This document shows, one piece after another, positions 1-64,000 of a DNA stretch of 64,000 bases. The stretch is from Pseudomonas sp. FP198 (GTDB taxonomy: Bacteria > Pseudomonadota > Gammaproteobacteria > Pseudomonadales > Pseudomonadaceae): positions 5,795,310 to 5,859,309 of the forward strand of contig NZ_CP117452.1 of the NCBI RefSeq assembly GCF_030687895.1, read 5' to 3'. Position 1 is the first letter of the stretch; every line of letters begins with the position of its first letter. Under the pieces are notes generated by a model. The model was not told the DNA's origin and did not search any database. It was given only the letters and a program-made list of their open reading frames with translations. The position numbers and the translations under genes are program-made.

Positions 1-66
1 CTAGCCAGCAACAGTTCACCTGTGCAACATGGCGCGCGTGCTATCCACAAATGGGAATGCCTTAAT

Positions 67-942
67 ATGAAACGTTTTCTTAGCATCGCCATGGCGTTGT
101 GCATCGGCCTGACGATGGCCATCGACGCCAATGCCGCCAAGCGTTTTGGCGGTGGTAAAAGTTCGGGCGCCGCCCCGACTCACCAGACCAGCCAGATGGC
201 GCCGTCCTCTGCCGCCGGTTCAACCGCTGCCACCGCAGGCGCGGCCGGTGCGGCTGGCGCTGCCACGAAGGCCAGCGGTGCTTCGCGCTGGCTCGGCCCA
301 CTGGCCGGTATCGCCGCCGGTGGCCTGCTCGCCTCCATGTTCATGGGCGACGGCTTCCAGGGCATGCAGATCTTCGACATCCTGATCATGGCGGTCATCG
401 CCTTCCTGGTCTTCCGCTTCATTGCCGCCCGTCGTCGCAAGCAGCAGGAGCAACTCGCTCCGGCCGGTCATGCGCCAATGCAACGTGAAGTGTTCAACCA
501 GCAGCCTGCCAGCGGCTCGATCTTTGGTGGCTCAGCCGCTCCAGTGGCCGCCCGCCCGGTGATCAACGCACCCGCCTGGTTCAACGAACAACGTTTCATC
601 GAAGCCGCTCGCAGCCACTTCATGTCCTTGCAGCAGCACTGGGACTCGAACGAAATGGACAAGATCGCGGAGTTCGTAACCCCGCAATTGCTGGAGTTCC
701 TCAAGCGTGAACGCGCCGAACTGGGCGACGGCTACCAGTCCACCTACATCGACAACCTGCAGGTGCAACTGGACGGCGTCGACGATCGGACAGACAAGAC
801 CATCGCCACTCTGACCTTTGTCGGCGTGTCGAAGGATTCTCGCTTCGACCAGGGCGAAGCGTTCAGCGAAAGCTGGAACATGGAACGTGCCCAAGGCGAG
901 AACCAGCCTTGGCTGGTCGCAGGTATCCGCCAGAACGGTTGA
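67..942 (+). CDS. Tim44-like domain membrane protein
   Basis: 291 residues from the ATG at 67; an upstream in-frame ATG at 22 would only add a hydrophilic tail before what is clearly a signal sequence (MKRFLSIAMALCIGLTMA). An Ala/Gly/Ser-rich linker follows (about residues 35-75), then two hydrophobic segments (about 80-100 and 103-122) and a basic RRRKQQ stop-transfer. The C-terminal half (about 170-290) resembles the Tim44/MRPL45 fold domain, with an N-terminal helix containing FIEAARSHF and a region of WNMER type. The family is common in pseudomonads but its role is unknown; an inner-membrane protein with a soluble C-terminal domain is inferred. It is followed at once by a strong hairpin terminator, so it is probably the last or only gene of its transcript. 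Confidence 0.8.
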   Translation: MKRFLSIAMALCIGLTMAIDANAAKRFGGGKSSGAAPTHQTSQMAPSSAAGSTAATAGAAGAAGAATKASGASRWLGPLAGIAAGGLLASMFMGDGFQGMQIFDILIMAVIAFLVFRFIAARRRKQQEQLAPAGHAPMQREVFNQQPASGSIFGGSAAPVAARPVINAPAWFNEQRFIEAARSHFMSLQQHWDSNEMDKIAEFVTPQLLEFLKRERAELGDGYQSTYIDNLQVQLDGVDDRTDKTIATLTFVGVSKDSRFDQGEAFSESWNMERAQGENQPWLVAGIRQNG

Positions 943-970
943 ACCGTTGCGCGTTTCGCATGTTGAAATA

Positions 971-996
971 AAAACCCCGGCCTCGGCCGGGGTTTT
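971..996 (+). terminator. Rho-independent terminator after the Tim44-like gene
   Basis: Inverted repeat AAAACCCCGGCC / GGCCGGGGTTTT with a 2-base loop, GC-rich stem and trailing T run, 29 bases after the stop codon of the preceding gene. Confidence 0.88.
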
Positions 997-1080
997 CTAT
1001 TTCACGGTTGCATCTATAGCGAGCTACTGTATAAACCGCCCCATATGAAACCGCGCCATTGAGAAAGAGGATCCCCGGAC

Positions 1081-1488
1081 GTGGAAGAAATCATCGAACA
1101 ACTGCGTGAAGCCAACGAACCTGTACCGGTTCCACTGGAGTTGCCTGACGAAGACTTGCTGGTAGAGATCGAGGAGCAACTGTTCATCGATATCCCGTTC
1201 GTCTTCAGGGAGTTTTTGCTGACTGTCAGCGACGTCGTCTATGGCAGCCTGGAGCCGGTGACCGTTACCGATCCGCAATCCCATACCTACTTGCCCGACG
1301 TGGCAGCCAATGCCTGGGATGCGGGTGTCGATCGCAGCCTGATCCCGATCTGCCAGGACGGCGACGATTATTATTGCGTCGAAGAAGACGGCACTGTGGT
1401 GCTGTGGCAGGCCGAGGAAGAGCTGATTGCCGAGGAAACCTGGGAATCGGTCTGGCACTGGGCACGGGATGTCTGGCTGGAAAGCTGA
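1081..1488 (+). CDS. SMI1/KNR4 (SUKH) family protein
   Basis: 135 residues, very acidic. The start is a GTG at 1081 preceded by a GAGAAAGAGG stretch. The core has features of the SMI1/KNR4 fold: an N-terminal helix, then a segment like LPxxxxxFLLTVSDVVYGSLEPV and a loop ending in LIPICQDGDDYYCV, which matches the family's conserved 'lipia.dggGd.y.ld' strand. Members act as immunity proteins for secreted or contact-dependent toxins, or as stand-alone housekeeping proteins. No toxin gene is adjacent, so the housekeeping option is more likely. It converges on the antiporter gene with a 21-base gap. Confidence 0.75.
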   Translation: MEEIIEQLREANEPVPVPLELPDEDLLVEIEEQLFIDIPFVFREFLLTVSDVVYGSLEPVTVTDPQSHTYLPDVAANAWDAGVDRSLIPICQDGDDYYCVEEDGTVVLWQAEEELIAEETWESVWHWARDVWLES

Positions 1489-1509
1489 CGCGCCCATGCC
1501 TGGCGCCGG

Positions 1510-3273
1510 TCAATGTCCGGACGACTCCTTGTGATTGTCCAACGTATCGAGCAAGGCCACCTGCATCCGCGTATGCAGGCGGACGAACCAGCGCCAGAGC
1601 AGCGCCGCCACCGCAGTCGCCACCACGGCAATCAATACCAGCAACTTGTTGGTCGGCAGGATACTGGCCGACAAGGCTGCCAGCAGCAGGAAAATCACCA
1701 GCAGCGAGAGGATCGGGATCACTTCGGCGATGACCCGACGCACGCGCTGCGTGTGGCGGCCGGCCATCTCCGGCGTGACACCCAGCTCCGCCAGCAGCAT
1801 CGATAGCGCCTTGAGCTTGCGGTACGCAGCGATCAGGAACGGTAGCGACAACAACAGCGCCCCACCCCAGATCAATGCTTTTTGCCAGCTCGGATCACTG
1901 ATCCAGGCTTGCAGGTAAACCGACATCCGCTCGGCGAAATAGCCGCCCGAAACAAAAATCGCGATGACCAATGCCAGGTTGACGCCGACCTGCAGCAGGA
2001 TTCGCCTGATCATGGCGGCCACCATGGCGCTCTCGCCCTGTGGCTGAATACTGCGCAACCATTCGCCATACATGCCCAGCACGCGCGTCAGCCGTTGCGG
2101 CATTGCCGAGGCCAGCCTGACTGACAGCGGATCCGCGGCCCGGATCAAGTAAGGCGTCAGCAGCGTGGTCAGTACCGACACGGCCACCGCCACCGGGTAA
2201 AGAAAATCGCTGGTGACCTGCAAGGTCATGCCCAGCGAAGCGATGATGAACGAAAATTCGCCGATCTGTGAAAGTCCCATCCCGACTCGCAGGGAGGTGC
2301 GTCCGTCATTGCCAGCGATAAAGGCGCCGAGACCACAGGAGAGCATCTTGCCCAGCACGACTGCGCCGGTGATCACGGCAATCGGCCAGGCGTATTGAAG
2401 CAGGATCGCCGGATCGAGCATGAGCCCGATCGCCACGAAAAATATCGCGCTGAACAAGTCGCGCACCGGCTCTACCAAGCGTTCGATTTTCAGCAACTGC
2501 CGGGACTCGGCCATGATCGCACCGATCAGGAATGCCCCCAGCACCATGCTGTATTCAAGCTTCACCACCAGCAGGCAGAAGCCGAAGCAAAGTCCCAACA
2601 CCGTGATCAGCAGCATCTCGTTACTGTCGAATTTCGCCACGTACGCCAGCAATCTGGGCACCAGCAGGATACCGATGACCAACGCCACGATCATGAACAA
2701 CGATAACTTGCCGACCGTGGAGAACACCTCGCCGGAACTCACCGTGCCGCTGACGGCGATGCTCGAGAGCAAGGCGATGATGCCGATGCCGAGGATATCT
2801 TCGACGATGAGTACCCCGAAAATCAGCTGCGCAAAGCGCTCGTTTTTCATTTTCAGGTCATTGAGCGCCTTGACGATGATCGTGGTTGAGGAGATGGCCA
2901 GGATCGCGCCGAGAAACAGCGAGTCCATGGTATTCCAGCCGAACCAGCGGCCGATTTCATAGCCGATCCAGATCATCAGGACAATTTCGAGGAATGCTGC
3001 GATGAACGCCGTGGCGCCAACCTTGAACAGTTTGCGCAGGCTGAATTCCAGCCCAAGGCAGAACATGAGGAAGATCACCCCGAGCTCGGCCAGGGTCTTG
3101 ATGGTTTCTTCGTCGTGGATGAAACCGAACGGTGGCGTATGCGGGCCGATGATGAAGCCGGCAACGATATAGCCCAGCACCACCGGTTGCTTGAAACGAT
3201 GAAAGAGTACCGTTACCAGCCCCGCTACCAGCATGATGATCGCCAGGTCTTGAATGAAGCTAACGGCATGCAT
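1510..3273 (-). CDS. Monovalent cation:proton antiporter, CPA2 (KefB/YbaL-like) family
   Basis: 587 residues from the ATG at 3273, which has an AAGGAG site 9-10 bases upstream; the open frame extends further but that part is not protein-like. The N-terminal ~390 residues form the Na+/H+ exchanger domain with about 12 membrane segments and family hallmarks (LGYIVAGFIIGP, FLMFCLGLEFSL, AILAISSTTIIVKAL, FGVLIVEDILGI). Unlike KefB/KefC there is no RCK/TrkA-N nucleotide-binding domain; the C-terminal ~170 residues contain four further hydrophobic segments. It probably exchanges K+ or Na+ for protons across the inner membrane, but ion specificity cannot be read from the sequence. The promoter must lie in the 266-base gap shared with the divergent thioesterase gene. 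Confidence 0.85.
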   Translation of the reverse strand: MHAVSFIQDLAIIMLVAGLVTVLFHRFKQPVVLGYIVAGFIIGPHTPPFGFIHDEETIKTLAELGVIFLMFCLGLEFSLRKLFKVGATAFIAAFLEIVLMIWIGYEIGRWFGWNTMDSLFLGAILAISSTTIIVKALNDLKMKNERFAQLIFGVLIVEDILGIGIIALLSSIAVSGTVSSGEVFSTVGKLSLFMIVALVIGILLVPRLLAYVAKFDSNEMLLITVLGLCFGFCLLVVKLEYSMVLGAFLIGAIMAESRQLLKIERLVEPVRDLFSAIFFVAIGLMLDPAILLQYAWPIAVITGAVVLGKMLSCGLGAFIAGNDGRTSLRVGMGLSQIGEFSFIIASLGMTLQVTSDFLYPVAVAVSVLTTLLTPYLIRAADPLSVRLASAMPQRLTRVLGMYGEWLRSIQPQGESAMVAAMIRRILLQVGVNLALVIAIFVSGGYFAERMSVYLQAWISDPSWQKALIWGGALLLSLPFLIAAYRKLKALSMLLAELGVTPEMAGRHTQRVRRVIAEVIPILSLLVIFLLLAALSASILPTNKLLVLIAVVATAVAALLWRWFVRLHTRMQVALLDTLDNHKESSGH

Positions 3274-3539
3274 GGTGGCGCTCCTTGTGTGAAATGACTC
3301 AATGCGGAGTCGGGCGGTTCCGGTCCTTTTGTAGGAAATGCCTAAGTTGACGGGCTTTTGCAGGTTAACACCGCGACTTCCTGCAAAAAGACGGTGCAAT
3401 ATATGGAAACAGATCCACCCAAGCGTGACGGCAAGCAACGGCGCAGCGTCCCGATATGGGTGGCTGGAAAACGAGTGGCCACAACCCAACGCCCGCAGAG
3501 GCGCCTCCCCGAATTGCTGCCTTGAACCGTGAGAACGTT

Positions 3540-4025
3540 ATGGAACCCGGAAACGCCCAGCTGTCGATGACGGTGTTGATGACCCCCGATATGGCCAACT
3601 TCTCTGGCAATGTCCACGGCGGCACCTTGCTCAAATACCTCGATGAAGTTGCCTATGCCTGCGCCAGCCGTTACGCCGGTCGTTACGTGGTGACGCTTTC
3701 GGTCGACCAGGTCATCTTTCGTGAGCCGATTCATGTCGGCGAGCTGGTGACGTTCCTGGCGTCGGTGAACTACACCGGCAACACGTCGATGGAAGTGGGC
3801 ATCAAGGTCGTGACCGAGAATATTCGTGAACGCTCGGTGCGCCATACCAACAGCTGCTTTTTCACCATGGTGGCAGTGGATGACCAACGCAAACCTGCGC
3901 CCGTCCCGCCGCTGCACCCGCAGAACAGTGAGGAGAAGCGCCGCTACGAACAAGCCCAGCAGCGTCGACAGATCCGCCAGGAGCTGGAGCGGCGCTATCA
4001 GGAAATCAAGGCGGACGGGCCGTAA
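3540..4025 (+). CDS. Acyl-CoA thioesterase, hotdog fold (YciA/BACH-like)
   Basis: 161 residues starting at the ATG at 3540 (the longer frame from 3456 adds unrelated sequence). The hotdog signature is clear: MANFSGNVHGGTLLKYLDEVAYACASRY, where the N..G.VhGG..l...D motif supplies the catalytic Asp and the helix dipole, followed by VVTLSVDQVIF and SCFFTMVAVD. The C-terminal ~45 residues are strongly charged and predicted to form a coiled helix (EEKRRYEQAQQRRQIRQELERR in part). The enzyme hydrolyses acyl-CoA to fatty acid and CoA in the cytoplasm; chain-length preference is not predictable. It is a single gene, followed closely by a REP pair. Confidence 0.88.
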   Translation: MEPGNAQLSMTVLMTPDMANFSGNVHGGTLLKYLDEVAYACASRYAGRYVVTLSVDQVIFREPIHVGELVTFLASVNYTGNTSMEVGIKVVTENIRERSVRHTNSCFFTMVAVDDQRKPAPVPPLHPQNSEEKRRYEQAQQRRQIRQELERRYQEIKADGP

Positions 4026-4041
4026 GCAGTCGCCGCAGATG

Positions 4042-4137
4042 CAATGTGGGAGCGAGCTTGCTCGCGATAGCTGTGTAACAGGCAACAGTCATGTTGAATG
4101 TAACGCCCTCATCGCGAGCAAGCTCGCTCCCACATTG
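4042..4137. repeat. REP pair (BIME-like), GTGGGAGCGAGC type
   Basis: Two inverted copies, CAATGTGGGAGCGAGCTTGC at the left and its reverse complement at the right, separated by about 44 bases. Each unit is itself partly palindromic (GCGAGCTTGCTCGC). It sits between convergent genes (thioesterase and pdxY). Related pairs occur at 29138-29227 and 45859-45947. Confidence 0.9.
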
Positions 4138-4148
4138 AATTGCGTCAA

Positions 4149-5021
4149 TCAAAGGCTGATCGGCGTGGCCTCGAAGCGCACGCGCGGGTGGGCGATCCGA
4201 TCCTGGGCACGGACCAGTTGCAGCTCATAGCTGGCACACGCCTGGGTTTCCAGCAACACTTCGTGTACCGCCGAAGCGGTGAACTCGAATGCCGCCACCA
4301 GGCTGTCGCCCAACAGTATCCGCGCCAGGAATAACCCCGACGTCAGGTCGCCTACCCCTACCGGCTGGCGAGGAAACGCCAGCAATGGACGACGCAAGTG
4401 CCAGCCTCCATCAGCCGTGACCAGCAACATCTCGAAGCTGTCATCGGGCTTGCCGGGATAAGCCAGGTGCTTGACCAGCACAACCTTCGGTCCACGAGCC
4501 AACAGCCCACGAGCCATGGCCAGGCAATCGAACAATGATTGCGCCTTGCGCCCGGCAAAACTGTCCAGTTCCAATTGGTTCGGACACATGATGTCCGCCA
4601 CGGCAGCGGCCTCTTCCAGCAGAAACTCGCTCACCTCGGGCGCCACGATGCAGCCCTTCTCCGGATGCCCCATGACCGGGTCACACAGATACAGCGCCTT
4701 GGGGTTGCAAGCCTTGATTCGCGCAACGCCTGCAAGGATCGCCTGCCCCTGGGCCGCGCTACCCAGATAACCGGACAGCACCGCGTCGCAGTTGCCCAGC
4801 TCGCCAATGGCCGCGATCCCCTCTACCAGAAGTGGAATCTGGGCAGGCGCCAGCACTTCTCCGGCCCACTGCCCGTATTGGGTGTGATTGGAAAACTGCA
4901 CGGTATTGAGCGGCCATACATTGACGCCGACCCGCTGCATTGGAAACACGGCAGCACTGTTGCCGGCGTGACCAAATATCACATGGGACTGGATGGCAAG
5001 CAGATGAGGCGTACGTTTCAT
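4149..5021 (-). CDS. pdxY: Pyridoxal kinase PdxY
   Basis: 290 residues from the ATG at 5021, the family's usual length; an 11-residue upstream extension is rejected because the conserved start [20 protein letters not shown] fits PdxY exactly. Ribokinase-like fold with the substrate loop [11 protein letters not shown], the central [13 protein letters not shown] motif, and the C-terminal [14 protein letters not shown] anion-hole/catalytic-base motif (Asp in GVGD). It phosphorylates pyridoxal to pyridoxal 5'-phosphate in the B6 salvage pathway, using ATP in the cytoplasm. It stands alone, diverging from the DUF3301 gene. Confidence 0.95.
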
Positions 5022-5140
5022 GCAGGAAGCTTCCGTAAAACGAATGAAATTCAAGCGGCGCAGTATGCGACTAAACGCAGCCTGTACGACAGACCGGCGA
5101 CGCAGTTAAGCTGACGGCAACTTGTTGGAGCACTTCGTTC

Positions 5141-5563
5141 ATGCTGACCCTTGGAAACATTTTCGTGCTGATGCTGCTGGCTACCGGTGCCGCTTGGCTG
5201 TGGCACAACCACGGCTTGCGCGAACGGGCTCTGGCGAGGGTCATGCAACACTGCGCCAATCTCAAGATCGAGCTGCTGGATGGCAACGTGGCGCTGCGCA
5301 AGATCGGATTCATGAAAGACGGCAGCGGGCGACGGCGCCTGGCGCGTGTCTATAACTTCGAATTCACAGTGACGGGCGAGACGCGTCATACCGGCACCAT
5401 CACTCAATTCGGCGCCCACAGTGCACACATCGAACTGGCCCCCTATCCGATGCCGTTCGAAGAAACCGCGCAGGCGCCCATCGAACCGGTCCAGACCCGG
5501 CCCCGGGCCGAGGTTATCGAGCTGAGCCAGTGGCGTCAGGAACACAATAAATGGAAGCCCTGA
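5141..5563 (+). CDS. DUF3301 domain-containing membrane-anchored protein
   Basis: 140 residues. One N-terminal hydrophobic segment (about residues 3-20) is followed by a WHNHGLRERAL motif and the DUF3301 core, which includes QHCANLKIELLDGNVALRK and RVYNFEFTVTGE. Members are small gammaproteobacterial proteins of unknown function, presumably anchored in the inner membrane with a cytoplasmic domain; orientation is inferred only. The gene ends 12 bases before the convergent COG0523 gene. Confidence 0.85.
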   Translation: MLTLGNIFVLMLLATGAAWLWHNHGLRERALARVMQHCANLKIELLDGNVALRKIGFMKDGSGRRRLARVYNFEFTVTGETRHTGTITQFGAHSAHIELAPYPMPFEETAQAPIEPVQTRPRAEVIELSQWRQEHNKWKP

Positions 5564-5575
5564 AACGAGGCTGAT

Positions 5576-6556
5576 TTAAGGGTGTCGGCAGCTCGCCAGG
5601 CCCGCTTGAAGGATTTCCACGTCTTGTGGTTCGGCGAAAATCAGTTCGATTCGCGAATCCTGGCGCCACTCGCTCGCTTGCCACTCCAACAGCCCTGCGT
5701 CCAATGCATTGACGGAAACCCAACCGCCCTCGCTGTGGATAACCACCTTTGCGCGTTTCCAGTCTTTGCCGTGCAGCCATCGAGACAGCTGCACGACGTC
5801 AAATCGTTGATCTGGATGCCAGCGCCAACCGATGCTCCAGCTTTCGCCCTGCTGCCGATGCAGGCAGATCGGCAAGGTCGGGTCACTCCAGATGGCCGGC
5901 ATCTGCGCCAGGCTCTTGGGCACATTCAAGTTATCCACAGCCAGGTTATCTACAGCTCCGTCGCCGCGATTCGCCAAGCCGGGCAGCCGATCAATCGGCA
6001 ACGCAGCCTGATGGGTCCAATACAGCGCAGTCTCAGGCAATTGGGAAGTAATGACCACGCGATCGGCGTCGGTAAGGTCTTCGGACTTGTTTAGCACCAG
6101 CAAACCCGCGTCTGCCAGGACCTGTCGTTGCGCATCGGGCAACGGCTTGCCGTTCGCCATTGCTTGGGCATCCAGGACCAGCACACAAGGCTGGATCGTC
6201 AGCACGCCAAGCCAGGGCGCTTCGTTCAGCTGTCGCAAGAGTTGCGCCGGATGACCCAGCCCGGATGGTTCGATGAACAGACGGTGCGGCCGCGCCTTGC
6301 GCAATAAACGGCCTAGGCCGATCTGAAACGGCGCTCCGTTGACGCAACACAAACAGCCCCCGGCCACTTCGCCCAATGCGATACCATCGGCGGCCTGGGT
6401 CAGCAGCGCGGCATCCAGGCCGATCTGGCCGAACTCGTTGATCAGCACGGCCCACCGCTCATCAGCCGGACGCTGAGCCAGCAATTGCCTGATCAGGCTG
6501 GTCTTGCCTGCTCCCAAAGGGCCGGCAATCACATGGGTGGGTATGTTCTGCAACAT
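5576..6556 (-). CDS. COG0523/CobW-family GTPase (zinc-type metal chaperone)
   Basis: 326 residues. Walker A is at 12-20 (GPLGAGKTS), a hinge motif INEFGQIGLD follows, and the metal-binding CLCC sequence is at 68-71. The GTP-specificity motif appears as LNKSED, and a CobW C-terminal domain fills the last ~100 residues. COG0523 proteins deliver or handle zinc, cobalt or nickel at the expense of GTP. Its position beside zigA, folE2 and a ZnuCBA-like importer points to zinc. The start codon lies only 27 bases from the divergent gene at 6584. No Zur-type palindrome was seen between them. Confidence 0.88.
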   Translation of the reverse strand: MLQNIPTHVIAGPLGAGKTSLIRQLLAQRPADERWAVLINEFGQIGLDAALLTQAADGIALGEVAGGCLCCVNGAPFQIGLGRLLRKARPHRLFIEPSGLGHPAQLLRQLNEAPWLGVLTIQPCVLVLDAQAMANGKPLPDAQRQVLADAGLLVLNKSEDLTDADRVVITSQLPETALYWTHQAALPIDRLPGLANRGDGAVDNLAVDNLNVPKSLAQMPAIWSDPTLPICLHRQQGESWSIGWRWHPDQRFDVVQLSRWLHGKDWKRAKVVIHSEGGWVSVNALDAGLLEWQASEWRQDSRIELIFAEPQDVEILQAGLASCRHP

Positions 6557-6583
6557 GAGCGATAGCTTTCGACGGAGGTTTAA

Positions 6584-6937
6584 ATGCGCATGATCGGTTG
6601 GCTGTTACTGCTGCTGACCTCGAACCAGGCCTTGGCCCAGGCATGTGTAGTGCACAGCCAGGCGGAACGGCTCGATGTCAAAGTCTGCCAGCAGAACCGC
6701 AACATTCCGCAAAAACTGTTCGCCGACGGCTTCTGCCAACCCAGCCTGGCCGGACAGAAAGTCGATGTGCAGTATGTCGATCAGTGCCCTGGCGGGGCAT
6801 TTGGCATTTGCAGCAACGCCCAGGTCGCCAATATGCCTTATCGCCAGGATATTCACTATTACGGCGTGGCCACCGATGCGGCTTACCTGAAACCCTTTTG
6901 CGAAAGCCAAAGCCAGGGAAACTGGCTCAAGCCTTAG
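6584..6937 (+). CDS. Small secreted cysteine-containing protein, unknown function
   Basis: 117 residues with a good GGAGG site 5 bases before the ATG. A signal peptide is evident (hydrophobic GWLLLLLTSNQALAQA, cleavage after AQA near residue 20). The mature part has six cysteines (in ACVV, KVCQQ, GFCQ, DQCP, GICS, PFCES), consistent with three disulphide bonds and a periplasmic or extracellular location. I do not recognise the family. It lies inside the zinc-starvation locus, and its 3' end overlaps that of the convergent DUF1826 gene by 4 bases. A role in extracytoplasmic metal handling is only a contextual guess. Confidence 0.7.
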   Translation: MRMIGWLLLLLTSNQALAQACVVHSQAERLDVKVCQQNRNIPQKLFADGFCQPSLAGQKVDVQYVDQCPGGAFGICSNAQVANMPYRQDIHYYGVATDAAYLKPFCESQSQGNWLKP

Positions 6938-7578
6938 GCCAGCCAATCCAGCGAAAGGATCAAACGCCGCTCGCCGGGCGCCAGTTGCGGTGAGCGATGG
7001 ATCAGCCCATAGCCTTCATTGCCTTGCCACTTTTCACCTTTGAGCAGCGCCACATCACCGCTGCGCATCTGCTGAATCAGACTCGCGTCGGCAGGCTCTG
7101 CTTCAGGCTGGGCCAACCGTCGACGGTCCATGACGCCTTCCATGAGCCATTGGCTGCCGACGCCGGCATAGGTGGTGATCAGCCGCACCGGCACATGGTC
7201 GACGTGAAAACGCGGGCACATTGCGTCATCCAACGCGCGTAAGCGCAGACCGACGCGCCGGGCACCGAGGAGGCAGGCAAACGCACCGACCAGCCAGGCG
7301 ACATCCGCGACGAACCCTTCATATCCATGCAGATCGCCGAAGCCCGCGGCAAGGCCGTGCAACACCGGCTGCGTATCCTCGCCCGGCAATTCAAGCACCA
7401 TCGACTCGGCCAGGGGTTGGTCCATCGAGAGCACCATCGCCGCGAAATCGCCGATATGCGCCGGGAGGTGACGCTGCCACACAGCCAGGTTGGTGTCGTC
7501 CTCCAGGATCTGCGCGAAGGTAAGCGGCGTGTCTCCGTGGACCTGCCGCAGCTGCTTCAGACGAGGCGCCAGCATCAC
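6934..7578 (-). CDS. DUF1826 domain-containing protein
   Basis: 214 residues if the GTG at 7578 is used; the ATG at 7575 would remove one residue. Either start overlaps the TGA stop of the upstream GTPase gene, so the two genes are probably translationally coupled. The sequence fits DUF1826, including [22 protein letters not shown] and the C-terminal [19 protein letters not shown]. The H-x-D and HRSP histidines resemble the metal ligands of 2-oxoglutarate/Fe(II) oxygenase-like folds, but that is inference. The family commonly co-occurs with COG0523 GTPases in Zur-controlled loci, which agrees with the context here. Confidence 0.85.
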
Positions 7579-8783
7579 GCCGCAACCTCGTCATGCCACG
7601 GGCCGAACGGGTCTGGCAGCTGCCGCCAGCGCTCGATGCCCAGGCTCATCTCCGCGTCGGTGAGCAGGCAAGCGTCCAGTTCGGTGGCGAGCAGCGCGAA
7701 GTCTATATTCTGGCCAATGAATACCAGCTCCTGGCGGCAGTCCCCAGAGGCCTCCAGCCAGTTTTTCATGATCGCGGCAATGCTCTCCTCATCCTGCGGC
7801 CACTGGTTTTTCGGCACGAACCGCCACCAGCGCCCGGCGAAGCCGTGACGCATCAAGCCGCCGGCCTGGGACCAACTGCCGGCTTCCTCATGTTTGCTGG
7901 CGAGCCAGAAAAAACCTTTGGAACGCAGCAGTGTGCCGTTGGTCCATGGGCGGTCGATAAATTTGAAGAATCGTTGGGGATGAAACGGGCGGCGGGCGCG
8001 GTAAGCAGTCGATGCGATGCCGTATTCCAAGGTTTCGGGCACATGCTCGCCGCGCAACTCCCGCAGCCAACCGGGCGCCTGCGCCGCGCGTTCAAAATCG
8101 AAGCGGCCCGTATCGAGGATCTGCCCCAACGGCACCTGCCCCATGACCATGGGAATAACCTGCGCCTGGGCATTCAGGCGCGACAGGATTGCGCTCAACT
8201 CTTCTCGTTCGGAGCGGCTTATAAGATCAATCTTGCTGATCAGGATCACGTCGGCGAACTCGATCTGCTCGATCAGCAAGTCGGTTATCGAGCGCTCGTC
8301 TTCTTCTCCCAGGGTTTCGCCCCTGGTGGAAAGGTTTTCGGCGGCCTGGTAATCCTTGATGAAGTTCACGCCATCGACCACCGTCACCATCGTGTCGAGC
8401 CTCGCAACGTCCGCCAGGCTGCGCCCTTCTTCATCGCGAAAGGTGAAGGTTTCGGCGACCGGCATCGGCTCCGAAATGCCCGTGGATTCGATCAGCAGAT
8501 AATCGAAGCGGCCCTCCCTGGCAAGCTTGCCCACCTCCTCCAAGAGATCCTCGCGCAGCGTGCAGCAAATGCAGCCATTACTCATTTCGACCAATCTTTC
8601 CTCGGCGCGATTGAGGGTGACATCTCGCTGCACTTCGCTGCCATCGAGGTTGATCTCGCTCATATCGTTGACGATGACGGCGACGCGAAGGTTGTCGCGA
8701 TTACGCAGCACATGATTGAGCAAGGTGCTTTTACCAGCCCCGAGAAATCCGGACAGCACGGTAACGGGAAGACGGTTGGGCAT
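7575..8783 (-). CDS. zigA: Zur-induced GTPase, COG0523 zinc chaperone (ZigA-like)
   Basis: 402 residues, longer than the neighbouring COG0523 protein and matching the ZigA subgroup. Walker A is at 12-20 (GFLGAGKST), the hinge is [10 protein letters not shown], and the zinc-binding CICC is at 71-74. The [17 protein letters not shown] and ISKIDL motifs identify the G-domain; the C-terminal part carries the [17 protein letters not shown] stretch typical of this subgroup. Members are induced under zinc starvation and are thought to supply zinc to client enzymes. The Zur-type operator at 8862-8874 lies 79 bases upstream of the start. DUF1826 follows in the same transcript. Confidence 0.9.
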
Positions 8784-8861
8784 CAGGTTATCCTCATCGG
8801 GGCGGCCGCTTTGTGGCTCGTATCAGGTTTCGGTTCGGCTAAGGGGGTCATCTTTCTTGAT

Positions 8862-8874
8862 GTTATAGTATTAC
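8862..8874. promoter_or_regulatory. Zur-type operator between zigA and the secreted-protein gene
   Basis: GTTATAGTATTAC, one mismatch from the symmetric GTTATA-N-TATAAC core known for gammaproteobacterial Zur sites. It is placed between divergent genes (zigA starts at 8783, the secreted protein at 8918), so it could control both. The second copy at 9373-9385 is a perfect palindrome. Confidence 0.8.
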
Positions 8875-8917
8875 ACTTGAATACAGCCAACCCTTTTCCG
8901 CATCTGAGTTCTTATAA

Positions 8918-9310
8918 ATGCCCAACCTCTTCAAATACCTGTTCGCAGCGCCACTGCTGCTGATAGCGATGGGCGTTTCGGCGCAAGGCGCTTTGTTGGG
9001 CAACTGCACTCGCAGCGCCAATGTGCTGGCCTGCGTAGATGGACAGGGCAATGCCTACAGCGTCGCTACGGCGGGCAATACAATTTATCTGCGTGGATAT
9101 GAGGTGGCTGGCCACCGCTACTGGGCCCAGACAAACAGCCGATACGGCCAACTGACCTTCTTCACTGGACTGGCCTCCGATGGCGAAGCTTGGGTTGGAT
9201 ACAGTCGCCGTGTGGGCTGGACGACAATCAACCGTTTCTCCAGTTCTGGCGGTACTAGGGGCAGTTTTATGTGCGGGCGCATGAACGGCTGCCAGGATTC
9301 TTCACGCTGA
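8918..9310 (+). CDS. Small secreted protein in the zinc-starvation locus, unknown function
   Basis: 130 residues starting MPNLFKYLFAAPLLLIAMGV, a typical signal peptide with likely cleavage after VSAQG-A (near residue 24). The mature part is about 105 residues, rich in Gly, Tyr, Ser and Thr, with four cysteines (NCTRS, LACVD, FMCGR, GCQD) that could form two disulphides, and a run of aromatic beta-like segments. I do not recognise the family. The gene starts 44 bases after the Zur-type site, so zinc-starvation induction is likely. It may act on zinc or replace a zinc protein outside the cytoplasm, but nothing in the sequence proves it. Confidence 0.7.
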   Translation: MPNLFKYLFAAPLLLIAMGVSAQGALLGNCTRSANVLACVDGQGNAYSVATAGNTIYLRGYEVAGHRYWAQTNSRYGQLTFFTGLASDGEAWVGYSRRVGWTTINRFSSSGGTRGSFMCGRMNGCQDSSR

Positions 9311-9311
9311 C

Positions 9312-9325
9312 GTTTCACGTGGAAC
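9312..9325. other. parS-like ParB site (one asymmetric base)
   Basis: GTTTCACGTGGAAC; it matches the chromosomal parS core GTTCCACGTGGAAC at 13 of 14 positions and keeps the central CACGTG. It lies in the gap right after the secreted-protein stop codon. Two perfect copies are at 9818-9831 and 19163-19176. Confidence 0.75.
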
Positions 9326-9372
9326 TATCGAGATGAAACTCTGTTCATGAAAAAGGTCTCGTCGATTTTATT

Positions 9373-9385
9373 GTTATACTATAAC
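9373..9385. promoter_or_regulatory. Zur-type operator upstream of folE2
   Basis: GTTATACTATAAC, a perfect palindrome that extends to TGTTATACTATAACA (9372-9386). It is 31 bases before the folE2 start and overlaps an AT-rich promoter-like stretch. Repression by Zur when zinc is plentiful would shut off folE2 and the downstream importer genes. Confidence 0.87.
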
Positions 9386-9416
9386 ATCAAAAACGAACCT
9401 CTCATGGACCTCGAAA

Positions 9417-10311
9417 ATGAACGCGTTAACTCTGCCGGACATTGCGGCGCAGGCGTCTCGTCAAGCCATGCCGCTGGATTGGGTGGGCATGTGCGGCATC
9501 GCCGTGCCGGTGCTGGTGGACGGCCAGCGTTTGAGCGCCTCTGCCGATGCGGGCGTCAGTCTCGATGATGGCGAAGCGCGTGGCATCCATATGTCGCGTT
9601 TGTATGTGGCACTCGAAAAGCTTGAGGACACCGCGCTCTCTCCGGACTTGTTACGGCGGATCCTGCAAGAGTTTCTGGACAGTCACGAGGGTCTGTCCCG
9701 GAGTGCCTCACTGACCCTGCGCACCGATCTGATGTACAAGCGCCCCGCTTTGATCAGCCCATTAGCCGGCTGGAAGCGTTATCCCATCGTTATCAAAGCG
9801 CGCCTTAAACACTCAGTGTTCCACGTGGAACTTCAAGTCGAAATTCCTTACTCATCCACTTGCCCTTGTTCGGCAGCGCTGGCGCGGCAGTTGATCCAGC
9901 AAAAATTCCTCGACGATTTCTCGAATACAAACCTGGAGCACGCTGAAGTTCTCGCGTGGCTAGGTTCTCAGAAAGGTATCGTGGCCATCCCTCATAGCCA
10001 ACGCAGCGTCGCCATCCTGAACCTACGCTTGGACGCCAAGCTCGATGAGTTTCCGGTGTTACCGCTGATCAACGAGGCGGAGGCGGCACTCGGCACCGCT
10101 GTTCAAACCGCCGTCAAACGCGTCGATGAGCAAGCCTTCGCGCTCGCTAATGGGCAGAACCTGATGTTCTGCGAAGATGCCGCGCGGCGCTTGAATATAG
10201 CGCTGAGACCGCTGCCCTGGATTTCCTCTCTTGACGTACGAGTCGTTCATGCGGAAAGCCTGCACGCCCACGACCGTCGCCCAAAGCCATTGGCAACGGG
10301 AGGACTCATGA
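9417..10311 (+). CDS. folE2: GTP cyclohydrolase FolE2 (type IB); 3' end frameshifted
   Basis: The first 286 residues are a normal FolE2: GEARGIHMSR at 53-62, the Cys-containing STCPCSAALARQ near 147-158 (C149, C151), and the C-terminal ESLHAHD. It makes 7,8-dihydroneopterin triphosphate for folate and queuosine synthesis and replaces zinc-dependent FolE when zinc is scarce. After HAHD (codon ending 10274) the frame no longer reaches the expected stop. In the +1 frame the sequence reads VAQSHWQREDS and stops at the TGA at 10309-10311, which overlaps the next start as ATGA. As written, one extra base or two missing bases near 10275 make folE2 run on in frame into the ATPase gene, ending at 10595. 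Genuine mutation and sequencing error cannot be told apart here. Confidence 0.88.
9818..9831. other. parS site (perfect) inside folE2
   Basis: GTTCCACGTGGAAC, a perfect 14-base palindrome identical to the core of chromosomal parS sites, read in folE2 as codons for VFHVEL. ParB (54709-55581) is the expected binder. Confidence 0.88.
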
Positions 10312-10977
10312 TTCGTTGCCAGGGATTGAGTTGGGGTATCCCCGGGCACCCTCTCACTCCACCTCTGCACATGGAGCGCCCGGAGGGCAGCCTGACCGCA
10401 ATCATTGGCGCCAACGGATCAGGCAAAAGCAGCCTGCTGAAAAGTCATCGCCGGGTTACAGAAGCCATTGACCGGGAAGGTTTCGCTCAACGTTCAACGG
10501 CGCGGCGGCGTGTCGTTCCTGCCTCAACAGCAGCACCTGGATCGGCAATTTCCCATCAGCCTGCAGGAATTAGTGGCGGCAGGTTCCTGGGGTAATCGAC
10601 AGGAACCTGCCGTACGCAACCAACGACTCAAGGCGGTTCTAGACGACTGGGCCTTGAGCGGCCTGGAACACCGTTCGCTGATGGCGTTGTCGGGTGGCGA
10701 GTTGCAACGGGCGCTGCTCGCGCGACTGAGCCTGACCGAAGCGCCACTCCTGTTGCTGGACGAACCCCACGCAGCCCTTGATGAACAAGGCCAGGCACTG
10801 CTGTGGAAAAACATTCAGCGATGGCATCGCGAAGGGCGCACCTTGCTGGTGGTTTGTCACGATTTGGCTGCGGTGCATCAGCACATCCCCCATACCTTGC
10901 TGATCAATCCGTCCGGCTGCGTATTGGGTCGCAGCGCCGAATTGATCGCCCCGACGCCTTACACACAGGTCGCTTGA
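10308..10977 (+). pseudogene. Zinc ABC transporter ATPase (ZnuC-like), frameshifted
   Basis: Starts at ATG 10308 with MIRCQGLSWGIPGHPL and a Walker A GANGSGKSS, then loses the family pattern at a run of four A (10440-10443). Removing one A restores LKVIAGLQKPLTGKVSL and joins directly to the frame carrying GGVSFLPQQQHLDRQFP (Q-loop), the ABC signature LSGGELQRALLA, Walker B LLLLDEPHAAL and the H-loop VCHDLAAV, ending at the TGA at 10975-10977. As written, the product from 10308 stops at 10595, before the signature and Walker B, so the ATPase would be inactive. The ATPase powers import through the adjacent permease. Its TGA overlaps the permease ATG. A homopolymer sequencing error is possible. 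Confidence 0.85.
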
Positions 10978-11843
10978 TGCTCACCGCCACCCACTTCTGG
11001 CAGCCGTTCCAGGAATTTGTCTTCATGCGCAGGGCCTTGTTGGGCGGCCTAGTGCTGGCATGCAGCACAGCTCCGCTAGGCGTGTTCCTGATTCTGCGGC
11101 GCATGAGTCTGATCGGCGATGCGGTAGCTCACGGCATCTTGCCGGGCGCGGCCCTGGGTTTCTGGTTCGCCGGTCTGAGCCTGCCAGCCTTGACGGTGGG
11201 CGGCCTGGGCGCCGGCTTGAGCATGGCCGGGCTGGCGGCCTGGATCACCCGCCGCACCGGCCTGCGGGAAGACGCCAGCCTGGCGGCGATCTACCCCATC
11301 TCCCTCGCCGCCGGGGTGTTGATCCTCGGTATGTCCGGTAAACGCCTGGACTTGCTGCACCTGTTATTCGGCTCGGCGCTGGCGGTGGACGGCCCGACAC
11401 TCACCGGCATGCTTTGGGTTTCGGCGGCGAGTCTGGTGGCGATGGCGTTGATTTACCGCCCGCTGTTACTCGACACCCTGGACCCACTGTTTCTGCAAAC
11501 CGTCAGCCGTCTGGGTCCACTGTCCCACGGCGTATTCCTGACCTTGGTGGTGCTGAACCTGGTCATCGGCTTCCAGGCCATCGGCGCGTTGATGGTGGTC
11601 GGCCTGATGATGCTGCCGGCGGCCGCGTCGCGATTCTGGAGTCGTCGCCTGCCGATGTTGATGCTGGTCGCTGCATTGCTCGGTTGTCTCTCGGTGTGGC
11701 TGGGCCTGCTGTTGTCCTTCTATTTTTCGCTACCCAGCGGGCCGGCCATCGTCCTGGTGGCGGGCGCGTCATATCTGTTGTCCGTGGTATTCGGTCCGGT
11801 GCACGGCTTGCTGCGCCGCCCGCCCCTGCTCACATCCCAATGA
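10977..11843 (+). CDS. Zinc ABC transporter permease (ZnuB-like)
   Basis: 288 residues from the ATG at 10977, which overlaps the ATPase stop (TGATG); the longer frame from 10803 is an out-of-frame reading of the ATPase gene. It has about eight membrane segments and family motifs such as MRRALLGGLVLACSTAPLGVFLILRRMSLIGDAVAHG and the late QAIGALMVVGLMMLPAAASRFW. It is an ABC-3 family inner-membrane permease for Zn2+ or Mn2+. Zinc is favoured by the Zur-type operator and folE2 linkage. If the ATPase gene is truly broken, this permease would need an ATPase from another locus. Confidence 0.88.
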   Translation: MLTATHFWQPFQEFVFMRRALLGGLVLACSTAPLGVFLILRRMSLIGDAVAHGILPGAALGFWFAGLSLPALTVGGLGAGLSMAGLAAWITRRTGLREDASLAAIYPISLAAGVLILGMSGKRLDLLHLLFGSALAVDGPTLTGMLWVSAASLVAMALIYRPLLLDTLDPLFLQTVSRLGPLSHGVFLTLVVLNLVIGFQAIGALMVVGLMMLPAAASRFWSRRLPMLMLVAALLGCLSVWLGLLLSFYFSLPSGPAIVLVAGASYLLSVVFGPVHGLLRRPPLLTSQ

Positions 11844-11854
11844 GGTGTTACCTG

Positions 11855-12730
11855 ATGCGCGCCCTGCTCCTGATATTCAGCTTGATGCTGTCCATGTCCC
11901 TGTCTGCTGCTGAAAAACTCAGCGTGGTGACCAGCTTCAGCATCCTTGCCGACATGACCCGACAAGTCGGCGGCGAGCATGTCCAGATCACCAACATGGT
12001 GGGGCCGGACGCTGACGCACATACCTATGAACCCACGCCGGACGACGCCAAGGCATTGCTCGGGGCGAAACTGATCATCAAGAATGGGTTGGGCTTCGAG
12101 CCGTGGCTGGATCGCCTGGTGACCAGCACCGAAACCGGTGCCCCGGTCATCAGTGCCAGCCGTGGCGTGATTCCACGCTCGCTGGAAGAAGATGGCGAGA
12201 CCATCCCCGACCCGCACGCCTGGCATAACCTCGCCAACGCCGTGCTTTATGTCGGCAACATTACCAAGGCACTGGAGGCGGCCGACCCGGCGAACAAGGC
12301 CGACTACGAACGTAACAGCCAGGCGTACCTGAAGAAGATTTATGCACTACTCGCCGAAGCCAAGGCGAAGTTCGCTGCGTTGCCACCGGGCAATCGCAAG
12401 ATCGTCACGTCCCACGATGCGTTCGGTTACCTGGGCCAGGCTTATGGTATCGAGTTTTTGGCGCCGCAAGGGTTGTCTACCGAGCGTGAACCGTCAGCAG
12501 CGGAAGTCGCTGCGTTGATCACCCAGATTCGTCAGGCGAAAGTCAAAGCCGTGTTCATGGAAAACATCAAGGACGCGCGCCTGCTCAAGCAGATCGCCGA
12601 CGAAAGCGGCGCGCACATCGGTGGCACGCTGTACTCCGATGCCCTCGCCGCCAGCGGACCGGCCAGCACCTTTACCGGTCTCTTCGAATACAACCTCAAC
12701 ACACTCTACGAGGCACTGGGCCGGCCCTGA
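11855..12730 (+). CDS. Zinc ABC transporter substrate-binding protein (ZnuA-like, no His loop)
   Basis: 291 residues from the ATG at 11855, with GAGG 10-13 bases upstream; an ATG at 11840 overlapping the permease stop is less likely. A signal peptide (MRALLLIFSLMLSMSLSAAE) directs it to the periplasm. The cluster A-I fold is recognisable, with probable metal ligands H56 (DADAHTYEP), H121 (DPHAWHN), H187 (TSHDAFGY) and D262 (LYSDAL). The long His/Asp-rich loop of classical ZnuA is absent, as in many second-copy zinc or manganese binding proteins. It is the last gene of the folE2 transcript. Confidence 0.88.
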   Translation: MRALLLIFSLMLSMSLSAAEKLSVVTSFSILADMTRQVGGEHVQITNMVGPDADAHTYEPTPDDAKALLGAKLIIKNGLGFEPWLDRLVTSTETGAPVISASRGVIPRSLEEDGETIPDPHAWHNLANAVLYVGNITKALEAADPANKADYERNSQAYLKKIYALLAEAKAKFAALPPGNRKIVTSHDAFGYLGQAYGIEFLAPQGLSTEREPSAAEVAALITQIRQAKVKAVFMENIKDARLLKQIADESGAHIGGTLYSDALAASGPASTFTGLFEYNLNTLYEALGRP

Positions 12731-12744
12731 TAACAGGCCGCTGA

Positions 12745-13266
12745 TCAAGCCCTCGGCTTGACGGTCCCGCAATCCTGCCCCAGCCATACGGCGCGGGTGT
12801 CCAGGCTGCCGTTCTGCTGGATACCCGTGGCGTTGAATGTGCCATTGACCTTGGTGGTGAATTCGCGATCGCTCTGGAATGTCGCGACACCGTTGCCCTG
12901 GGCTTTCGGGCAACTGAAGCGGAATTTCCACTGGTTGCCGGTACGCTCGGTGATCTGCTGCTTGCAGCCTGATTGCGGATCCTGCAGCGGGATGTCATTG
13001 GTCTGCACCTGTGCCGGAGTCAGGCACACCCGGATCCCCTTGCCCCCCATGGTGATGCCCTGCTTTTCGAGCATTGCCCGCTGTTCAGGCGTCATCTGGT
13101 TCTGCAGTTGACCCAGGATCAATTGCAGGTCCGGCAGGTTCTGGTTGTCGACTTTCATGTTGCTGGTCGTCAATTCCCACAAGCCTGGTTGAAGCATTTG
13201 CGCCTGAGCCGCCACAGGAACCGACAAGCCAACGGCCAAGGCCAAACCCAGCAGACGAACATTCAT
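12745..13266 (-). CDS. DUF3617 domain-containing periplasmic protein
   Basis: 173 residues from the ATG at 13266; the long upstream extension of the open frame is not protein-like. Signal peptide MNVRLLGLALAVGLSVPVAAQA, then the DUF3617 hallmarks: the start of the mature chain MLQPGLWELTTSNM, a middle region on MTPEQRAMLEKQGI, ...RVCLTPAQV, and two conserved cysteines plus a third near the end (GQDCGTV). The family is widespread in proteobacteria, exported, and of unknown function. It converges on the zinc transporter with a 14-base gap. Confidence 0.85.
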   Translation of the reverse strand: MNVRLLGLALAVGLSVPVAAQAQMLQPGLWELTTSNMKVDNQNLPDLQLILGQLQNQMTPEQRAMLEKQGITMGGKGIRVCLTPAQVQTNDIPLQDPQSGCKQQITERTGNQWKFRFSCPKAQGNGVATFQSDREFTTKVNGTFNATGIQQNGSLDTRAVWLGQDCGTVKPRA

Positions 13267-13407
13267 TGCGCAAACTCCAGAAGACAAGTGGCCGTTAGAC
13301 GCCGCCTTCAGGCTTCGGTTCAGACCCGCGCCGAGTGAATTAAATAGCGACATTCGCCTTGGAACATGGTCTGTTAAGCATTGAAATGTCAGGAGCAAGG
13401 CAGCCCC

Positions 13408-14847
13408 ATGGATTTTTTTGGCCCGCATGTTTTCGGTTACCTGATCGCGCTGCTCCATACCCTCGGCTCCATCGCCGCCGTCCATGCAGTGCTGACGGTG
13501 CGTACCGCCCAGGGCTCGATTGCCTGGGCCCTGTCGCTGGTATTCATCCCCTACCTGACATTGATTCCTTACCTGGTCTTCGGCCGCAGCACCTTCGACG
13601 GCTACATCAAGGCACGTCGACAAGCCAACGAGGAAATGCGCAAGGCGATCTCCGAGCTCAACTGGCGCCCATGGGTCGAAGAAGCGCTGGCCGCTCGCGC
13701 GTCCCAGGCCTACGCCTCGTTACGGGCCATGCCGAAGTTGGGACGCACGCCGTGTCTGGCAAACAATCAGGTGCGTCTGCTGGTTGATGGCCCCGCTACG
13801 TTCGAAGCGATTTTCCAGGCCATCGAGAGCGCTCGCGAAGCGGTTCTGGTGCAGTTTTTCATCATCCACGACGACCGGCTCGGTCAGCGCTTGCACGCGT
13901 TGCTGCTGAAGAAAGCCGCTGAAGGTGTGGCGGTCTACCTGCTGTACGACCGTATCGGTAGCCATTCCCTGCCCCATCGTTATGTCCAGGCCTTGCGCGA
14001 CGGTGGCGTTCACGTCAAAGCGTTTGCCACTCGCAGCGGTTGGCTCAACCGGTTCCAGGTCAACTTTCGCAACCACCGCAAGATTGTCGCCGTGGACGGC
14101 GTCCTGGGGTTCGTTGGCGGGCACAACGTGGGCGATGAATATCTGGGGGAAAAACCACCCCTGGCACCGTGGCGCGACACCCATGTAGAGGTACGCGGCC
14201 CAGTGGTAGCGAGCATGCAGGAGTCCTTCGCCGAGGATTGGTTCTGGGCGGCGCGTTCCCTGCCGCCGCTGATCCTGCCGGACACCTATCCGGACGACGG
14301 CGTGCTCTGCCAACTGCTGGCCAGCGGTCCGGCCGATGCCTACGAAACCTGCTCGCTGTTCTTCGTCGAAGCCATTCACGCTGCAAACGAACGCATCTGG
14401 ATAACCACGCCGTATTTCATTCCCGACGAAGCGGTATTCGCGGCTTTGCGCCTGGCCGTGCTGCGCGGCGTGGACGTGCGCATCCTGTTGCCATCGCGAC
14501 CGGATCACCGGATCGTCTACGCCGCGTCCAGTCTTTATGCGTTCGAAGCGGTGCGCGCCGGCGTGCGGGTGTTTCGTTATGAGCCGGGTTTCTTGCACCA
14601 GAAAGTGGTACTGATCGACCGGGAAATCAGCGCCATCGGCAGCGCGAACCTGGACAACCGTTCGTTCCGGCTGAATTTCGAAGTCATGCTGCTGACCGTC
14701 GACATGGCCTTTGCCAGCGAGGTCGAGCAGATGCTCGAAAAGGACTTCGCCCAGGCCCACGAAGTGGCCAAACGGGAAAGCCGGGAAACCCACCGCCTGC
14801 AGAAGGTCGGGATGCGGATCGCCCGGCTGATTTCGCCGATTCTTTAA
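13408..14847 (+). CDS. cls: Cardiolipin synthase A
   Basis: 479 residues from the ATG at 13408. Two N-terminal membrane segments (about 10-30 and 37-57) are followed by two phospholipase-D domains with intact HKD motifs: H223-K225-D230 (HRKIVAVD) and H397-K399-D404 (HQKVVLID), each followed by the Gly/Asn of the motif ([14 protein letters not shown]). It joins two phosphatidylglycerol molecules to make cardiolipin at the inner membrane. The stop codon overlaps that of cfa by 4 bases in convergent orientation, so two phospholipid-modifying enzymes end on each other. Confidence 0.94.
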
Positions 14848-16031
14848 GGCGTGTAGATGTCGTCGCGGGTCCAGGGCAGCTCATGGCTACCATCGGCGTG
14901 GGCCTTCACCGCGAGGATCTGATGCAGGTTTATCCAGCCCTTGGCGAACGCATAGGCGCAGCCGGCCAGGTAAAGACGCCAGATCCGCAGTGCCTGTTCC
15001 GGCACTTCCCTGGAAGCGGCTTCGAGGTTGTCCTCCAGGCGCTCGCTCCAATGGTCGAGAGTGCGCGCGTAATGCATGCGCAGGCTTTCCACATCGACAA
15101 TTTCCAGCCCCGCTTCGCTGATCTCGGCGGAAATCATCGACAGATGAGGCAACTCACCGTTCGGGAATACATACTTCTCGATAAATTCACCCGCGCCGCG
15201 ACCTACCGGACGCCCGTCGGTGTGCTTGGCGGTAATCCCGTGATTCATCACCAGCCCGCCCTCACGGACCGCGCCGTACAGCGTCTTGCAGTACTGTGCC
15301 AGGTTGGCATGCCCGACGTGTTCGAACATGCCGACGCTGACCACTTTGTCGAATCGGCCATCCTGGGGCAGGTCACGGTAGTCCAGAAGCTGGAGCTCTA
15401 CCTGGTCCTCCAGGCCTTCGGCCTTTACCCGCTCCCGCGCCAACGCAAGCTGCGCCTTGCTCAGGGTAATGCCGAAGACCTTGGCGCCGAATTCCCGTGC
15501 GGCAAAGCGCGCGAGCCCACCCCAGCCGCATCCGACGTCCAGCAGGTAATCGCCGGGTTGCAGGCGTAGCTTGCGGCACAGGTGGCGGAATTTGGCTTGT
15601 TGCGCTTGCTCGAGGGTTTCACTGCCGGTCTCGAAATACGCACAGGAATACACCATGTCGCTGTCGAGCCAGAGCTGATAAAACGCGTTGGACAGATCGT
15701 AATGATAGGAGATGGCCTTGGCGTCGGTTTCCTTGTCGTGCACCGCACGCACCGGTAGATGGCTCTCGTCTTCGTCCACCAGAGCCTGGCTCAGCTCGTC
15801 ACACACCCGGATGACTTCGTTGATCGAGCCCTCCAGTTCGAGTTTGCCTTCGACAAACGCCGCTCCCAGGGCATCCAGGCTGGGATGGGTGAATTGCGCA
15901 ACCATTTGTGGGTCCTTTACCACAATCGTGACGCTGGGATCGGCACCCAGCGTGAATTCATGGCCGTCCCAGAGCCGCAACCGAAGCGGTAGGTGCAAAT
16001 TCTGTAAGGCCGGTGGAAGTTGAGCCAGCAT
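14844..16031 (-). CDS. cfa: Cyclopropane-fatty-acyl-phospholipid synthase
   Basis: 395 residues from the ATG at 16031, which has GGGGAGG 8 bases upstream; the longer frame from 16088 reads through the leader. The SAM-binding motif [10 protein letters not shown] is at 163-172, preceded by [14 protein letters not shown] and YSCAYFE, the conserved lipid- and bicarbonate-site segments. It transfers a methylene from S-adenosylmethionine to unsaturated acyl chains of membrane phospholipids, mostly in stationary phase. The leader holds an RpoS-like -10 element and an operator-like palindrome (separate entries). Confidence 0.94.
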
Positions 16032-16058
16032 GTAATAACCTCCCCATGTTTCAGATTG

Positions 16059-16074
16059 TTTCAGACGTCTGAAA
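16059..16074. promoter_or_regulatory. Palindromic operator candidate in the cfa leader
   Basis: TTTCAGACGTCTGAAA, a perfect 16-base palindrome, 28 bases upstream of the cfa start; a further TTTCAGA half copy lies at 16049-16055, ten bases away in phase. It is a plausible site for a dimeric repressor (TetR-like spacing). The regulator is not identifiable from this window. Confidence 0.55.
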
Positions 16075-16111
16075 TGAGGGTAGACCATCGTGGAAAAATA
16101 GCAGGCTATCG

Positions 16112-16120
16112 AATTTATAG
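16112..16120 (-). promoter_or_regulatory. Candidate RpoS-type -10 element of cfa
   Basis: On the minus strand the sequence is CTATAAATT, close to the extended sigma-S -10 pattern CTATACTTAA, about 80 bases upstream of the cfa start. Sigma-S control of cfa is established in other proteobacteria; here it is inferred from this element alone. No clear -35 was seen. Confidence 0.45.
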
Positions 16121-16225
16121 CCTTTTTCTATCGTCTTCCATCTACCGCCTGAGCGGCGACTGCCTGGATTGGTGGGCCCTCTCGCTAGAGACTGCGGGTG
16201 CGGGCGACAGTTCGCTCGAGGGTCG

Positions 16226-18136
16226 TCAGCGGCTATCCGACTGGATCTTTGCCAATGGCTCGTGAAACCGTAGCAGTCGTCCCGCATTGCCCAGCACCAG
16301 CAATGTGCTCAGGTTATGCAGCAGCGCGGCGATCATCGCCCCCGCTGCTCCGAGCCAGCCGAACGCAGCGAAAGCGACGATGGCCAGCGTCCAGCCCAGG
16401 CCAATGATCACGTTGACCTGCAACGTGCGTCGACACTGGCGACTCAACCGCACGCAAGTTCCGAGACGTCGCAGATCACTGCCGATCAACACGATATCCG
16501 CCGACGCCAGGGCGATATCGGCACCGCCCGCGCCCATCGCCACGCCCACCACACCGGCTTTCAGCGCCAGCGAATCGTTGATCCCGTCACCCACCACCAT
16601 CGGACGGAAACCCTGGTCGATTTCGACCATGACCCGGTCAAGCTTGTCCTCCGGCAGCGCCTGTGCCTGCAGCTCGCTGATACCGACATCGTGCGCCAGC
16701 GCGGCGGCTACACTCTGACGATCCCCCGTGAGCAATAACTGGCGACCCAGCCCCAGCGTCCGCAGTTCGGTCATGGCCACCCGCGCTTCCGGCTTGACGC
16801 TGTCGGCCAGCAGCAGCCAGGCGCGAAACTGCCCGTCCAGTGCCAGGCCGGCGATCGGGCCGTCATGACTGGGAACCGTCGGTGTCTCGATGCCCAACCG
16901 GGCAAACAATTCGGGTCGGCCAAGGGCGGCCTCCCCCTGCCCTGTCATGGCGACTACCCCGAGCCCCTGGCGTTCGTGAATATCAGTCAGCGGCAGATAA
17001 TTTTGCGCTGCCACCAGCCCCGCCAAGGCACGACTGACCGGATGACTGCTGGCCGATCCGAGGCTCGCTGCCAGTGGCAGCAATGCGGCAGGATCGTCCT
17101 CGGTACTTTCGATCGATTGCAGACGCAGGGTGCCGTAGGTCAGGGTCCCGGTCTTGTCGATGACCAACGAGGTGAGGTCCGCCAGCTCCTCGAGAAAAGC
17201 CGAGCTGCGGATCAGGATGCCGTGGCGCGCCGCCACCGCAATCCCGGCGATGGCCGTCGCCGGGGCTGACAGCACCAGGGCGCAGGGACACGCTGCCACC
17301 AGCACCGCCAACATTGCCTGGGCGTCATTGGTGACAAACCAGGTAACCGCCGCCAGCAACAACACCAGCACCAGATAACTTCCCGCGTAGCGTTCCAGCA
17401 AGCGGGTGATCGGCGGTTTCGAGCGCTCGGCGTTCTGCATCAGCGCAATGACTTTGCCCAGCGTCGATTCATCGCCGGTGCGGGTCACCTCCAGGCGCAA
17501 CAGACCGTCGAGGTTGATCGCGCCGCCAAAGACGTCAACGCCCGCCACCGCCTCCAATGGCACCGACTCACCCGTAATGGGCGCGGTGTCGAGGCTCGCT
17601 TGGCCGGACAGCACCCGACCATCGGCGGGCACCCGGTCGCCGGCGCGGACCTCCACCACATCGCCGGGTCGCAACGTAGCGTTGTCCACTTCGATGATCG
17701 AGCCATCAGCCTGCACTTTGCGGCCCTGGCTGCGGGTCAATTGGCGAAGGGCATCGATCGCTTCCTGGGAACCGATGACGCTGCGCTCTTCCAGCACATG
17801 GCCGAAAATCATGATGATCGGCAACAGCGCTGCCGTCAGCAGGTCGCCGGTAGCCCAAGCCCCCAGCATCGCCAGGGCGATCAACTGATCGGTAATCCCA
17901 TGCAGGCTTGGATGACGCAGGCTGTACCAGGCCGAGCGCATCACCGGCACCGCCACCAACAGCGAGGCGAACCCCAACAGCAGTTGGCTGACGGTACCCT
18001 GCTCTGGCAACCAGACGCGCCAGGCCAGGCCCAGGGCAAGCAAGCCGAGGGCGAGCATCGCCAGGGTCAGTTGCCGAGCGGCCGCGCGTTGCTCGGCGGT
18101 GGACAGCATCGGCATGTTGATACTCTGCGCGGTCAT
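16226..18136 (-). CDS. Heavy-metal P-type ATPase (P1B), linked to SPFH proteins
   Basis: 636 residues. There is no N-terminal CxxC metal-binding domain. Landmarks: TGES at 188-191 (actuator), the transmembrane metal motif CPC at 283-285, phosphorylated D327 in DKTGTLT, SSHP at 363-366 and GDGIND at 516-521. These are complete, so an active P1B pump is expected. CPC with HP is typical of Cu+, Cd2+, Zn2+ or Pb2+ exporters; the exact ion cannot be assigned. It is the last gene of a four-gene operon with 4-bp overlaps, after three SPFH-type membrane proteins. This is an unusual partnership for a metal pump. Confidence 0.88.
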   Translation of the reverse strand: MTAQSINMPMLSTAEQRAAARQLTLAMLALGLLALGLAWRVWLPEQGTVSQLLLGFASLLVAVPVMRSAWYSLRHPSLHGITDQLIALAMLGAWATGDLLTAALLPIIMIFGHVLEERSVIGSQEAIDALRQLTRSQGRKVQADGSIIEVDNATLRPGDVVEVRAGDRVPADGRVLSGQASLDTAPITGESVPLEAVAGVDVFGGAINLDGLLRLEVTRTGDESTLGKVIALMQNAERSKPPITRLLERYAGSYLVLVLLLAAVTWFVTNDAQAMLAVLVAACPCALVLSAPATAIAGIAVAARHGILIRSSAFLEELADLTSLVIDKTGTLTYGTLRLQSIESTEDDPAALLPLAASLGSASSHPVSRALAGLVAAQNYLPLTDIHERQGLGVVAMTGQGEAALGRPELFARLGIETPTVPSHDGPIAGLALDGQFRAWLLLADSVKPEARVAMTELRTLGLGRQLLLTGDRQSVAAALAHDVGISELQAQALPEDKLDRVMVEIDQGFRPMVVGDGINDSLALKAGVVGVAMGAGGADIALASADIVLIGSDLRRLGTCVRLSRQCRRTLQVNVIIGLGWTLAIVAFAAFGWLGAAGAMIAALLHNLSTLLVLGNAGRLLRFHEPLAKIQSDSR

Positions 18137-19185
18137 TGCCCGCCTCCCTGGATGATCAGACGAGAATCGTCTTTCGGGTCGACCGTGGTGACGGAACCAG
18201 CCCGACCAAGAATCCCGGGCATGCGTTCGCGGTACAGACGCAGCAGCATCTGCGGATCGTTGTCCTGGGTTTTCGCCAGGCCCGACACCGAGGCTGTGTC
18301 GGTCGATGCCTTGGCAAGCCGTTCGCTGGCCTGGGCATGGGCGACTTGTAACGCACGGTCGGCTTCCTCGCGGGCAGCCTGGGTCTGCTTCTCCGCCTCG
18401 GTTCGGGCGTTGGCGACCGCTTTGTCGGCCTGCTGGCTAGCCGTCAGCACCGCATTGAATGCGCTCACCGCCGGCCCCGGCAGGCTCGATTGCACGTCGA
18501 CCCGCACCACTTCGATCCCCAAGCCCTGCCCCGTCGCGGTCAGGTCAGCCAGGCGCCGATTGATGCCCTGCACCAGGTCGCCACGCAAGCGTTCACGGCG
18601 CTCCGCGGCCTGGGTATCGCTGCCCATCAGTTCGGGGCGGGCCACCAGAATGGTGTCCAGGTCTCGCGCCGCGGCAAGCGCCACGGCACTTCTCGTCGCC
18701 AACCGGTCCAACGCCGGCAATACATGTTCGCCTTGGAGGACAAACGCATAAGGCTCGATGACCTTGTAAAAGAGCCGCACATCCAGTTGCACCACGCCCG
18801 CATCGCCGGTCAACAGATAACCGGAGCCCGCGAGTTCGTCGCTGACCGGCGTGGCGAAACTGGCGACGCGATCAGCCTGCAAGGCCGCATCCGAACGCAG
18901 CAGACTTTCCACCCGGCGCTCCAGCACCCGGTCTGCCGCCGGAAGCAAAATCACTTGTTCCACGGGACTCGGCCACGCCAATAACAAACCGGCATTGTGG
19001 ATTCTATCCAGCGCACCAAAGTGTAAAACCACCGCCCGGCTCTGCGGATCAATTTGCCGCACATTGGAAAATATCCAGGCCAACGCCGCCAGGACAGTCA
19101 CAGCATAGAGCGCGAGGAACGCCAGACGCCCGGCCTGAATCCACGGGCTGGATAACTCATTTGTTCCACGTGGAACCACGCTCAT
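18133..19185 (-). CDS. SPFH/band-7 membrane protein (HflK/HflC-like), third of operon
   Basis: 350 residues. One N-terminal transmembrane segment (about 21-41) is followed by a band-7 domain (start DPQSRAVVLHFGALDRIHNAGLLLAWPSP in part) and a long Ala/Glu/Gln-rich predicted coiled coil (about 235-300), ending in a short tail with DDSRLIIQ typical of HflK. HflK/HflC form periplasmic-side cages that modulate the FtsH protease; relatives here are divergent copies. A perfect parS site forms codons 4-8 (VPRGT). Both ends overlap neighbouring genes by 4 bases, so translational coupling is expected. Confidence 0.82.
   Translation of the reverse strand: MSVVPRGTNELSSPWIQAGRLAFLALYAVTVLAALAWIFSNVRQIDPQSRAVVLHFGALDRIHNAGLLLAWPSPVEQVILLPAADRVLERRVESLLRSDAALQADRVASFATPVSDELAGSGYLLTGDAGVVQLDVRLFYKVIEPYAFVLQGEHVLPALDRLATRSAVALAAARDLDTILVARPELMGSDTQAAERRERLRGDLVQGINRRLADLTATGQGLGIEVVRVDVQSSLPGPAVSAFNAVLTASQQADKAVANARTEAEKQTQAAREEADRALQVAHAQASERLAKASTDTASVSGLAKTQDNDPQMLLRLYRERMPGILGRAGSVTTVDPKDDSRLIIQGGGQ
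19163..19176. other. parS site (perfect) at the start of an SPFH gene
   Basis: GTTCCACGTGGAAC, perfect 14-base palindrome, located 9-23 bases inside the coding region of the gene starting at 19185. It matches the site in folE2 exactly. Confidence 0.88.
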
Positions 19186-20219
19186 GGTTGTGTTCCACCT
19201 TTAGGCTCCAGAGCGGGTGGACCGTCCACCAGAACGCGAAACGGTGCCGCGTCAGTGCGCAAGATCAGTTTGGTGCCGGGGCCGACAATGGTGTTCAAGG
19301 TGTCCAGCGAGCGCAGCAAATTATAAAGCTGCGGCGAACCGGCATAGGCCTTGCCGTAGATTTCAGCTGCTTCGACGCGGGACTGCGCTTCGATCCCCGC
19401 TGCTTTAACCGTGGCATCAGCCTGCATGATTCGCGCATCGCGTTCGGCCGCCGAGCGAATCTGCGCCGCTTCGCGCTTGCCGATGGCTGTGCGCTCCGTG
19501 GCGATGGTTTCACGTTCGGCACGCATGCGGTCCACGGTCGCGGTGAGCGTCACCGAGGGCAGCGTCAGGCGTTCGATACCCACCTGCAAAACCCGCACGC
19601 CATAAGTGGCGAGCAATTGTTGCTCGATCTGCTGACGCAACTGGGCTTCGAAATCGGCAATATGCACCTGACTGGCGTCGGTATTGACCAGGTTTGCCAA
19701 ATCAAAACTGGCCGCCGTTGTTTCCAGTGCCGAGCCGACGAAGGTGCGAATCTGCCGCGCAGCTTCGTCCGGCTGGTTCTGCACGGCGCGCATGAAGCGC
19801 TGCACATGGTCCGGGTCACCCTGGACCTGCCACGCCACATAGGCCTGGACGATGATCCGCAGACCGTCGCGTGTGCCGACGTCCTGCAATCCGCTGGAGG
19901 TGGTGCGCAGCCTGAGGTCTACCGGGATCGCCGCCTCGAAAGGTGCCGGCCAGCGCCAGCCCAGGCCGGGTTGCAAAAGTACCCGCGCCGGGTTGCCGAA
20001 GCGGGTAATGACAGTGGCCTCCCCCGAACGCACCTGTACCAGGCTGGCCGCCGCAACGGCAAACGCCACCAGCAGCGCGGCCCAGCCCATCCGCCGCCAC
20101 GGAAACGGGCCGGCTTGCTGCGGATCGCCATGATGATGGTGATGCCCGTGATGGTGTCCGGCATGACCGTGATCGTGACCGGCATGGTCGTGATGACCAT
20201 GGGAAGAGGACTGGCTCAA
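19182..20219 (-). CDS. SPFH/band-7 membrane protein (HflC-like) with His-rich N-terminus
   Basis: 345 residues. The first 31 contain 15 histidines (H7, 9, 10, 12, 15, 17, 19, 22-24, 26-30) mixed with Gly, Asp and Ala, the composition of a metal-binding tail. One transmembrane segment (about 47-65) precedes a band-7 domain starting VRSGEATVITRFGNPARV and a coiled-coil segment with RMRAERETIATERTA, an HflC signature. The C-terminus resembles HflC (LILRTDAAPFRVL). With the tail in the cytoplasm, it could hand metal to the P-type ATPase two genes downstream; this is inference. It overlaps both neighbouring genes by 4 bases. Confidence 0.83.
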   Translation of the reverse strand: MSQSSSHGHHDHAGHDHGHAGHHHGHHHHHGDPQQAGPFPWRRMGWAALLVAFAVAAASLVQVRSGEATVITRFGNPARVLLQPGLGWRWPAPFEAAIPVDLRLRTTSSGLQDVGTRDGLRIIVQAYVAWQVQGDPDHVQRFMRAVQNQPDEAARQIRTFVGSALETTAASFDLANLVNTDASQVHIADFEAQLRQQIEQQLLATYGVRVLQVGIERLTLPSVTLTATVDRMRAERETIATERTAIGKREAAQIRSAAERDARIMQADATVKAAGIEAQSRVEAAEIYGKAYAGSPQLYNLLRSLDTLNTIVGPGTKLILRTDAAPFRVLVDGPPALEPKGGTQP

Positions 20220-22177
20220 TGGGCAGCTCCTGGCTGGACAGGTTGGTTTGGCGATGCGGGATCCGCCGGCAGCGTGAAGGTGCGCAGGTCAATGGTCGGT
20301 GCGTTGCCGTTGCCGCCCAGGCGATGGTCAAGGATCAGCAAGCTGGCGCTGCCGAGGCCCTGGCTCAGTTGACCGAGGTATTGCTCCAGCACGAAGGCAT
20401 GGCCAGCCGTCGCGTAGGCCTGGCGTTCGGCGCGAAAGCGCAGGTCGGCGGCTTGGGCAGTGGCGTTGATTTCACGCGCCGTGGCTTGGGCCTGATCGTT
20501 GGCAGTGCTGGCTTGCAGTTGCGCCTGGTTGACCTGCTGCGCAGCGGCGCCGCGCTCACGGGCGATCAACGCCTGGGCACCGATCTGCGCCGCTTGTACA
20601 CCGTGGTAGGCATTGGCTGCGCCAGCCGGGGGATGGATCGCCTCGACCACTGTCGCAAGAACCTCCACGCCGCTGTCGAGCGATTGCAGATCGGCCTGTA
20701 CGGTGCGACCGATTTCCTCCGCCAGGCTGACACGGTCCGCACCCAGCAAGCCATCCAGCGTGCGCGAGGCAAATTCATGCACCAGGACGCGGCTGGCCGT
20801 GCTGCGAATCAGCGTCGGCACATCAGCACTGTGGTACGTCGCCGCCAGCGCCGCTGCATCCGTCAGGCCGATGCGATAGACGAAGCGTACGTCCATGTTG
20901 ACGATCTGGAAGCTCTGCTGATCCGCGCGACGGCTGGCGATGACCTGGGATTTGTCATTCACATGGCTGGCATCCCACAACCGATTGGCGATAGCCGGAG
21001 CCGGTCCCTCTGCCGGTTCCGCGACCGAGGCCGTCTTGCCGTCGCCGACGCTGGTCGCCAACTCGTGGACGACACCGTTCTCGACGCTCAATACCCTGCC
21101 CCACGGCCACGGCAACCCTGCATGGAGACCAGGGCCAAAGACCTGCACCGGCTTGCCGAAACGTTCATAGATGCCGCGTCCTTGCAGCGGCACCTCATGC
21201 ACGCCGGTCAGCAGCCACCCCACCATCGCCACCAATGCCAGCACCGGTAAAAAGGCCCGGCGCATGTAGCTGAACGCCCAGATCTGGCGCAGGTCGATGC
21301 CAAAACGATTGTGCAATTCATGCTGCAAGGCCAACAGTGGTCGCGGCGGCCAGCGCAGCAGATCGGCGATCACACTGCGACCCAGCAGTGTCGGTTCCAA
21401 GGTGTTCCGGCGCGGGCTGAACAACGCCAGCAGCGCGCGTAGCATCAACTCCGCCGCCACCAGGCCCGGCAACAAACCGATCAGCACCGCCAGGCGTACC
21501 GGCCAGACGGACGCATCCCCGGCGAAGAGCAGACACACGGCAGCCAGTACCAGCACGATGATCGGCACCCGTGTCAGCTGCGCCAGCGCCGCCGCTTCGG
21601 GCCATTCGATCGGCGACTGTTGAGCCAGTTGGCGCTCGAACGCCAGCAACCCGAACGCCAGCACCAACGAAAGCACCGCGCCGACGCTGGCCGCCACGCC
21701 GAGCGAAGCGGCAGGCAACGCCAAGTCCCAGGTTTGCTCCAGAACCAGCAACGACAGCAGCGCCCAGCCGGCAAGCCACAGGAGCGGCCCGCCGATTTGC
21801 TGCAGCAGACCGATCCAGCGCGCGCTGATCCGCTCAAGCAGGCGCTCGTACCAACCCGAGTTATCAACAGGCTCATCTTCGCCAGGCAGGATATCCACAA
21901 CCGGAAGCAAGGCCTTGCTACGCCATTGCGTGATCCACCAGGCCGATTGCAATCCGGCCACCAGCACCGATAACGCCGCGCCTTGGCTCACCAGCAACGC
22001 CGGCCATATCGATTGTGGCGAAAAAAGCCCGATGAAAAACGCCGACACCAGCCCCAGCCCCGCGAGGCCGCCCAGTACTAGCGCGATCCGCTTCAAGCGC
22101 AGCCCATGGAATGCAGCGCGCTGGAAGCGCGGCCAGTCGGCCACGTGTGCCCCGTCTATTTCCAGATCGACTTGCAT
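20216..22177 (-). CDS. SPFH/band-7 protein (HflK-like) fused to a polytopic membrane domain
   Basis: 653 residues, about twice the length of HflK. The N-terminal ~310 residues contain seven or so hydrophobic segments (for example IALVLGGLAGLGLVSAFFIGL and VPIIVLVLAAVCLLFAG). After a last membrane segment near 315-335 the HflK-like part starts (VHEVPLQGRGIYERFGKPVQVFGPGLHAGLPWP in part) with a band-7 domain, an Ala/Gln-rich coiled coil and the tail LILDHRLGG. It begins the four-gene operon; the start has TGGAGTGAC directly upstream. The fusion is unusual and suggests a membrane scaffold. Function unknown. Confidence 0.82.
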   Translation of the reverse strand: MQVDLEIDGAHVADWPRFQRAAFHGLRLKRIALVLGGLAGLGLVSAFFIGLFSPQSIWPALLVSQGAALSVLVAGLQSAWWITQWRSKALLPVVDILPGEDEPVDNSGWYERLLERISARWIGLLQQIGGPLLWLAGWALLSLLVLEQTWDLALPAASLGVAASVGAVLSLVLAFGLLAFERQLAQQSPIEWPEAAALAQLTRVPIIVLVLAAVCLLFAGDASVWPVRLAVLIGLLPGLVAAELMLRALLALFSPRRNTLEPTLLGRSVIADLLRWPPRPLLALQHELHNRFGIDLRQIWAFSYMRRAFLPVLALVAMVGWLLTGVHEVPLQGRGIYERFGKPVQVFGPGLHAGLPWPWGRVLSVENGVVHELATSVGDGKTASVAEPAEGPAPAIANRLWDASHVNDKSQVIASRRADQQSFQIVNMDVRFVYRIGLTDAAALAATYHSADVPTLIRSTASRVLVHEFASRTLDGLLGADRVSLAEEIGRTVQADLQSLDSGVEVLATVVEAIHPPAGAANAYHGVQAAQIGAQALIARERGAAAQQVNQAQLQASTANDQAQATAREINATAQAADLRFRAERQAYATAGHAFVLEQYLGQLSQGLGSASLLILDHRLGGNGNAPTIDLRTFTLPADPASPNQPVQPGAAH

Positions 22178-22397
22178 GTCACTCCAGTGCTTGTGGCATT
22201 CGAGAACCGGACACGCGAAGCCTACGGCACCGCATCGCTCCGTTACATGTCGTTACCTTATAACCAACGCTGTGAAATTTCCGTTTTGAATTCTTCATGG
22301 CAAACCCTGCGGCGGACGCTTGACTTAAGCCTTGACCGTTATCCGCGAGAACACTCATATTATGGTTATAATTTTTCCAGGCATGAGGGAAACCGTA

Positions 22398-23798
22398 ATG
22401 AGCAATTACGACGTGATCATTCTGGGCGGCGGCCCCGGCGGTTATAACGCAGCGATCCGGGCCGGACAGTTGGGGTTGAAGGCGGCCTGCGTGGAAGGCC
22501 GCGCGACCCTCGGCGGGACTTGCCTGAACGTCGGTTGCATGCCTTCCAAGGCGTTGCTGCACGCCTCCGAACTGTACGAAGCGGCCAAGGGCGCGGAATT
22601 CGCCCAACTGGGGATCAACGTCAGCCCTACCCTCGACCTCGCGCAAATGATGAAACAAAAGGATGAAAGCGTCGCGGGCCTGACCAAGGGCATCGAGTTT
22701 CTGTTTCGCAAAAACAAGGTTGACTGGATCAAGGGCTGGGGCCACATCGACGGCCCGGGCAAAGTGACCGTCACCGGTGAGGACGGTGGCAAGACCGAAC
22801 TGAGTGCCAAGGATATCGTCATCGCCACCGGCTCCGAGCCGACGCCACTGCCGGGGGTCGACATCGATAACCAGCGCATTCTCGATTCCACCGGTGCGTT
22901 GTCCCTGAGCGAAGTGCCTCGGCACCTGGTGGTGATCGGCGCTGGCGTCATCGGCCTTGAACTCGGTTCAGTCTGGCGGCGCTTGGGTGCCGAAGTCACC
23001 GTCGTGGAATACCTCGATCGCATTTGCCCAGGCGTCGACGGCGAAGCCGGCAAAACCCTGCAGCGGGCCCTGGCCAAGCAGGGCATCCAGTTCAAGCTGA
23101 GCGCCAAGGTGACCCGCGCCGTTTCCTCGGCAAGCGGCGTGCAACTGCAAATTGAACCCGCGGCCGGAGGCGAGGCGCAAAGCCTGGACGCCGACTACGT
23201 ACTGGTTGCCATCGGCCGTCGGCCTTATACCCAGGGCCTGGGGCTGGAAAATGCAGGATTGACGACCGACCAACGCGGCCTGCTCGCCAACCAGCGCCAC
23301 CGCACCGAAGCGCCCGGCTTCTGGGTGATCGGCGACGTGACGTCCGGGCCGATGCTTGCGCACAAGGCTGAAGACGAGGCCATGGCCTGCATCGAACAGA
23401 TTGTTGGCAAGGCTGGCGAGGTCAATTACGACTTGATCCCCAATGTCATCTATACCCGTCCTGAATTGGCCAGCGTCGGCAGGACCGAAGAACAGCTCAA
23501 GGCCGAAGGCCGCGCCTACAAGGTCGGGAAATTTCCGTTCAGCGCCAACAGCCGGGCAAAGATCAATCATGAAACCGAGGGGTTCGCCAAGGTATTGGCC
23601 GACGAGCGCACCGACGAAATTCTCGGCGTGCACTTGGTAGGCCCGAGCGTCAGCGAGATGATCGGGGAGTACTGCGTAGCGATGGAATTCGGTGCCTCGG
23701 CCGAGGACATCGCCCTGATCTGCCACCCCCACCCCACTCGCTCGGAGGCGTTGCGCCAAGCAGCGATGAACGTGGAGGGAATGGCGACACAGATGTAG
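22398..23798 (+). CDS. lpd: Dihydrolipoyl dehydrogenase, stand-alone (Lpd3-like)
   Basis: 466 residues from the ATG at 22398; ATGs at 22332 and 22383 are upstream alternatives but the FAD-binding start MSNYDVIILGGGPGGYNAA fixes the usual N-terminus. Redox-active cysteines C42 and C47 are in GGTCLNVGCMPSK, the NAD site is VVIGAGVIGLELGSVW, and the catalytic His-Glu pair is in HPHPTRSE (443-450). It reoxidises dihydrolipoyl groups of 2-oxoacid dehydrogenases or the glycine cleavage system using NAD+. No E1, E2 or H-protein gene is adjacent, so its partner complex is not known. It diverges from the SPFH operon. Confidence 0.92.
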   Translation: MSNYDVIILGGGPGGYNAAIRAGQLGLKAACVEGRATLGGTCLNVGCMPSKALLHASELYEAAKGAEFAQLGINVSPTLDLAQMMKQKDESVAGLTKGIEFLFRKNKVDWIKGWGHIDGPGKVTVTGEDGGKTELSAKDIVIATGSEPTPLPGVDIDNQRILDSTGALSLSEVPRHLVVIGAGVIGLELGSVWRRLGAEVTVVEYLDRICPGVDGEAGKTLQRALAKQGIQFKLSAKVTRAVSSASGVQLQIEPAAGGEAQSLDADYVLVAIGRRPYTQGLGLENAGLTTDQRGLLANQRHRTEAPGFWVIGDVTSGPMLAHKAEDEAMACIEQIVGKAGEVNYDLIPNVIYTRPELASVGRTEEQLKAEGRAYKVGKFPFSANSRAKINHETEGFAKVLADERTDEILGVHLVGPSVSEMIGEYCVAMEFGASAEDIALICHPHPTRSEALRQAAMNVEGMATQM

Positions 23799-23820
23799 TC
23801 ACCCGGCTGAATGGAACATC

Positions 23821-23850
23821 TGTGGCGAGGGAGCAAGCTCCCTCGCCACA
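23821..23850. repeat. Short perfect inverted repeat (REP-like or terminator)
   Basis: TGTGGCGAGGGAGC and its exact reverse complement flank a 2-base loop, 22 bases after the lpd stop and before the convergent TPR-protein gene. The sequence is of the small dispersed hairpin type found in pseudomonads. There is no T run, so it is better called a repeat than a strict terminator. Confidence 0.7.
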
Positions 23851-23863
23851 TCCAGACCCATTG

Positions 23864-26014
23864 TCAGCTCGCGGCCATGCGAGCCTTGCGCTTGCGCCGA
23901 CTGATCAGGGCCAGCACCACGGCCACCACCAGCACCGCGCCACCCACCTCCAACCCTGTCTTGAACGGCCGCAGCGCCGAGCGAATCGGCGTCAGGGCCT
24001 GAGTGACATAGCGCTTGTCCGCCTGGTCGAATGCCGGTTCCTCGCACTGACGACCGAAATCCCAGGCCCATTCCACGTAGGGGCCGTCCTTCACGTAACG
24101 CTGATACAGCGCGCTTTGTTCTTCGAGGCTTGAGTTGTACCCCACCGCCCTGCACAGCACCGCGGCAAACGCCTGGCTGGTGTGCGGCAGATGATCGGCG
24201 GCCTGACTGGCCAGCGCCGTGGCGACAAAACGGTAATGGTAACGCATGTCCGGTTGAGCGGCGCTGGCCTGCTGGCGCTGGACCTCGCCGTCGGCCACCA
24301 GCGGCCCGACCTTCAGCTCCACCGGCTCAAAACTGTAGTTGCCGTCCAGGCTGGCGTAATCCGGCGCCATTTCGTAGCCCAGCAACTGCATTCCTGATCT
24401 GCGCGCGATCACCGACGCCTTGAAATACGCCTCGGCCCGGCTGGTCGGCCACCATTTGGATTCCGCATCCTGGCGCAACTGCCCATAGGTACGGGCCTTG
24501 TCCTGCAGCTCGGGATGGTCGAAATAAGCCGGCGCCTCGTCGTAGCGTCCTTCGCGCAGCAAACGACGCCCCAGCAGGTTGCGCAGGTTCGCCGCCACCG
24601 ACAACTGCACGTAGTTGTCTCGATCTTCCTGGCTCAACGGCGGCGGTGCCGGGACCTGGGCGTCAACGTACTGCTTGAGCTCCTCCACGGTCAGTACACG
24701 CTCGGCGACCGTCGCGGCGTCGTACCAATAGTTGTTCTGGCCGCGATAAAGCTGGTCGAAAGCCTGCAGGTAGTCGCCTCTCTGCAAGGCCAGGATCGCG
24801 CTTTCGCCTTCGACCCGGCACTTGGGTTGTACCGTCTCGTAGTCCCAATCCGGCGTACGGCGGTCGCCCCAGGATTCGTCCTTCGGAAAGGCCTGGGCGG
24901 CCTTGGCATAGGCGGCGGCCGCAGCGGATTTATCGCCTTCGCGCAGCGCGAGCTTGGCCCTTACCCACCACGCCAGTCCGCTGTCGCCGGCCTTTTGTGC
25001 AAAGGCTTTCGCGCTGTCGTAGTCAGCGTGTTGATAACTCACTGCCGCCAGGCGGTCGGCATCATCGAGGTTGCCCTGGGCGCTGGCTTGCAACAGCTTG
25101 AGAAGGGTTTTCTCGCCGGAGGGCTCTTCGCCGTCCCACCAGCCGACGCGGCTGAGCAGATAAGCAGTCACCAGGCGCTGCACGGCCTTGGCCTTGAGCA
25201 ATTCGCCCAAACGCTCCTCCGACTCGACGCTGAGGCCGCCCGCCAACTGCAGCAGCGAACTGTAGCCGACCGGGGAGCCCTGCAGATTCTGGGTCGCATA
25301 CAGTCCAATGGCACTGTCCCAGTCATCGGCGGTGTAGGCCACCCTGGCTTCTTCGCCCAGACTGGCGACGCCCAGCTCCAGCGGGTCGCTGAAGCCGGCG
25401 ATAGTCAATTCGCGAGCCTGGCGAAACGCCTGCCGCGCCTGATCCCGCAAGGCAGCCGGTTCGCCACGGCCAGCCTCGGTGCTCATGGCGAACAGCGCCC
25501 GCCCCAGGGAGTACGCCGCCCAGGTACTGCGCAACCGACGCTCGTCAGCCGGCAGCGCCAGCAGTTGTTGGAACGATTCGGCTGCGCGCAGATGATCGCC
25601 GGCGTTGAACGCTGCCGCTCCGATTGCGTACAGCCGCAGCTCGGCGGGGAGATTGGCCGCTTCGGCGGCGACCTGCTCGATATCGCCGATTGCCCGCAAG
25701 CGCTCCACAACGGCTTGCTGCGGTGGCGTCAGGCCAAGCTGTTCGGCCTTGTTGCGTTGCTCCACGTAGGAAGACACATCGTCGTAGCTGTAGTCAGGGT
25801 TGCGTGTCGCCTCCGTAGCCGGCTTCAATCCGGCGATGGCCTGACCAAGACGACTGACCTCGAAGCGAAAGCTGCCCTCGGGCAGCTCCGCCAGAGACTG
25901 GGCCCGGTTATCCAGCAGGCGCATCGGAAAATCCGGCCCGCAGGCCAATGCCTGGCACAGCGGTAAACCGAGGCTCAGGCACAGCAGGCGACGAGGCCAC
26001 TTACGGGTAGACAT
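23864..26014 (-). CDS. Exported TPR-like repeat protein, membrane-anchored, unknown function
   Basis: 716 residues. A signal peptide (about 1-24, ending QALA) is followed by the conserved-looking start CGPDFPMRLLDNRAQSL. Most of the chain is helical with TPR-like repeats (for example AAFNAGDHLRAAESFQQLLAL, QHADYDSAKAFAQKAG, LREGDKSAAAAAYAKAA). A C-terminal transmembrane segment (about 688-705) ends with the basic tail RRKRKARMAAS. The topology suggests a large periplasmic helical-repeat domain anchored in the inner membrane. The start overlaps the end of the DUF3142 gene by 14 bases, so the two are probably co-translated. Function not recognised. Confidence 0.78.
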   Translation of the reverse strand: MSTRKWPRRLLCLSLGLPLCQALACGPDFPMRLLDNRAQSLAELPEGSFRFEVSRLGQAIAGLKPATEATRNPDYSYDDVSSYVEQRNKAEQLGLTPPQQAVVERLRAIGDIEQVAAEAANLPAELRLYAIGAAAFNAGDHLRAAESFQQLLALPADERRLRSTWAAYSLGRALFAMSTEAGRGEPAALRDQARQAFRQARELTIAGFSDPLELGVASLGEEARVAYTADDWDSAIGLYATQNLQGSPVGYSSLLQLAGGLSVESEERLGELLKAKAVQRLVTAYLLSRVGWWDGEEPSGEKTLLKLLQASAQGNLDDADRLAAVSYQHADYDSAKAFAQKAGDSGLAWWVRAKLALREGDKSAAAAAYAKAAQAFPKDESWGDRRTPDWDYETVQPKCRVEGESAILALQRGDYLQAFDQLYRGQNNYWYDAATVAERVLTVEELKQYVDAQVPAPPPLSQEDRDNYVQLSVAANLRNLLGRRLLREGRYDEAPAYFDHPELQDKARTYGQLRQDAESKWWPTSRAEAYFKASVIARRSGMQLLGYEMAPDYASLDGNYSFEPVELKVGPLVADGEVQRQQASAAQPDMRYHYRFVATALASQAADHLPHTSQAFAAVLCRAVGYNSSLEEQSALYQRYVKDGPYVEWAWDFGRQCEEPAFDQADKRYVTQALTPIRSALRPFKTGLEVGGAVLVVAVVLALISRRKRKARMAAS

Positions 26015-27194
26015 TCATTCCTCCTTGGTCGATTTTTGTACAGCGCGCCCAGCCGATCGCCCGTTGGGCGCCGGCAGCCAAGCGGCCTTCCTGGATGCGG
26101 GTGAAGGTAAGCAGTCCGGGGGTTTGTTGCAACGTATAACCAGCCAAGGCATCGACGCCATCACACCCGCCCACGGCGAGTGTCAGCCGCTGCGGCCAGG
26201 CGCTGTCGAGATTGCCCTGGTTCACCAGCCGGATGTCATAGAGCCCGCCCTGCTCTTGCAGGTGCAGGGCCAGTTGACTGTCCAGGCGATCACCACGCGC
26301 CACCGCGCCAAGAGTGGCCAGGCTCCAGGCGCGCCGGTCCCCCGCCAGCGGCAGGCGAAACCAGATCAATCCGGCCAGATGCTCTGGCGGCTCGGCGCGC
26401 AGGTGCGCGACAAGCCCGGCCACTTGTTGTGGATCGGCGAACAGCTCCCGGCGCTCGCCGCCACGGTCGATGGGCACTTCGCTCTCCACCATCGGTGCGC
26501 CGTTTTCTTCGGTCAGCAGCGCCACGCCATAGGCCGGCAGGGCCAGGTAGAACGGTCGTGTGGTGAGGTCGCCCCAGCGTTCGGCCCAACGTTGAGCCTG
26601 GCTGGGATCGAACAGCCCCTGACGCGGATCGCTGACCGCGTGTACCTGCAGGACGCTGCTGTCCACAACCTTTAACAGACCGGGCAACTCGGGGCTGTCG
26701 AGCCAGGCCGGCAGTGCGGTGATGCTGAGCTGCAAGGCGGCCGGCAAAGCCTGCCGCAAGCGGACAAGAAAATCCCGATAGGCTGGCAGCCGTGCGTTAC
26801 CGGCGTCGTGGTCGATCTCGATGCCCATCGGCGCCAGGCCCAGGGCTCGCCAGTCGGCCAGCACTTGCTGGATCCGCGAGATTATTTCGTCCTGATCGAG
26901 GGATTTGAGCTGGCCATCCAGGCGAATCACCGCGATCAACGGCCGACCGTCAGCCTTGAGCAATGCCGGATCGATCCGCGCGTGGCTCCAGCCGGCGCCC
27001 GGAAAGGCTTGCAGCGCCAGCACCCGCAGGCTGGAAAAGTCCGCACGGCTCTGGCTCAGCGCCAGTTCGTGGGCCGGCGTCCACTGGCGTTGCCAGATAT
27101 AAAGTTGCTGATCGAGGGCAGGCGGAGGGGGCTGGTCGCAGCCGCTCAAAAACAACGCGGCGAAGGTCAGCGTCAGCCTGTGGATAAAAGTCAT
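26001..27194 (-). CDS. DUF3142 domain lipoprotein, unknown function
   Basis: 397 residues from the ATG at 27194 (a GTG at 27209 would add five). The N-terminus MTFIHRLTLTFAALFLSGCDQ is a lipoprotein signal with lipobox LSGC. The body fits DUF3142: it has TIM-barrel-like strands such as LQLDYE-type motifs (here PMGIEIDHDAG), LQLSITALPAWL and YLALPAYG. Such folds often belong to glycoside-hydrolase relatives, but no catalytic pair can be named with confidence. It precedes and overlaps the exported TPR protein by 14 bases, so the two form a likely envelope pair. Confidence 0.82.
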   Translation of the reverse strand: MTFIHRLTLTFAALFLSGCDQPPPPALDQQLYIWQRQWTPAHELALSQSRADFSSLRVLALQAFPGAGWSHARIDPALLKADGRPLIAVIRLDGQLKSLDQDEIISRIQQVLADWRALGLAPMGIEIDHDAGNARLPAYRDFLVRLRQALPAALQLSITALPAWLDSPELPGLLKVVDSSVLQVHAVSDPRQGLFDPSQAQRWAERWGDLTTRPFYLALPAYGVALLTEENGAPMVESEVPIDRGGERRELFADPQQVAGLVAHLRAEPPEHLAGLIWFRLPLAGDRRAWSLATLGAVARGDRLDSQLALHLQEQGGLYDIRLVNQGNLDSAWPQRLTLAVGGCDGVDALAGYTLQQTPGLLTFTRIQEGRLAAGAQRAIGWARCTKIDQGGMNVYP

Positions 27195-27254
27195 GAAGCG
27201 CAGCCACACCGGGAAAAGGCTGGCAGATTAACGTTTCCGAGGCTCCACAGAAAC

Positions 27255-27286
27255 AAGTGGCGAGCGCAACTGCACGCTCGCCACTT
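27255..27286 (-). terminator. Hairpin terminator candidate after the GST gene
   Basis: AAGTGGCGAGCG / CGCTCGCCACTT, 12-bp perfect arms with an 8-base loop, 12 bases downstream of the GST stop on the minus strand; followed there by TTGTTTCT, a weak T tract. Confidence 0.65.
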
Positions 27287-27298
27287 TGTGCCTGTTGC

Positions 27299-27925
27299 TC
27301 AGGCCTCTTTTTGCAAGCCGACAATGGTACGCGGCATCCCCACGAACCCAGGCAAGGCTTCGATCCGCGCCAGCCACGCGCGCACATGGGCGTAGTCCTG
27401 CAGCGAAACGTTGCCTTCTGGCGCATGGGCGATATAGCTGTAGCCTGCGATGTCGGCGACGGTCGGAGTTTCACCGACCAGATAGGCGCTGTTGCTCAGT
27501 TCCTGGTCGATGACCTTGAGCAGGTTGTGGGAGCGCGCGATCACATCCTCGGCGTTATGAGAAGCACCGAACACGGTGATCAGGCGCGCGGTGGCCGGCC
27601 CGGCATGCAATGGCCCGGCCGCTACCGACAACCAGCGCTGGACGCGAGCGGCGCCGACCGGGTCCGTTGGCAGCCAGCGGCCCTCGCCGTACTTGTTTGC
27701 CAGGTACACCAGAATGGCGTTGGAGTCGGCCAGTACCACACCGTTATCATCGATCACCGGTACTTGGCCGAACGGGTTGATCGCGAGGAAATCCGCTTGT
27801 TTGTGCGCGCCCTTGGCCAGGTCGACAAAATTGACCTCGACCGGCAACTCAAGCAAGGAAAGCATCAGCTGGACACGGTGCGCATGGCCGGACAGTGGGA
27901 AGTGATAGAGCTTGATAGGGTTCAT
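27299..27925 (-). CDS. Glutathione S-transferase family protein
   Basis: 208 residues from the ATG at 27925. Thioredoxin-like N-terminal domain with [17 protein letters not shown] (the Ser in LSGHA is the likely glutathione-activating residue) and the cis-Pro plus glutathione site [22 protein letters not shown]. The helical C-terminal domain contains the N-capping box motif [12 protein letters not shown]. It conjugates or reduces electrophiles with glutathione in the cytoplasm; the substrate is unknown. A LysR-type regulator lies 125 bases upstream on the same strand, with a shared or separate promoter. Confidence 0.9.
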
Positions 27926-28049
27926 GGTCGACTCCGCCGAGAATGACGCCATCGGTTTGCGGCGTCGATGGAGTCATCTTCTGCTCAAGCACGGAGCTAT
28001 GGAATCACCTTCAAACGCAATCCATTATTTCTGCAGGCGAAACAATGTG

Positions 28050-28952
28050 TCAGTTCTTCAAGGCTGGATGTTCTCGTATCGCACTCACCATGAAGTCGAC
28101 AAAACTGCGAACCCGCGCCGGCGCATTGCGCCCGCCCTGATACACCACGTGGATTGGCAATGGCGGCAGCTCGAAAGCGGCCAGGACGATTTCCAGCTCG
28201 CCGGCCGCGATATTGTTCGCAACCTGATAGGACAGGACCCGGGTCATTCCCAACCCCTGGCACGCCGCACCGATGGCAGCCTGGTTGGCCGTGACCACGA
28301 GCCGGGGCGTGGGCCGGACCGACAACGGCTGACCGGCCTCGATGAACGTCCAGTTCCTGACCTGGCCGATGGCTGACGAAGACACCACGGGCATCCGCTC
28401 CAGATCCTGCGGATGCTCGGGTCGGCCATGCTGGTCGAAGAACTCCGGAGAACCGCACACCACCCGCCGCACCTCGCCGACACGCACGGCATGCAGGCTG
28501 CTGTCGGGCAACTCGCCGATGCGCACCGCAACATCAATGCCCTCCTCGACCATGCTGACGGTGCGATCCAGTAGCAAGGCGTTGACGCAGACTTCGGAGA
28601 ATCGCCCCAGGTAATCCACCAGCACCGGCATGACGTACAACTGACCGAACAGCACGGGCGCGGTAATCGTCAGTTGTCCGCGGGGCTGGGCGTGGCTGCC
28701 GGCCGCCGAATCCTCGGCTTCCTGCAAATCGCCGAGGATCCGCCGACAGTCCTCGAGAAAGCGCTGGCCCGCTTCGCTCAGGTAAACGTTGCGGGTGGTA
28801 CGAACCAGCAGCGGCGTACCGATACGCTGTTCCAGCGCCGCCACGGCGCGTGTCACGCTCGCCGCCGACAAGCCCAGGCGCCGGGCAGCCGCTGAAAATC
28901 CGCAGTCCTGGGCGACGGCGACAAACACCTGCATTTCCTGAAACCTGTCCAT
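28050..28952 (-). CDS. LysR-family transcriptional regulator
   Basis: 300 residues. The N-terminal winged helix-turn-helix runs over about 1-60 (MDRFQEMQVFVAVAQDCGFSAAARRLGLSAASVTRAV in part, with the conserved F.AAARRL.LS..SVTRA). The rest is the periplasmic-binding-protein-like effector domain, including RGQLTITAPVLFG. It belongs to the subgroup starting 'MDRFQEM', usually controlling a nearby gene on effector binding. The GST gene just downstream is the most likely target. No divergent gene shares its promoter; the region upstream is a REP pair. Confidence 0.9.
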   Translation of the reverse strand: MDRFQEMQVFVAVAQDCGFSAAARRLGLSAASVTRAVAALEQRIGTPLLVRTTRNVYLSEAGQRFLEDCRRILGDLQEAEDSAAGSHAQPRGQLTITAPVLFGQLYVMPVLVDYLGRFSEVCVNALLLDRTVSMVEEGIDVAVRIGELPDSSLHAVRVGEVRRVVCGSPEFFDQHGRPEHPQDLERMPVVSSSAIGQVRNWTFIEAGQPLSVRPTPRLVVTANQAAIGAACQGLGMTRVLSYQVANNIAAGELEIVLAAFELPPLPIHVVYQGGRNAPARVRSFVDFMVSAIREHPALKN

Positions 28953-29137
28953 CCGTCCCCCGATGAGAAATCCTGATACAAGTTCTGCCTACGCCTCAAA
29001 GCCGCGCCGTACCGCCATTGTAGAGGGTCAGGCGGGCGAACCGCAGCCCGGCGCAGGACATCGAGCCGCGGAGGGCCGCTACGCTTGGTACCATCGAGCA
29101 CATTGTCATGACAGATTCATGACCGAAAGGAAAACCC

Positions 29138-29227
29138 TGTGGGAGCGAGCCTGCTCGCGATAGCGGTGTACCAGTCAATACTGAGGCTGACTGATAGGCC
29201 GCTATCGCGAGCAAGCTCGCTCCCACA
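29138..29227. repeat. REP pair (BIME-like), GTGGGAGCGAGC type
   Basis: TGTGGGAGCGAGCCTGCTCG and an inverted copy about 40 bases later, with an extra GATAGCGG / CCGCTATC extension. It makes up most of the 323-base gap between the LysR gene and the LTA-synthase-like gene; the rest (28953-29137) shows no gene. Confidence 0.9.
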
Positions 29228-29275
29228 AGGATTTTGTGATGTTTGATCGATCGGTTTAATACAAAGGCCTGTTTC

Positions 29276-31489
29276 GTGAATATGGTTTACCGTGCCCTGA
29301 CCCATCCATTCGCGGCTATTGTCGCCCTGTCCGGCTGCGTACTTTTCGTCCCCATGGGCCTGCGCCTCCTGCTCGGCTGGTCCGACCCGCTGGGCTATCT
29401 GTCGGACATGGCCATCGGCAGCTTGTTGATCGTGCTCTTGCATCGACGCCCCTGGTGGCTGGCATTGCCGGTTTTGCTGGCCTGGTGTGCGCTGACCCTG
29501 GCCAGCATCGAATTGGTCAATGCCGTCGGAAGGATGCCCACCCCAGCGGACATTCAATACCTGGTCGATCCGCAATTCGTCGAGAACTCCACCAGCGGTG
29601 GCTTTGCGCATCCCTGGCTCGCCGCGATCCTGCTGACGGGCCTGACACTCTGGCTGGCCAGCCGATGGGCCAATCGGAGCCGCCAGGCACCTCCCTTGCC
29701 CCGCCATGCCTGGGCGATCCCCATGGTGTTTTTCCTGGCCCACGGCACGGCGCAAACCTGGCGACCCAGCGAGACAGACCAGTGGAATCTGTTCAACCTG
29801 CCTCATCAGCTGATGACGGCTGGCGTCGCCGCCGGCCAGGAGCACTTCGAACAATGGCTCGCAGGCGATACGCCGGACCAGGCGCCACCGATGCAAGGGC
29901 TTGTCCGACTCGATCTGGATGGGCAGAAACTGCTCACCGAGCCGGGTAGCGCGCGCAATGTGCTGATCATCGCCCTGGAGGGCATTCCCGGTGCTTATCT
30001 GGAAACCAACCGCCAGGCGCTGAAAAGCAGTTATCAGGAAAACCTGATGCCACGCCTCAGCACCTGGGCCGAGCGCGGCATGAACACGCCCGACTACGTG
30101 TTGCACAGCCACCAGACCATCCGCGGCCTGTACGCAATGCTCTGCGGTGACTACGACAAGCTCGACGACGGCACGCCCAAGGGCGTCGAAATGCTCAACC
30201 AGCGCCAACGCAACCAGGCCTGCCTGCCGGCCCAATTGCGCAAGCACGGCTTCTCGACTCATTTCCTGCAGGGTGCCGGCCTGCGGTTCATGGCCAAGGA
30301 CCGGATCATGCCGCATATCGGCTTCGACACGACCCTGGGCATGGAGTGGTTCACCCGACCGGCCTACCTCGAGTTTCCCTGGGGCAAGGACGACAAGACC
30401 TTTTTCGAAGGCGCGCTGGACTACGTCGGACAACTGCAACAGGCAGACACACCCTGGATGCTCACCCTGCTGACCGTGGGCACGCACCAGCCGTACTCCG
30501 CGCCAGATGACTACCTGGAGCGCTACGACACCGCCAAACAGGCCGCCGTCGGTTACCTGGACGACGCGCTGGACAGCTTCCTGACGAGCCTGGAACACCA
30601 AGGCATCCTGGAAAATACCCTGGTGGTCATTACCTCGGACGAATCCCACGGCATCGACGATGTGCGCCTGGCATCGTCCTGGGGCTTCAACCTGACGCTG
30701 GCGCCGGAGCCGTTGCCGCGAATCAGGCAAGGCGTCCATGGCCACGTCGACCTGAGCGCATCGATCCTCGATTACTTCGGATACGCGGTGCCCACCTCGT
30801 TATCCGGCCGCTCTCTGTTCAGGGATTACGCGGCGGGCCGGGAAATCATGTCGTTCACCAACGGCAAGCTGCGTTACCACGATGGCAAGGGCATCTTTAC
30901 CGAATGCGATTTCCAGCAGCGCTGCCGGTATTACGCCAGAGAAGGCTTCATCGCCGACCGCGCCACGTACCTGGGTCAATACAGCGGCCAGCGCGCGAGG
31001 CTGATCAGCGCCCGGGCTACGGCCCTGGACCAGACGCTGCTGGGTTCATCGGTGAACCAGCATTACCAGTTCGGCAGCGCGGAGAAAATCACCCTTCCCG
31101 CCCAGGTCTCCAACGACTGGACCGACAACCTGATCGGCGCCCAATACCTGGAAATGCCCAAGGGCACCCGCACCCGCGTCAGCCTGACCATTCGCGCCGT
31201 GGAAAACGATCACGCCGCCTACATTTCCCTCAAGGCCAAGGAGTTCGAGCAGGACGTGACGATGGACTTGCCCACCGACGTGACGGTAACTGCCGATCAA
31301 CCGCTGGTGATGGACATCCATTTCGACAACCCGCAACCGCGCAAGGCGTTTTCCTTCCACTTGCTCGGCCATGGCACAGGCGCGATCGAAATCAGCGACT
31401 TCAGCGTCGTCACCGAACTGCTGGAGCAGACGGACCAGCCGGAGTACCTGGACGATATGCAGGACGACAGCGAGGCACAGTCCAGCTGA
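29276..31489 (+). CDS. LTA synthase-like membrane sulfatase (phosphoglycerol transferase family)
   Basis: 737 residues from the GTG at 29276, which has AAAGGC at a good distance; ATG 29282 is the alternative, and a TTG at 29243 also lies in frame. The N-terminal part has 4-5 membrane segments. The periplasmic alkaline-phosphatase-like domain starts at NVLIIALEGIPGAYLE (first metal ligand Glu), carries the nucleophile Thr in HSHQTIRGLYAMLCGDYD and the metal-site TSDESHGID. A beta-rich C-terminal extension of ~140 residues follows. Gram-negative members transfer phosphoglycerol or phosphoethanolamine to envelope glycans or lipids; the acceptor here is unknown. A REP pair lies just upstream. Confidence 0.85.
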   Translation: MNMVYRALTHPFAAIVALSGCVLFVPMGLRLLLGWSDPLGYLSDMAIGSLLIVLLHRRPWWLALPVLLAWCALTLASIELVNAVGRMPTPADIQYLVDPQFVENSTSGGFAHPWLAAILLTGLTLWLASRWANRSRQAPPLPRHAWAIPMVFFLAHGTAQTWRPSETDQWNLFNLPHQLMTAGVAAGQEHFEQWLAGDTPDQAPPMQGLVRLDLDGQKLLTEPGSARNVLIIALEGIPGAYLETNRQALKSSYQENLMPRLSTWAERGMNTPDYVLHSHQTIRGLYAMLCGDYDKLDDGTPKGVEMLNQRQRNQACLPAQLRKHGFSTHFLQGAGLRFMAKDRIMPHIGFDTTLGMEWFTRPAYLEFPWGKDDKTFFEGALDYVGQLQQADTPWMLTLLTVGTHQPYSAPDDYLERYDTAKQAAVGYLDDALDSFLTSLEHQGILENTLVVITSDESHGIDDVRLASSWGFNLTLAPEPLPRIRQGVHGHVDLSASILDYFGYAVPTSLSGRSLFRDYAAGREIMSFTNGKLRYHDGKGIFTECDFQQRCRYYAREGFIADRATYLGQYSGQRARLISARATALDQTLLGSSVNQHYQFGSAEKITLPAQVSNDWTDNLIGAQYLEMPKGTRTRVSLTIRAVENDHAAYISLKAKEFEQDVTMDLPTDVTVTADQPLVMDIHFDNPQPRKAFSFHLLGHGTGAIEISDFSVVTELLEQTDQPEYLDDMQDDSEAQSS

Positions 31490-31567
31490 ACAGCAACGGG
31501 CAAACGTGGCGCTTGTGGATAAATCGCCGCCTGTCGCGAACGATTCGGCGCGCGCGGGGCAACCGGG

Positions 31568-32164
31568 TCAATCCAGCAACCGATGCAACTTGGCGTACTG
31601 CAGCAACATGATGGTCTTGCCGTCGCAGATCTCGCCGGTTTCGATCATGCCCAAGGCTTGATCGAGAGGCATCTCCAGCACCTCGATTTCCTCGCCCTCC
31701 GCCTCAAGCCCGCCGCCTTCGTGCTGTTTGTCCTCGTCGGAATACTCACCGACGAAAAAATGCACACGTTCGGTCACCGACCCTGGGCTCATGAACGCCT
31801 CGAACACCTTGCGCACGTCCCGCACGATATAGCCGGTTTCCTCCTGGGTTTCCTTGCGGATACAGGTGTGCGGGTCGTCGTTGTCCAACAGGCCGGCGCA
31901 GGTTTCGATCAACAGGCCGTCGTGCCCGTTGACGAACGCCGGGAAGCGGAATTGCCGGGTCAGCACTACGGTTTGCTTGGCCTTGCTGTAGAGCAGGATG
32001 GTCGCACCGTTGCCACGGTCATAGGTTTCACGCGTCAGCTCGCGCCATTGGCCGTTGCGACCGAGGTAATCGTAGGTAGTCTTGCGCAGGATGTACCAGT
32101 TGTCCGAGAGGACTTCGACATTCTTGATGCGTACACGGTCTTGCGTGCTGATTGGCTGTGTCAT
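31568..32164 (-). CDS. nudK: Nudix hydrolase, NudK-type (GDP-mannose pyrophosphatase)
   Basis: 198 residues. The Nudix box lies at about 91-112 (GLLDNDDPHTCIRKETQEE, then TGY), with Lys in place of the usual Arg before E, as in NudK. Upstream motifs LRKTTYDYLGRNGQW and DRGNGATILLYSKAKQTVVLTRQFR (in part) also fit NudK, which hydrolyses GDP-mannose and ADP-ribose-type sugars. It lies 49 bases downstream of nadE on the same strand, so the NAD salvage operon may run through it. ADP-ribose released from NAD breakdown would then be a plausible substrate, but that is inference. Confidence 0.88.
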   Translation of the reverse strand: MTQPISTQDRVRIKNVEVLSDNWYILRKTTYDYLGRNGQWRELTRETYDRGNGATILLYSKAKQTVVLTRQFRFPAFVNGHDGLLIETCAGLLDNDDPHTCIRKETQEETGYIVRDVRKVFEAFMSPGSVTERVHFFVGEYSDEDKQHEGGGLEAEGEEIEVLEMPLDQALGMIETGEICDGKTIMLLQYAKLHRLLD

Positions 32165-32213
32165 TGACCCACTCCGTTCGGGACCAGAAAACTCACTTCA
32201 ATACCCGGCTCAT

Positions 32214-33047
32214 TCAACGTGATGCCGGGACGCGTGGCAATGCGCGCTTATGAGCCGTTTTCTGGTAAGCGCGTTCAATAATTTCGCGGGCTTTGGGGGA
32301 CACCGCGTCACCCATCAGGTACGCATCGATTTCCTCGTAGCTGCATCCATATGCCACTTCATCCAACTTGCCGGGCGCCAGGTCTTCCAGATCGGCGGTC
32401 GGTGCCTTGCGCACCAGGAAAGCGGGGGCACCCATCGCGTCGGCCAACAATCGCACCTGGGTTTTGGTCAATCCGGACAGCGGTGCCAAATCGCAGGCAC
32501 CGTCGCCGAACTTGGTAAAAAATCCCATCACTGCCTCTGCCCCATGATCGGTGCCAACCACCAGCCCGTTGCTGAGATTGGCAATGGCATATTGCGCCAG
32601 CATCCGTGCCCGGGCCTTGGCATTGCCTTTGGCGAAGTCGATGAGTTCGGCCGAAGGCTGCAAGCCGTCGACAGCGATATGCCCCATCAACCCGTCAACA
32701 CAAGCAGCGATGTTGCTGGTGGTGATCGAGTCCGGCCGGATAAAGTCCAAGGACGCTTGGGCGTCTCGCTCGTCCGCCTGGGCCTTGTACGGCAACCGGA
32801 CCGCAATAAACCGCGCCGTGTAGCCTTCATCGCGCAGTTGCTCTACTGCCAACTGGCAAAGACGGCCGGCAGTGAGGGAGTCGACGCCGCCACTGATCCC
32901 CAGCACCAGGGACTTGCAACCCGACTCACGCAGCACCTGCTTTATAAACTCGACGCGGCGAGCAATCTCGGCGGCTTCGCCGCCCTGTTGCAGTTGACGG
33001 TCGATGCCCAGCTCCCGGGCAATGCTCTCTTGCTGAAGCGAAGTCAT
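32214..33047 (-). CDS. nadE: NH3-dependent NAD synthetase
   Basis: 277 residues from the ATG at 33047. The PP-loop SGGVDS is at 52-57, followed by [12 protein letters not shown] and, later, [16 protein letters not shown] and [19 protein letters not shown]. Only the synthetase domain is present, so it uses ammonia and lacks the glutaminase domain of the eukaryote-type enzyme. It amidates nicotinate adenine dinucleotide to NAD in an ATP-dependent last step. The pncB stop lies only 1 base before its start on the same strand, giving coupled expression. Confidence 0.93.
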
Positions 33048-33048
33048 A

Positions 33049-34278
33049 TCAGGCTCCCATCTGTGGATTGACCAGGGCGACGTTGAACACTTGAGCGGCG
33101 TAGCGCAAAAATGAGGCGTCTTCACAAACGTTTTTGATCGGATCGTCGGAAAACTTGACGACGGGCTCGCCATGCACCCGCACCAGTTTCATGACGATGC
33201 TCAGCGGTTCGACGCCGTCGACGTCGCAGGCCAGGCTGGTGCCCATGCCGAAGCCGAATTTCGCCTTGCCACGAACGTGGCGCAGGATCGGCAGGCATTT
33301 TTCGAAATTGAGGCCATCGGAGAACATCAGGTCCTTGGTGCGCGCATCTACGCCCAGTTCCTGATAACGCCCCAGCACCTTGTCAGCCCAGACGATCGGG
33401 TCACCGGAATCCTGCCGCAGACCGTCATAGAGTTTGGCAAAGTACAGGTCGAAATCCTTGAGGAAGAAATCCGTACTGATGCAGTCCGTCAGCGCGATAC
33501 CGAGCCGGCCGCGATACTCGTGCACCCAGTTCTCCAATGCCGCGTTCTGGCTTTCACGCAACCGGCCAAGTTGCTGGTGCACCATCAGCCATTGGTGCGC
33601 CATTGTGCCGATCAGGGGGAGATCGAATTCGTACGCCAGGTAAGCGTTGCTGGTACCGACAAAGACCCCGGGAAAATCGCTGCGCATGACATTCACTACT
33701 TCACGCTGGGCCCTGAATGACAGCCGCCGGCGGGTGGAGAAGTCCGAGACACGAAACTCGGCAAGTTCTTCACGACTGGCATTTTTCTCCAGCCATTCGA
33801 ACTTCTGGTACAGCTTGCGAGTAACGTCGGCCAACTCGACTTCCGGGTACTTCTCACGATTGCGCAGCTCGCTGACCATCGCCAATATCGGTTGTTCGAA
33901 CATGATGCAGTGCAGCATCGGCCCACGGACACGAATGTGCAGTTGGCCGTCGACTTCCGAAACGTGGATGTAGCGCAGGTTGAAGCGAAACAGGCCGAGA
34001 AACTGTTCGAAATCCGGTGTCAGGTATTCACGGAAACGCTTGTTGAACAGAAACCGCTGCTCCCCTTCGCGTAGTTGCAACCCGGCGAGCTTCTCCAGTT
34101 CGACACGAATGTCTGGAATCAAGTGAGCCAGCCGCTCCTTGGAACGCACGATGAACTGGTATTCCACCTCGACATTCGGGTGCTGGTGCAACACCGCCTG
34201 CATCATGGTGAACGTGTAGTAGTCGGTGTCCAGAAGACTCTGGATAGTGCCGCTGCTTGAATCGAATGCGCTGTCCAT
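33049..34278 (-). CDS. pncB: Nicotinate phosphoribosyltransferase
   Basis: 409 residues, family length. Starts [30 protein letters not shown], where DTDYYTFTM is the substrate-site motif. The catalytic phospho-histidine is H228 in [10 protein letters not shown]; the phosphate-binding CDVDGVEPL comes near the end. It forms nicotinate mononucleotide from nicotinate and phosphoribosyl pyrophosphate with ATP. It stands between pncA and nadE, so the operon makes nicotinate, converts it to the mononucleotide, and finishes NAD; the adenylyl step is supplied by the divergent gene. Confidence 0.94.
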
Positions 34279-34287
34279 GGCTCTTCC

Positions 34288-34935
34288 TTATGCGTTTGCC
34301 AAGCGGCTGGTTTCTTCACGAGTGGCGGTAACCGCGACGCCCGCTTGCTGGAGTTCTTGAATGGCTTGGCTGGCCCCCGTTTCACTGATGGCCCGGCAGG
34401 CCGGGAGGTGAACGATGACCTTGAAGCCAGCGGCGGCCAGTTGCAGAGCGGTGGTCTTGACGCAGAAATCCAGCGCCAGCCCGCCGACAATCACCTGCTC
34501 CACTTTCAGGCCTTTCAGGTACTCGATCACGCCAGTGGAGAGCTTGCCGTGCAAGTCGTGGTAGCAGGCGCCATAGGGGTGCAGATCCGGCTCGACGCCC
34601 TTCCAGACGAAATAATCGTAATCGTATGGGGCCGGTAGTTGATCCAGCAGGGCGAAACCTTCGGTGCCGGGAACGCAGTGGCTGACCCAGGTGATGTCGG
34701 CGTGCTCGAGCCCGGTCGGCACGAACATCTGCGAATGATCGGAGACCACCCACGGGGCCAGGGGCGAATGGGCGTCCTTGCTGCCGATGCGAAGGCTGGC
34801 CAGGGACGCGATGAAATTCAGCTCACCGGCAATCTCATCACCGCCCGGCACCGGAAGCTCATCAGGGCACAGCGGCGTAAAGCTCTTTTGCGCATCAACA
34901 TCGAAGGAAGCTGTTTTCCGGGTCAGGCTGTTCAT
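34288..34935 (-). CDS. pncA: Nicotinamidase (isochorismatase fold)
   Basis: 215 residues from the ATG at 34935 with GAGGAG upstream; a longer frame from 34962 is unneeded. The isochorismatase-type triad is visible: Asp in SFDVDAQKSF, Lys in FVWKGVE, Cys in LALDFCVKTTA. It hydrolyses nicotinamide to nicotinate and ammonia, the first step of the salvage route continued by pncB. It begins the operon, and the palindromic operator at 34966-34982 sits 31 bases upstream of the start. Confidence 0.92.
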   Translation of the reverse strand: MNSLTRKTASFDVDAQKSFTPLCPDELPVPGGDEIAGELNFIASLASLRIGSKDAHSPLAPWVVSDHSQMFVPTGLEHADITWVSHCVPGTEGFALLDQLPAPYDYDYFVWKGVEPDLHPYGACYHDLHGKLSTGVIEYLKGLKVEQVIVGGLALDFCVKTTALQLAAAGFKVIVHLPACRAISETGASQAIQELQQAGVAVTATREETSRLANA

Positions 34936-34965
34936 GCTGGGTTTCTCCTCTTCAATGGTCACGAG

Positions 34966-34982
34966 AGTACATATGATGTACT
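34966..34982. promoter_or_regulatory. NrtR operator candidate upstream of pncA
   Basis: AGTACATATGATGTACT, arms AGTACA/TGTACT with a 5-base centre. The same arms and spacing recur at 35086-35102. The pair sits in the gap between the two halves of the NAD gene cluster, whose Nudix-type repressor gene is adjacent. Confidence 0.85.
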
Positions 34983-35085
34983 TTCATGGCAAGCCTTTCT
35001 AGAAAGATAATTTCCGACAGCTTGGTTCCATGGACGAACACCTATCGGAAGCTAATCAGGTTTACATGAAGGATTTTTACTATAA

Positions 35086-35102
35086 AGTACATGTCGTGTA
35101 CT
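35086..35102. promoter_or_regulatory. NrtR operator candidate upstream of nadD2
   Basis: AGTACATGTCGTGTACT, same arms and spacing as the site at 34966-34982, 16 bases upstream of the nadD2 start, so it could block the promoter or initiation of that transcript. Confidence 0.85.
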
Positions 35103-35117
35103 AAAAGAGGATGAGCC

Positions 35118-35675
35118 ATGTTCGAAATAGCCGTCTATGGTGGTGCTTTCAATCCCCCTCATGCCGGTCACGCCCAGGTGATGATCGAAGCCTCGAACCA
35201 AGCCAGGCGCGTATTGGTCGCCCCTAGCTTCCGGCATCCCTACGGCAAACAAATGGTCGACTACGACGTTCGCCTGAACTGGCTGGAATCCATCGTCGAA
35301 CACGTCCAGCCCTTGTGCTACGCCGAAGTGCGCGCAAGCCGGGTCGAGCAGGTCGTGGCTCGTGGCGTTGAAGGCGCCATCTACAGCTATACCGTGCTCG
35401 CCCACCTCGCCGACAGCCTGGCCCTGGACGGCAAGCGGATCGCGTTGGTGGTGGGCGAGGATGTCGCGGATTTGCTGCCGACTTTCTATCGCGGCCAGGA
35501 ATTGCTTGAGCGTTTTTCCATCCTTCGCGTGAGCGAAAAGATCCACGTGCGCAGCACGGTGGTTCGCGAACGACTGGCCTTGGGCAAGCCGCTGCCCAGC
35601 CACTGGATAGCTCCCGGCATGAACCCGTTAAACTATGACCTTTACGCTAACCACGGAAATCGACATGCCCACTAG
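35118..35675 (+). CDS. nadD2: Nicotinate/nicotinamide mononucleotide adenylyltransferase, second copy
   Basis: 185 residues. The nucleotidylyltransferase signature is at 6-18 (VYGGAFNPPHAGH, with H15 and H18 as the HxGH motif), and an RSTVVRERL stretch near the C-terminus corresponds to the family ISxTxxR motif. It is divergent from the usual NadD. In P. aeruginosa the same gene order (nadD2-nrtR next to pncA-pncB-nadE) is known. It transfers AMP from ATP to the mononucleotide made by PncB. Its stop overlaps the start region of nrtR. Confidence 0.88.
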   Translation: MFEIAVYGGAFNPPHAGHAQVMIEASNQARRVLVAPSFRHPYGKQMVDYDVRLNWLESIVEHVQPLCYAEVRASRVEQVVARGVEGAIYSYTVLAHLADSLALDGKRIALVVGEDVADLLPTFYRGQELLERFSILRVSEKIHVRSTVVRERLALGKPLPSHWIAPGMNPLNYDLYANHGNRHAH

Positions 35676-36372
35676 CACAGCCCCCGCGCGCGGTTATCTG
35701 CACACCATCGACCTCTGCGTGCTGCGCTTCTGCCGGGAGACCCAGGCGCTGGAAATCCTCCTGAACCGACGGGAAGCCGAGCCGTTCGCCGGCCATTGGG
35801 CGTTGCCCGGGATCGTGGTCAATGGGGATGTCGAAGATCTCACGCTGAACGACGCCGTGGAGCGCCTGCGCAATTCAAACAAGGTCGGCATGCCGCTGGC
35901 CTGGATCGAACAGGTCGGCACCGTCGGCGACGCGTTCCGCGATCCGCGCTGCTGGTCATCCTCGACGTTCTACCTGGCGATTGCCAACGAAGCGGTCCTG
36001 CTCGCCGGGCATCAGGGATTTTTCTCTCTCAAGGATGTCGCTGATGCCTCGATCAAACTTCCTTTCGATCACAACAGCCTGGTGGCGGCGGTCCAGGAAC
36101 GGTTGTTGTCCAAAGCCCTCTACAGCAGCCTGCCGCTGATGTTCCTGGGCCCGGAATTCAGCGCGCCGGAAGCGGTGGATATTTTCTCCGTGGTGCTCGG
36201 TCGTCCGGTGCTCAAGACCAGCATGCGCCAGCGGCTGCTGAAAATGACCGAGGCTGGCTATTTGCAGGAAACCGGTCGCAAAAAAGCCGGCGACGGCGGC
36301 CGCCCGCAACGCACGGTGGAAAATCTCAAACCGGCCAGCGTTTATCTTTTTGACCGGTGTTTTCTGGAGTGA
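35665..36372 (+). CDS. nrtR: NAD-metabolism repressor NrtR (Nudix-type regulator)
   Basis: 235 residues from the ATG at 35665, overlapping the end of nadD2 by 11 bases; an in-frame ATG at 35635 lies inside nadD2. The N-terminal Nudix-like domain has LHTIDLCVLRF and AGHWALPGIVVNGD but its Nudix box lacks the catalytic REXXEE, as in NrtR regulators that sense rather than hydrolyse ADP-ribose. A winged-helix DNA-binding domain fills the last ~70 residues (GRPVLKTSMRQRLLKMTEAGYL). It should repress both pncA-pncB-nadE and its own transcript through the paired palindromes at 34966 and 35086. Confidence 0.9.
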   Translation: MPTSTAPARGYLHTIDLCVLRFCRETQALEILLNRREAEPFAGHWALPGIVVNGDVEDLTLNDAVERLRNSNKVGMPLAWIEQVGTVGDAFRDPRCWSSSTFYLAIANEAVLLAGHQGFFSLKDVADASIKLPFDHNSLVAAVQERLLSKALYSSLPLMFLGPEFSAPEAVDIFSVVLGRPVLKTSMRQRLLKMTEAGYLQETGRKKAGDGGRPQRTVENLKPASVYLFDRCFLE

Positions 36373-36448
36373 CTTGTGTGTAGGCCCAGCACAACTTCCT
36401 GGCCCCGATATCAGAGGCCATGGGGTCTATGCTAGATCAGAGAACAGC

Positions 36449-36820
36449 CTAGGAGAGGCCATTGAGCAACCCGGCCTCGCCCAGCAAGTCTACGATGACA
36501 TGCTCGTCAACCGCGTAGACACCACGAGAGGCTTTCCAGACCAGCTTCTTTTCCTGAAGGGCGATGAGCGCTTGCTGAACACCCGGCACCTCGACCTTGA
36601 TATCACGCTCTGCGATACCGGCCTGCTCCATCGCTTTCGCATAAAGCTCCATTGTAGGTGCCTCGAAGGGCGCATAGTTATCGCCTTTGGCACTCATGAC
36701 GCGGATAACGGCGGACTGGATAGGGGTCAGGCTATGAATAACTTTCTTGAGGTTTGCGTTGAGCTCGTCAGCTTGCGCCCGAACCAACGTTGCGAATCGC
36801 TCGGGGGGAATTATAGGCAA
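36449..36820 (-). CDS. Small winged-helix-like protein, unknown function
   Basis: 123 residues from a TTG at 36820, the first possible start after an in-frame TAA that directly precedes it. The C-terminal part (VPGVQQALIALQEKKLVWK and ASRGVYAVDEHVI) looks like a winged helix with a beta wing. The N-terminal ~40 residues are helical (LVRAQADELNANLKKVIHSL). I do not recognise the family; it could be a regulator of a mobile element or a housekeeping DNA-binding protein. Upstream sit three copies of TATAG spaced about 10 bases (separate entry), which could be an autoregulatory site. The TTG start is a weak point. Confidence 0.6.
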   Translation of the reverse strand: MPIIPPERFATLVRAQADELNANLKKVIHSLTPIQSAVIRVMSAKGDNYAPFEAPTMELYAKAMEQAGIAERDIKVEVPGVQQALIALQEKKLVWKASRGVYAVDEHVIVDLLGEAGLLNGLS

Positions 36821-36841
36821 TTATAGAGCGACTATAGACCG
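36809..36841. promoter_or_regulatory. Tandem TATAG repeats at the start of the small winged-helix gene
   Basis: AATTATAGGC, AATTATAGAG and CGACTATAGA lie one after another at about 10-base spacing, flanked by GGGGGG (36803-36808) and CCCCCC (36845-36850). They overlap the TTG start and give TATAAT-like -10 elements on the minus strand. Helical phasing suggests binding of a small protein, perhaps the product itself. Confidence 0.45.
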
Positions 36842-36901
36842 ATCCCCCCTAAAGCTGACCAGCGCCAGTTTTGCGCGAGAAAAATCGAAAAATACTTTCA
36901 A

Positions 36902-38332
36902 TCACTCCAGCCAGGCAGTAAAGACCTTGCCAGGGTTCATCAGACCCGCCGGATCCAGAGTATGTTTAATGGCCCGCATCAACTCGATCTCCAGTGGGTC
37001 CTTGAACTGGGCCGCAGCCTGGGGTTTGGCTTGCCCAAGGCCATGCTCGGCGCTGATGCTGCCATTGAAGGCACTGGTCATCCGGTAGATAACCTGCATG
37101 ATCGCTTGCTCTCGGGCCTTGAACGAAGCGTCCGCATCGCCGAGCGGTTTGCTGATGTTGTAGTGCAGATTGCCGTCCCCCATGTGGCCATAAGAAACGA
37201 TGCGCACCCCTGGAAAGTCCTGTTGCAGGGCTTTGTCGGTGCGCTCGATGAATTCCGGTATGCGACTCACGGGCACGCTGATGTCATGCTTGAGGCTGGG
37301 GCCTTCGTGATTCTGCGCCTCGGAAATTCCTTCACGAAGCGCCCACAGCGCGGCGGCCTGCGCCTGGCTGCTGGCCAATACCGCATCAATGACCCAACCT
37401 TGCTCGAAGGCATGGGCCAGACCGTTTTCGAGCAGCAGCGTCAAAGGCGCATCGGGCACCGTGTCGCGCAATTCAATCAACGCGTACCAGGGATGTTTCG
37501 TCTCCAGCGGATCGCTGCAACCCGCCACATGGTCCAGGACGAAATCCAGGCTCTGGCGCGACATCATCTCGAAGCCCGTCAGGCGATCGGCGCACATACT
37601 GCGGACATGGCCGATCAAATCCACCGCCGCTTGCGGCGAAGGCAGCGCAACCCAGGCTGTCGCCGTGCTGCAGGTTGCCGGAAACAGTTTCAGCACCGCC
37701 GCAGTGATGATGCCCAGCGTGCCTTCCGAGCCGATGAACAGATGCTTGAGATCGTAACCGGTATTGTCCTTGCGCAACCCCCGCAAACCGTTCCAGATTC
37801 GTCCGTCCGGCAATACCACCTCAAGCCCGAGCGTCAGCTCACGCATGTTGCCGTAGCGCAGCACCGCCGTGCCGCCAGCGTTGGTCGCCAGATTGCCACC
37901 CACCGTGCAACTGCCCTCCGCCCCGAGCGATAGCGGGAACAGGCGCCCCGCCTGGCTGGCGGCCTCCTGGAGTTGCTGCAGGATCACGCCGGCCTCGACC
38001 GTGATGGTTTCATTGGCGAGGTCGACTTCACGGATACGCTTCATCCGGGTCAAAGACAACACCACTTGGCTGCCGGAAGCATCCGGAATCGAGCCACCGC
38101 ACAAACCGGTATTGCCGCCCTGGGGCACCAGCGCCACCCTGGCGTCGTGGCAAAGCCGCACCACTGCTGCGACCTCCTCAGTGGTCGCGGGCCTGACCAC
38201 GAGCGCGGCCTGGCCTTGATAGGCGTTACGCCAGTCTGTCAGATAGCTGGCCATAAGCGCCGGATCCCGTACCACGCCCGCAGCGCCCACGACGTGCTCG
38301 ATGCTCTGGATAAACTCAGGGCTCAACGCCAT
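36902..38332 (-). CDS. FAD-linked oxidase, D-2-hydroxyacid dehydrogenase (GlcD/D2HGDH-like)
   Basis: 476 residues from the ATG at 38332. The PCMH-type FAD domain starts at PATTEEVAAVVRLCHDARVALVPQGGNTG (in part), with SEGTLGIITAAVLKL at its end. The FAD-linked C-terminal domain has the metal-ligand motifs SYGHMGDGNLHYN and SAEHGLGQAK. The family oxidises D-2-hydroxyacids such as D-lactate or D-2-hydroxyglutarate. It follows the talarate/galactarate dehydratase by 22 bases on the same strand, so its substrate is probably a hydroxyacid made in that pathway. This is inference. Confidence 0.85.
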   Translation of the reverse strand: MALSPEFIQSIEHVVGAAGVVRDPALMASYLTDWRNAYQGQAALVVRPATTEEVAAVVRLCHDARVALVPQGGNTGLCGGSIPDASGSQVVLSLTRMKRIREVDLANETITVEAGVILQQLQEAASQAGRLFPLSLGAEGSCTVGGNLATNAGGTAVLRYGNMRELTLGLEVVLPDGRIWNGLRGLRKDNTGYDLKHLFIGSEGTLGIITAAVLKLFPATCSTATAWVALPSPQAAVDLIGHVRSMCADRLTGFEMMSRQSLDFVLDHVAGCSDPLETKHPWYALIELRDTVPDAPLTLLLENGLAHAFEQGWVIDAVLASSQAQAAALWALREGISEAQNHEGPSLKHDISVPVSRIPEFIERTDKALQQDFPGVRIVSYGHMGDGNLHYNISKPLGDADASFKAREQAIMQVIYRMTSAFNGSISAEHGLGQAKPQAAAQFKDPLEIELMRAIKHTLDPAGLMNPGKVFTAWLE

Positions 38333-38354
38333 GGCGTGCTCCTCATTGACCTGA

Positions 38355-39512
38355 TCACGGGCGCCGCCCGATCTCGACCTGGTCGGCCGTCCATCCCGCC
38401 ACACGCTCGCTCAAGGACAACCCGAGACCAGGCCGGGTGGGCACCAGCATTCTTCCGTCACAGGTTTCCATGCGTTCGTTGAACAACGGCTCCAGCCATT
38501 CGAAATGTTCCACCCACGGCTCGCGGCTATAGGTGGCGGCCAGATGGATATGCAGTTCCATGGCAAAGTGCGGCGCGATCATCAGCCCTGCTTGTTCGGC
38601 TGCTGCCTGGACTTTCAGGTAAGGCGTGATGCCGCCGACACGCGGCGCATCAGGCATCAGATAATCGGCAGCGCGCAACTTGATGAATTCCCAGTGCTCG
38701 GCAACGCTGGTGAGCATTTCACCGGTGGCGATCGGCGTGTCGAATTCCCGGGCCAGCGCAGCGTGGCCTTCGGCGTCATAGCAATCCAGCGGCTCCTCGA
38801 TCCAGACCAGATTGTATTGTTCCAACTGGCGGCACATGCGCTGGGCGGTGGGTCGGTCCCATTGCTGATTGGCATCGACCATCAAGGGGAAGCTATCGCC
38901 CAGGTGTTTGCGGATGGTGCTGACCCGGTGCAGATCCAGCGCCTGGTCAGGCTGGCCGACTTTGAGCTTGATCCCGCCGATACCCTTTTCCCGGGAGATG
39001 TCAGTATTGATCATCAATTGATCAAGCGGCGTGTGCAGGAATCCCCCCGACGTGTTGTAGCACTGGACGGAATCGCGATGAGCGCCCAGCAAACGCGCCA
39101 GGGAAAGATTGGCCCGCTTGGCTTTCAAGTCCCAGAGGGCGACATCGAATGCGCCGATCGCCTGGGTCGCCAGGCCGCTGCGCCCCACCGAGGCACCCGC
39201 CCAGCAGAGCTTGTCCCACAACTTGGAAATGTCGCTGGGGTTTTCGCCGATGAGGCCAGGAGCGATTTCCCGGGCATGGGCAAATTGCCCGGGGCCGCCG
39301 GCGCGCTTGGAATAGCTGAAACCCAGGCCACGGTGGCCGTCCCTGGTTTCGATTTGGACAAACAGCATGGCAATTTCGGTCATGGGCTTTTGCCGACCGG
39401 TCAGCACCTTGGCGTCGCTGATAGGGTTGGCCAGCGGCAGGAATACCGAGGCCACGCGCACCCAGGCAATGCGGTCGTCATCGGCTGAAGACAGTTGAGG
39501 CGTGTCTTGCAT
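38355..39512 (-). CDS. L-talarate/galactarate dehydratase (enolase superfamily)
   Basis: 385 residues from the ATG at 39512. The family barrel has the catalytic pair K182/K184 (GIKLKVG), metal ligands D213 (DANQQW), E239 (WIEEP) and E265 (GEMLT), plus D288 (PDAPRVGG) and H315 (APHFAMELH) as the second acid/base site. Stretches such as DAKVLTGRQKP and GAHRDSVQCYNTSGGFLH match talarate/galactarate dehydratases closely. It dehydrates galactarate or talarate to 5-keto-4-deoxyglucarate. It lies downstream of tctCBA, which may import the sugar diacid, and upstream of an FAD dehydrogenase. No aldolase for the keto-deoxy product is in the window. Confidence 0.88.
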   Translation of the reverse strand: MQDTPQLSSADDDRIAWVRVASVFLPLANPISDAKVLTGRQKPMTEIAMLFVQIETRDGHRGLGFSYSKRAGGPGQFAHAREIAPGLIGENPSDISKLWDKLCWAGASVGRSGLATQAIGAFDVALWDLKAKRANLSLARLLGAHRDSVQCYNTSGGFLHTPLDQLMINTDISREKGIGGIKLKVGQPDQALDLHRVSTIRKHLGDSFPLMVDANQQWDRPTAQRMCRQLEQYNLVWIEEPLDCYDAEGHAALAREFDTPIATGEMLTSVAEHWEFIKLRAADYLMPDAPRVGGITPYLKVQAAAEQAGLMIAPHFAMELHIHLAATYSREPWVEHFEWLEPLFNERMETCDGRMLVPTRPGLGLSLSERVAGWTADQVEIGRRP

Positions 39513-39582
39513 GGCTATGCTCCGAACGTTTGGGTTCGGCTGCCGCAACACGGCGTCGTGTTACGGCAGCGAATGCAATGGT

Positions 39583-41103
39583 CTAGCTGCGCATCAATTC
39601 AATGGCCGCACTTTTGCGGTTGCGAATGACCGTCACCAGGTGCCAGGAGATGGACGCGGCGGCCAGGATGAGGAAGCCCGCCGAGATGGGATTGGTCAGG
39701 AAGCCGCCGAAATTGCCATCGGACAGCATCAAGCCGCGACGCAAGTTGGTTTCAGCCATCGGACCGAGGATGAAACCGATGATGAACGGTGCAATCGGCA
39801 ATCCGGCCTTGACGAACCCATACCCCAGCAAGCCAAACAGCAACACCGCCCAGACGTCGAAGATCCGGCTGTTCAAGCCAAAGGCGCCGACGACGCAAAG
39901 CACCAGGATGATCGGCAGCAGAATGTGCTTGGGCACCGCCAACAACTTGATGAACATGCGCAGGCCGTAGAATTCCAGCACCAGCATCAGCACGGAAGCG
40001 AGGATCAGCGCGGCGAAGATCGTATAGACCAACGGTGCCTGGCTGATGAACAGCAACGGTCCGGGCTGGATACCGTGGATCATGAAACCACCGAGCATCA
40101 CTGCCGTAGTGGTATCGCCGGGAATGCCGAGCGTCAGCAGCGGAATCATCGCCCCACCGATACCGGCATTGTTTGCCGTCTCGCTGGCGACCACGCCGTC
40201 AATCTTGCCTTTGCCGAACTCTTCCGGTGTCTTGGAACGTTTCTTCGCCACGATGTAGGAGACGATATTCGACGTACCGGCACCGATGCCGGGCAAGATG
40301 CCGATACCCAGGCCGATCAGGGATGAACGGGTCGCATTGGGCAACTGGCCGACAAATTCCTTCATCGAAAAGCCAAAACCCTTCACGCCCTTCATGCTGA
40401 CGTGCTGGGGTTTGGCCCGGTGGCTCAGGCGCGCGCTTTCAGCGAACTTCAGCACCTCGGAGACCGCAAACATACCGATCATCACGGTCAGCATGGCGAA
40501 GCCGCCATTGAGGCTCGGCAGGTCAAAGGTAAACCGGCGGATTGCCTCGACCGGGGCGATCCCCACGGTGGAAAAGGCAAAGCCCAGGGCACCGGCAAAC
40601 AAACCTTTGACCAGCGAGCCGGTGGACAACGTGGCGATCAACGTCAGCGAAAAGATCGCGATGGAAAAATATTCGTGCGGACCGAAGCTCAGGGCCAGTT
40701 CCGCCAGGATCGGAGCGATGAACATCAGCGCGGCGATACTGAAAATCGTGCCGAGGAACGAGAACACCACGCCAATCCCGAGCGCCTTGACGCCATGGCC
40801 TTGTTTCATCAGTGGCCAGCCATCGAACGTCGTCGCGATGGAGGCCGGCGTTCCCGGTATGTTGAGCAATATCGCCGATATCAGCCCTCCCGAGGTGGCG
40901 CCAACGAACAGCGCAACCAACAGCGCCAGGCCAGGGCCGGGGCCCATCGAGTACGTCAGCGGCAAGCACAGCGCGATCGCCATGGTGGCCGAGAGGCCGG
41001 GCACCGCTCCAAAAACGATCCCCACCGCAACGCCGAGGGTGATCAGGAGAAAGACGTAGGGTGTCAGTACGGCTGCGAAGCCTGTTTGCATGAGCTCAAT
41101 CAT
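39583..41103 (-). CDS. tctA: TTT transporter large permease subunit (TctA-like)
   Basis: 506 residues, family length for TctA. About 12 membrane segments and the characteristic GAVPGLSATMAIALCLPLTYSMGP near the N-terminus, GIGGAMIPLLTLGIPGD and the late LGPMAETNLRRGLMLS. It is the large permease subunit of a tripartite tricarboxylate transporter driven by an ion gradient, working with TctB and TctC. It starts 9 bases after tctB on the same strand. Sugar diacid rather than citrate transport is inferred from the linked dehydratase. Confidence 0.92.
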   Translation of the reverse strand: MIELMQTGFAAVLTPYVFLLITLGVAVGIVFGAVPGLSATMAIALCLPLTYSMGPGPGLALLVALFVGATSGGLISAILLNIPGTPASIATTFDGWPLMKQGHGVKALGIGVVFSFLGTIFSIAALMFIAPILAELALSFGPHEYFSIAIFSLTLIATLSTGSLVKGLFAGALGFAFSTVGIAPVEAIRRFTFDLPSLNGGFAMLTVMIGMFAVSEVLKFAESARLSHRAKPQHVSMKGVKGFGFSMKEFVGQLPNATRSSLIGLGIGILPGIGAGTSNIVSYIVAKKRSKTPEEFGKGKIDGVVASETANNAGIGGAMIPLLTLGIPGDTTTAVMLGGFMIHGIQPGPLLFISQAPLVYTIFAALILASVLMLVLEFYGLRMFIKLLAVPKHILLPIILVLCVVGAFGLNSRIFDVWAVLLFGLLGYGFVKAGLPIAPFIIGFILGPMAETNLRRGLMLSDGNFGGFLTNPISAGFLILAAASISWHLVTVIRNRKSAAIELMRS

Positions 41104-41112
41104 GGCCGTCCC

Positions 41113-41586
41113 CTAGAAATCCAATAAACCGACAGGCAGGAGCAAGTCGAAGCCATGACGAAAGATGTAAAAAATCAGCACAGCCGAAACGACCGCGATC
41201 AGCGTGTAACGCAGGTGCTTGACCTTTTCGTCCGCCGGGGTCAATACGATGAACTGGGCATAGAGATAGAGCGCAGTCGTGATCAGAAAACCCACCGGCT
41301 GCATCAGCGCTGTGTAAAGCAGCACCAAGGCCACGGATTTGATGACCGTTGGGTAATCGATCGCCTCTGGCTTTTCCGAGGGTTCGGCACTTTTGTCCGG
41401 CAGTTTGCGCCACGCCCACAATTGCAATGCGCCCAACAGGCACAGCGCGACGGCGAGTACCCAGGGGACAAACGCGGCATCAATCGTCCCGCGACGCGGC
41501 AGGTTCATGGTCAGTATCAGGTAAGCGACGCCGGCGCCGAGCATCGCCAGGCCGGCGATCAGCTCGTTTCTTTTATAGGAATCCAT
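41113..41586 (-). CDS. tctB: TTT transporter small permease subunit (TctB-like)
   Basis: 157 residues with four to five hydrophobic segments (ELIAGLAMLGAGVAYLIL, FVPWVLAVALCLLGALQL, VIKSVALVLLYTALMQPVGFL, LRYTLIAVVSAVLIFYIF), the normal layout of TctB, the poorly conserved small subunit. It sits between tctC and tctA. Upstream of its start is a long-stem hairpin (41616-41650) that may lower its expression relative to tctC. Confidence 0.85.
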   Translation of the reverse strand: MDSYKRNELIAGLAMLGAGVAYLILTMNLPRRGTIDAAFVPWVLAVALCLLGALQLWAWRKLPDKSAEPSEKPEAIDYPTVIKSVALVLLYTALMQPVGFLITTALYLYAQFIVLTPADEKVKHLRYTLIAVVSAVLIFYIFRHGFDLLLPVGLLDF

Positions 41587-41615
41587 ACAGGCTCCTCTTG
41601 CTGGGAAGGACTGGT

Positions 41616-41650
41616 GCTCGGGTGTTGGCCAACGCGGTTCACACCCGAGC
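41616..41650. promoter_or_regulatory. Intergenic hairpin between tctC and tctB
   Basis: GCTCGGGTGT / ACACCCGAGC, perfect 10-bp arms with a 15-base loop, 12 bases after tctC on the minus strand. No T run follows. It is suited to protect the 3' end of tctC mRNA or to attenuate the downstream permease genes, giving an excess of the binding protein. Confidence 0.65.
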
Positions 41651-41662
41651 CGTTACGCAAAA

Positions 41663-42634
41663 TTATTTCGCTTTACGCATCTCGTCCTTGAACTGCATGA
41701 AGCTGTCGCGGGTTTTATTCAATGTGGCGACAGCTTCTTCGGGGCCCTGGAAGCTGACCGGCTGCTTGAAGGACTTCTTCAGCTCCTCGGCGTATTCAGG
41801 CTCTTCGGTGATTTTTTTCATGGTGTCGGCCATTTTCTTGACGATGGCCGGGTCCGTGCCTTTCGGGAAGGCGACGACATAAGGCTTGTCCAGGACCAGG
41901 TCCACGCCTTGTTCCTTGAAGGTCTTGACGTCGCCCAGTAGCGCGTTGCGCTCAGCATTGGGCTGGCCCAGGGCAGTCATCTTGCCGCTGGAAATGTAAT
42001 CCTGGACCGAGCCATAGCTGATGGCGCCAAGGTCGATACGCTTGCCCAGCAAGGCAACGATTTTTTCCGAGACGGTACCGCTGTCGACCATTTTCAGTTT
42101 CACCCCGGCGAGCTTCTCGAACATCAAGCCTTGCAGGTGCGAGAAGTTGCCCATCTCGGTGCCGTAAGTGATGGTGCCGGGCTTGGCCTTGGCTTTTTCA
42201 ATCAGTTGGTCGAGGCTGTCGATGCCCGAGCTTTTCGCCGAAACGAACACCGCCCCTTTGTCGACGCCAGCAATGCAGGAAATATCGAACGCATCAAAGC
42301 GGTCCTCCGACAGCCCCGCGACTTCGTTGACGATCAACTGGCCGGTGTGGGTGAAGAGGATGGTATTGCCATCCGGCGCTGCGCTCTTGACCGCATCAGC
42401 GGCGATGGTGCCGCCCCCACCGGCCATGTTGGTGACAACCATGGTCTTGCCGGTGACCTTGGTGAAGTACTTGGCCATCATTCGTGCGTTGAAATCGGTG
42501 TCACCACCGGCGTTGGCAATCACCACGACCTGTACCGGACGGCTTGGCCAATCGCTGGCATCGGCAGCCATCGCTGTGCCAGCGGTCAAGCTCAGAAACG
42601 AGGCGATCAAAGAGGCGCAGAGTGTTTTCTTCAT
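41663..42634 (-). CDS. tctC: TTT transporter substrate-binding protein (TctC-like)
   Basis: 323 residues from the ATG at 42634 with MKKTLCASLIASFLSLTAGTAMA as a signal peptide; a longer frame from 42661 is unneeded. The mature protein is a Bug/TctC-type periplasmic receptor: ASDWPSRPVQVVVIANAGGDTD, then the ligand loop, and KPGTITYGTEMGNFSHL. It captures the substrate in the periplasm and passes it to TctA/TctB. It is the promoter-proximal gene of a five-gene operon ending with the FAD dehydrogenase. A 20-base palindrome upstream (42895-42914) is the likely control site. Confidence 0.92.
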   Translation of the reverse strand: MKKTLCASLIASFLSLTAGTAMAADASDWPSRPVQVVVIANAGGDTDFNARMMAKYFTKVTGKTMVVTNMAGGGGTIAADAVKSAAPDGNTILFTHTGQLIVNEVAGLSEDRFDAFDISCIAGVDKGAVFVSAKSSGIDSLDQLIEKAKAKPGTITYGTEMGNFSHLQGLMFEKLAGVKLKMVDSGTVSEKIVALLGKRIDLGAISYGSVQDYISSGKMTALGQPNAERNALLGDVKTFKEQGVDLVLDKPYVVAFPKGTDPAIVKKMADTMKKITEEPEYAEELKKSFKQPVSFQGPEEAVATLNKTRDSFMQFKDEMRKAK

Positions 42635-43059
42635 TATTGTTCTCCGGGTGCTGCCATTCATTGTGGGATTGAGGTTGAGCGAGAAACGGACACGCCCAGC
42701 GCTGATGCCTGGCGGGAAGGCAAGACTGCTTGGACGTTGAGATCGGGGAATTCGATTGCACTGGCGAGCGCGAAAAGAGCTTTTCGGGAAGGTAGCTGGC
42801 GCACGGCGATAACGCGTGGGACCGAGGGACTACATGTGCGCTGGGCGGCAAATGGAGAAAACATGGCTGCGCCTTTCGTTTTTATTATTTTGATGTCATA
42901 CGTTGTCGTATGACTGGATATCATCACCTATGCTCCACGTTGTCAACGCAGTTGTTCAGGGCTTAGCGTGAATACGACGAACAGGGCGGGTGACCCCGAG
43001 GTGATCGAATCGCCGTCCTTGCACGAGTCCGGACTGAAATTTAGTTGCGCCACATAAAA
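42635..43059. other. Non-coding gap between tctC and the glmS terminator
   Basis: 425 bases without a convincing gene. A frame of 89 codons on the minus strand (42658-42927) has no recognisable protein features and would overlap the operator. The gap holds the tctC promoter region, the GntR-like palindrome and, at its right end, the start of the glmS terminator. Confidence 0.7.
42895..42914. promoter_or_regulatory. GntR/FCD-type operator candidate upstream of tctC
   Basis: GTCATACGTTGTCGTATGAC, 8-bp perfect arms with a 4-base spacer, 261 bases upstream of the tctC start. It resembles operators of FCD-subfamily GntR regulators (TTGTCGTATGAC half), which often control sugar-acid operons. No GntR gene is in the window. 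Confidence 0.6.
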
Positions 43060-43082
43060 AACCCCCTGAATTTCAGGGGGTT
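43060..43082 (-). terminator. glmS terminator
   Basis: AACCCCCTGAA / TTCAGGGGGTT with a 1-3 base loop, followed on the minus strand by six T. It lies 60 bases downstream of the glmS stop and would also terminate transcripts arriving from the left. Confidence 0.88.
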
Positions 43083-43112
43083 GGTTCTTTTGCGTTTCGG
43101 ATCAGGCCGACC

Positions 43113-43180
43113 GGCCGACACTCCGTTACCCGTGCTCCAGCCTTACTCGACCGTGACCGATTTCGCCAGGTTACGCGGCT
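43113..43180 (-). other. attTn7 target region (unoccupied)
   Basis: The last codons of glmS (LAKSVTVE then stop) are the conserved TnsD recognition site, and Tn7-type elements insert about 25 bases beyond the stop (about 43118-43122). No Tn7 ends or transposition genes follow, so the site is empty. Confidence 0.75.
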
Positions 43181-44975
43181 GGTCCACGTCGGTGCCCTTG
43201 AGCACGGCGACGTAGTACGACAGCAGTTGCAGCGGGATGGTGTAAAGGATCGGCGAAAGGATGTCGTGGATGTGCGGCATATGCACCACGTGGGTGCCCT
43301 CGCCGTTGGTCATGCCAGCCTTCTCATCGGCGAAGACAACCAGCTGGCCGCCACGGGCGCGTACTTCCTGCAGGTTGGACTTGAGTTTTTCCAGCAGCTC
43401 GTTGTTCGGCGCCACGGTGACCACCGGCATGTCGTTGTCCACCAGCGCCAACGGGCCGTGCTTAAGTTCGCCGGCCGGGTAGGCTTCGGCGTGAATGTAG
43501 GAGATTTCCTTGAGCTTCAAGGCCCCTTCCATCGCCACTGGGAATTGCGCACCACGGCCCAGGAACAAGGTGTGGTTCTTCTCGGCGAACAGTTCGGCGA
43601 TTTTTTCCACGGTGCTGTCCATGGCCAGGGCTTCGCCCAGGCGGGCCGGCAAGCGACGCAGTTCCTCCACCAGCTTGGCCTCGACGCCCTCCGCCAACGT
43701 ACCGCGCACCTGGCCCAGGGACAGGGTCAGCAGCAGCAGGCCGACCAGTTGGGTAGTGAACGCTTTGGTCGACGCCACGCCGATCTCGCGACCAGCCTGG
43801 GTCAGCAGGGTCAGGTCGGATTCGCGCACCAACGAGCTGATGCCGACGTTGCAGATCGCCAGGCTGGCGAGAAAGCCCAGTTCCTTGGCGTTACGCAGCG
43901 CCGCCAGGGTGTCGGCGGTCTCGCCGGACTGGGAAATAGTCACGAACAGAGTGTCTGGCTGCACGACTACCTTGCGATAACGGAACTCGCTGGCGACTTC
44001 AACCTGGCACGGGATACCCGCCAGCTCTTCGAGCCAGTAACGAGCGACCATGCCGGCGTGATAGCTGGTGCCGCACGCCACGATCTGCACGTTACGCACC
44101 TTGGCGAACAACTCGGCTGCCTGCGGACCAAAGGCCTGGACCAGCACCTGGTCCTGACTCAGGCGGCCTTCAAGCGTGCGCTGCACAACGGCCGGTTGCT
44201 CGTGGATTTCCTTGAGCATGTAATGGCGGAACTCGCCCTTGTCGGCGGCTTCGGCACCGTCACGATACTGGACCACCTCGCGCTCGACTTCTTTCCCCTC
44301 AAGGTTCCAGACTTGCACGCTGTCACGGCGAATCTCGGCGATATCGCCCTCTTCCAGATACATGAAGCGGTCAGTCACTTGACGCAGCGCCAACTGGTCG
44401 GAAGCCAGGAAGTTTTCCCCCAGGCCCAGGCCGATCACCAGCGGACTGCCGCTGCGGGCCGCCACCAGGCGATCCGGTTGTTTCGCGCTGATTACCGCCA
44501 GGCCATAGGCGCCATGCAGTTCCTTGACCGTGGCCTTGAGTGCTACGGTCAGGTCCGCCAGGTCCTTGAGCTTGTGGGTGAGCAAATGGGCAATGACTTC
44601 GGTGTCAGTGTCCGAAGTAAAGACATAACCAAGCGCTTTCAGCTGTTCGCGCAACGCTTCATAGTTTTCGATGATGCCGTTGTGCACCACGGCCAGGTCG
44701 CCGGAGAAGTGCGGATGGGCGTTACGCTCGCACGGCGCACCATGGGTGGCCCAACGGGTATGGGCGATGCCCAGGCGACCGATCAGCGGCTCCGCGTCCA
44801 GGGCTCGTTCCAGTTCACTGACCTTGCCCGGACGACGCACGCGCTCAAGCTTCTCGTCGTTGGTGAAGACCGCCACGCCGGCACTGTCGTAGCCGCGATA
44901 TTCAAGACGCTTGAGGCCTTCAAGCAAGATGGCCGTGATGTTGCGTTCAGCAACGGCACCGACAATTCCACACAT
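43143..44975 (-). CDS. glmS: Glutamine:fructose-6-phosphate aminotransferase
   Basis: 610 residues. Starts [21 protein letters not shown], with C2 as the N-terminal nucleophile of the glutaminase domain; two SIS domains follow (for example [20 protein letters not shown] and [16 protein letters not shown]), ending LAKSVTVE. It makes glucosamine-6-phosphate, the first step towards UDP-GlcNAc for peptidoglycan and LPS. The glmR gene ends 1 base upstream on the same strand, so the two are co-transcribed. No glmS ribozyme-like structure was seen in the leader, as expected for Gram-negatives. Confidence 0.96.
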
Positions 44976-44976
44976 G

Positions 44977-45753
44977 TTATTTCTCCTGGCTGACAGGTGC
45001 GCAGATCAGATTGATGCCGCGGGCCTGAATCTGGTCGCGTGCCTCCACGGGCAGGCGATCATCGGTAATGAGGGTATGGACGCTGCTCCACGGCAGTTCC
45101 AGATTGGGGATCTTGCGGCCGATCTTGTCGGCCTCCACCATCACGACCACTTCGCGGGCAACCTCGGCCATCACACGGCTCAGGCCCAACAGTTCGTTGA
45201 AGGTGGTGGTACCTCGAACCAGATCGATGCCGTCGGCGCCGATGAACAGCTGGTCGAAGTCATAGGAGCGCAGCACCTGCTCGGCGACCTGGCCCTGGAA
45301 CGACTCGGAATGAGGATCCCAGGTACCACCGGTCATCAGCAGCACGGGCTCATGCTCCAGTTCGCTCAGCGCATTGGCCACATGCAGGGAGTTGGTCATG
45401 ACCACCAGCCCCGGTTGCTGGCCAAGCTCGGGAATCATCGCCGCCGTGGTGCTGCCGCTGTCAATGATGATGCGCGCATGCTCGCGGATCCGCTTCACGG
45501 CGGCACGGGCGATGGCTTGTTTGTATTTGGAAACGCTTTGCGCACTGTCGGCGACCAGTTCCTGCGGCATCGGCACCGCGCCACCGTAGCGACGCAGCAA
45601 CAGGCCATTGGTCTCCAACGCGGCGAGATCCTTACGAATCGTAACTTCCGAGGTTTCGAAGCGCTTGGCCAGCTCATCCACGCTCACCTCGCCCTGCTCC
45701 TGGAGCAAAGCGAGAATATTGTGACGGCGTTGTGGTGTATTGCGCTTGGACAT
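44977..45753 (-). CDS. glmR: DeoR-family regulator GlmR
   Basis: 258 residues. DeoR-type winged helix at the N-terminus ([24 protein letters not shown] and [13 protein letters not shown]), then a sugar-phosphate sensor domain with [13 protein letters not shown] and FIGADGIDL. In P. aeruginosa the homologue next to glmS, GlmR, controls glmS and affects antibiotic susceptibility. The 1-base spacing to glmS makes joint expression and self-control of the pair likely. A REP pair lies upstream. Confidence 0.9.
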
Positions 45754-45858
45754 GGCTGCTTAAGTTTCGATTCGAAAGATAACGTAAGCAATCAAAACCT
45801 ATTGAAGCGATGTCGTCAAGGCGCCAGCAGAAAAATTCAGAAATTGGCTGAACAACTA

Positions 45859-45947
45859 CTGTGGGAGCGAGCCTGCTCGCGAATACGTTGGATCAGTCAG
45901 AGTGGGTACTGTCTGATATCGCTTCGCGAGCAGGCTCGCTCCCACAG
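45859..45947. repeat. REP pair (BIME-like), GTGGGAGCGAGC type
   Basis: CTGTGGGAGCGAGCCTGCTC and an inverted copy about 47 bases later, in the gap between glmR and glmU. Same family as the pairs at 4042-4137 and 29138-29227. Confidence 0.9.
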
Positions 45948-45964
45948 GAGAAGTGTGGATAACT

Positions 45965-47332
45965 TTAAGTCTTCTTGATCTTTTCCGGACGCTTCCAGCC
46001 GTCGATGTTGCGCTGACGTGCACGGCCCACCGCCAGCTGGCCGTTATCCACATTCTGGGTCAGAGTCGAGCCGGCCGCCGTGGTCGCACCGTCGGAGATA
46101 TCCACAGGCGCCACCAGGGAGTTGTTCGAACCGATGAACACATCCTCGCCCAACACGGTTTTCCACTTGTTGGCGCCATCGTAGTTGCAGGTGATGGTCC
46201 CCGCACCGATATTGGTACGTGCGCCGATTTCAGCGTCGCCCAGGTAAGTCAGGTGCCCGGCCTTGGCACCTTCGCCCATATGAGCGTTTTTAAGCTCGAC
46301 GAAGTTACCCACATGAGCGCGGGCTTCCAGCACCGTGCCCGGGCGCAGGCGAGCAAACGGGCCGGCGTCGCTGCCCTCGCCCATCACCGCGCCTTCGAGA
46401 TGACTGTTGGCTTTTATCACCACGCCTTTGCGCAGGGTACTGTCCTTGATGACGCAGTTCGGGCCAATGACCACGTCGTCTTCGATGACGACTTTGCCTT
46501 CGAGGATAACGTTGATATCGATGACCACGTCGCGGCCGACGCTGACTTCACCACGGACATCAAAACGGGCCGGGTCGCGCAAGGTCACGCCTTGGGCCAT
46601 CAAGCGGCGGGCGGTGCGCAGCTGGTAATGGCGTTCGAGTTCGGCCAGTTGCCGGCGATCGTTGGCGCCCTGCACTTCCATCGCGTCCAAGGGCTGTTCG
46701 GTGGCGACCATCAGTCCATCGGCAACGGCCATGGCGATCACGTCGGTGAGGTAGTACTCGCCTTGGGCGTTGTTGTTGGACAAGCGGCTCATCCAGTCCC
46801 CCAGCCGCTCGGCGGGAACGGCAAGAATCCCGGTGTTGCCTTCGGTGATGGCGCGCTGGGCTTCATTGGCGTCTTTCTGCTCGACGATGGCAGTCACCTG
46901 GCCGTCGGCGTTGCGTACGATGCGGCCGTAGCCGGTCGGATCATCCAACTCGACGGTGAGCAGGCCCAATTGCCGCGGCGCGACGTGCTTGAGCAGGCGT
47001 TGCAGCGTATCGACTTCGATCAGCGGCACATCGCCGTAGAGAATCAACACGGTATCGGCGGTGATGAATGGCACGGCCTGGGCCACGGCGTGACCTGTAC
47101 CGAGTTGTTTGTCCTGCAGCACGAAATTCAGATCATCCGCCGCCAGGCGCTCACGTACCGCATCGGCTCCGTGACCGATCACCACATGGATACGCTGTGG
47201 ATCAAGTTGCCGCGCGCTGTGGATAACATGGCCGAGCATGGAGTTGCCGGCTACCGGGTGCAGCACCTTGGGCAGCGCCGAGCGCATGCGGGTGCCTTGA
47301 CCGGCCGCGAGAATAACGATTTCGAGAGACAT
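45965..47332 (-). CDS. glmU: Bifunctional GlmU (GlcN-1-P acetyltransferase / GlcNAc-1-P uridylyltransferase)
   Basis: 455 residues. The N-terminal pyrophosphorylase domain starts [23 protein letters not shown], with the signature GQGTRM and Lys; the C-terminal half is a left-handed beta-helix of hexapeptide repeats ([19 protein letters not shown] in part) ending in the acetyltransferase site ([19 protein letters not shown]). It completes UDP-GlcNAc synthesis in the cytoplasm. It follows atpC downstream in the same direction but is separated by a terminator. Confidence 0.96.
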
Positions 47333-47394
47333 GACTGGCTACCAATCCTGGGTGGTCAGCGGCTGCGACCAGATGATGAGTGTCGGGAAAAGAA

Positions 47395-47420
47395 AAAAGG
47401 GTAGCCGAGGCTACCCTTTT
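47395..47420 (-). terminator. Bidirectional terminator at the end of the atp operon
   Basis: AAAAGGGTAGCC / GGCTACCCTTTT with a 2-base loop and A/T runs on both sides, 28 bases beyond the atpC stop on the minus strand. Confidence 0.9.
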
Positions 47421-47447
47421 TAATCAATCGCACACGAAGCGGACGGC

Positions 47448-47873
47448 TTAGCGGCCGAACTTCTTGCGGATCTGCTGGACGGTGCGCAGCTGAGCTGCGG
47501 CCTCGGCCAGACGTGCAGCAGCAGAACCGTAATCGAAGTCTGCGCCTTTTTCGTTCAGGGCCTTCTCGGCAGCCTTGACGGCTTCCTGAGCGGAGGCTTC
47601 GTCCAGGTCGGCAGCACGTTGCACGGTGTCGGCAAGGACCTTGACCATGTTCGGCTGAACCTCGAGGAAACCACCGGAGATGTAGAACACCTCCTGTTCC
47701 CCGCCCTGCTTTTTCAGCGTAATCGGACCTGGCTTCAAGCTGGTGATCAGCGGTGCGTGACCCAGGGCGATACCAAGATCACCCAGCTCACCGTGCGCAA
47801 CCACAAACTCGACCAGACCGGAGAAGATTTCCCCTTCCGCACTGACGATATCGCAATGGACTGTCATAGCCAT
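47448..47873 (-). CDS. atpC: ATP synthase epsilon subunit
   Basis: 141 residues. [47 protein letters not shown] (in part) marks the N-terminal beta-sandwich; the C-terminal two-helix domain follows (AEKALNEKG and [15 protein letters not shown]). It couples rotor and catalytic head and inhibits ATP hydrolysis. Last gene of the atp operon, 44 bases after atpD. Confidence 0.95.
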
Positions 47874-47917
47874 CTGATTGCCTCAACCTAATTAGCGCCC
47901 GTTGCCGGGCGCCGGGA

Positions 47918-49321
<1,404 letters not shown>

Positions 49322-50182
49322 TTAAACCGCGGCAGCGCCGCCGACGATTTCCGAGATCTCTTGGGTGATCGCAGCCTGACGCGCCTTGTTGTAGATCAGC
49401 TGCAAATCGCTGATCAGATCACCGGCGTTGTCGGTAGCGTTCTTCATCGCGATCATCCGCGCCGCTTGTTCAGCTGCGTTGTTCTCGACCACCGCCTGGT
49501 ACACCTGCGACTCCACGTAGCGGACCATCAAGCCGTCAAGCAGCTCCTTGGCATCCGGTTCGTAGAGGTAGTCCCAGTGGTGCTTGAGTTCCTGTTCCGG
49601 GGTCGCCACCAGTGGAATCAACTGCTCCACGGTCGGCTGTTGCGTCATGGTGTTGATGAACTTGTTGGATACCACGGACAGGCGGTCAATCCGGCCTTCC
49701 AGGTAAGCATCCAGCATCACCTTGACGCTGCCGATCAGGTCATTGATCGACGGTTCTTCACCCAGGTGGCTGATAGCAGCGACGACGTTACCGCCGAAGT
49801 TGCGGAAGAAAGCCGCACCCTTGCTACCGACCACGCACAGATCGATCTCGACGCCTTGTTCGCGGTTTACCGCCATGTCCTTGACCAGGGCCTTGAACAG
49901 GTTGGTGTTCAAGCCACCGCACAGACCACGGTCACTGCTCACCACAACGTAACCGACGCGCTTGATGGCGCGCTCGATCATGAACGGGTGGCGATATTCC
50001 GGGTTGGCGTTGGCCAGATGACCAATCACCTGCCGGATGCGCTCCGCATAAGGACGGCTAGCGGACATGCGCATTTGTGCCTTGCGCATTTTGCTGACCG
50101 CCACTTTTTCCATGGCGCTGGTAATCTTTTGCGTGCTTTTGATGCTCGCAATCTTACTGCGAATCTCTTTTGCGCCTGCCAT
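49322..50182 (-). CDS. atpG: ATP synthase gamma subunit
   Basis: 286 residues. Starts [27 protein letters not shown] and ends with the conserved helix [19 protein letters not shown] and [24 protein letters not shown]. It forms the central rotor shaft of F1. Positioned between atpA and atpD as usual. Confidence 0.96.
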
Positions 50183-50232
50183 GTAACACCTATCAGGTTA
50201 GCAAGCGGGAGCCTTGCGGCTCCCGCTGCGGC

Positions 50233-51777
50233 TTACCAGGTTTGGGTGGCCTTGAACTTCTCGATACCGGCTTTGAGGCCAGCGTCGATTTCGTCATTGA
50301 AGTCACCCTTCACGTTGATCTTGGCCATCAAATCGGCGTGATCGCGGTTGAAGTAAGCAATCAGCGCTTGCTCGAAGCTGCCGACTTTGGCGATTTCAAT
50401 GTCAGTCAGGAACCCACGCTCAGCGGCATACAGCGACAGCGACATGTCAGCGATCGACATTGGCGCGTATTGCTTCTGCTTCATCAGCTCGGTAACGCGC
50501 TGACCATGCTCAAGTTGCTTACGGGTCGCTTCGTCCAGGTCAGAAGCGAACTGGGCGAATGCCGCCAGTTCACGGTACTGAGCCAGGGCGGTACGGATAC
50601 CACCGGAGAGCTTCTTGATGATCTTGGTCTGAGCGGCACCACCTACACGGGATACCGAAACACCGGCGTTCACAGCAGGACGGATGCCCGAGTTGAACAT
50701 GGCCGATTCCAGGAAGATCTGACCGTCGGTGATGGAAATCACGTTGGTCGGAACGAACGCGGAAACGTCGCCAGCCTGGGTTTCGATGATCGGCAGGGCA
50801 GTCAGGGAACCGGTCTTGCCAGTCACTGCGCCGTTGGTGAACTTCTCTACGTATTCTTCCGAAACGCGGGATGCGCGCTCCAGCAGACGGGAGTGGAGAT
50901 AGAACACGTCGCCTGGGTAGGCTTCACGGCCTGGTGGACGGCGCAGCAGCAGGGAAATCTGGCGGTAAGCCACTGCTTGCTTGGACAGATCGTCGTAGAC
51001 GATCAGCGCGTCTTCACCGCGGTCGCGGAAGTATTCGCCCATGGTGCAACCGGAGTACGGTGCCAGGAATTGCAGCGCGGCCGATTCGGAGGCGCTGGCG
51101 GCAACGATGATGGTGTTGGCCAGTGCACCGTTTTCTTCCAGCTTGCGAACCACGTTGGCGATGGTCGATTGCTTCTGACCGATAGCTACGTAGACGCAGA
51201 AAATGCCGCTGTCTTTCTGGTTGATGATCGCGTCGATCGCCAGAGCGGTCTTACCGATCTGACGGTCACCGATGATCAGCTCACGCTGGCCACGGCCGAC
51301 CGGGATCATGGCATCGACAGCCTTGTAGCCAGTCTGTACAGGCTGGTCTACCGACTTACGCCAGATCACGCCTGGAGCAACTTTCTCGACCGCATCGGTC
51401 TCGGTGTTGTTCAGCGGACCTTTGCCGTCAACAGGGTTACCCAGTGCGTCGACTACGCGACCCAGCAGTTCCTTACCGACTGGAACCTCGAGGATGCGGC
51501 CGGTGCACTTGGCGCTCATGCCTTCAGCCAGCGTCGTGTACGCGCCCAATACCACGGCACCTACAGAGTCTTGCTCCAGGTTGAGGGCCATACCGTAGAC
51601 GCCGCCCGGAAACTCGATCATCTCGCCGTACATGACGTCGGCCAGACCGTGAATCCGCACGATGCCGTCAGATACGCTGACGACAGTGCCTTCGTTACGG
51701 GCTTGGGAGGTCACATCGAGCTTGTCGATGCGGCCCTTGATAATTTCACTTATTTCGGAAGGATTGAGTTGCTGCAT
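50233..51777 (-). CDS. atpA: ATP synthase alpha subunit
   Basis: 514 residues. Starts [20 protein letters not shown]; the nucleotide-binding P-loop is GDRQIGKT, and the arginine finger is in [13 protein letters not shown]. Forms the non-catalytic sites of F1. The start follows atpH by 21 bases. Confidence 0.97.
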
Positions 51778-51798
51778 TGCTCTGCTGCCCCTTCAAAC

Positions 51799-52335
51799 TC
51801 AAGATTTCAATGCTTCGGCAAGTTTCGCGATTTTGCCGCGAATCGAGCCATCGATAACCAGGTCGCCGGCGCGGATGACAACGCCCCCTATCAGGGATTT
51901 GTCTTCCTCGACTTGCAGGCGCACTTCCCGGTTGAGTCGTGCACTGAGAACCTTGGCGAGTTTGTCTTGCTGTTCTTGGTTCAATGCAAAAGCACTGGTC
52001 ACTTCCACGTCTACCGATTTCTCTTGCTCGGCCTTGTACAGGTCGAAAAGAGCGGCGATCTCCGGCAGAAGCGGGAGACGGTCGTTTTCGGCTACAACGT
52101 GGATGAAATTCTGTGCCTTGGCATCGAACTTGTCGCCGCACACGTCAATGAACGTGGCGGCCTTTTCTGCGCTCGTCAGTCGCGGGGCCTTGAGCACACG
52201 CTGCATGGTGTCGTCTTGCGACACCGCTGCTGCCAGGCCGAGCATGGCTGACCAATTGGCCAGTTGCTGGTGGGCCTGAGCGTGCTCGAAGGCCGCCTTA
52301 GCGTAAGGTCGGGCCAACGTGGTCAGTTCTGCCAT
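51799..52335 (-). CDS. atpH: ATP synthase delta subunit (OSCP-like)
   Basis: 178 residues. Starts [22 protein letters not shown], the conserved N-terminal helix, and ends [27 protein letters not shown], the family C-terminal motif. It connects the head of F1 to the peripheral stalk. It follows atpF by 12 bases. Confidence 0.95.
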
Positions 52336-52347
52336 GATCGCCCTCGC

Positions 52348-52818
52348 TTAGATTTCAGCAGCCAGTTTGTTTACCAGCTCTGCGTGCGCGTTTTGATCGA
52401 TTGTGGCACCCAGGATCTTCGAAGCACCGCCAACGGCCAGGGCACCCACTTGGGCACGCAGCGCGTCTTTGACACTGTTGAGTTCCTGTTCGATCTCGGC
52501 TTGAGCCTGAGCCTTCACACGGTCAGCTTCGACGCGAGCCTGTTCACGGGCTTCGTCGACAATCTGCGTACCGCGTTTCTTGGCTTGCTCGATGATTTCA
52601 GCTGCCTGAGCTTTCGCTTCGCGCAGTTGCTGACCCACTTTCTCATGGGCCAACTCCAGGTCGCGAGCTGCTCGGCTGGCAGCGTCCAGACCATCAGCGA
52701 TCTTCTTTTGACGTTCGTGCAATGCCGCAATGACCGGAGGCCATACGAACTTCATGCAGAACAGTACAAAAATCAGGAACGCAACGGACTGGCCAATCAG
52801 GGTCGCATTAATGTTCAC
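52348..52818 (-). CDS. atpF: ATP synthase b subunit
   Basis: 156 residues. Starts [30 protein letters not shown], a membrane anchor; the rest is a long charged helix ([22 protein letters not shown]) that dimerises into the peripheral stalk. Position between atpE and atpH is standard. Confidence 0.95.
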
Positions 52819-52876
52819 GCCAACACCTCGCAGTTACGTTGTCCATCACACCAGATTACTCGGAAGATCCGAATAA

Positions 52877-53149
<273 letters not shown>

Positions 53150-53220
53150 TTACGTCGTATGGTTTAGGTTTTTTAGATTAAAGCGGTAAAACAAATCGTT
53201 TCATCAAGCCCGTTCGGGCC

Positions 53221-53242
53221 CCTTCCCGTTTGACCGGGAAGG
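53221..53242. promoter_or_regulatory. Hairpin between atpB and atpE
   Basis: CCTTCCCG / CGGGAAGG with a 6-base loop, in the 132-base gap after atpB. In the RNA it would sit about 90 bases before the atpE start. It could set atpE mRNA stability or translation, in line with the high c-subunit demand. Confidence 0.5.
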
Positions 53243-53266
53243 ACATCAGACTAGTCGAGACTGGCC

Positions 53267-54560
<1,294 letters not shown>

Positions 54561-54637
54561 CGCTTTTGCTCTCCAATGGTCGGCTGCCGGAATTCAATAA
54601 CTTGGCATAATTTGTGCCGACAAAATGCGCGCAGAGT

Positions 54638-54659
54638 ATAGGGGCGGTTCTGCCCCTAT
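54638..54659 (-). terminator. Hairpin candidate downstream of parB
   Basis: ATAGGGGC / GCCCCTAT with a 6-base loop, 50 bases after the parB stop on the minus strand. No T run follows on that strand, so termination is uncertain; it lies just before the atpI promoter. Confidence 0.45.
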
Positions 54660-54708
54660 TCAACCTCAAGGTAGTGATTTCCGACTGCGCGCTACAAGGG
54701 CAATTGTT

Positions 54709-55581
54709 TCAGCGAATGTGCGCAAGAACACCTTGCAGCTCATCGAGGGAGTTATAACCGATCACCAGTTGCCCTTTGCCCTTCTTTCCGTGGCGAATCT
54801 GCACCGCAGAGCCCAGGCGCTCGGCCAGGCGCTGCTCCAGGCGAGCGATGTCCGGATCGGGTTTTGGTGCTTCGACAGGGGCGGGTTTGCCGCTCAGCCA
54901 TTGACGAACCAGTGCCTCGGTTTGGCGCACGGTCAGGCCGCGTGCGACAACATGTCGCGCCCCTTCAACTTGTTGATTTTCCGGCAAACCAAGCAACGCC
55001 CGGGCATGCCCCATCTCCAGGTCGCCGTGGGACAGCATGGTCTTGATGACTTCCGGCAAGGCGATCAGTCGCAGCAGGTTGGCCACGGTCACACGGGACT
55101 TGCCCACCGCTTCGGCGACCTGTTGCTGGGTCAGCTGGAACTCCTGCTGCAAGCGCTGCAAGGCCACCGCTTCTTCGATCGGATTGAGGTCCTCGCGCTG
55201 GATGTTCTCGATCAGCGCCATGGCGATCGCGGTTTCATCCGGGACGTCGCGGACCATCGCCGGGATGGTTTCCTGGCCGGCTTGCTGGCTCGCGCGCCAG
55301 CGGCGTTCGCCGGCGATGATCTCGAACCGCCCATTGGCGATCGGCCGGACCACGATAGGCTGCATCACGCCCTGGGTCTTGATCGACTGGGCCAGTTCTT
55401 CCAGCGCCTGTGGGTCCATGTCCCGACGCGGCTGGTATTTGCCACGCTGGATCAGGTCCAGCGGCAAATGCTGCAATTCGCGCTGATCGACCTGGACTGC
55501 CTGTTCTTCAAGCGAACTGACAGTCGGACCGCTGAGCAGCGCATCCAGTCCACGTCCGAGACCTCGTTTCTTGACGGCCAT
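54709..55581 (-). CDS. parB: Chromosome partitioning protein ParB
   Basis: 290 residues. The N-terminal ParB/Spo0J CTPase-type domain includes IVVRPIANGRFEIIAGERRWRASQ (in part), then the helix-turn-helix region TQQQVAEAVGKSRVTVANLL, and a C-terminal dimerisation domain. It binds parS and spreads to form the partition complex. Three candidate parS sites lie in this window (9312, 9818, 19163). The start is 10 bases after parA on the same strand. Confidence 0.96.
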   Translation of the reverse strand: MAVKKRGLGRGLDALLSGPTVSSLEEQAVQVDQRELQHLPLDLIQRGKYQPRRDMDPQALEELAQSIKTQGVMQPIVVRPIANGRFEIIAGERRWRASQQAGQETIPAMVRDVPDETAIAMALIENIQREDLNPIEEAVALQRLQQEFQLTQQQVAEAVGKSRVTVANLLRLIALPEVIKTMLSHGDLEMGHARALLGLPENQQVEGARHVVARGLTVRQTEALVRQWLSGKPAPVEAPKPDPDIARLEQRLAERLGSAVQIRHGKKGKGQLVIGYNSLDELQGVLAHIR

Positions 55582-55590
55582 GGGGTTTCC

Positions 55591-56388
55591 TTAAGTTGGC
55601 TGGGCTGCAGCGATGCGTGGCTGGCGGCGTTGACGGCGAACCATCTCGCCCGCCAGGGCCAGGTAGGCCAGCGCGCCACGCGATTGTTTGTCATAGGCCA
55701 GGGCCGGCATGCCATAGCTCGGCGCTTCGGCCAGGCGGATGTTCCGCGGAATGACCGTGTCGTAGAGCTGCTCGCCGAAATGCTCCTTGAGCTGGGCCGA
55801 CACGTCGTTCATCAGGCTCAGGCGCGGGTCGTACATCGTGCGCAACAGGCCTTCGACTTTCAGCTCCGGGTTCAGCAGTTCAGCGATGCGCTTGATGTTA
55901 TCCACAAGGTCGCTCAACCCCTCGAGGGCGAAGTACTCACACTGCATGGGGATGATCACCCCATCGGCGGCAACCAACGCATTGAGGGTCAGCATCGACA
56001 GTGACGGTGGGCAGTCGATCAGGATGTAGTCGTAATTTTCACGAACCGGCGCCAACGCGCTGCGCAGGCGGCTCTCCTTCATCTGCATTTCCAGCAGCAC
56101 CACTTCTGCCGCCGTCAGGTCACGGTTGGCCGGCAGCAGCTGGTAGCCACCGTGCTCGGAGAAATGCATGGCCTGACCCAGGTCGCACTCACCGATGAGC
56201 ACGTCATAGATGGAGTTTTCCAGGCCATGTTTATCCACACCGCTGCCCATGGTGGCGTTGCCCTGTGGATCGAGATCGATCAACAGCACCCGGCGCTTGG
56301 TCGCGACCAGGGATGCTGCGAGGTTGATGCAGGTGGTGGTCTTGCCCACACCACCCTTCTGGTTCGCTATCGCGAATACCTTAGCCAT
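55591..56388 (-). CDS. parA: Chromosome partitioning ATPase ParA (Soj)
   Basis: 265 residues from the ATG at 56388; the longer frame from 56406 is unneeded as MAKVFAIANQKGGVGKTTT is the conserved start. The deviant Walker A KGGVGKTT and the LIDLDPQGNAT motif are complete. It binds DNA and moves ParB-parS complexes away from each other before division. It sits between rsmG and parB, the usual order. Confidence 0.95.
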   Translation of the reverse strand: MAKVFAIANQKGGVGKTTTCINLAASLVATKRRVLLIDLDPQGNATMGSGVDKHGLENSIYDVLIGECDLGQAMHFSEHGGYQLLPANRDLTAAEVVLLEMQMKESRLRSALAPVRENYDYILIDCPPSLSMLTLNALVAADGVIIPMQCEYFALEGLSDLVDNIKRIAELLNPELKVEGLLRTMYDPRLSLMNDVSAQLKEHFGEQLYDTVIPRNIRLAEAPSYGMPALAYDKQSRGALAYLALAGEMVRRQRRQPRIAAAQPT

Positions 56389-56406
56389 TCTTGCTTGTGT
56401 TCCCAA

Positions 56407-57051
56407 TCATGCCGTGCGGCGCAGTATCAGCAGATGGCGTTGGCCTTGGCAACCGGGTACGGCCAAGGCGTGTTCGCTATCGAGGTGGAAGTCTGCCGGC
56501 AATGCTACCAGCTCATCGGCCGGATGAACGCCCTTCATTGCCAGCCAGCGTGTATCGGCGTCGCCCAGGTGGCGCGTCCAGTTGCTGAAATTCTCCATGC
56601 TGCTGAACGCCCGGGAAATGATTCCGTTGAACGGCTCTGCAGGCTGGAACGCTTCGACGCGGCTGTGGATAACTTGCAGGTTATCCAGTTTCAGTTCGAG
56701 TTTGACCTGGGTCAGGAAGCGGGTTTTCTTGCCGTTGCTGTCCAGACAGGTCACTTGCGAGCCGGGAAACAGGATCGCCAGCGGAATACCAGGCATACCA
56801 CCGCCGCTACCGACGTCGAGCCAGCGACCGTCTTCGATGAAAGACATCACGCTGAGACTGTCGAGCAGGTGCCGCGAGACCATTTCATCCGGATCACGCA
56901 CGGCGGTCAGGTTGTAGGCCTTGTTCCATTTGATCAGCAACGCCAGGTAACCCAGCAACTGCGCGTGCTGGGCTTCGGTGAGGCTGACGCCGAGCTGACG
57001 GGCACCTGTGGATAATTCTTCAGCGTGTTGCGAGGTGACCATCGAACTCAA
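56407..57051 (-). CDS. rsmG: 16S rRNA (guanine527-N7) methyltransferase
   Basis: 214 residues using a TTG at 57051, supported by GGAG 8 bases upstream; an ATG at 57042 is the alternative (211 residues). The SAM motif [17 protein letters not shown] and the later [10 protein letters not shown] identify RsmG (GidB). It methylates G527 of 16S rRNA; loss gives low-level streptomycin resistance in other bacteria. The start overlaps the mnmG stop. Confidence 0.92.
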
Positions 57052-58949
57052 GCGCTTTGCTCCAACTGGCGGCCCGCGCCGCGTTTTTTCAAATGAATCA
57101 TCAACAGCGAAATCGCCGCCGGGGTGACGCCGGGGATGCGCGACGCCTGGCCGAGGGTCTCGGGACGCGTCGCACCGAGCTTGCTCTGAATTTCTTTCGA
57201 CAGACCCGAAATGTTCGTGTAGTCGATATCCACAGGCAGCCTGGTGTCTTCACTGGCGCGCAGACGGGCAATTTCGTCCTGCTGACGGTCAATGTAGCCG
57301 GCGTATTTGGTCTTGATCTCGACCTGTTCGGCCACCTGCGGATCTTCCGCGCCCTGGCCAGTGACTTCCACCAGCCCGACGTAATCGATTTCCGGGCGGC
57401 TCAACAGGTTGAGCAGATTGTATTCGTGGGTCAGCGGAGTGCCGAATTTCGCCGCGATGGCATCGCCCTGCTCGGTACCGGGACGAACCCAAGTGCTCTT
57501 CAGGCGCTGCTCTTCCAGCTCGATACTCTCGCGTTTCTTGCAGAACGCAGCCCAACGCGCGTCATCCACTAGCCCCAGTTCGCGACCTTTCTCGGTCAGG
57601 CGCAGGTCGGCGTTGTCCTCACGCAGGATCAGGCGATATTCCGCGCGGGACGTGAACATCCGATACGGTTCCTGGGTACCCAGTGTGATCAGGTCGTCCA
57701 CCAGCACACCGATGTACGCCTCATCGCGGCGCGGGCACCAGCTGTCTTTGCCCTGGGCGCGCAATGCCGCGTTGGCTCCGGCCAACAATCCCTGGGCACC
57801 CGCCTCTTCGTAACCGGTGGTGCCGTTGATCTGCCCGGCGAAGAACAGACCGCCGATAACCTTGGTTTCCAGGCTGTACTTCAGATCGCGCGGGTCGAAG
57901 TAGTCGTACTCGATCGCATAACCCGGACGCACGATGTGAGCGTTCTCCATGCCACGGATCGACTGGACGATCTGCAACTGCACATCGAACGGCAGCGAGG
58001 TGGAGATCCCGTTCGGATACAGCTCATGGGTCGTCAGGCCTTCGGGCTCGATGAAGACCTGATGGCTTTCCTTGTCGGCAAAGCGATGGATCTTGTCTTC
58101 GATCGACGGGCAATAGCGCGGGCCGACACCTTCGATTTCACCGGCAGCCGAATACATCGGCGAACGATCGAGGTTCGCCGCAATGATTTCGTGGGTGCGG
58201 GCATTGGTGTGGGTGATCCAGCAACTGACTTGCCGTGGATGCTGCTCCTTGTTGCCCATGAACGACATCACCGGGATAGGCGTATCGCCAGGCTGCTCGG
58301 TCATCACCGAGAAGTCCACGGACTTGCCGTCGATACGCGGTGGCGTACCGGTTTTCAGCCGACCAACGCGTAGCGGTAACTCACGCAGGCGTTGAGCCAG
58401 GGCGATTGAGGGCGGATCACCAGCGCGACCGCCGGAAAAATTCTGCAAACCGATGTGGATAAGTCCGCCGAGGAACGTCCCGGTGGTCAGTACGACAGAA
58501 TCGGCGAAGAACCGCAGGCCCATTTGCGTGACGACACCGCGGACCTGGTCCTGCTCGACAATCAGATCATCAGCCGCTTGCTGAAATATCCACAGGTTCG
58601 GCTGGTTTTCCAGGATTTCACGGACAGCAGCCTTGTAGAGGATTCGGTCGGCCTGGGCGCGAGTGGCACGCACCGCTGGACCTTTGCGGCTGTTCAACAC
58701 GCGAAACTGGATACCACCTTTGTCAGTGGCCATGGCCATCGCGCCGCCGAGGGCATCGATTTCCTTGACCAGGTGGCTTTTGCCGATGCCACCAATGGCC
58801 GGGTTGCAGCTCATGGCGCCGAGGGTTTCCACGTTATGCGTCAGCAACAGGGTTTTTGCCCCCATGCGCGCTGATGCAAGTGCTGCCTCGGTACCGGCAT
58901 GACCGCCGCCGATGACGATCACTTCAAAACGGGAAGGGAAATCCACCAC
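57048..58949 (-). CDS. mnmG: tRNA uridine-5-carboxymethylaminomethyl modification enzyme MnmG
   Basis: 633 residues. Starts with the FAD site [23 protein letters not shown]; the family signatures [19 protein letters not shown] and [11 protein letters not shown] are present. With MnmE it installs the cmnm5 group at tRNA wobble uridines. It begins the mnmG-rsmG-parA-parB series, and the AT-rich origin-like region lies directly upstream. Confidence 0.96.
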
Positions 58950-59099
58950 GCACCTCGTGCCTGCTTAATTCAGGTAATTCGGAAATAGGTTTTGAGTCTG
59001 GCCCTGGGCGTTTTTCGAGCCAGGTCGGCAAGTATAGGGACTTCGTCCTTTCTAAAGAACCCTTTGCACAAAATTTAACCAGCTGTGGAGAACTCGCGG

Positions 59100-59372
59100 T
59101 TAAAAAAATAAAAAAGAAAGAAATTTATAGAATCTTTGTTTTTATGTTTATTCTTACTGAGCAAAGATTCTGTGGATAAGGTTCTGTAGGCCTTTATATT
59201 CAAGCTGTACAGAGAATCAAAACCCTGTGCTCATCTGGCCATGAGGGCGTTGGATAACCGGTGTAAGCCTGTGGATGAATGGGTCCGTTATCCACAGAGG
59301 CAGTTATGTCCAGTTTTCAGGGCTGCTTATCAACCGGCCTCAGTGGCAGTTATACACAGGGCTTAATCCACA
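59100..59372. other. DnaA-box cluster between mnmG and mnmE (second origin-like region)
   Basis: An AT-rich stretch (59100-59160) is followed by DnaA boxes: TGTGGATAA at 59171 and TTATCCACA at 59288 are perfect; TGTGGATGA (59270), TTATACACA (59350) and TAATCCACA (59364) have one mismatch. Eight short blocks appear in the same order as in the rpmH-dnaA gap (63634-63833). The 531-base gap 58950-59480 holds no gene. P. aeruginosa and P. putida are known to carry two autonomously replicating regions in this part of the chromosome, one near dnaA and one near gidA (mnmG). Confidence 0.78.
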
Positions 59373-59480
59373 GGTGATAGCCCACGGCCAAGCCGCCGCG
59401 GGGGCAATCGTATTGAGAAGGAAGAGGGGGAACCGGGCTTACTGGCTGTCAGCAGCAGCCCCGGTTGGACGGGATTGGCG

Positions 59481-60851
59481 TTATTTGCCGATGCAGAAGC
59501 TGGAGAAGATCCGCCCCAGCAAGTCATCGGAACTGAAGGCTCCGGTGATTTCACCCAGGGAATGCTGCGCTTGGCGCAGATCTTCGGCCAGCAACTCACC
59601 GGCGCCTGCCAGGGTCAGCTGCGCACGACCGTGCTCCAGGGCAGCGCTGGCGTGACGCAATGCTTCAAGATGCCGGCGGCGAGCGCTGAAGCTGCTTTCC
59701 GATGTCTGCTCATAGCCCATGCAGGCCTTGAGATGATCGCGCAGTAACTCCAGGCCTTCACCGGCCGCCTTCGCGCTCAGGCTGATAGTGACGTGGCCAT
59801 CGTCGCTCACTTCGAGGGCTATCGCTTCTCCCGTCAGGTCTGCCTTGTTGCGAATCAAGGTGACTTTTGCCGGATCCGGACGAACCTCCAGGAATTCAGG
59901 CCACAAAGCGAAAGGATCGCTTGCTTCCGGCGCACTGGCATCCACCACCAGCAACACGCGATCAGCCTCGCCAATAGCCTTGAGGGCCCGCTCCACGCCG
60001 ATTTTCTCGACCTGGTCGTCGGTATCGCGCAAGCCAGCGGTGTCCACGACGTGCAGCGGCATGCCGTCGATGTGGATATGTTCACGCAGGATGTCCCGGG
60101 TGGTGCCGGCGATCTCGGTAACGATGGCAGCCTCGCGCCCGGCCAGGGCGTTCAAGAGGCTGGACTTACCGGCATTGGGGCGGCCGGCAATGACCACAGT
60201 CATGCCGTCGCGCAACAAAGCCCCCTGCCCGGCTTCCCTCAAGACTGTGGATAATTCATCGCGCACCTTGTCGAGCATGCTCAACACGTGGCCGTCGGCG
60301 AGAAAATCGATTTCCTCTTCGGGGAAATCGATGGCCGCCTCGACGTAGATCCGCAGACCGATCAGTTGCTCGGTTAGGTTATGCACACGCTGTGAAAACG
60401 CTCCCTGTAATGACCGTAACGCGTTGCGTGCAGCCTGCGCAGAACTGGCTTCGATCAGATCGGCGATCGCCTCGGCCTGAGCCAGGTCGAGTTTGTCATT
60501 GAGAAAGGCCCGCTCGCTGAACTCACCCGGCCGGGCCAGGCGGCAACCCAACTCGAGGCAACGCTGGAGCAGCATGTCCAGGACGACGGGGCCGCCATGC
60601 CCCTGCAGTTCCAGCACATCCTCGCCGGTGAATGAGTTCGGCCCAGGGAAATACAAGGCCAGGCCTTCATCGAGGACATGTTTGTCAGCGTCAAGAAAAG
60701 GTCCGTAGTGAGCGAAGCGCGGTTTCAGTTCGCGGCCGCTGATAGCCTTGGCCGCAACGCCAGCCAAAGGCCCCGAAATACGGACGATGCCGACCCCGCC
60801 GCGACCTTGGGCGGTGGCGACGGCGGCGATGGTTTCACGCGGTGCGCTCAT
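59481..60851 (-). CDS. mnmE: tRNA modification GTPase MnmE
   Basis: 456 residues from the ATG at 60851; an upstream frame from 60869 is unneeded. Starts [22 protein letters not shown]; the G domain has [18 protein letters not shown], and the C-terminal motif FCIGK carries the catalytic Cys. It partners with MnmG in wobble-uridine modification. It is downstream of yidC across a terminator. Confidence 0.96.
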
Positions 60852-60882
60852 AAACCGGTATCCAGACAAAAATGGCAGATAG

Positions 60883-60909
60883 CAAAACGCCCCACTAGGG
60901 GGCGTTTTG
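60883..60909. terminator. Terminator between yidC and mnmE
   Basis: CAAAACGCCCC / GGGGCGTTTTG with a 5-base loop in the gap between the yidC stop and the mnmE start, A/T-rich on both sides; on the minus strand the stem ends in TTTTG, ending the yidC transcript. Confidence 0.85.
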
Positions 60910-60930
60910 TGTGGTTATCCACAGGGCAAG

Positions 60931-62613
60931 TTACGCCTCGGCTTTTTTCGTGGCCGCTTCGATCTTACGCGTGATGTACCACTGCTGAGTGATGGACAAC
61001 ACGTTGTTCACAACCCAGTACAGCACAAGACCGGCCGGGAACCACAGGAAGAAGAAGGTGAAGATGATCGGCATCATTTTCATGACCTTCGCCTGCATCG
61101 GATCCGGAGGCGTCGGGTTCAGCTGCTGCTGGATGAACATGGTGGCGCCCATGATGATCGGCAGGATGAAGAACGGATCCTTGATCGACAGGTCGGTGAT
61201 CCACAGCATGAATGGTGCCTGGCGCATCTCTACGCTTTCCAGCAGAACCCAGTAAAGCGCGAGGAATACCGGCATCTGTACAAGAATCGGCAAGCAACCA
61301 CCCAGCGGGTTGATCTTCTCTTTCTTGTACAGCTCCATCATGGCCTGGGACATTTTCTGCCGGTCATCGCCATGCTGTTCTTTCAGGGCAGCCAGTTTCG
61401 GCGCCACTGCACGCATGCGAGCCATCGACTTGTAGCTGGCCGCCGACAACGGGAAGAAAATACCCTTGATCAGCATGGTCAGGAAGATGATCGACCAGCC
61501 CCAGTTGCCGACGATGCTGTGGATATGTTGCAGCAACCAGAAGATTGGCTGGGCAATGAACCACAGGAAACCGTAGTCGACGGTCAATTCCAGGCCAGGG
61601 GACAACTGCTTCAGCACGGCTTGGCTTTTCGGACCGGCATACAGAATGGCGCTGGTCTCGACTTTTGCACCTGGCGCTGCAGTCAACGCAGGGCCGGTAT
61701 AGCCGACGATGTAGTTGCCTTTACTGTCCTTGCGCGTCTGGACGACATTGTTTTCGCCCTTCTGCGGAATCCATGCCGTTACGAAGTAGTGTTGCAACCA
61801 GGCAACCCAGCCACCCTGAACGGTTTCTTTCAGCTGAGCCTTGTCCATGTCCTTCATGGACACTTTTTTGTACGGCTCCGAACTTGTCCACAGGGCAGCG
61901 CCCAGGTAAGTCGCGGTACCGGTGGCGGTGCTGGACGAAGGATCGTCACTGGCGTCGCGCTTCAACTGCGCGAACATCGCACCCGACCAGGGCTGAGCGC
62001 TCTGGTTGTCTACCAGATAGGAAACAGTCACGTCATACAGGCCGCGTTTCAGGGTGAAACGCTTGATGTAATTGACGCCGTCCTTGCTGAACTTCAGGTC
62101 GACGACCAGTTGGTCCTGGCCGTCAGCCAGCGGATAGACCTTCTTCTCGGCGGAATAAACCGGACGACCGGCCGGATTTGCGTCCGGGCCGTTGGCGCCA
62201 ATCAGGCCACTTTGAGCCAGATAGGTCCGCTCGTTACCGTTGTCGAACAACTGGAACGGGATTTCCGGGTGATCCTGGCGACGCGGATACAGCGGCAGCT
62301 TCAATTGAGCGACATCACCACCTTGTGGATCGATTGCCAGCTCGAGCACATCCGTCTTGATCTGAATCAGGTCCTTGCTGGCGGCCACGGGGGCTTCGGC
62401 TGGGGCGCTGGTGTCGCTCGCCGCGCGCGGGACATCGTCATTGCTGGCAGTGTTATTGCCAGTTGTTGTATCCGGCAGACTCGGTGCGGTATTGCTGGCT
62501 GCAACATTCTGAGTCGGCAGGGCAGCCTGGCCATAGTCCTGGTTCCATTTAAGGACCATGACGTAGGACACGATTGCCAGGGCGACGATCAGGATCGTGC
62601 GTTTGATATCCAT
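60931..62613 (-). CDS. yidC: Membrane protein insertase YidC
   Basis: 560 residues. An N-terminal transmembrane anchor (MDIKRTILIVALAIVSYVMV) precedes a large periplasmic domain (about 60-340) and five C-terminal membrane segments with PIFWLLQHIHSIVGNWGWSII and GGCLPILVQMPVFLALYWVL. It inserts small membrane proteins, including the AtpE-type, with or without Sec. It follows yidD by 2 bases on the same strand. Confidence 0.96.
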   Translation of the reverse strand: MDIKRTILIVALAIVSYVMVLKWNQDYGQAALPTQNVAASNTAPSLPDTTTGNNTASNDDVPRAASDTSAPAEAPVAASKDLIQIKTDVLELAIDPQGGDVAQLKLPLYPRRQDHPEIPFQLFDNGNERTYLAQSGLIGANGPDANPAGRPVYSAEKKVYPLADGQDQLVVDLKFSKDGVNYIKRFTLKRGLYDVTVSYLVDNQSAQPWSGAMFAQLKRDASDDPSSSTATGTATYLGAALWTSSEPYKKVSMKDMDKAQLKETVQGGWVAWLQHYFVTAWIPQKGENNVVQTRKDSKGNYIVGYTGPALTAAPGAKVETSAILYAGPKSQAVLKQLSPGLELTVDYGFLWFIAQPIFWLLQHIHSIVGNWGWSIIFLTMLIKGIFFPLSAASYKSMARMRAVAPKLAALKEQHGDDRQKMSQAMMELYKKEKINPLGGCLPILVQMPVFLALYWVLLESVEMRQAPFMLWITDLSIKDPFFILPIIMGATMFIQQQLNPTPPDPMQAKVMKMMPIIFTFFFLWFPAGLVLYWVVNNVLSITQQWYITRKIEAATKKAEA

Positions 62614-62615
62614 GA

Positions 62616-62861
62616 TTACTCGGCCATCGAAGAAGAACGGGAGGTAGGGATAGGCGGAACCGGGTCATAACCGCCGGGATTCCACGGATGACAGCGACCT
62701 AAACGACGAAAGGTCAGCCAGCCACCGCGCAGAAGACCATGATTTTCTATGGCTTCATACGCGTAGCAGGAACAACTGGGGTAGAAACGACAGTGGCTGG
62801 CCATCAGGGGACTGATGGCATAGCGATAAAACTGGATCGGAACGAGTGCCAGTTTACGCAT
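62616..62861 (-). CDS. yidD: Membrane protein insertion efficiency factor YidD
   Basis: 81 residues with the family core [23 protein letters not shown] and [12 protein letters not shown]. It is a small peripheral membrane protein encoded between rnpA and yidC. It overlaps the end of rnpA by 8 bases, so translation is probably coupled. Confidence 0.95.
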
Positions 62862-63255
62862 CGGTGCTGTCTACCCCTACAGTCTCGGTGTTGGCTACCG
62901 GTGCTGGCTTGTTACGAGCCAGGCGTTTCCAGAGCTTGCCGAAATGCTGAATCAATTCGGGGTTTTCTACGTCACCCAAACCTTTGCGCGCGACGATAAC
63001 GATGTCCCAGCCGACCAGTGAATCCTGGTTCAGGCGAAACGATTCGCGCATCAGACGTTTGAGGCGATTGCGCTGAACGGAGAGCTTGACGCTCTTTTTC
63101 CCGATAACCAGCCCTAGGCGGGGGTGATCGAGATCGTTACTGCGCGCAAGGAGCAGGAGATTTTTCCCCGGAACCTTGCCGGTAGGGGAGTCAAAGACTG
63201 CCTTGAAATGCCGGGGTGTAAGCAGACGCTTTTCCCGACTGAAGTCCTGACTCAC
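62854..63255 (-). CDS. rnpA: Ribonuclease P protein component
   Basis: 133 residues from a GTG at 63255 ([17 protein letters not shown]). Longer upstream frames run into the rpmH region and are not used. The RNR motif is [12 protein letters not shown]. It binds the RNase P RNA to process tRNA 5' ends. The start lies 16 bases after the rpmH stop; a GGAG sits immediately before the GTG, so spacing of the ribosome site is tight and the start is less certain. Confidence 0.93.
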
Positions 63256-63271
63256 CTCCAGTGCCGGATTA

Positions 63272-63406
63272 TCAAACTGCCAGACGCGCACGACCTTTGG
63301 CGCGACGACGCGACAGGACGGCACGACCGTTCTTGGTAGCCATGCGAGCACGGAAACCGTGGGTACGAGCGCGTTTGATAGTGCTTGGTTGGAAAGTACG
63401 TTTCAT
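63272..63406 (-). CDS. rpmH: 50S ribosomal protein L34
   Basis: 44 residues, short enough to be missed by length cut-offs. The frame from ATG 63406 reads [20 protein letters not shown] and ends GRARLAV at the TGA at 63272-63274, the full L34 sequence. The ribosome site is AGGTAA upstream. It precedes rnpA in the usual order, and its leader contains a strong stem-loop. Confidence 0.96.
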
Positions 63407-63430
63407 GTCGTGTTACCTGGTTCGTCCACA

Positions 63431-63454
63431 ACGGGCCGGAATGGCCCCCGTTTT
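63431..63454. promoter_or_regulatory. Stem-loop in the rpmH leader
   Basis: AACGGGCC / GGCCCCCGTT with a 2-base bulge, just upstream of the rpmH ribosome site on the minus strand. It could stop transcripts from the origin side or regulate rpmH; its function is not known. Confidence 0.45.
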
Positions 63455-63633
63455 AAGAGACCGGGGATTCTAGAGAAAGCAAGCCTCTAGGTCAATTTCC
63501 AACCAGCGTTTCCTTTAAATAGATATCCAGCCCTCCTTTGCGGATTCGATGCAGAACGCTAGATATAGAAATAAAGAAGGGACTTATTTAAAGCTTTTCT
63601 GTAAAGCTTATAAAAGCAAGCAAGCCAACTGTC

Positions 63634-63906
63634 TGTGGATAACCCTATCAAGGCCTTATAAACCGCTGTGTACAGAGAATGACAACTACAGTGGAAAGCG
63701 GTGACAACCCTGTGCTGCGCTGTCGGATAAGCTGTGGGTGGAACGGGTAGTTATCCACAGAGCGGTTATCCACTGAGTTTGCCCCCCAGTTGTGCAACGA
63801 GCTCAGGGCTGGTTATCCACAGGGCTTATCCACCGACCGTCCGTCGTCTCTCGTTCCGGTAAGGCATTGATAAATCATGGACGATGCGCAAGCTGCATGT
63901 GGATAA
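63634..63906. other. Chromosomal origin (oriC) region, rpmH-dnaA gap
   Basis: DnaA boxes TGTGGATAA (63634 and 63898) and TTATCCACA (63751 and 63813) are perfect; TTATCCACT (63766) and TTATCCACC (63826) have one mismatch. An AT-rich stretch lies at about 63571-63620. The gap 63407-63973 has no gene. Location beside dnaA and box density fit the main Pseudomonas oriC. Collinear blocks with the mnmG-mnmE gap are listed under findings. Confidence 0.88.
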
Positions 63907-63973
63907 GTGCGCGACTGATCGCTACAATGGCCGCTTGTTTTTGCCTCACCGGCTTTCAACTCAGGGGATATCC

Positions 63974-64000
63974 GTGTCAGTGGAACTTTGGCAGCAGTGC
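63974..64000 (+). CDS. dnaA: Chromosomal replication initiator DnaA (first 9 codons)
   Basis: The GTG at 63974 starts (V)SVELWQQC, the usual Pseudomonas DnaA N-terminus, and the window ends after the ninth codon. Assignment rests on this short match, the adjacent rpmH and the DnaA-box cluster. Confidence 0.85.

Follow-up and report, generated by a model that had tools for sequence, protein, structure and literature searches.

Three SPFH proteins co-inherited with a probable HmtA-type metal pump downstream of a Zur-like box in Pseudomonas

Described relatives of the locus

The introduction of PMC12624060 states that every known SPFH complex is composed of either a single protein or a pair of related paralogues, and PMC12005517 terms the precise roles of most bacterial SPFH proteins unclear. 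The closest described locus is that of hmtA in Pseudomonas aeruginosa (PA2439-PA2434), in which genes annotated as HflK-, HflC- and HflC-family stand beside a P-type ATPase. Deletion of znuA raised the listed genes of PA2434-PA2439 by 5.6-14.4 fold, Zur shifted the PA2439 promoter, and zinc depletion raised the proteins of the locus, significantly for part of them. One study found hmtA mRNA to be low throughout, with no repression upon zinc addition, and a review describes Zur as binding the promoters of zinc uptake genes, hmtA excepted. HmtA overexpression, as described in a review, raises intracellular zinc and copper, and the import direction still requires confirmation. Because no SPFH partner is named in that description of the overexpression effects, the SPFH set may be dispensable for transport. 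The SPFH trio was named PaFlo5-7 in a 2026 paper, which does not mention the pump. Its deletion in PA14 had slight effects, with approximately 20% less biofilm and attenuation in Galleria; zinc limitation is absent from the list of assay sections of that paper.

A second relative is the PacL-CtpC system of Mycobacterium tuberculosis, in which a small membrane protein with a metal-binding tail apparently shares an operon with a P1B ATPase. PacL is required for CtpC abundance and clusters with CtpC in effluxosomes, and PacL1, which bears such a tail, is reported to scaffold and stabilize CtpC. Such platforms work in export when metal is in excess, in contrast to the hmtA-type locus, for which regulation by zinc depletion has been published. 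We considered whether the locus described below encodes a scaffold of the PacL type, which is small and has Glu/Ala or Gln/Ala repeats and a C-terminal metal motif as described; this was rejected, the partners of the pump being SPFH proteins of 345-653 aa.

Operon layout and co-inheritance

The window, a stretch of 64,000 nucleotides from Pseudomonas sp. FP198, contains four minus-strand genes at positions 16226-22177, which a sequence-only reading had taken as an operon. All four open reading frames were found, and their coordinates bear out the claimed 4-base overlap at each of the three junctions (20216-20219, 19182-19185 and 18133-18136). The features discussed below are as follows.

22252..22264, minus strand: Zur-like box GTTATAAGGTAAC in the operon promoter, by sequence match
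20216..22177, minus strand: gene 1, membrane-SPFH protein of 653 aa (open reading frame, Band_7, tree)
21407..22177, minus strand: N-terminal domain of gene 1 with six TM segments, roughly residues 1-257, with a predicted CDF (YiiP/ZnT)-like fold
20546..21184, minus strand: SPFH (Band_7) domain of gene 1, residues 332-544, by Pfam, presumed periplasmic
19182..20219, minus strand: gene 2, HflC-side SPFH protein of 345 aa with a TTG start and a His-rich N-terminal tail
20127..20219, minus strand: gene-2 tail rich in His (15 of 31 residues), preceding a single TM segment
18133..19185, minus strand: gene 3, HflK-side SPFH protein of 350 aa (open reading frame, Band_7, tree)
16226..18136, minus strand: gene 4, P1B-type metal ATPase of 636 aa, HmtA-type by locus
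17282..17290, minus strand: CPC motif of the pump, residues 283-285
16304..16318, minus strand: HNLST motif in the last TM segment of the pump, residues 607-611

The operon appears to match the hmtA locus type of P. aeruginosa (PA2439-PA2435): three SPFH genes, the first HflK-like, are followed on one strand by a P-type ATPase, with a Zur-like site, identified by sequence match, upstream of gene 1. The sequence-only reading had known of no named system of this composition; the locus type is in fact that of HmtA, and its SPFH trio is PaFlo5-7. P. aeruginosa P0246 is a relative of gene 1 with 57% identity. The hmtA locus differs from the operon in having one extra gene (PA2436) ahead of the pump, which in the window directly follows the trio, and the operon further differs in lying near a zinc-starvation island. 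In six loci, 660-695 additional bases occupy the place of PA2436, with a small secreted-protein-like open reading frame in the five that were inspected; that of L158 has no Pfam match. No RNA family was found in the window by Rfam at gathering scores.

We then compared the occurrence of the four genes across genomes, a check proposed by the earlier reading. Using strict cut-offs, the same 21 out of 148 Pseudomonadaceae genomes matched genes 1-4 and the remaining 127 matched none, and the same 12 out of 397 Pseudomonadota genomes matched both the gene-1 and the gene-4 profiles. The order of all four genes was intact in 109 of 110 loci, a contig end accounting for the one exception, and 106 of 107 loci had the four genes in the same order and on the same strand. 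One locus at a contig end (L044) was without genes 2-4, and three were counted as present among the 106 despite a pump cut by the contig end (L010), an internal stop in gene 3 (L025) or a shortened pump (L068). The exact 4-base overlap was found in 94, 96 and 97 of the 106 loci at the three junctions, a 4- or 1-base overlapping start being preferred in this count where one existed. Across the four gene trees, built from 24 loci including L182 with a truncated translation of gene 2, patristic distances were correlated (r 0.83-0.98). The same cassette was carried by six plasmid loci, in Rhizobium, Klebsiella, Paraburkholderia and Burkholderia (seven of the 11 plasmid matches were taken, H1 and H5-H7 from Rhizobium being left out); the four-gene unit is found on chromosomes and plasmids in bacteria of several classes. 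The all-or-none co-occurrence and the kept order rule out a chance neighbourhood. We regard as new this strict co-inheritance, together with the conservation of the Zur-like box, the proximity of the operon to a zinc-starvation island, the make-up of the trio, the lineage-dependent tails and the predicted CDF-like fold described below.

The Zur-like box was exact in 89 of 107 promoters, with one mismatch in 8 and two to five mismatches in 10, and was exact in none of 2140 shuffled sequences. As a sequence match, it is kept in most of the Pseudomonas promoters examined, and it was also exact in two gammaproteobacterial loci outside Pseudomonadaceae. A search ahead of the copies from Rhizobium, Klebsiella, Paraburkholderia and Burkholderia found no recognizable box. 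The upstream regions of L138 and L180 contain a different inverted repeat. We predict that zinc shortage relieves Zur repression and so activates the operon. The metal role that had been assigned to the operon fits the Zur-like box, the nearby zinc-starvation island and the published zinc-depletion data.

The metal pump, the His-rich tails and the membrane domain of gene 1

The pump scored 512.4 bits against TIGR01525 (cut-off 346.25), and thus belongs to the P1B-type ATPases. Its CPC motif was found in all 105 loci that hold this region of the pump (106 loci in the set), HNx[S/G]T in 104 of 106 pumps (of the other two genes, one is cut by a contig end and one is shortened), and DKTGT in 105 of 106, the exception being the contig-cut gene of L010. 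A zinc exporter equivalog of the ZntA type was rejected, with 283 bits against a cut-off of 1240 and no N-terminal metal-binding domain by Pfam; the Asp in the last TM segment of ZntA aligns with a His in the pump. Several solved P1B pumps bear efflux or exporting names. We assigned the pump by locus, that is, by gene order, published annotation and the gene-1 relative, as probably HmtA-type.

The earlier statement that the pump lacks an N-terminal metal domain holds by Pfam for the window's pump and genus, but not for some lineages, since 14 of 106 pumps, Klebsiella among them, have an N-terminal tail with 4-11 His. The 15 His within the first 31 residues of gene 2 were confirmed, and at least 8 His were found in the gene-2 tail in 105 of 106 loci. 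In Klebsiella the SPFH tail is almost without His and the pump tail is His-rich. Depending on the lineage, His-rich N-terminal tails are seen on the HflC-side SPFH protein, on the pump or on both. The charge rule leaves the side of the gene-2 tail undecided, with two Lys/Arg at each side of the helix; we infer that the tail probably lies on the cytoplasmic face. A cytoplasmic His tail would suit hand-over to an exporter equally with reception from an importer.

Gene 1 had been described as an SPFH protein fused to a membrane domain of approximately 310 residues. The large SPFH fusion stood, but the membrane part was resolved into a predicted six-helix domain (approximately residues 20-257), followed by a linker and by a seventh helix that runs into the SPFH part, with seven TM segments predicted in all. 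The best fold matches of the protein are HflK structures. A fold like that of YiiP/ZnT (CDF) is predicted for its N-terminal domain, which lacks the Asp/His metal site that CDF proteins have in TM2 and TM5. CDF (SLC30/YiiP/ZnT) transporters have a cytoplasmic domain at the place where gene 1 has its seventh helix and SPFH part. Membership of the CDF family was rejected by sequence (Pfam Cation_efflux gave nothing at E-values up to 1), by profile (hhalign probability of 2.1% against 28 CDF proteins; one half of the CDF set compared with the other gave 100%) and by metal site. For the last, no TM2 or TM5 column of the 42 sequences aligned contained D/E or H in at least half of them, whereas the 28 aligned CDF proteins did show conserved D/H columns. 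Of the CDF likeness, solely a resemblance of the modelled fold appears to remain.

A BLAST search with gene 1 across the class matched 80 of 183 other genomes. This sample showed no relative of the N-terminal domain, because the matches listed begin at query residue 306 or later and cover the SPFH half only. A profile search of the phylum found copies of gene 1 outside Pseudomonadaceae. Apparent internal stops in gene 1 of seven relatives (one TAA each) were rejected as real; in L121, the one inspected, the gene ends a few residues early and the match continues past its end.

A possible scaffold around the pump

The earlier reading had proposed a membrane cage that would buffer metal or deliver it to the pump, or would shield the pump from proteolysis. 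On balance, we lean slightly towards the possibility that the three SPFH proteins act as a private scaffold and metal handler around the HmtA-type pump, predicted to be on at zinc shortage; the set would then operate much as PacL-CtpC platforms do, but in zinc-starved cells. The SPFH parts would assemble into an HflK/HflC-like periplasmic dome, and the CDF-like six-helix domain of gene 1 would serve as a membrane wall or pump dock rather than as a transporter. His tails on the cytoplasmic face might take up metal at the cytoplasmic side of the pump, buffer it or pass it on, and would stand in for the missing N-terminal metal domain; net transport would be uptake of zinc and/or copper, as published for HmtA. 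We are more doubtful that a cage of three SPFH paralogues, one with a CDF-like wall devoid of the metal site, one of HflC type with cytoplasmic His tails and one a second HflK-type subunit, encloses one P-type ATPase in a closed inner-membrane metal compartment. If true, such a cage would be the uptake counterpart of the mycobacterial effluxosome, an SPFH cage with a metal pump as client instead of a protease. Independently of this, genetics names a client of SPFH proteins, a metal pump being tied to three paralogues with no exception in the 148 Pseudomonadaceae genomes, and HmtA work that omits the co-inherited SPFH proteins may have examined an incomplete machine.

The co-inheritance also bears on metal import by a P1B ATPase, both on whether it occurs and on the means. 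The pump might instead export copper, cobalt, cadmium or surplus zinc, metals that would enter zinc-starved cells via less selective importers, with the His tails feeding it from the cytoplasm. The best solved relatives of the pump are ZntA and a 'cadmium translocating' ATPase, it passes the NCBIfam cut-off of a cadmium family, the His tails on SPFH protein or pump would be placed where exporters receive metal, and the review wants the import direction confirmed. However, the same account of raised intracellular zinc and copper upon HmtA overexpression speaks for import, and the Zur-like box and the induction upon zinc depletion accord better with uptake, so that we judge an outward platform to be unlikely.

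The trio also invites comparison with the HflK/HflC cage of FtsH, with which it shares SPFH domains, subunits of the HflK and HflC sides and HflK fold matches. Each protein, as claimed earlier, is an SPFH protein, passing the Pfam Band_7 cut-off (E-values of 2e-20, 2.7e-31 and 3.8e-15 for genes 1, 2 and 3), and the tree placed genes 1 and 3 on the HflK side and gene 2 on the HflC side. It could accordingly be proposed that the trio modulates FtsH under zinc starvation, as HflK/HflC do, the pump being merely one FtsH client. The best NCBIfam matches are indeed hflK or hflC for every trio protein, and a proteomics preprint raises a link of PA2438/PA2439 to the zinc protease HflB. However, none of the three proteins reached the equivalog cut-offs (hflK 159.4, hflC 134.4), with 54.8 bits for gene 1 (hflK), 92.1 for gene 2 (hflC) and 92.7 for gene 3 (hflK), and the genome has a separate HflK/HflC pair of its own. 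The FtsH cage has two paralogues rather than three, and the trio differs from HflK/HflC in that one member has a six-helix domain, another has a His tail, and the strict genetic tie is to a metal pump. We consider modulation of FtsH quite improbable.

It is most improbable that a general membrane-organizing SPFH set and the pump have separate functions and share a promoter for their benefit in zinc starvation, as might be suggested by the slight biofilm phenotype of the PaFlo5-7 deletion in tests described as unrelated to metal and by HmtA effects reported from overexpression of the pump, given that pump and SPFH genes were never seen apart in either genome set (148 and 397 genomes) under the cut-offs applied, that the overlaps are kept in most loci, and that the His-rich tails are on SPFH protein or pump by lineage.

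Operon layout and its counterpart in Pseudomonas aeruginosa

The sequence-only reading had described four genes with 4-base overlaps at all junctions, a His-rich SPFH protein, an SPFH–membrane fusion and a pump lacking an N-terminal metal domain, all of which were recovered here. The features of the window are as follows.

22177 to 16226, minus strand: four-gene operon, with a 4-base overlap at each junction
22252-22264: Zur-like box GTTATAAGGTAAC, a sequence match upstream of gene 1
5576-12730: zinc-starvation island (CobW-type GTPase, DUF1826, ZigA, FolE2 and an AztABC/ZnuA-like importer)
8860-8876 and 9371-9387: strong Zur-like boxes of the island, matching ATGTTATANTATAACAT at ≤3 mismatches

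Gene 1 encodes 653 aa with seven predicted transmembrane (TM) segments and an SPFH domain at its end; a predicted CDF-like domain in its N-terminal part is new here. Gene 2 (345 aa, TTG start) encodes an SPFH protein in which 15 of the first 31 residues are His, gene 3 (350 aa) the third SPFH protein, and gene 4 (636 aa) a P1B-type ATPase (TIGR01525, 512.4 bits against a cut-off of 346.25) in which Pfam detected no N-terminal metal-binding domain.

The same reading knew of no named system of this kind, which does not hold: the counterpart is the P. aeruginosa hmtA locus (PA2434-PA2439), from which the parts and their regulation are already known. Gene 1 and its P. aeruginosa relative P0246 are 57% identical across 694 alignment columns; P0246 has an internal duplication of ~50 residues ahead of its C-terminal part. 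PA2437-PA2439 are listed as HflC/HflK-family genes adjoining hmtA, and in a znuA mutant they rise 9.0-14.4 fold and hmtA 5.6 fold (PMC4542158). Zinc depletion raises HmtA, PA2437, PA2438 and PA2439, with significance only in part (preprint PMC11761036), and genes raised by N-acetylcysteine include PA2437-PA2439 (PMC9431628). A gel-shift assay showed a Zur-dependent shift of the PA2439 promoter, and hmtA mRNA was low throughout, without repression (PMC8531726); according to a review, hmtA is not among the promoters bound by Zur (PMC10393844). The SPFH trio was named PaFlo5-7 in 2026, and was described as occurring in few, scattered species across different classes, with horizontal transfer proposed and slight phenotypes upon triple deletion (PMC13086221). 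A term search of that paper returned 'HmtA' and 'ATPase' zero times and 'zinc' once, about FtsH. A literature search for a functional SPFH–pump link found none among the papers reached, the nearest sources (PMC4542158, PMC11761036) noting only the neighbourhood.

Co-occurrence and descent of the four genes

We compared 107 loci, comprising the best 80 of 352 gene-1 matches (all Pseudomonas), 20 family relatives, six plasmid loci and the window. All four genes lie in the same order on one strand in 106/107, and in the lone exception (L044) the sequence stops 170 bases past gene 1; three further complete sets from other families bring the total to 109/110. Because these loci were found via gene 1, this count alone cannot show a dependence of the pump on the SPFH genes; in terms of occurrence, a two-way genome test does show it. 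This phyletic check, which the sequence-only reading had proposed, came out all-or-none. Among 148 Pseudomonadaceae genomes, the same 21 matched genes 1, 2, 3 and 4 and 127 matched none (E cut-offs 1e-30, 1e-50, 1e-40 and 1e-90, respectively). Among 397 Pseudomonadota genomes, searched for genes 1 and 4, the same 12 (four genera, three families) matched both profiles (cut-offs 1e-40 and 1e-160, three candidates scored per genome); the weakest gene-1 match was 1.1e-217 and all gene-4 matches had E 0. This strict pump–SPFH unit is new.

The cassette is also plasmid-borne in Rhizobium, Klebsiella aerogenes, Paraburkholderia and Burkholderia (of ten such matches, six were fetched); an eleventh match, from Tistrella, is an annotated hflK-hflC pair. 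The Klebsiella plasmid, pYD-K10_1, is typed conjugative and carries a Tn3-family transposase ~2.4 kb downstream of the cassette. Because distances in the four gene trees (24 loci) correlate (r 0.83-0.98) and 10-14 of 21 splits are common, the genes have mostly travelled together. In six loci (L155-L160), a 660-695-base insert separates the third SPFH gene from the pump; in the five loci read it contains an ORF of ~160-180 codons with a signal-peptide-like start, which may be a PA2436 counterpart and which gave no Pfam match in the one ORF tested.

In a quick tree of the trio and 19 other SPFH proteins from the window's and other genomes (including the annotated Tistrella HflK/HflC), with three long outgroup branches, gene 2 fell on the HflC side and genes 1 and 3 on the HflK side (SH-aLRT 98), each of the three in a separate clade (support 99-100). 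NCBIfam points the same way, with all three proteins under equivalog cut-offs. Since both agree in direction, the set is two HflK-side subunits and one HflC-side subunit, a make-up also new here.

Zur-like boxes and the zinc-starvation island

The pattern GTTATANNRTAAC, derived from the operon promoter and a Zur palindrome, has two matches across the 5.86 Mb genome, the operon box and window 9373. The stricter ATGTTATANTATAACAT, at ≤3 mismatches, also occurs at two places (window 8860 and 9371). Because the operon's own box is missing among these, it is by this measure a weak predicted site, as published for PAO1 (PMC4542158). Among the 107 promoters, many from closely related loci, 89 carry an exact box, 8 a box with one mismatch and 10 a box with two to five; shuffled promoters gave 0/2140 exact and 0.56% with one mismatch. 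Two gammaproteobacterial loci from another family also have an exact box; a search upstream of the Rhizobium, Klebsiella, Paraburkholderia and Burkholderia cassettes found none. In two rhizobial-type loci (L138, L180), an inverted repeat seen by eye, GATACGT-N4-ACGTATC, lies upstream of gene 1 at the place of the Pseudomonas box and is perhaps the site of another regulator. The Paraburkholderia cassette has an annotated zinc ABC transporter and GTP-binding protein upstream. Of two FUR-family proteins in the FP198 genome, the one adjoining znuC- and znuA-like ORFs (named by eye) is likely Zur.

The boxes at 8860 and 9371 are flanked on one side by ZigA, which scores 680.3 bits (cut-off 600), together with DUF1826 and a second CobW-type GTPase, and on the other by FolE2 and the AztABC/ZnuA-like importer, which scores under Azt equivalog cut-offs. 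At 9417-10977 the folE2 frame continues into the start of the AztA-like ATPase, the rest of which is read in a different frame from 10468 on, which suggests either a frameshift in the ATPase gene or a sequence error.

A proposed platform, His-rich tails and pump motifs

With little more than even confidence, we propose a platform for zinc starvation: the SPFH trio would scaffold, stabilise or enclose the HmtA-type pump, while the His tails would deal with metal at the cytoplasmic face. The closest studied case is M. tuberculosis PacL1-CtpC (PMC9374683, PMC13043812): PacL1 is a membrane protein that bears a metal-binding motif and is apparently encoded in the CtpC operon; it is required for CtpC abundance and clusters with CtpC. 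Reviews describe HmtA as an unusual zinc and copper importer (PMC10393844, PMC8456098), and one states that its direction still needs confirming (PMC10393844); the same platform with the pump direction reversed is the main alternative, and an unlikely one. That the trio, with its HflK- and HflC-side members, instead acts on the FtsH protease is still less probable, and mere co-regulation of SPFH set and pump, set beside their all-or-none occurrence, is very improbable.

The gene 2 His tail precedes the protein's single TM helix and, by analogy to HflC, should face the cytoplasm; Lys/Arg counts are equal on either side of the helix, so its side is inference only. The SPFH tail holds at least 8 His in 105/106 loci (median 16), Klebsiella being the sole exception (1 His by that count). 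The pump N-terminus holds 4-11 His in 14/106 loci (the three Rhizobium copies, those of Klebsiella and Paraburkholderia, and each of the nine Pseudomonadaceae loci from genera other than the window's) and 0-2 in the remaining 92, including the window. Most lineages beyond the window's genus thus carry both tails, the window's genus the SPFH tail alone and Klebsiella the pump tail alone. This placement by lineage is new here; we infer that the two tails may in part substitute for each other as sites of a single metal-handling function. The L181 SPFH tail carries Cys as well.

The pump has CPC in all 105 loci that hold this part of the gene, and its last TM contains HNx[S/G]T in 104/106, a combination from which we claim no substrate. 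In a PDB alignment, the His of HNLST aligned with the Asp of ZntA ADTGAT and with the His of the 7qbz HEGST stretch.
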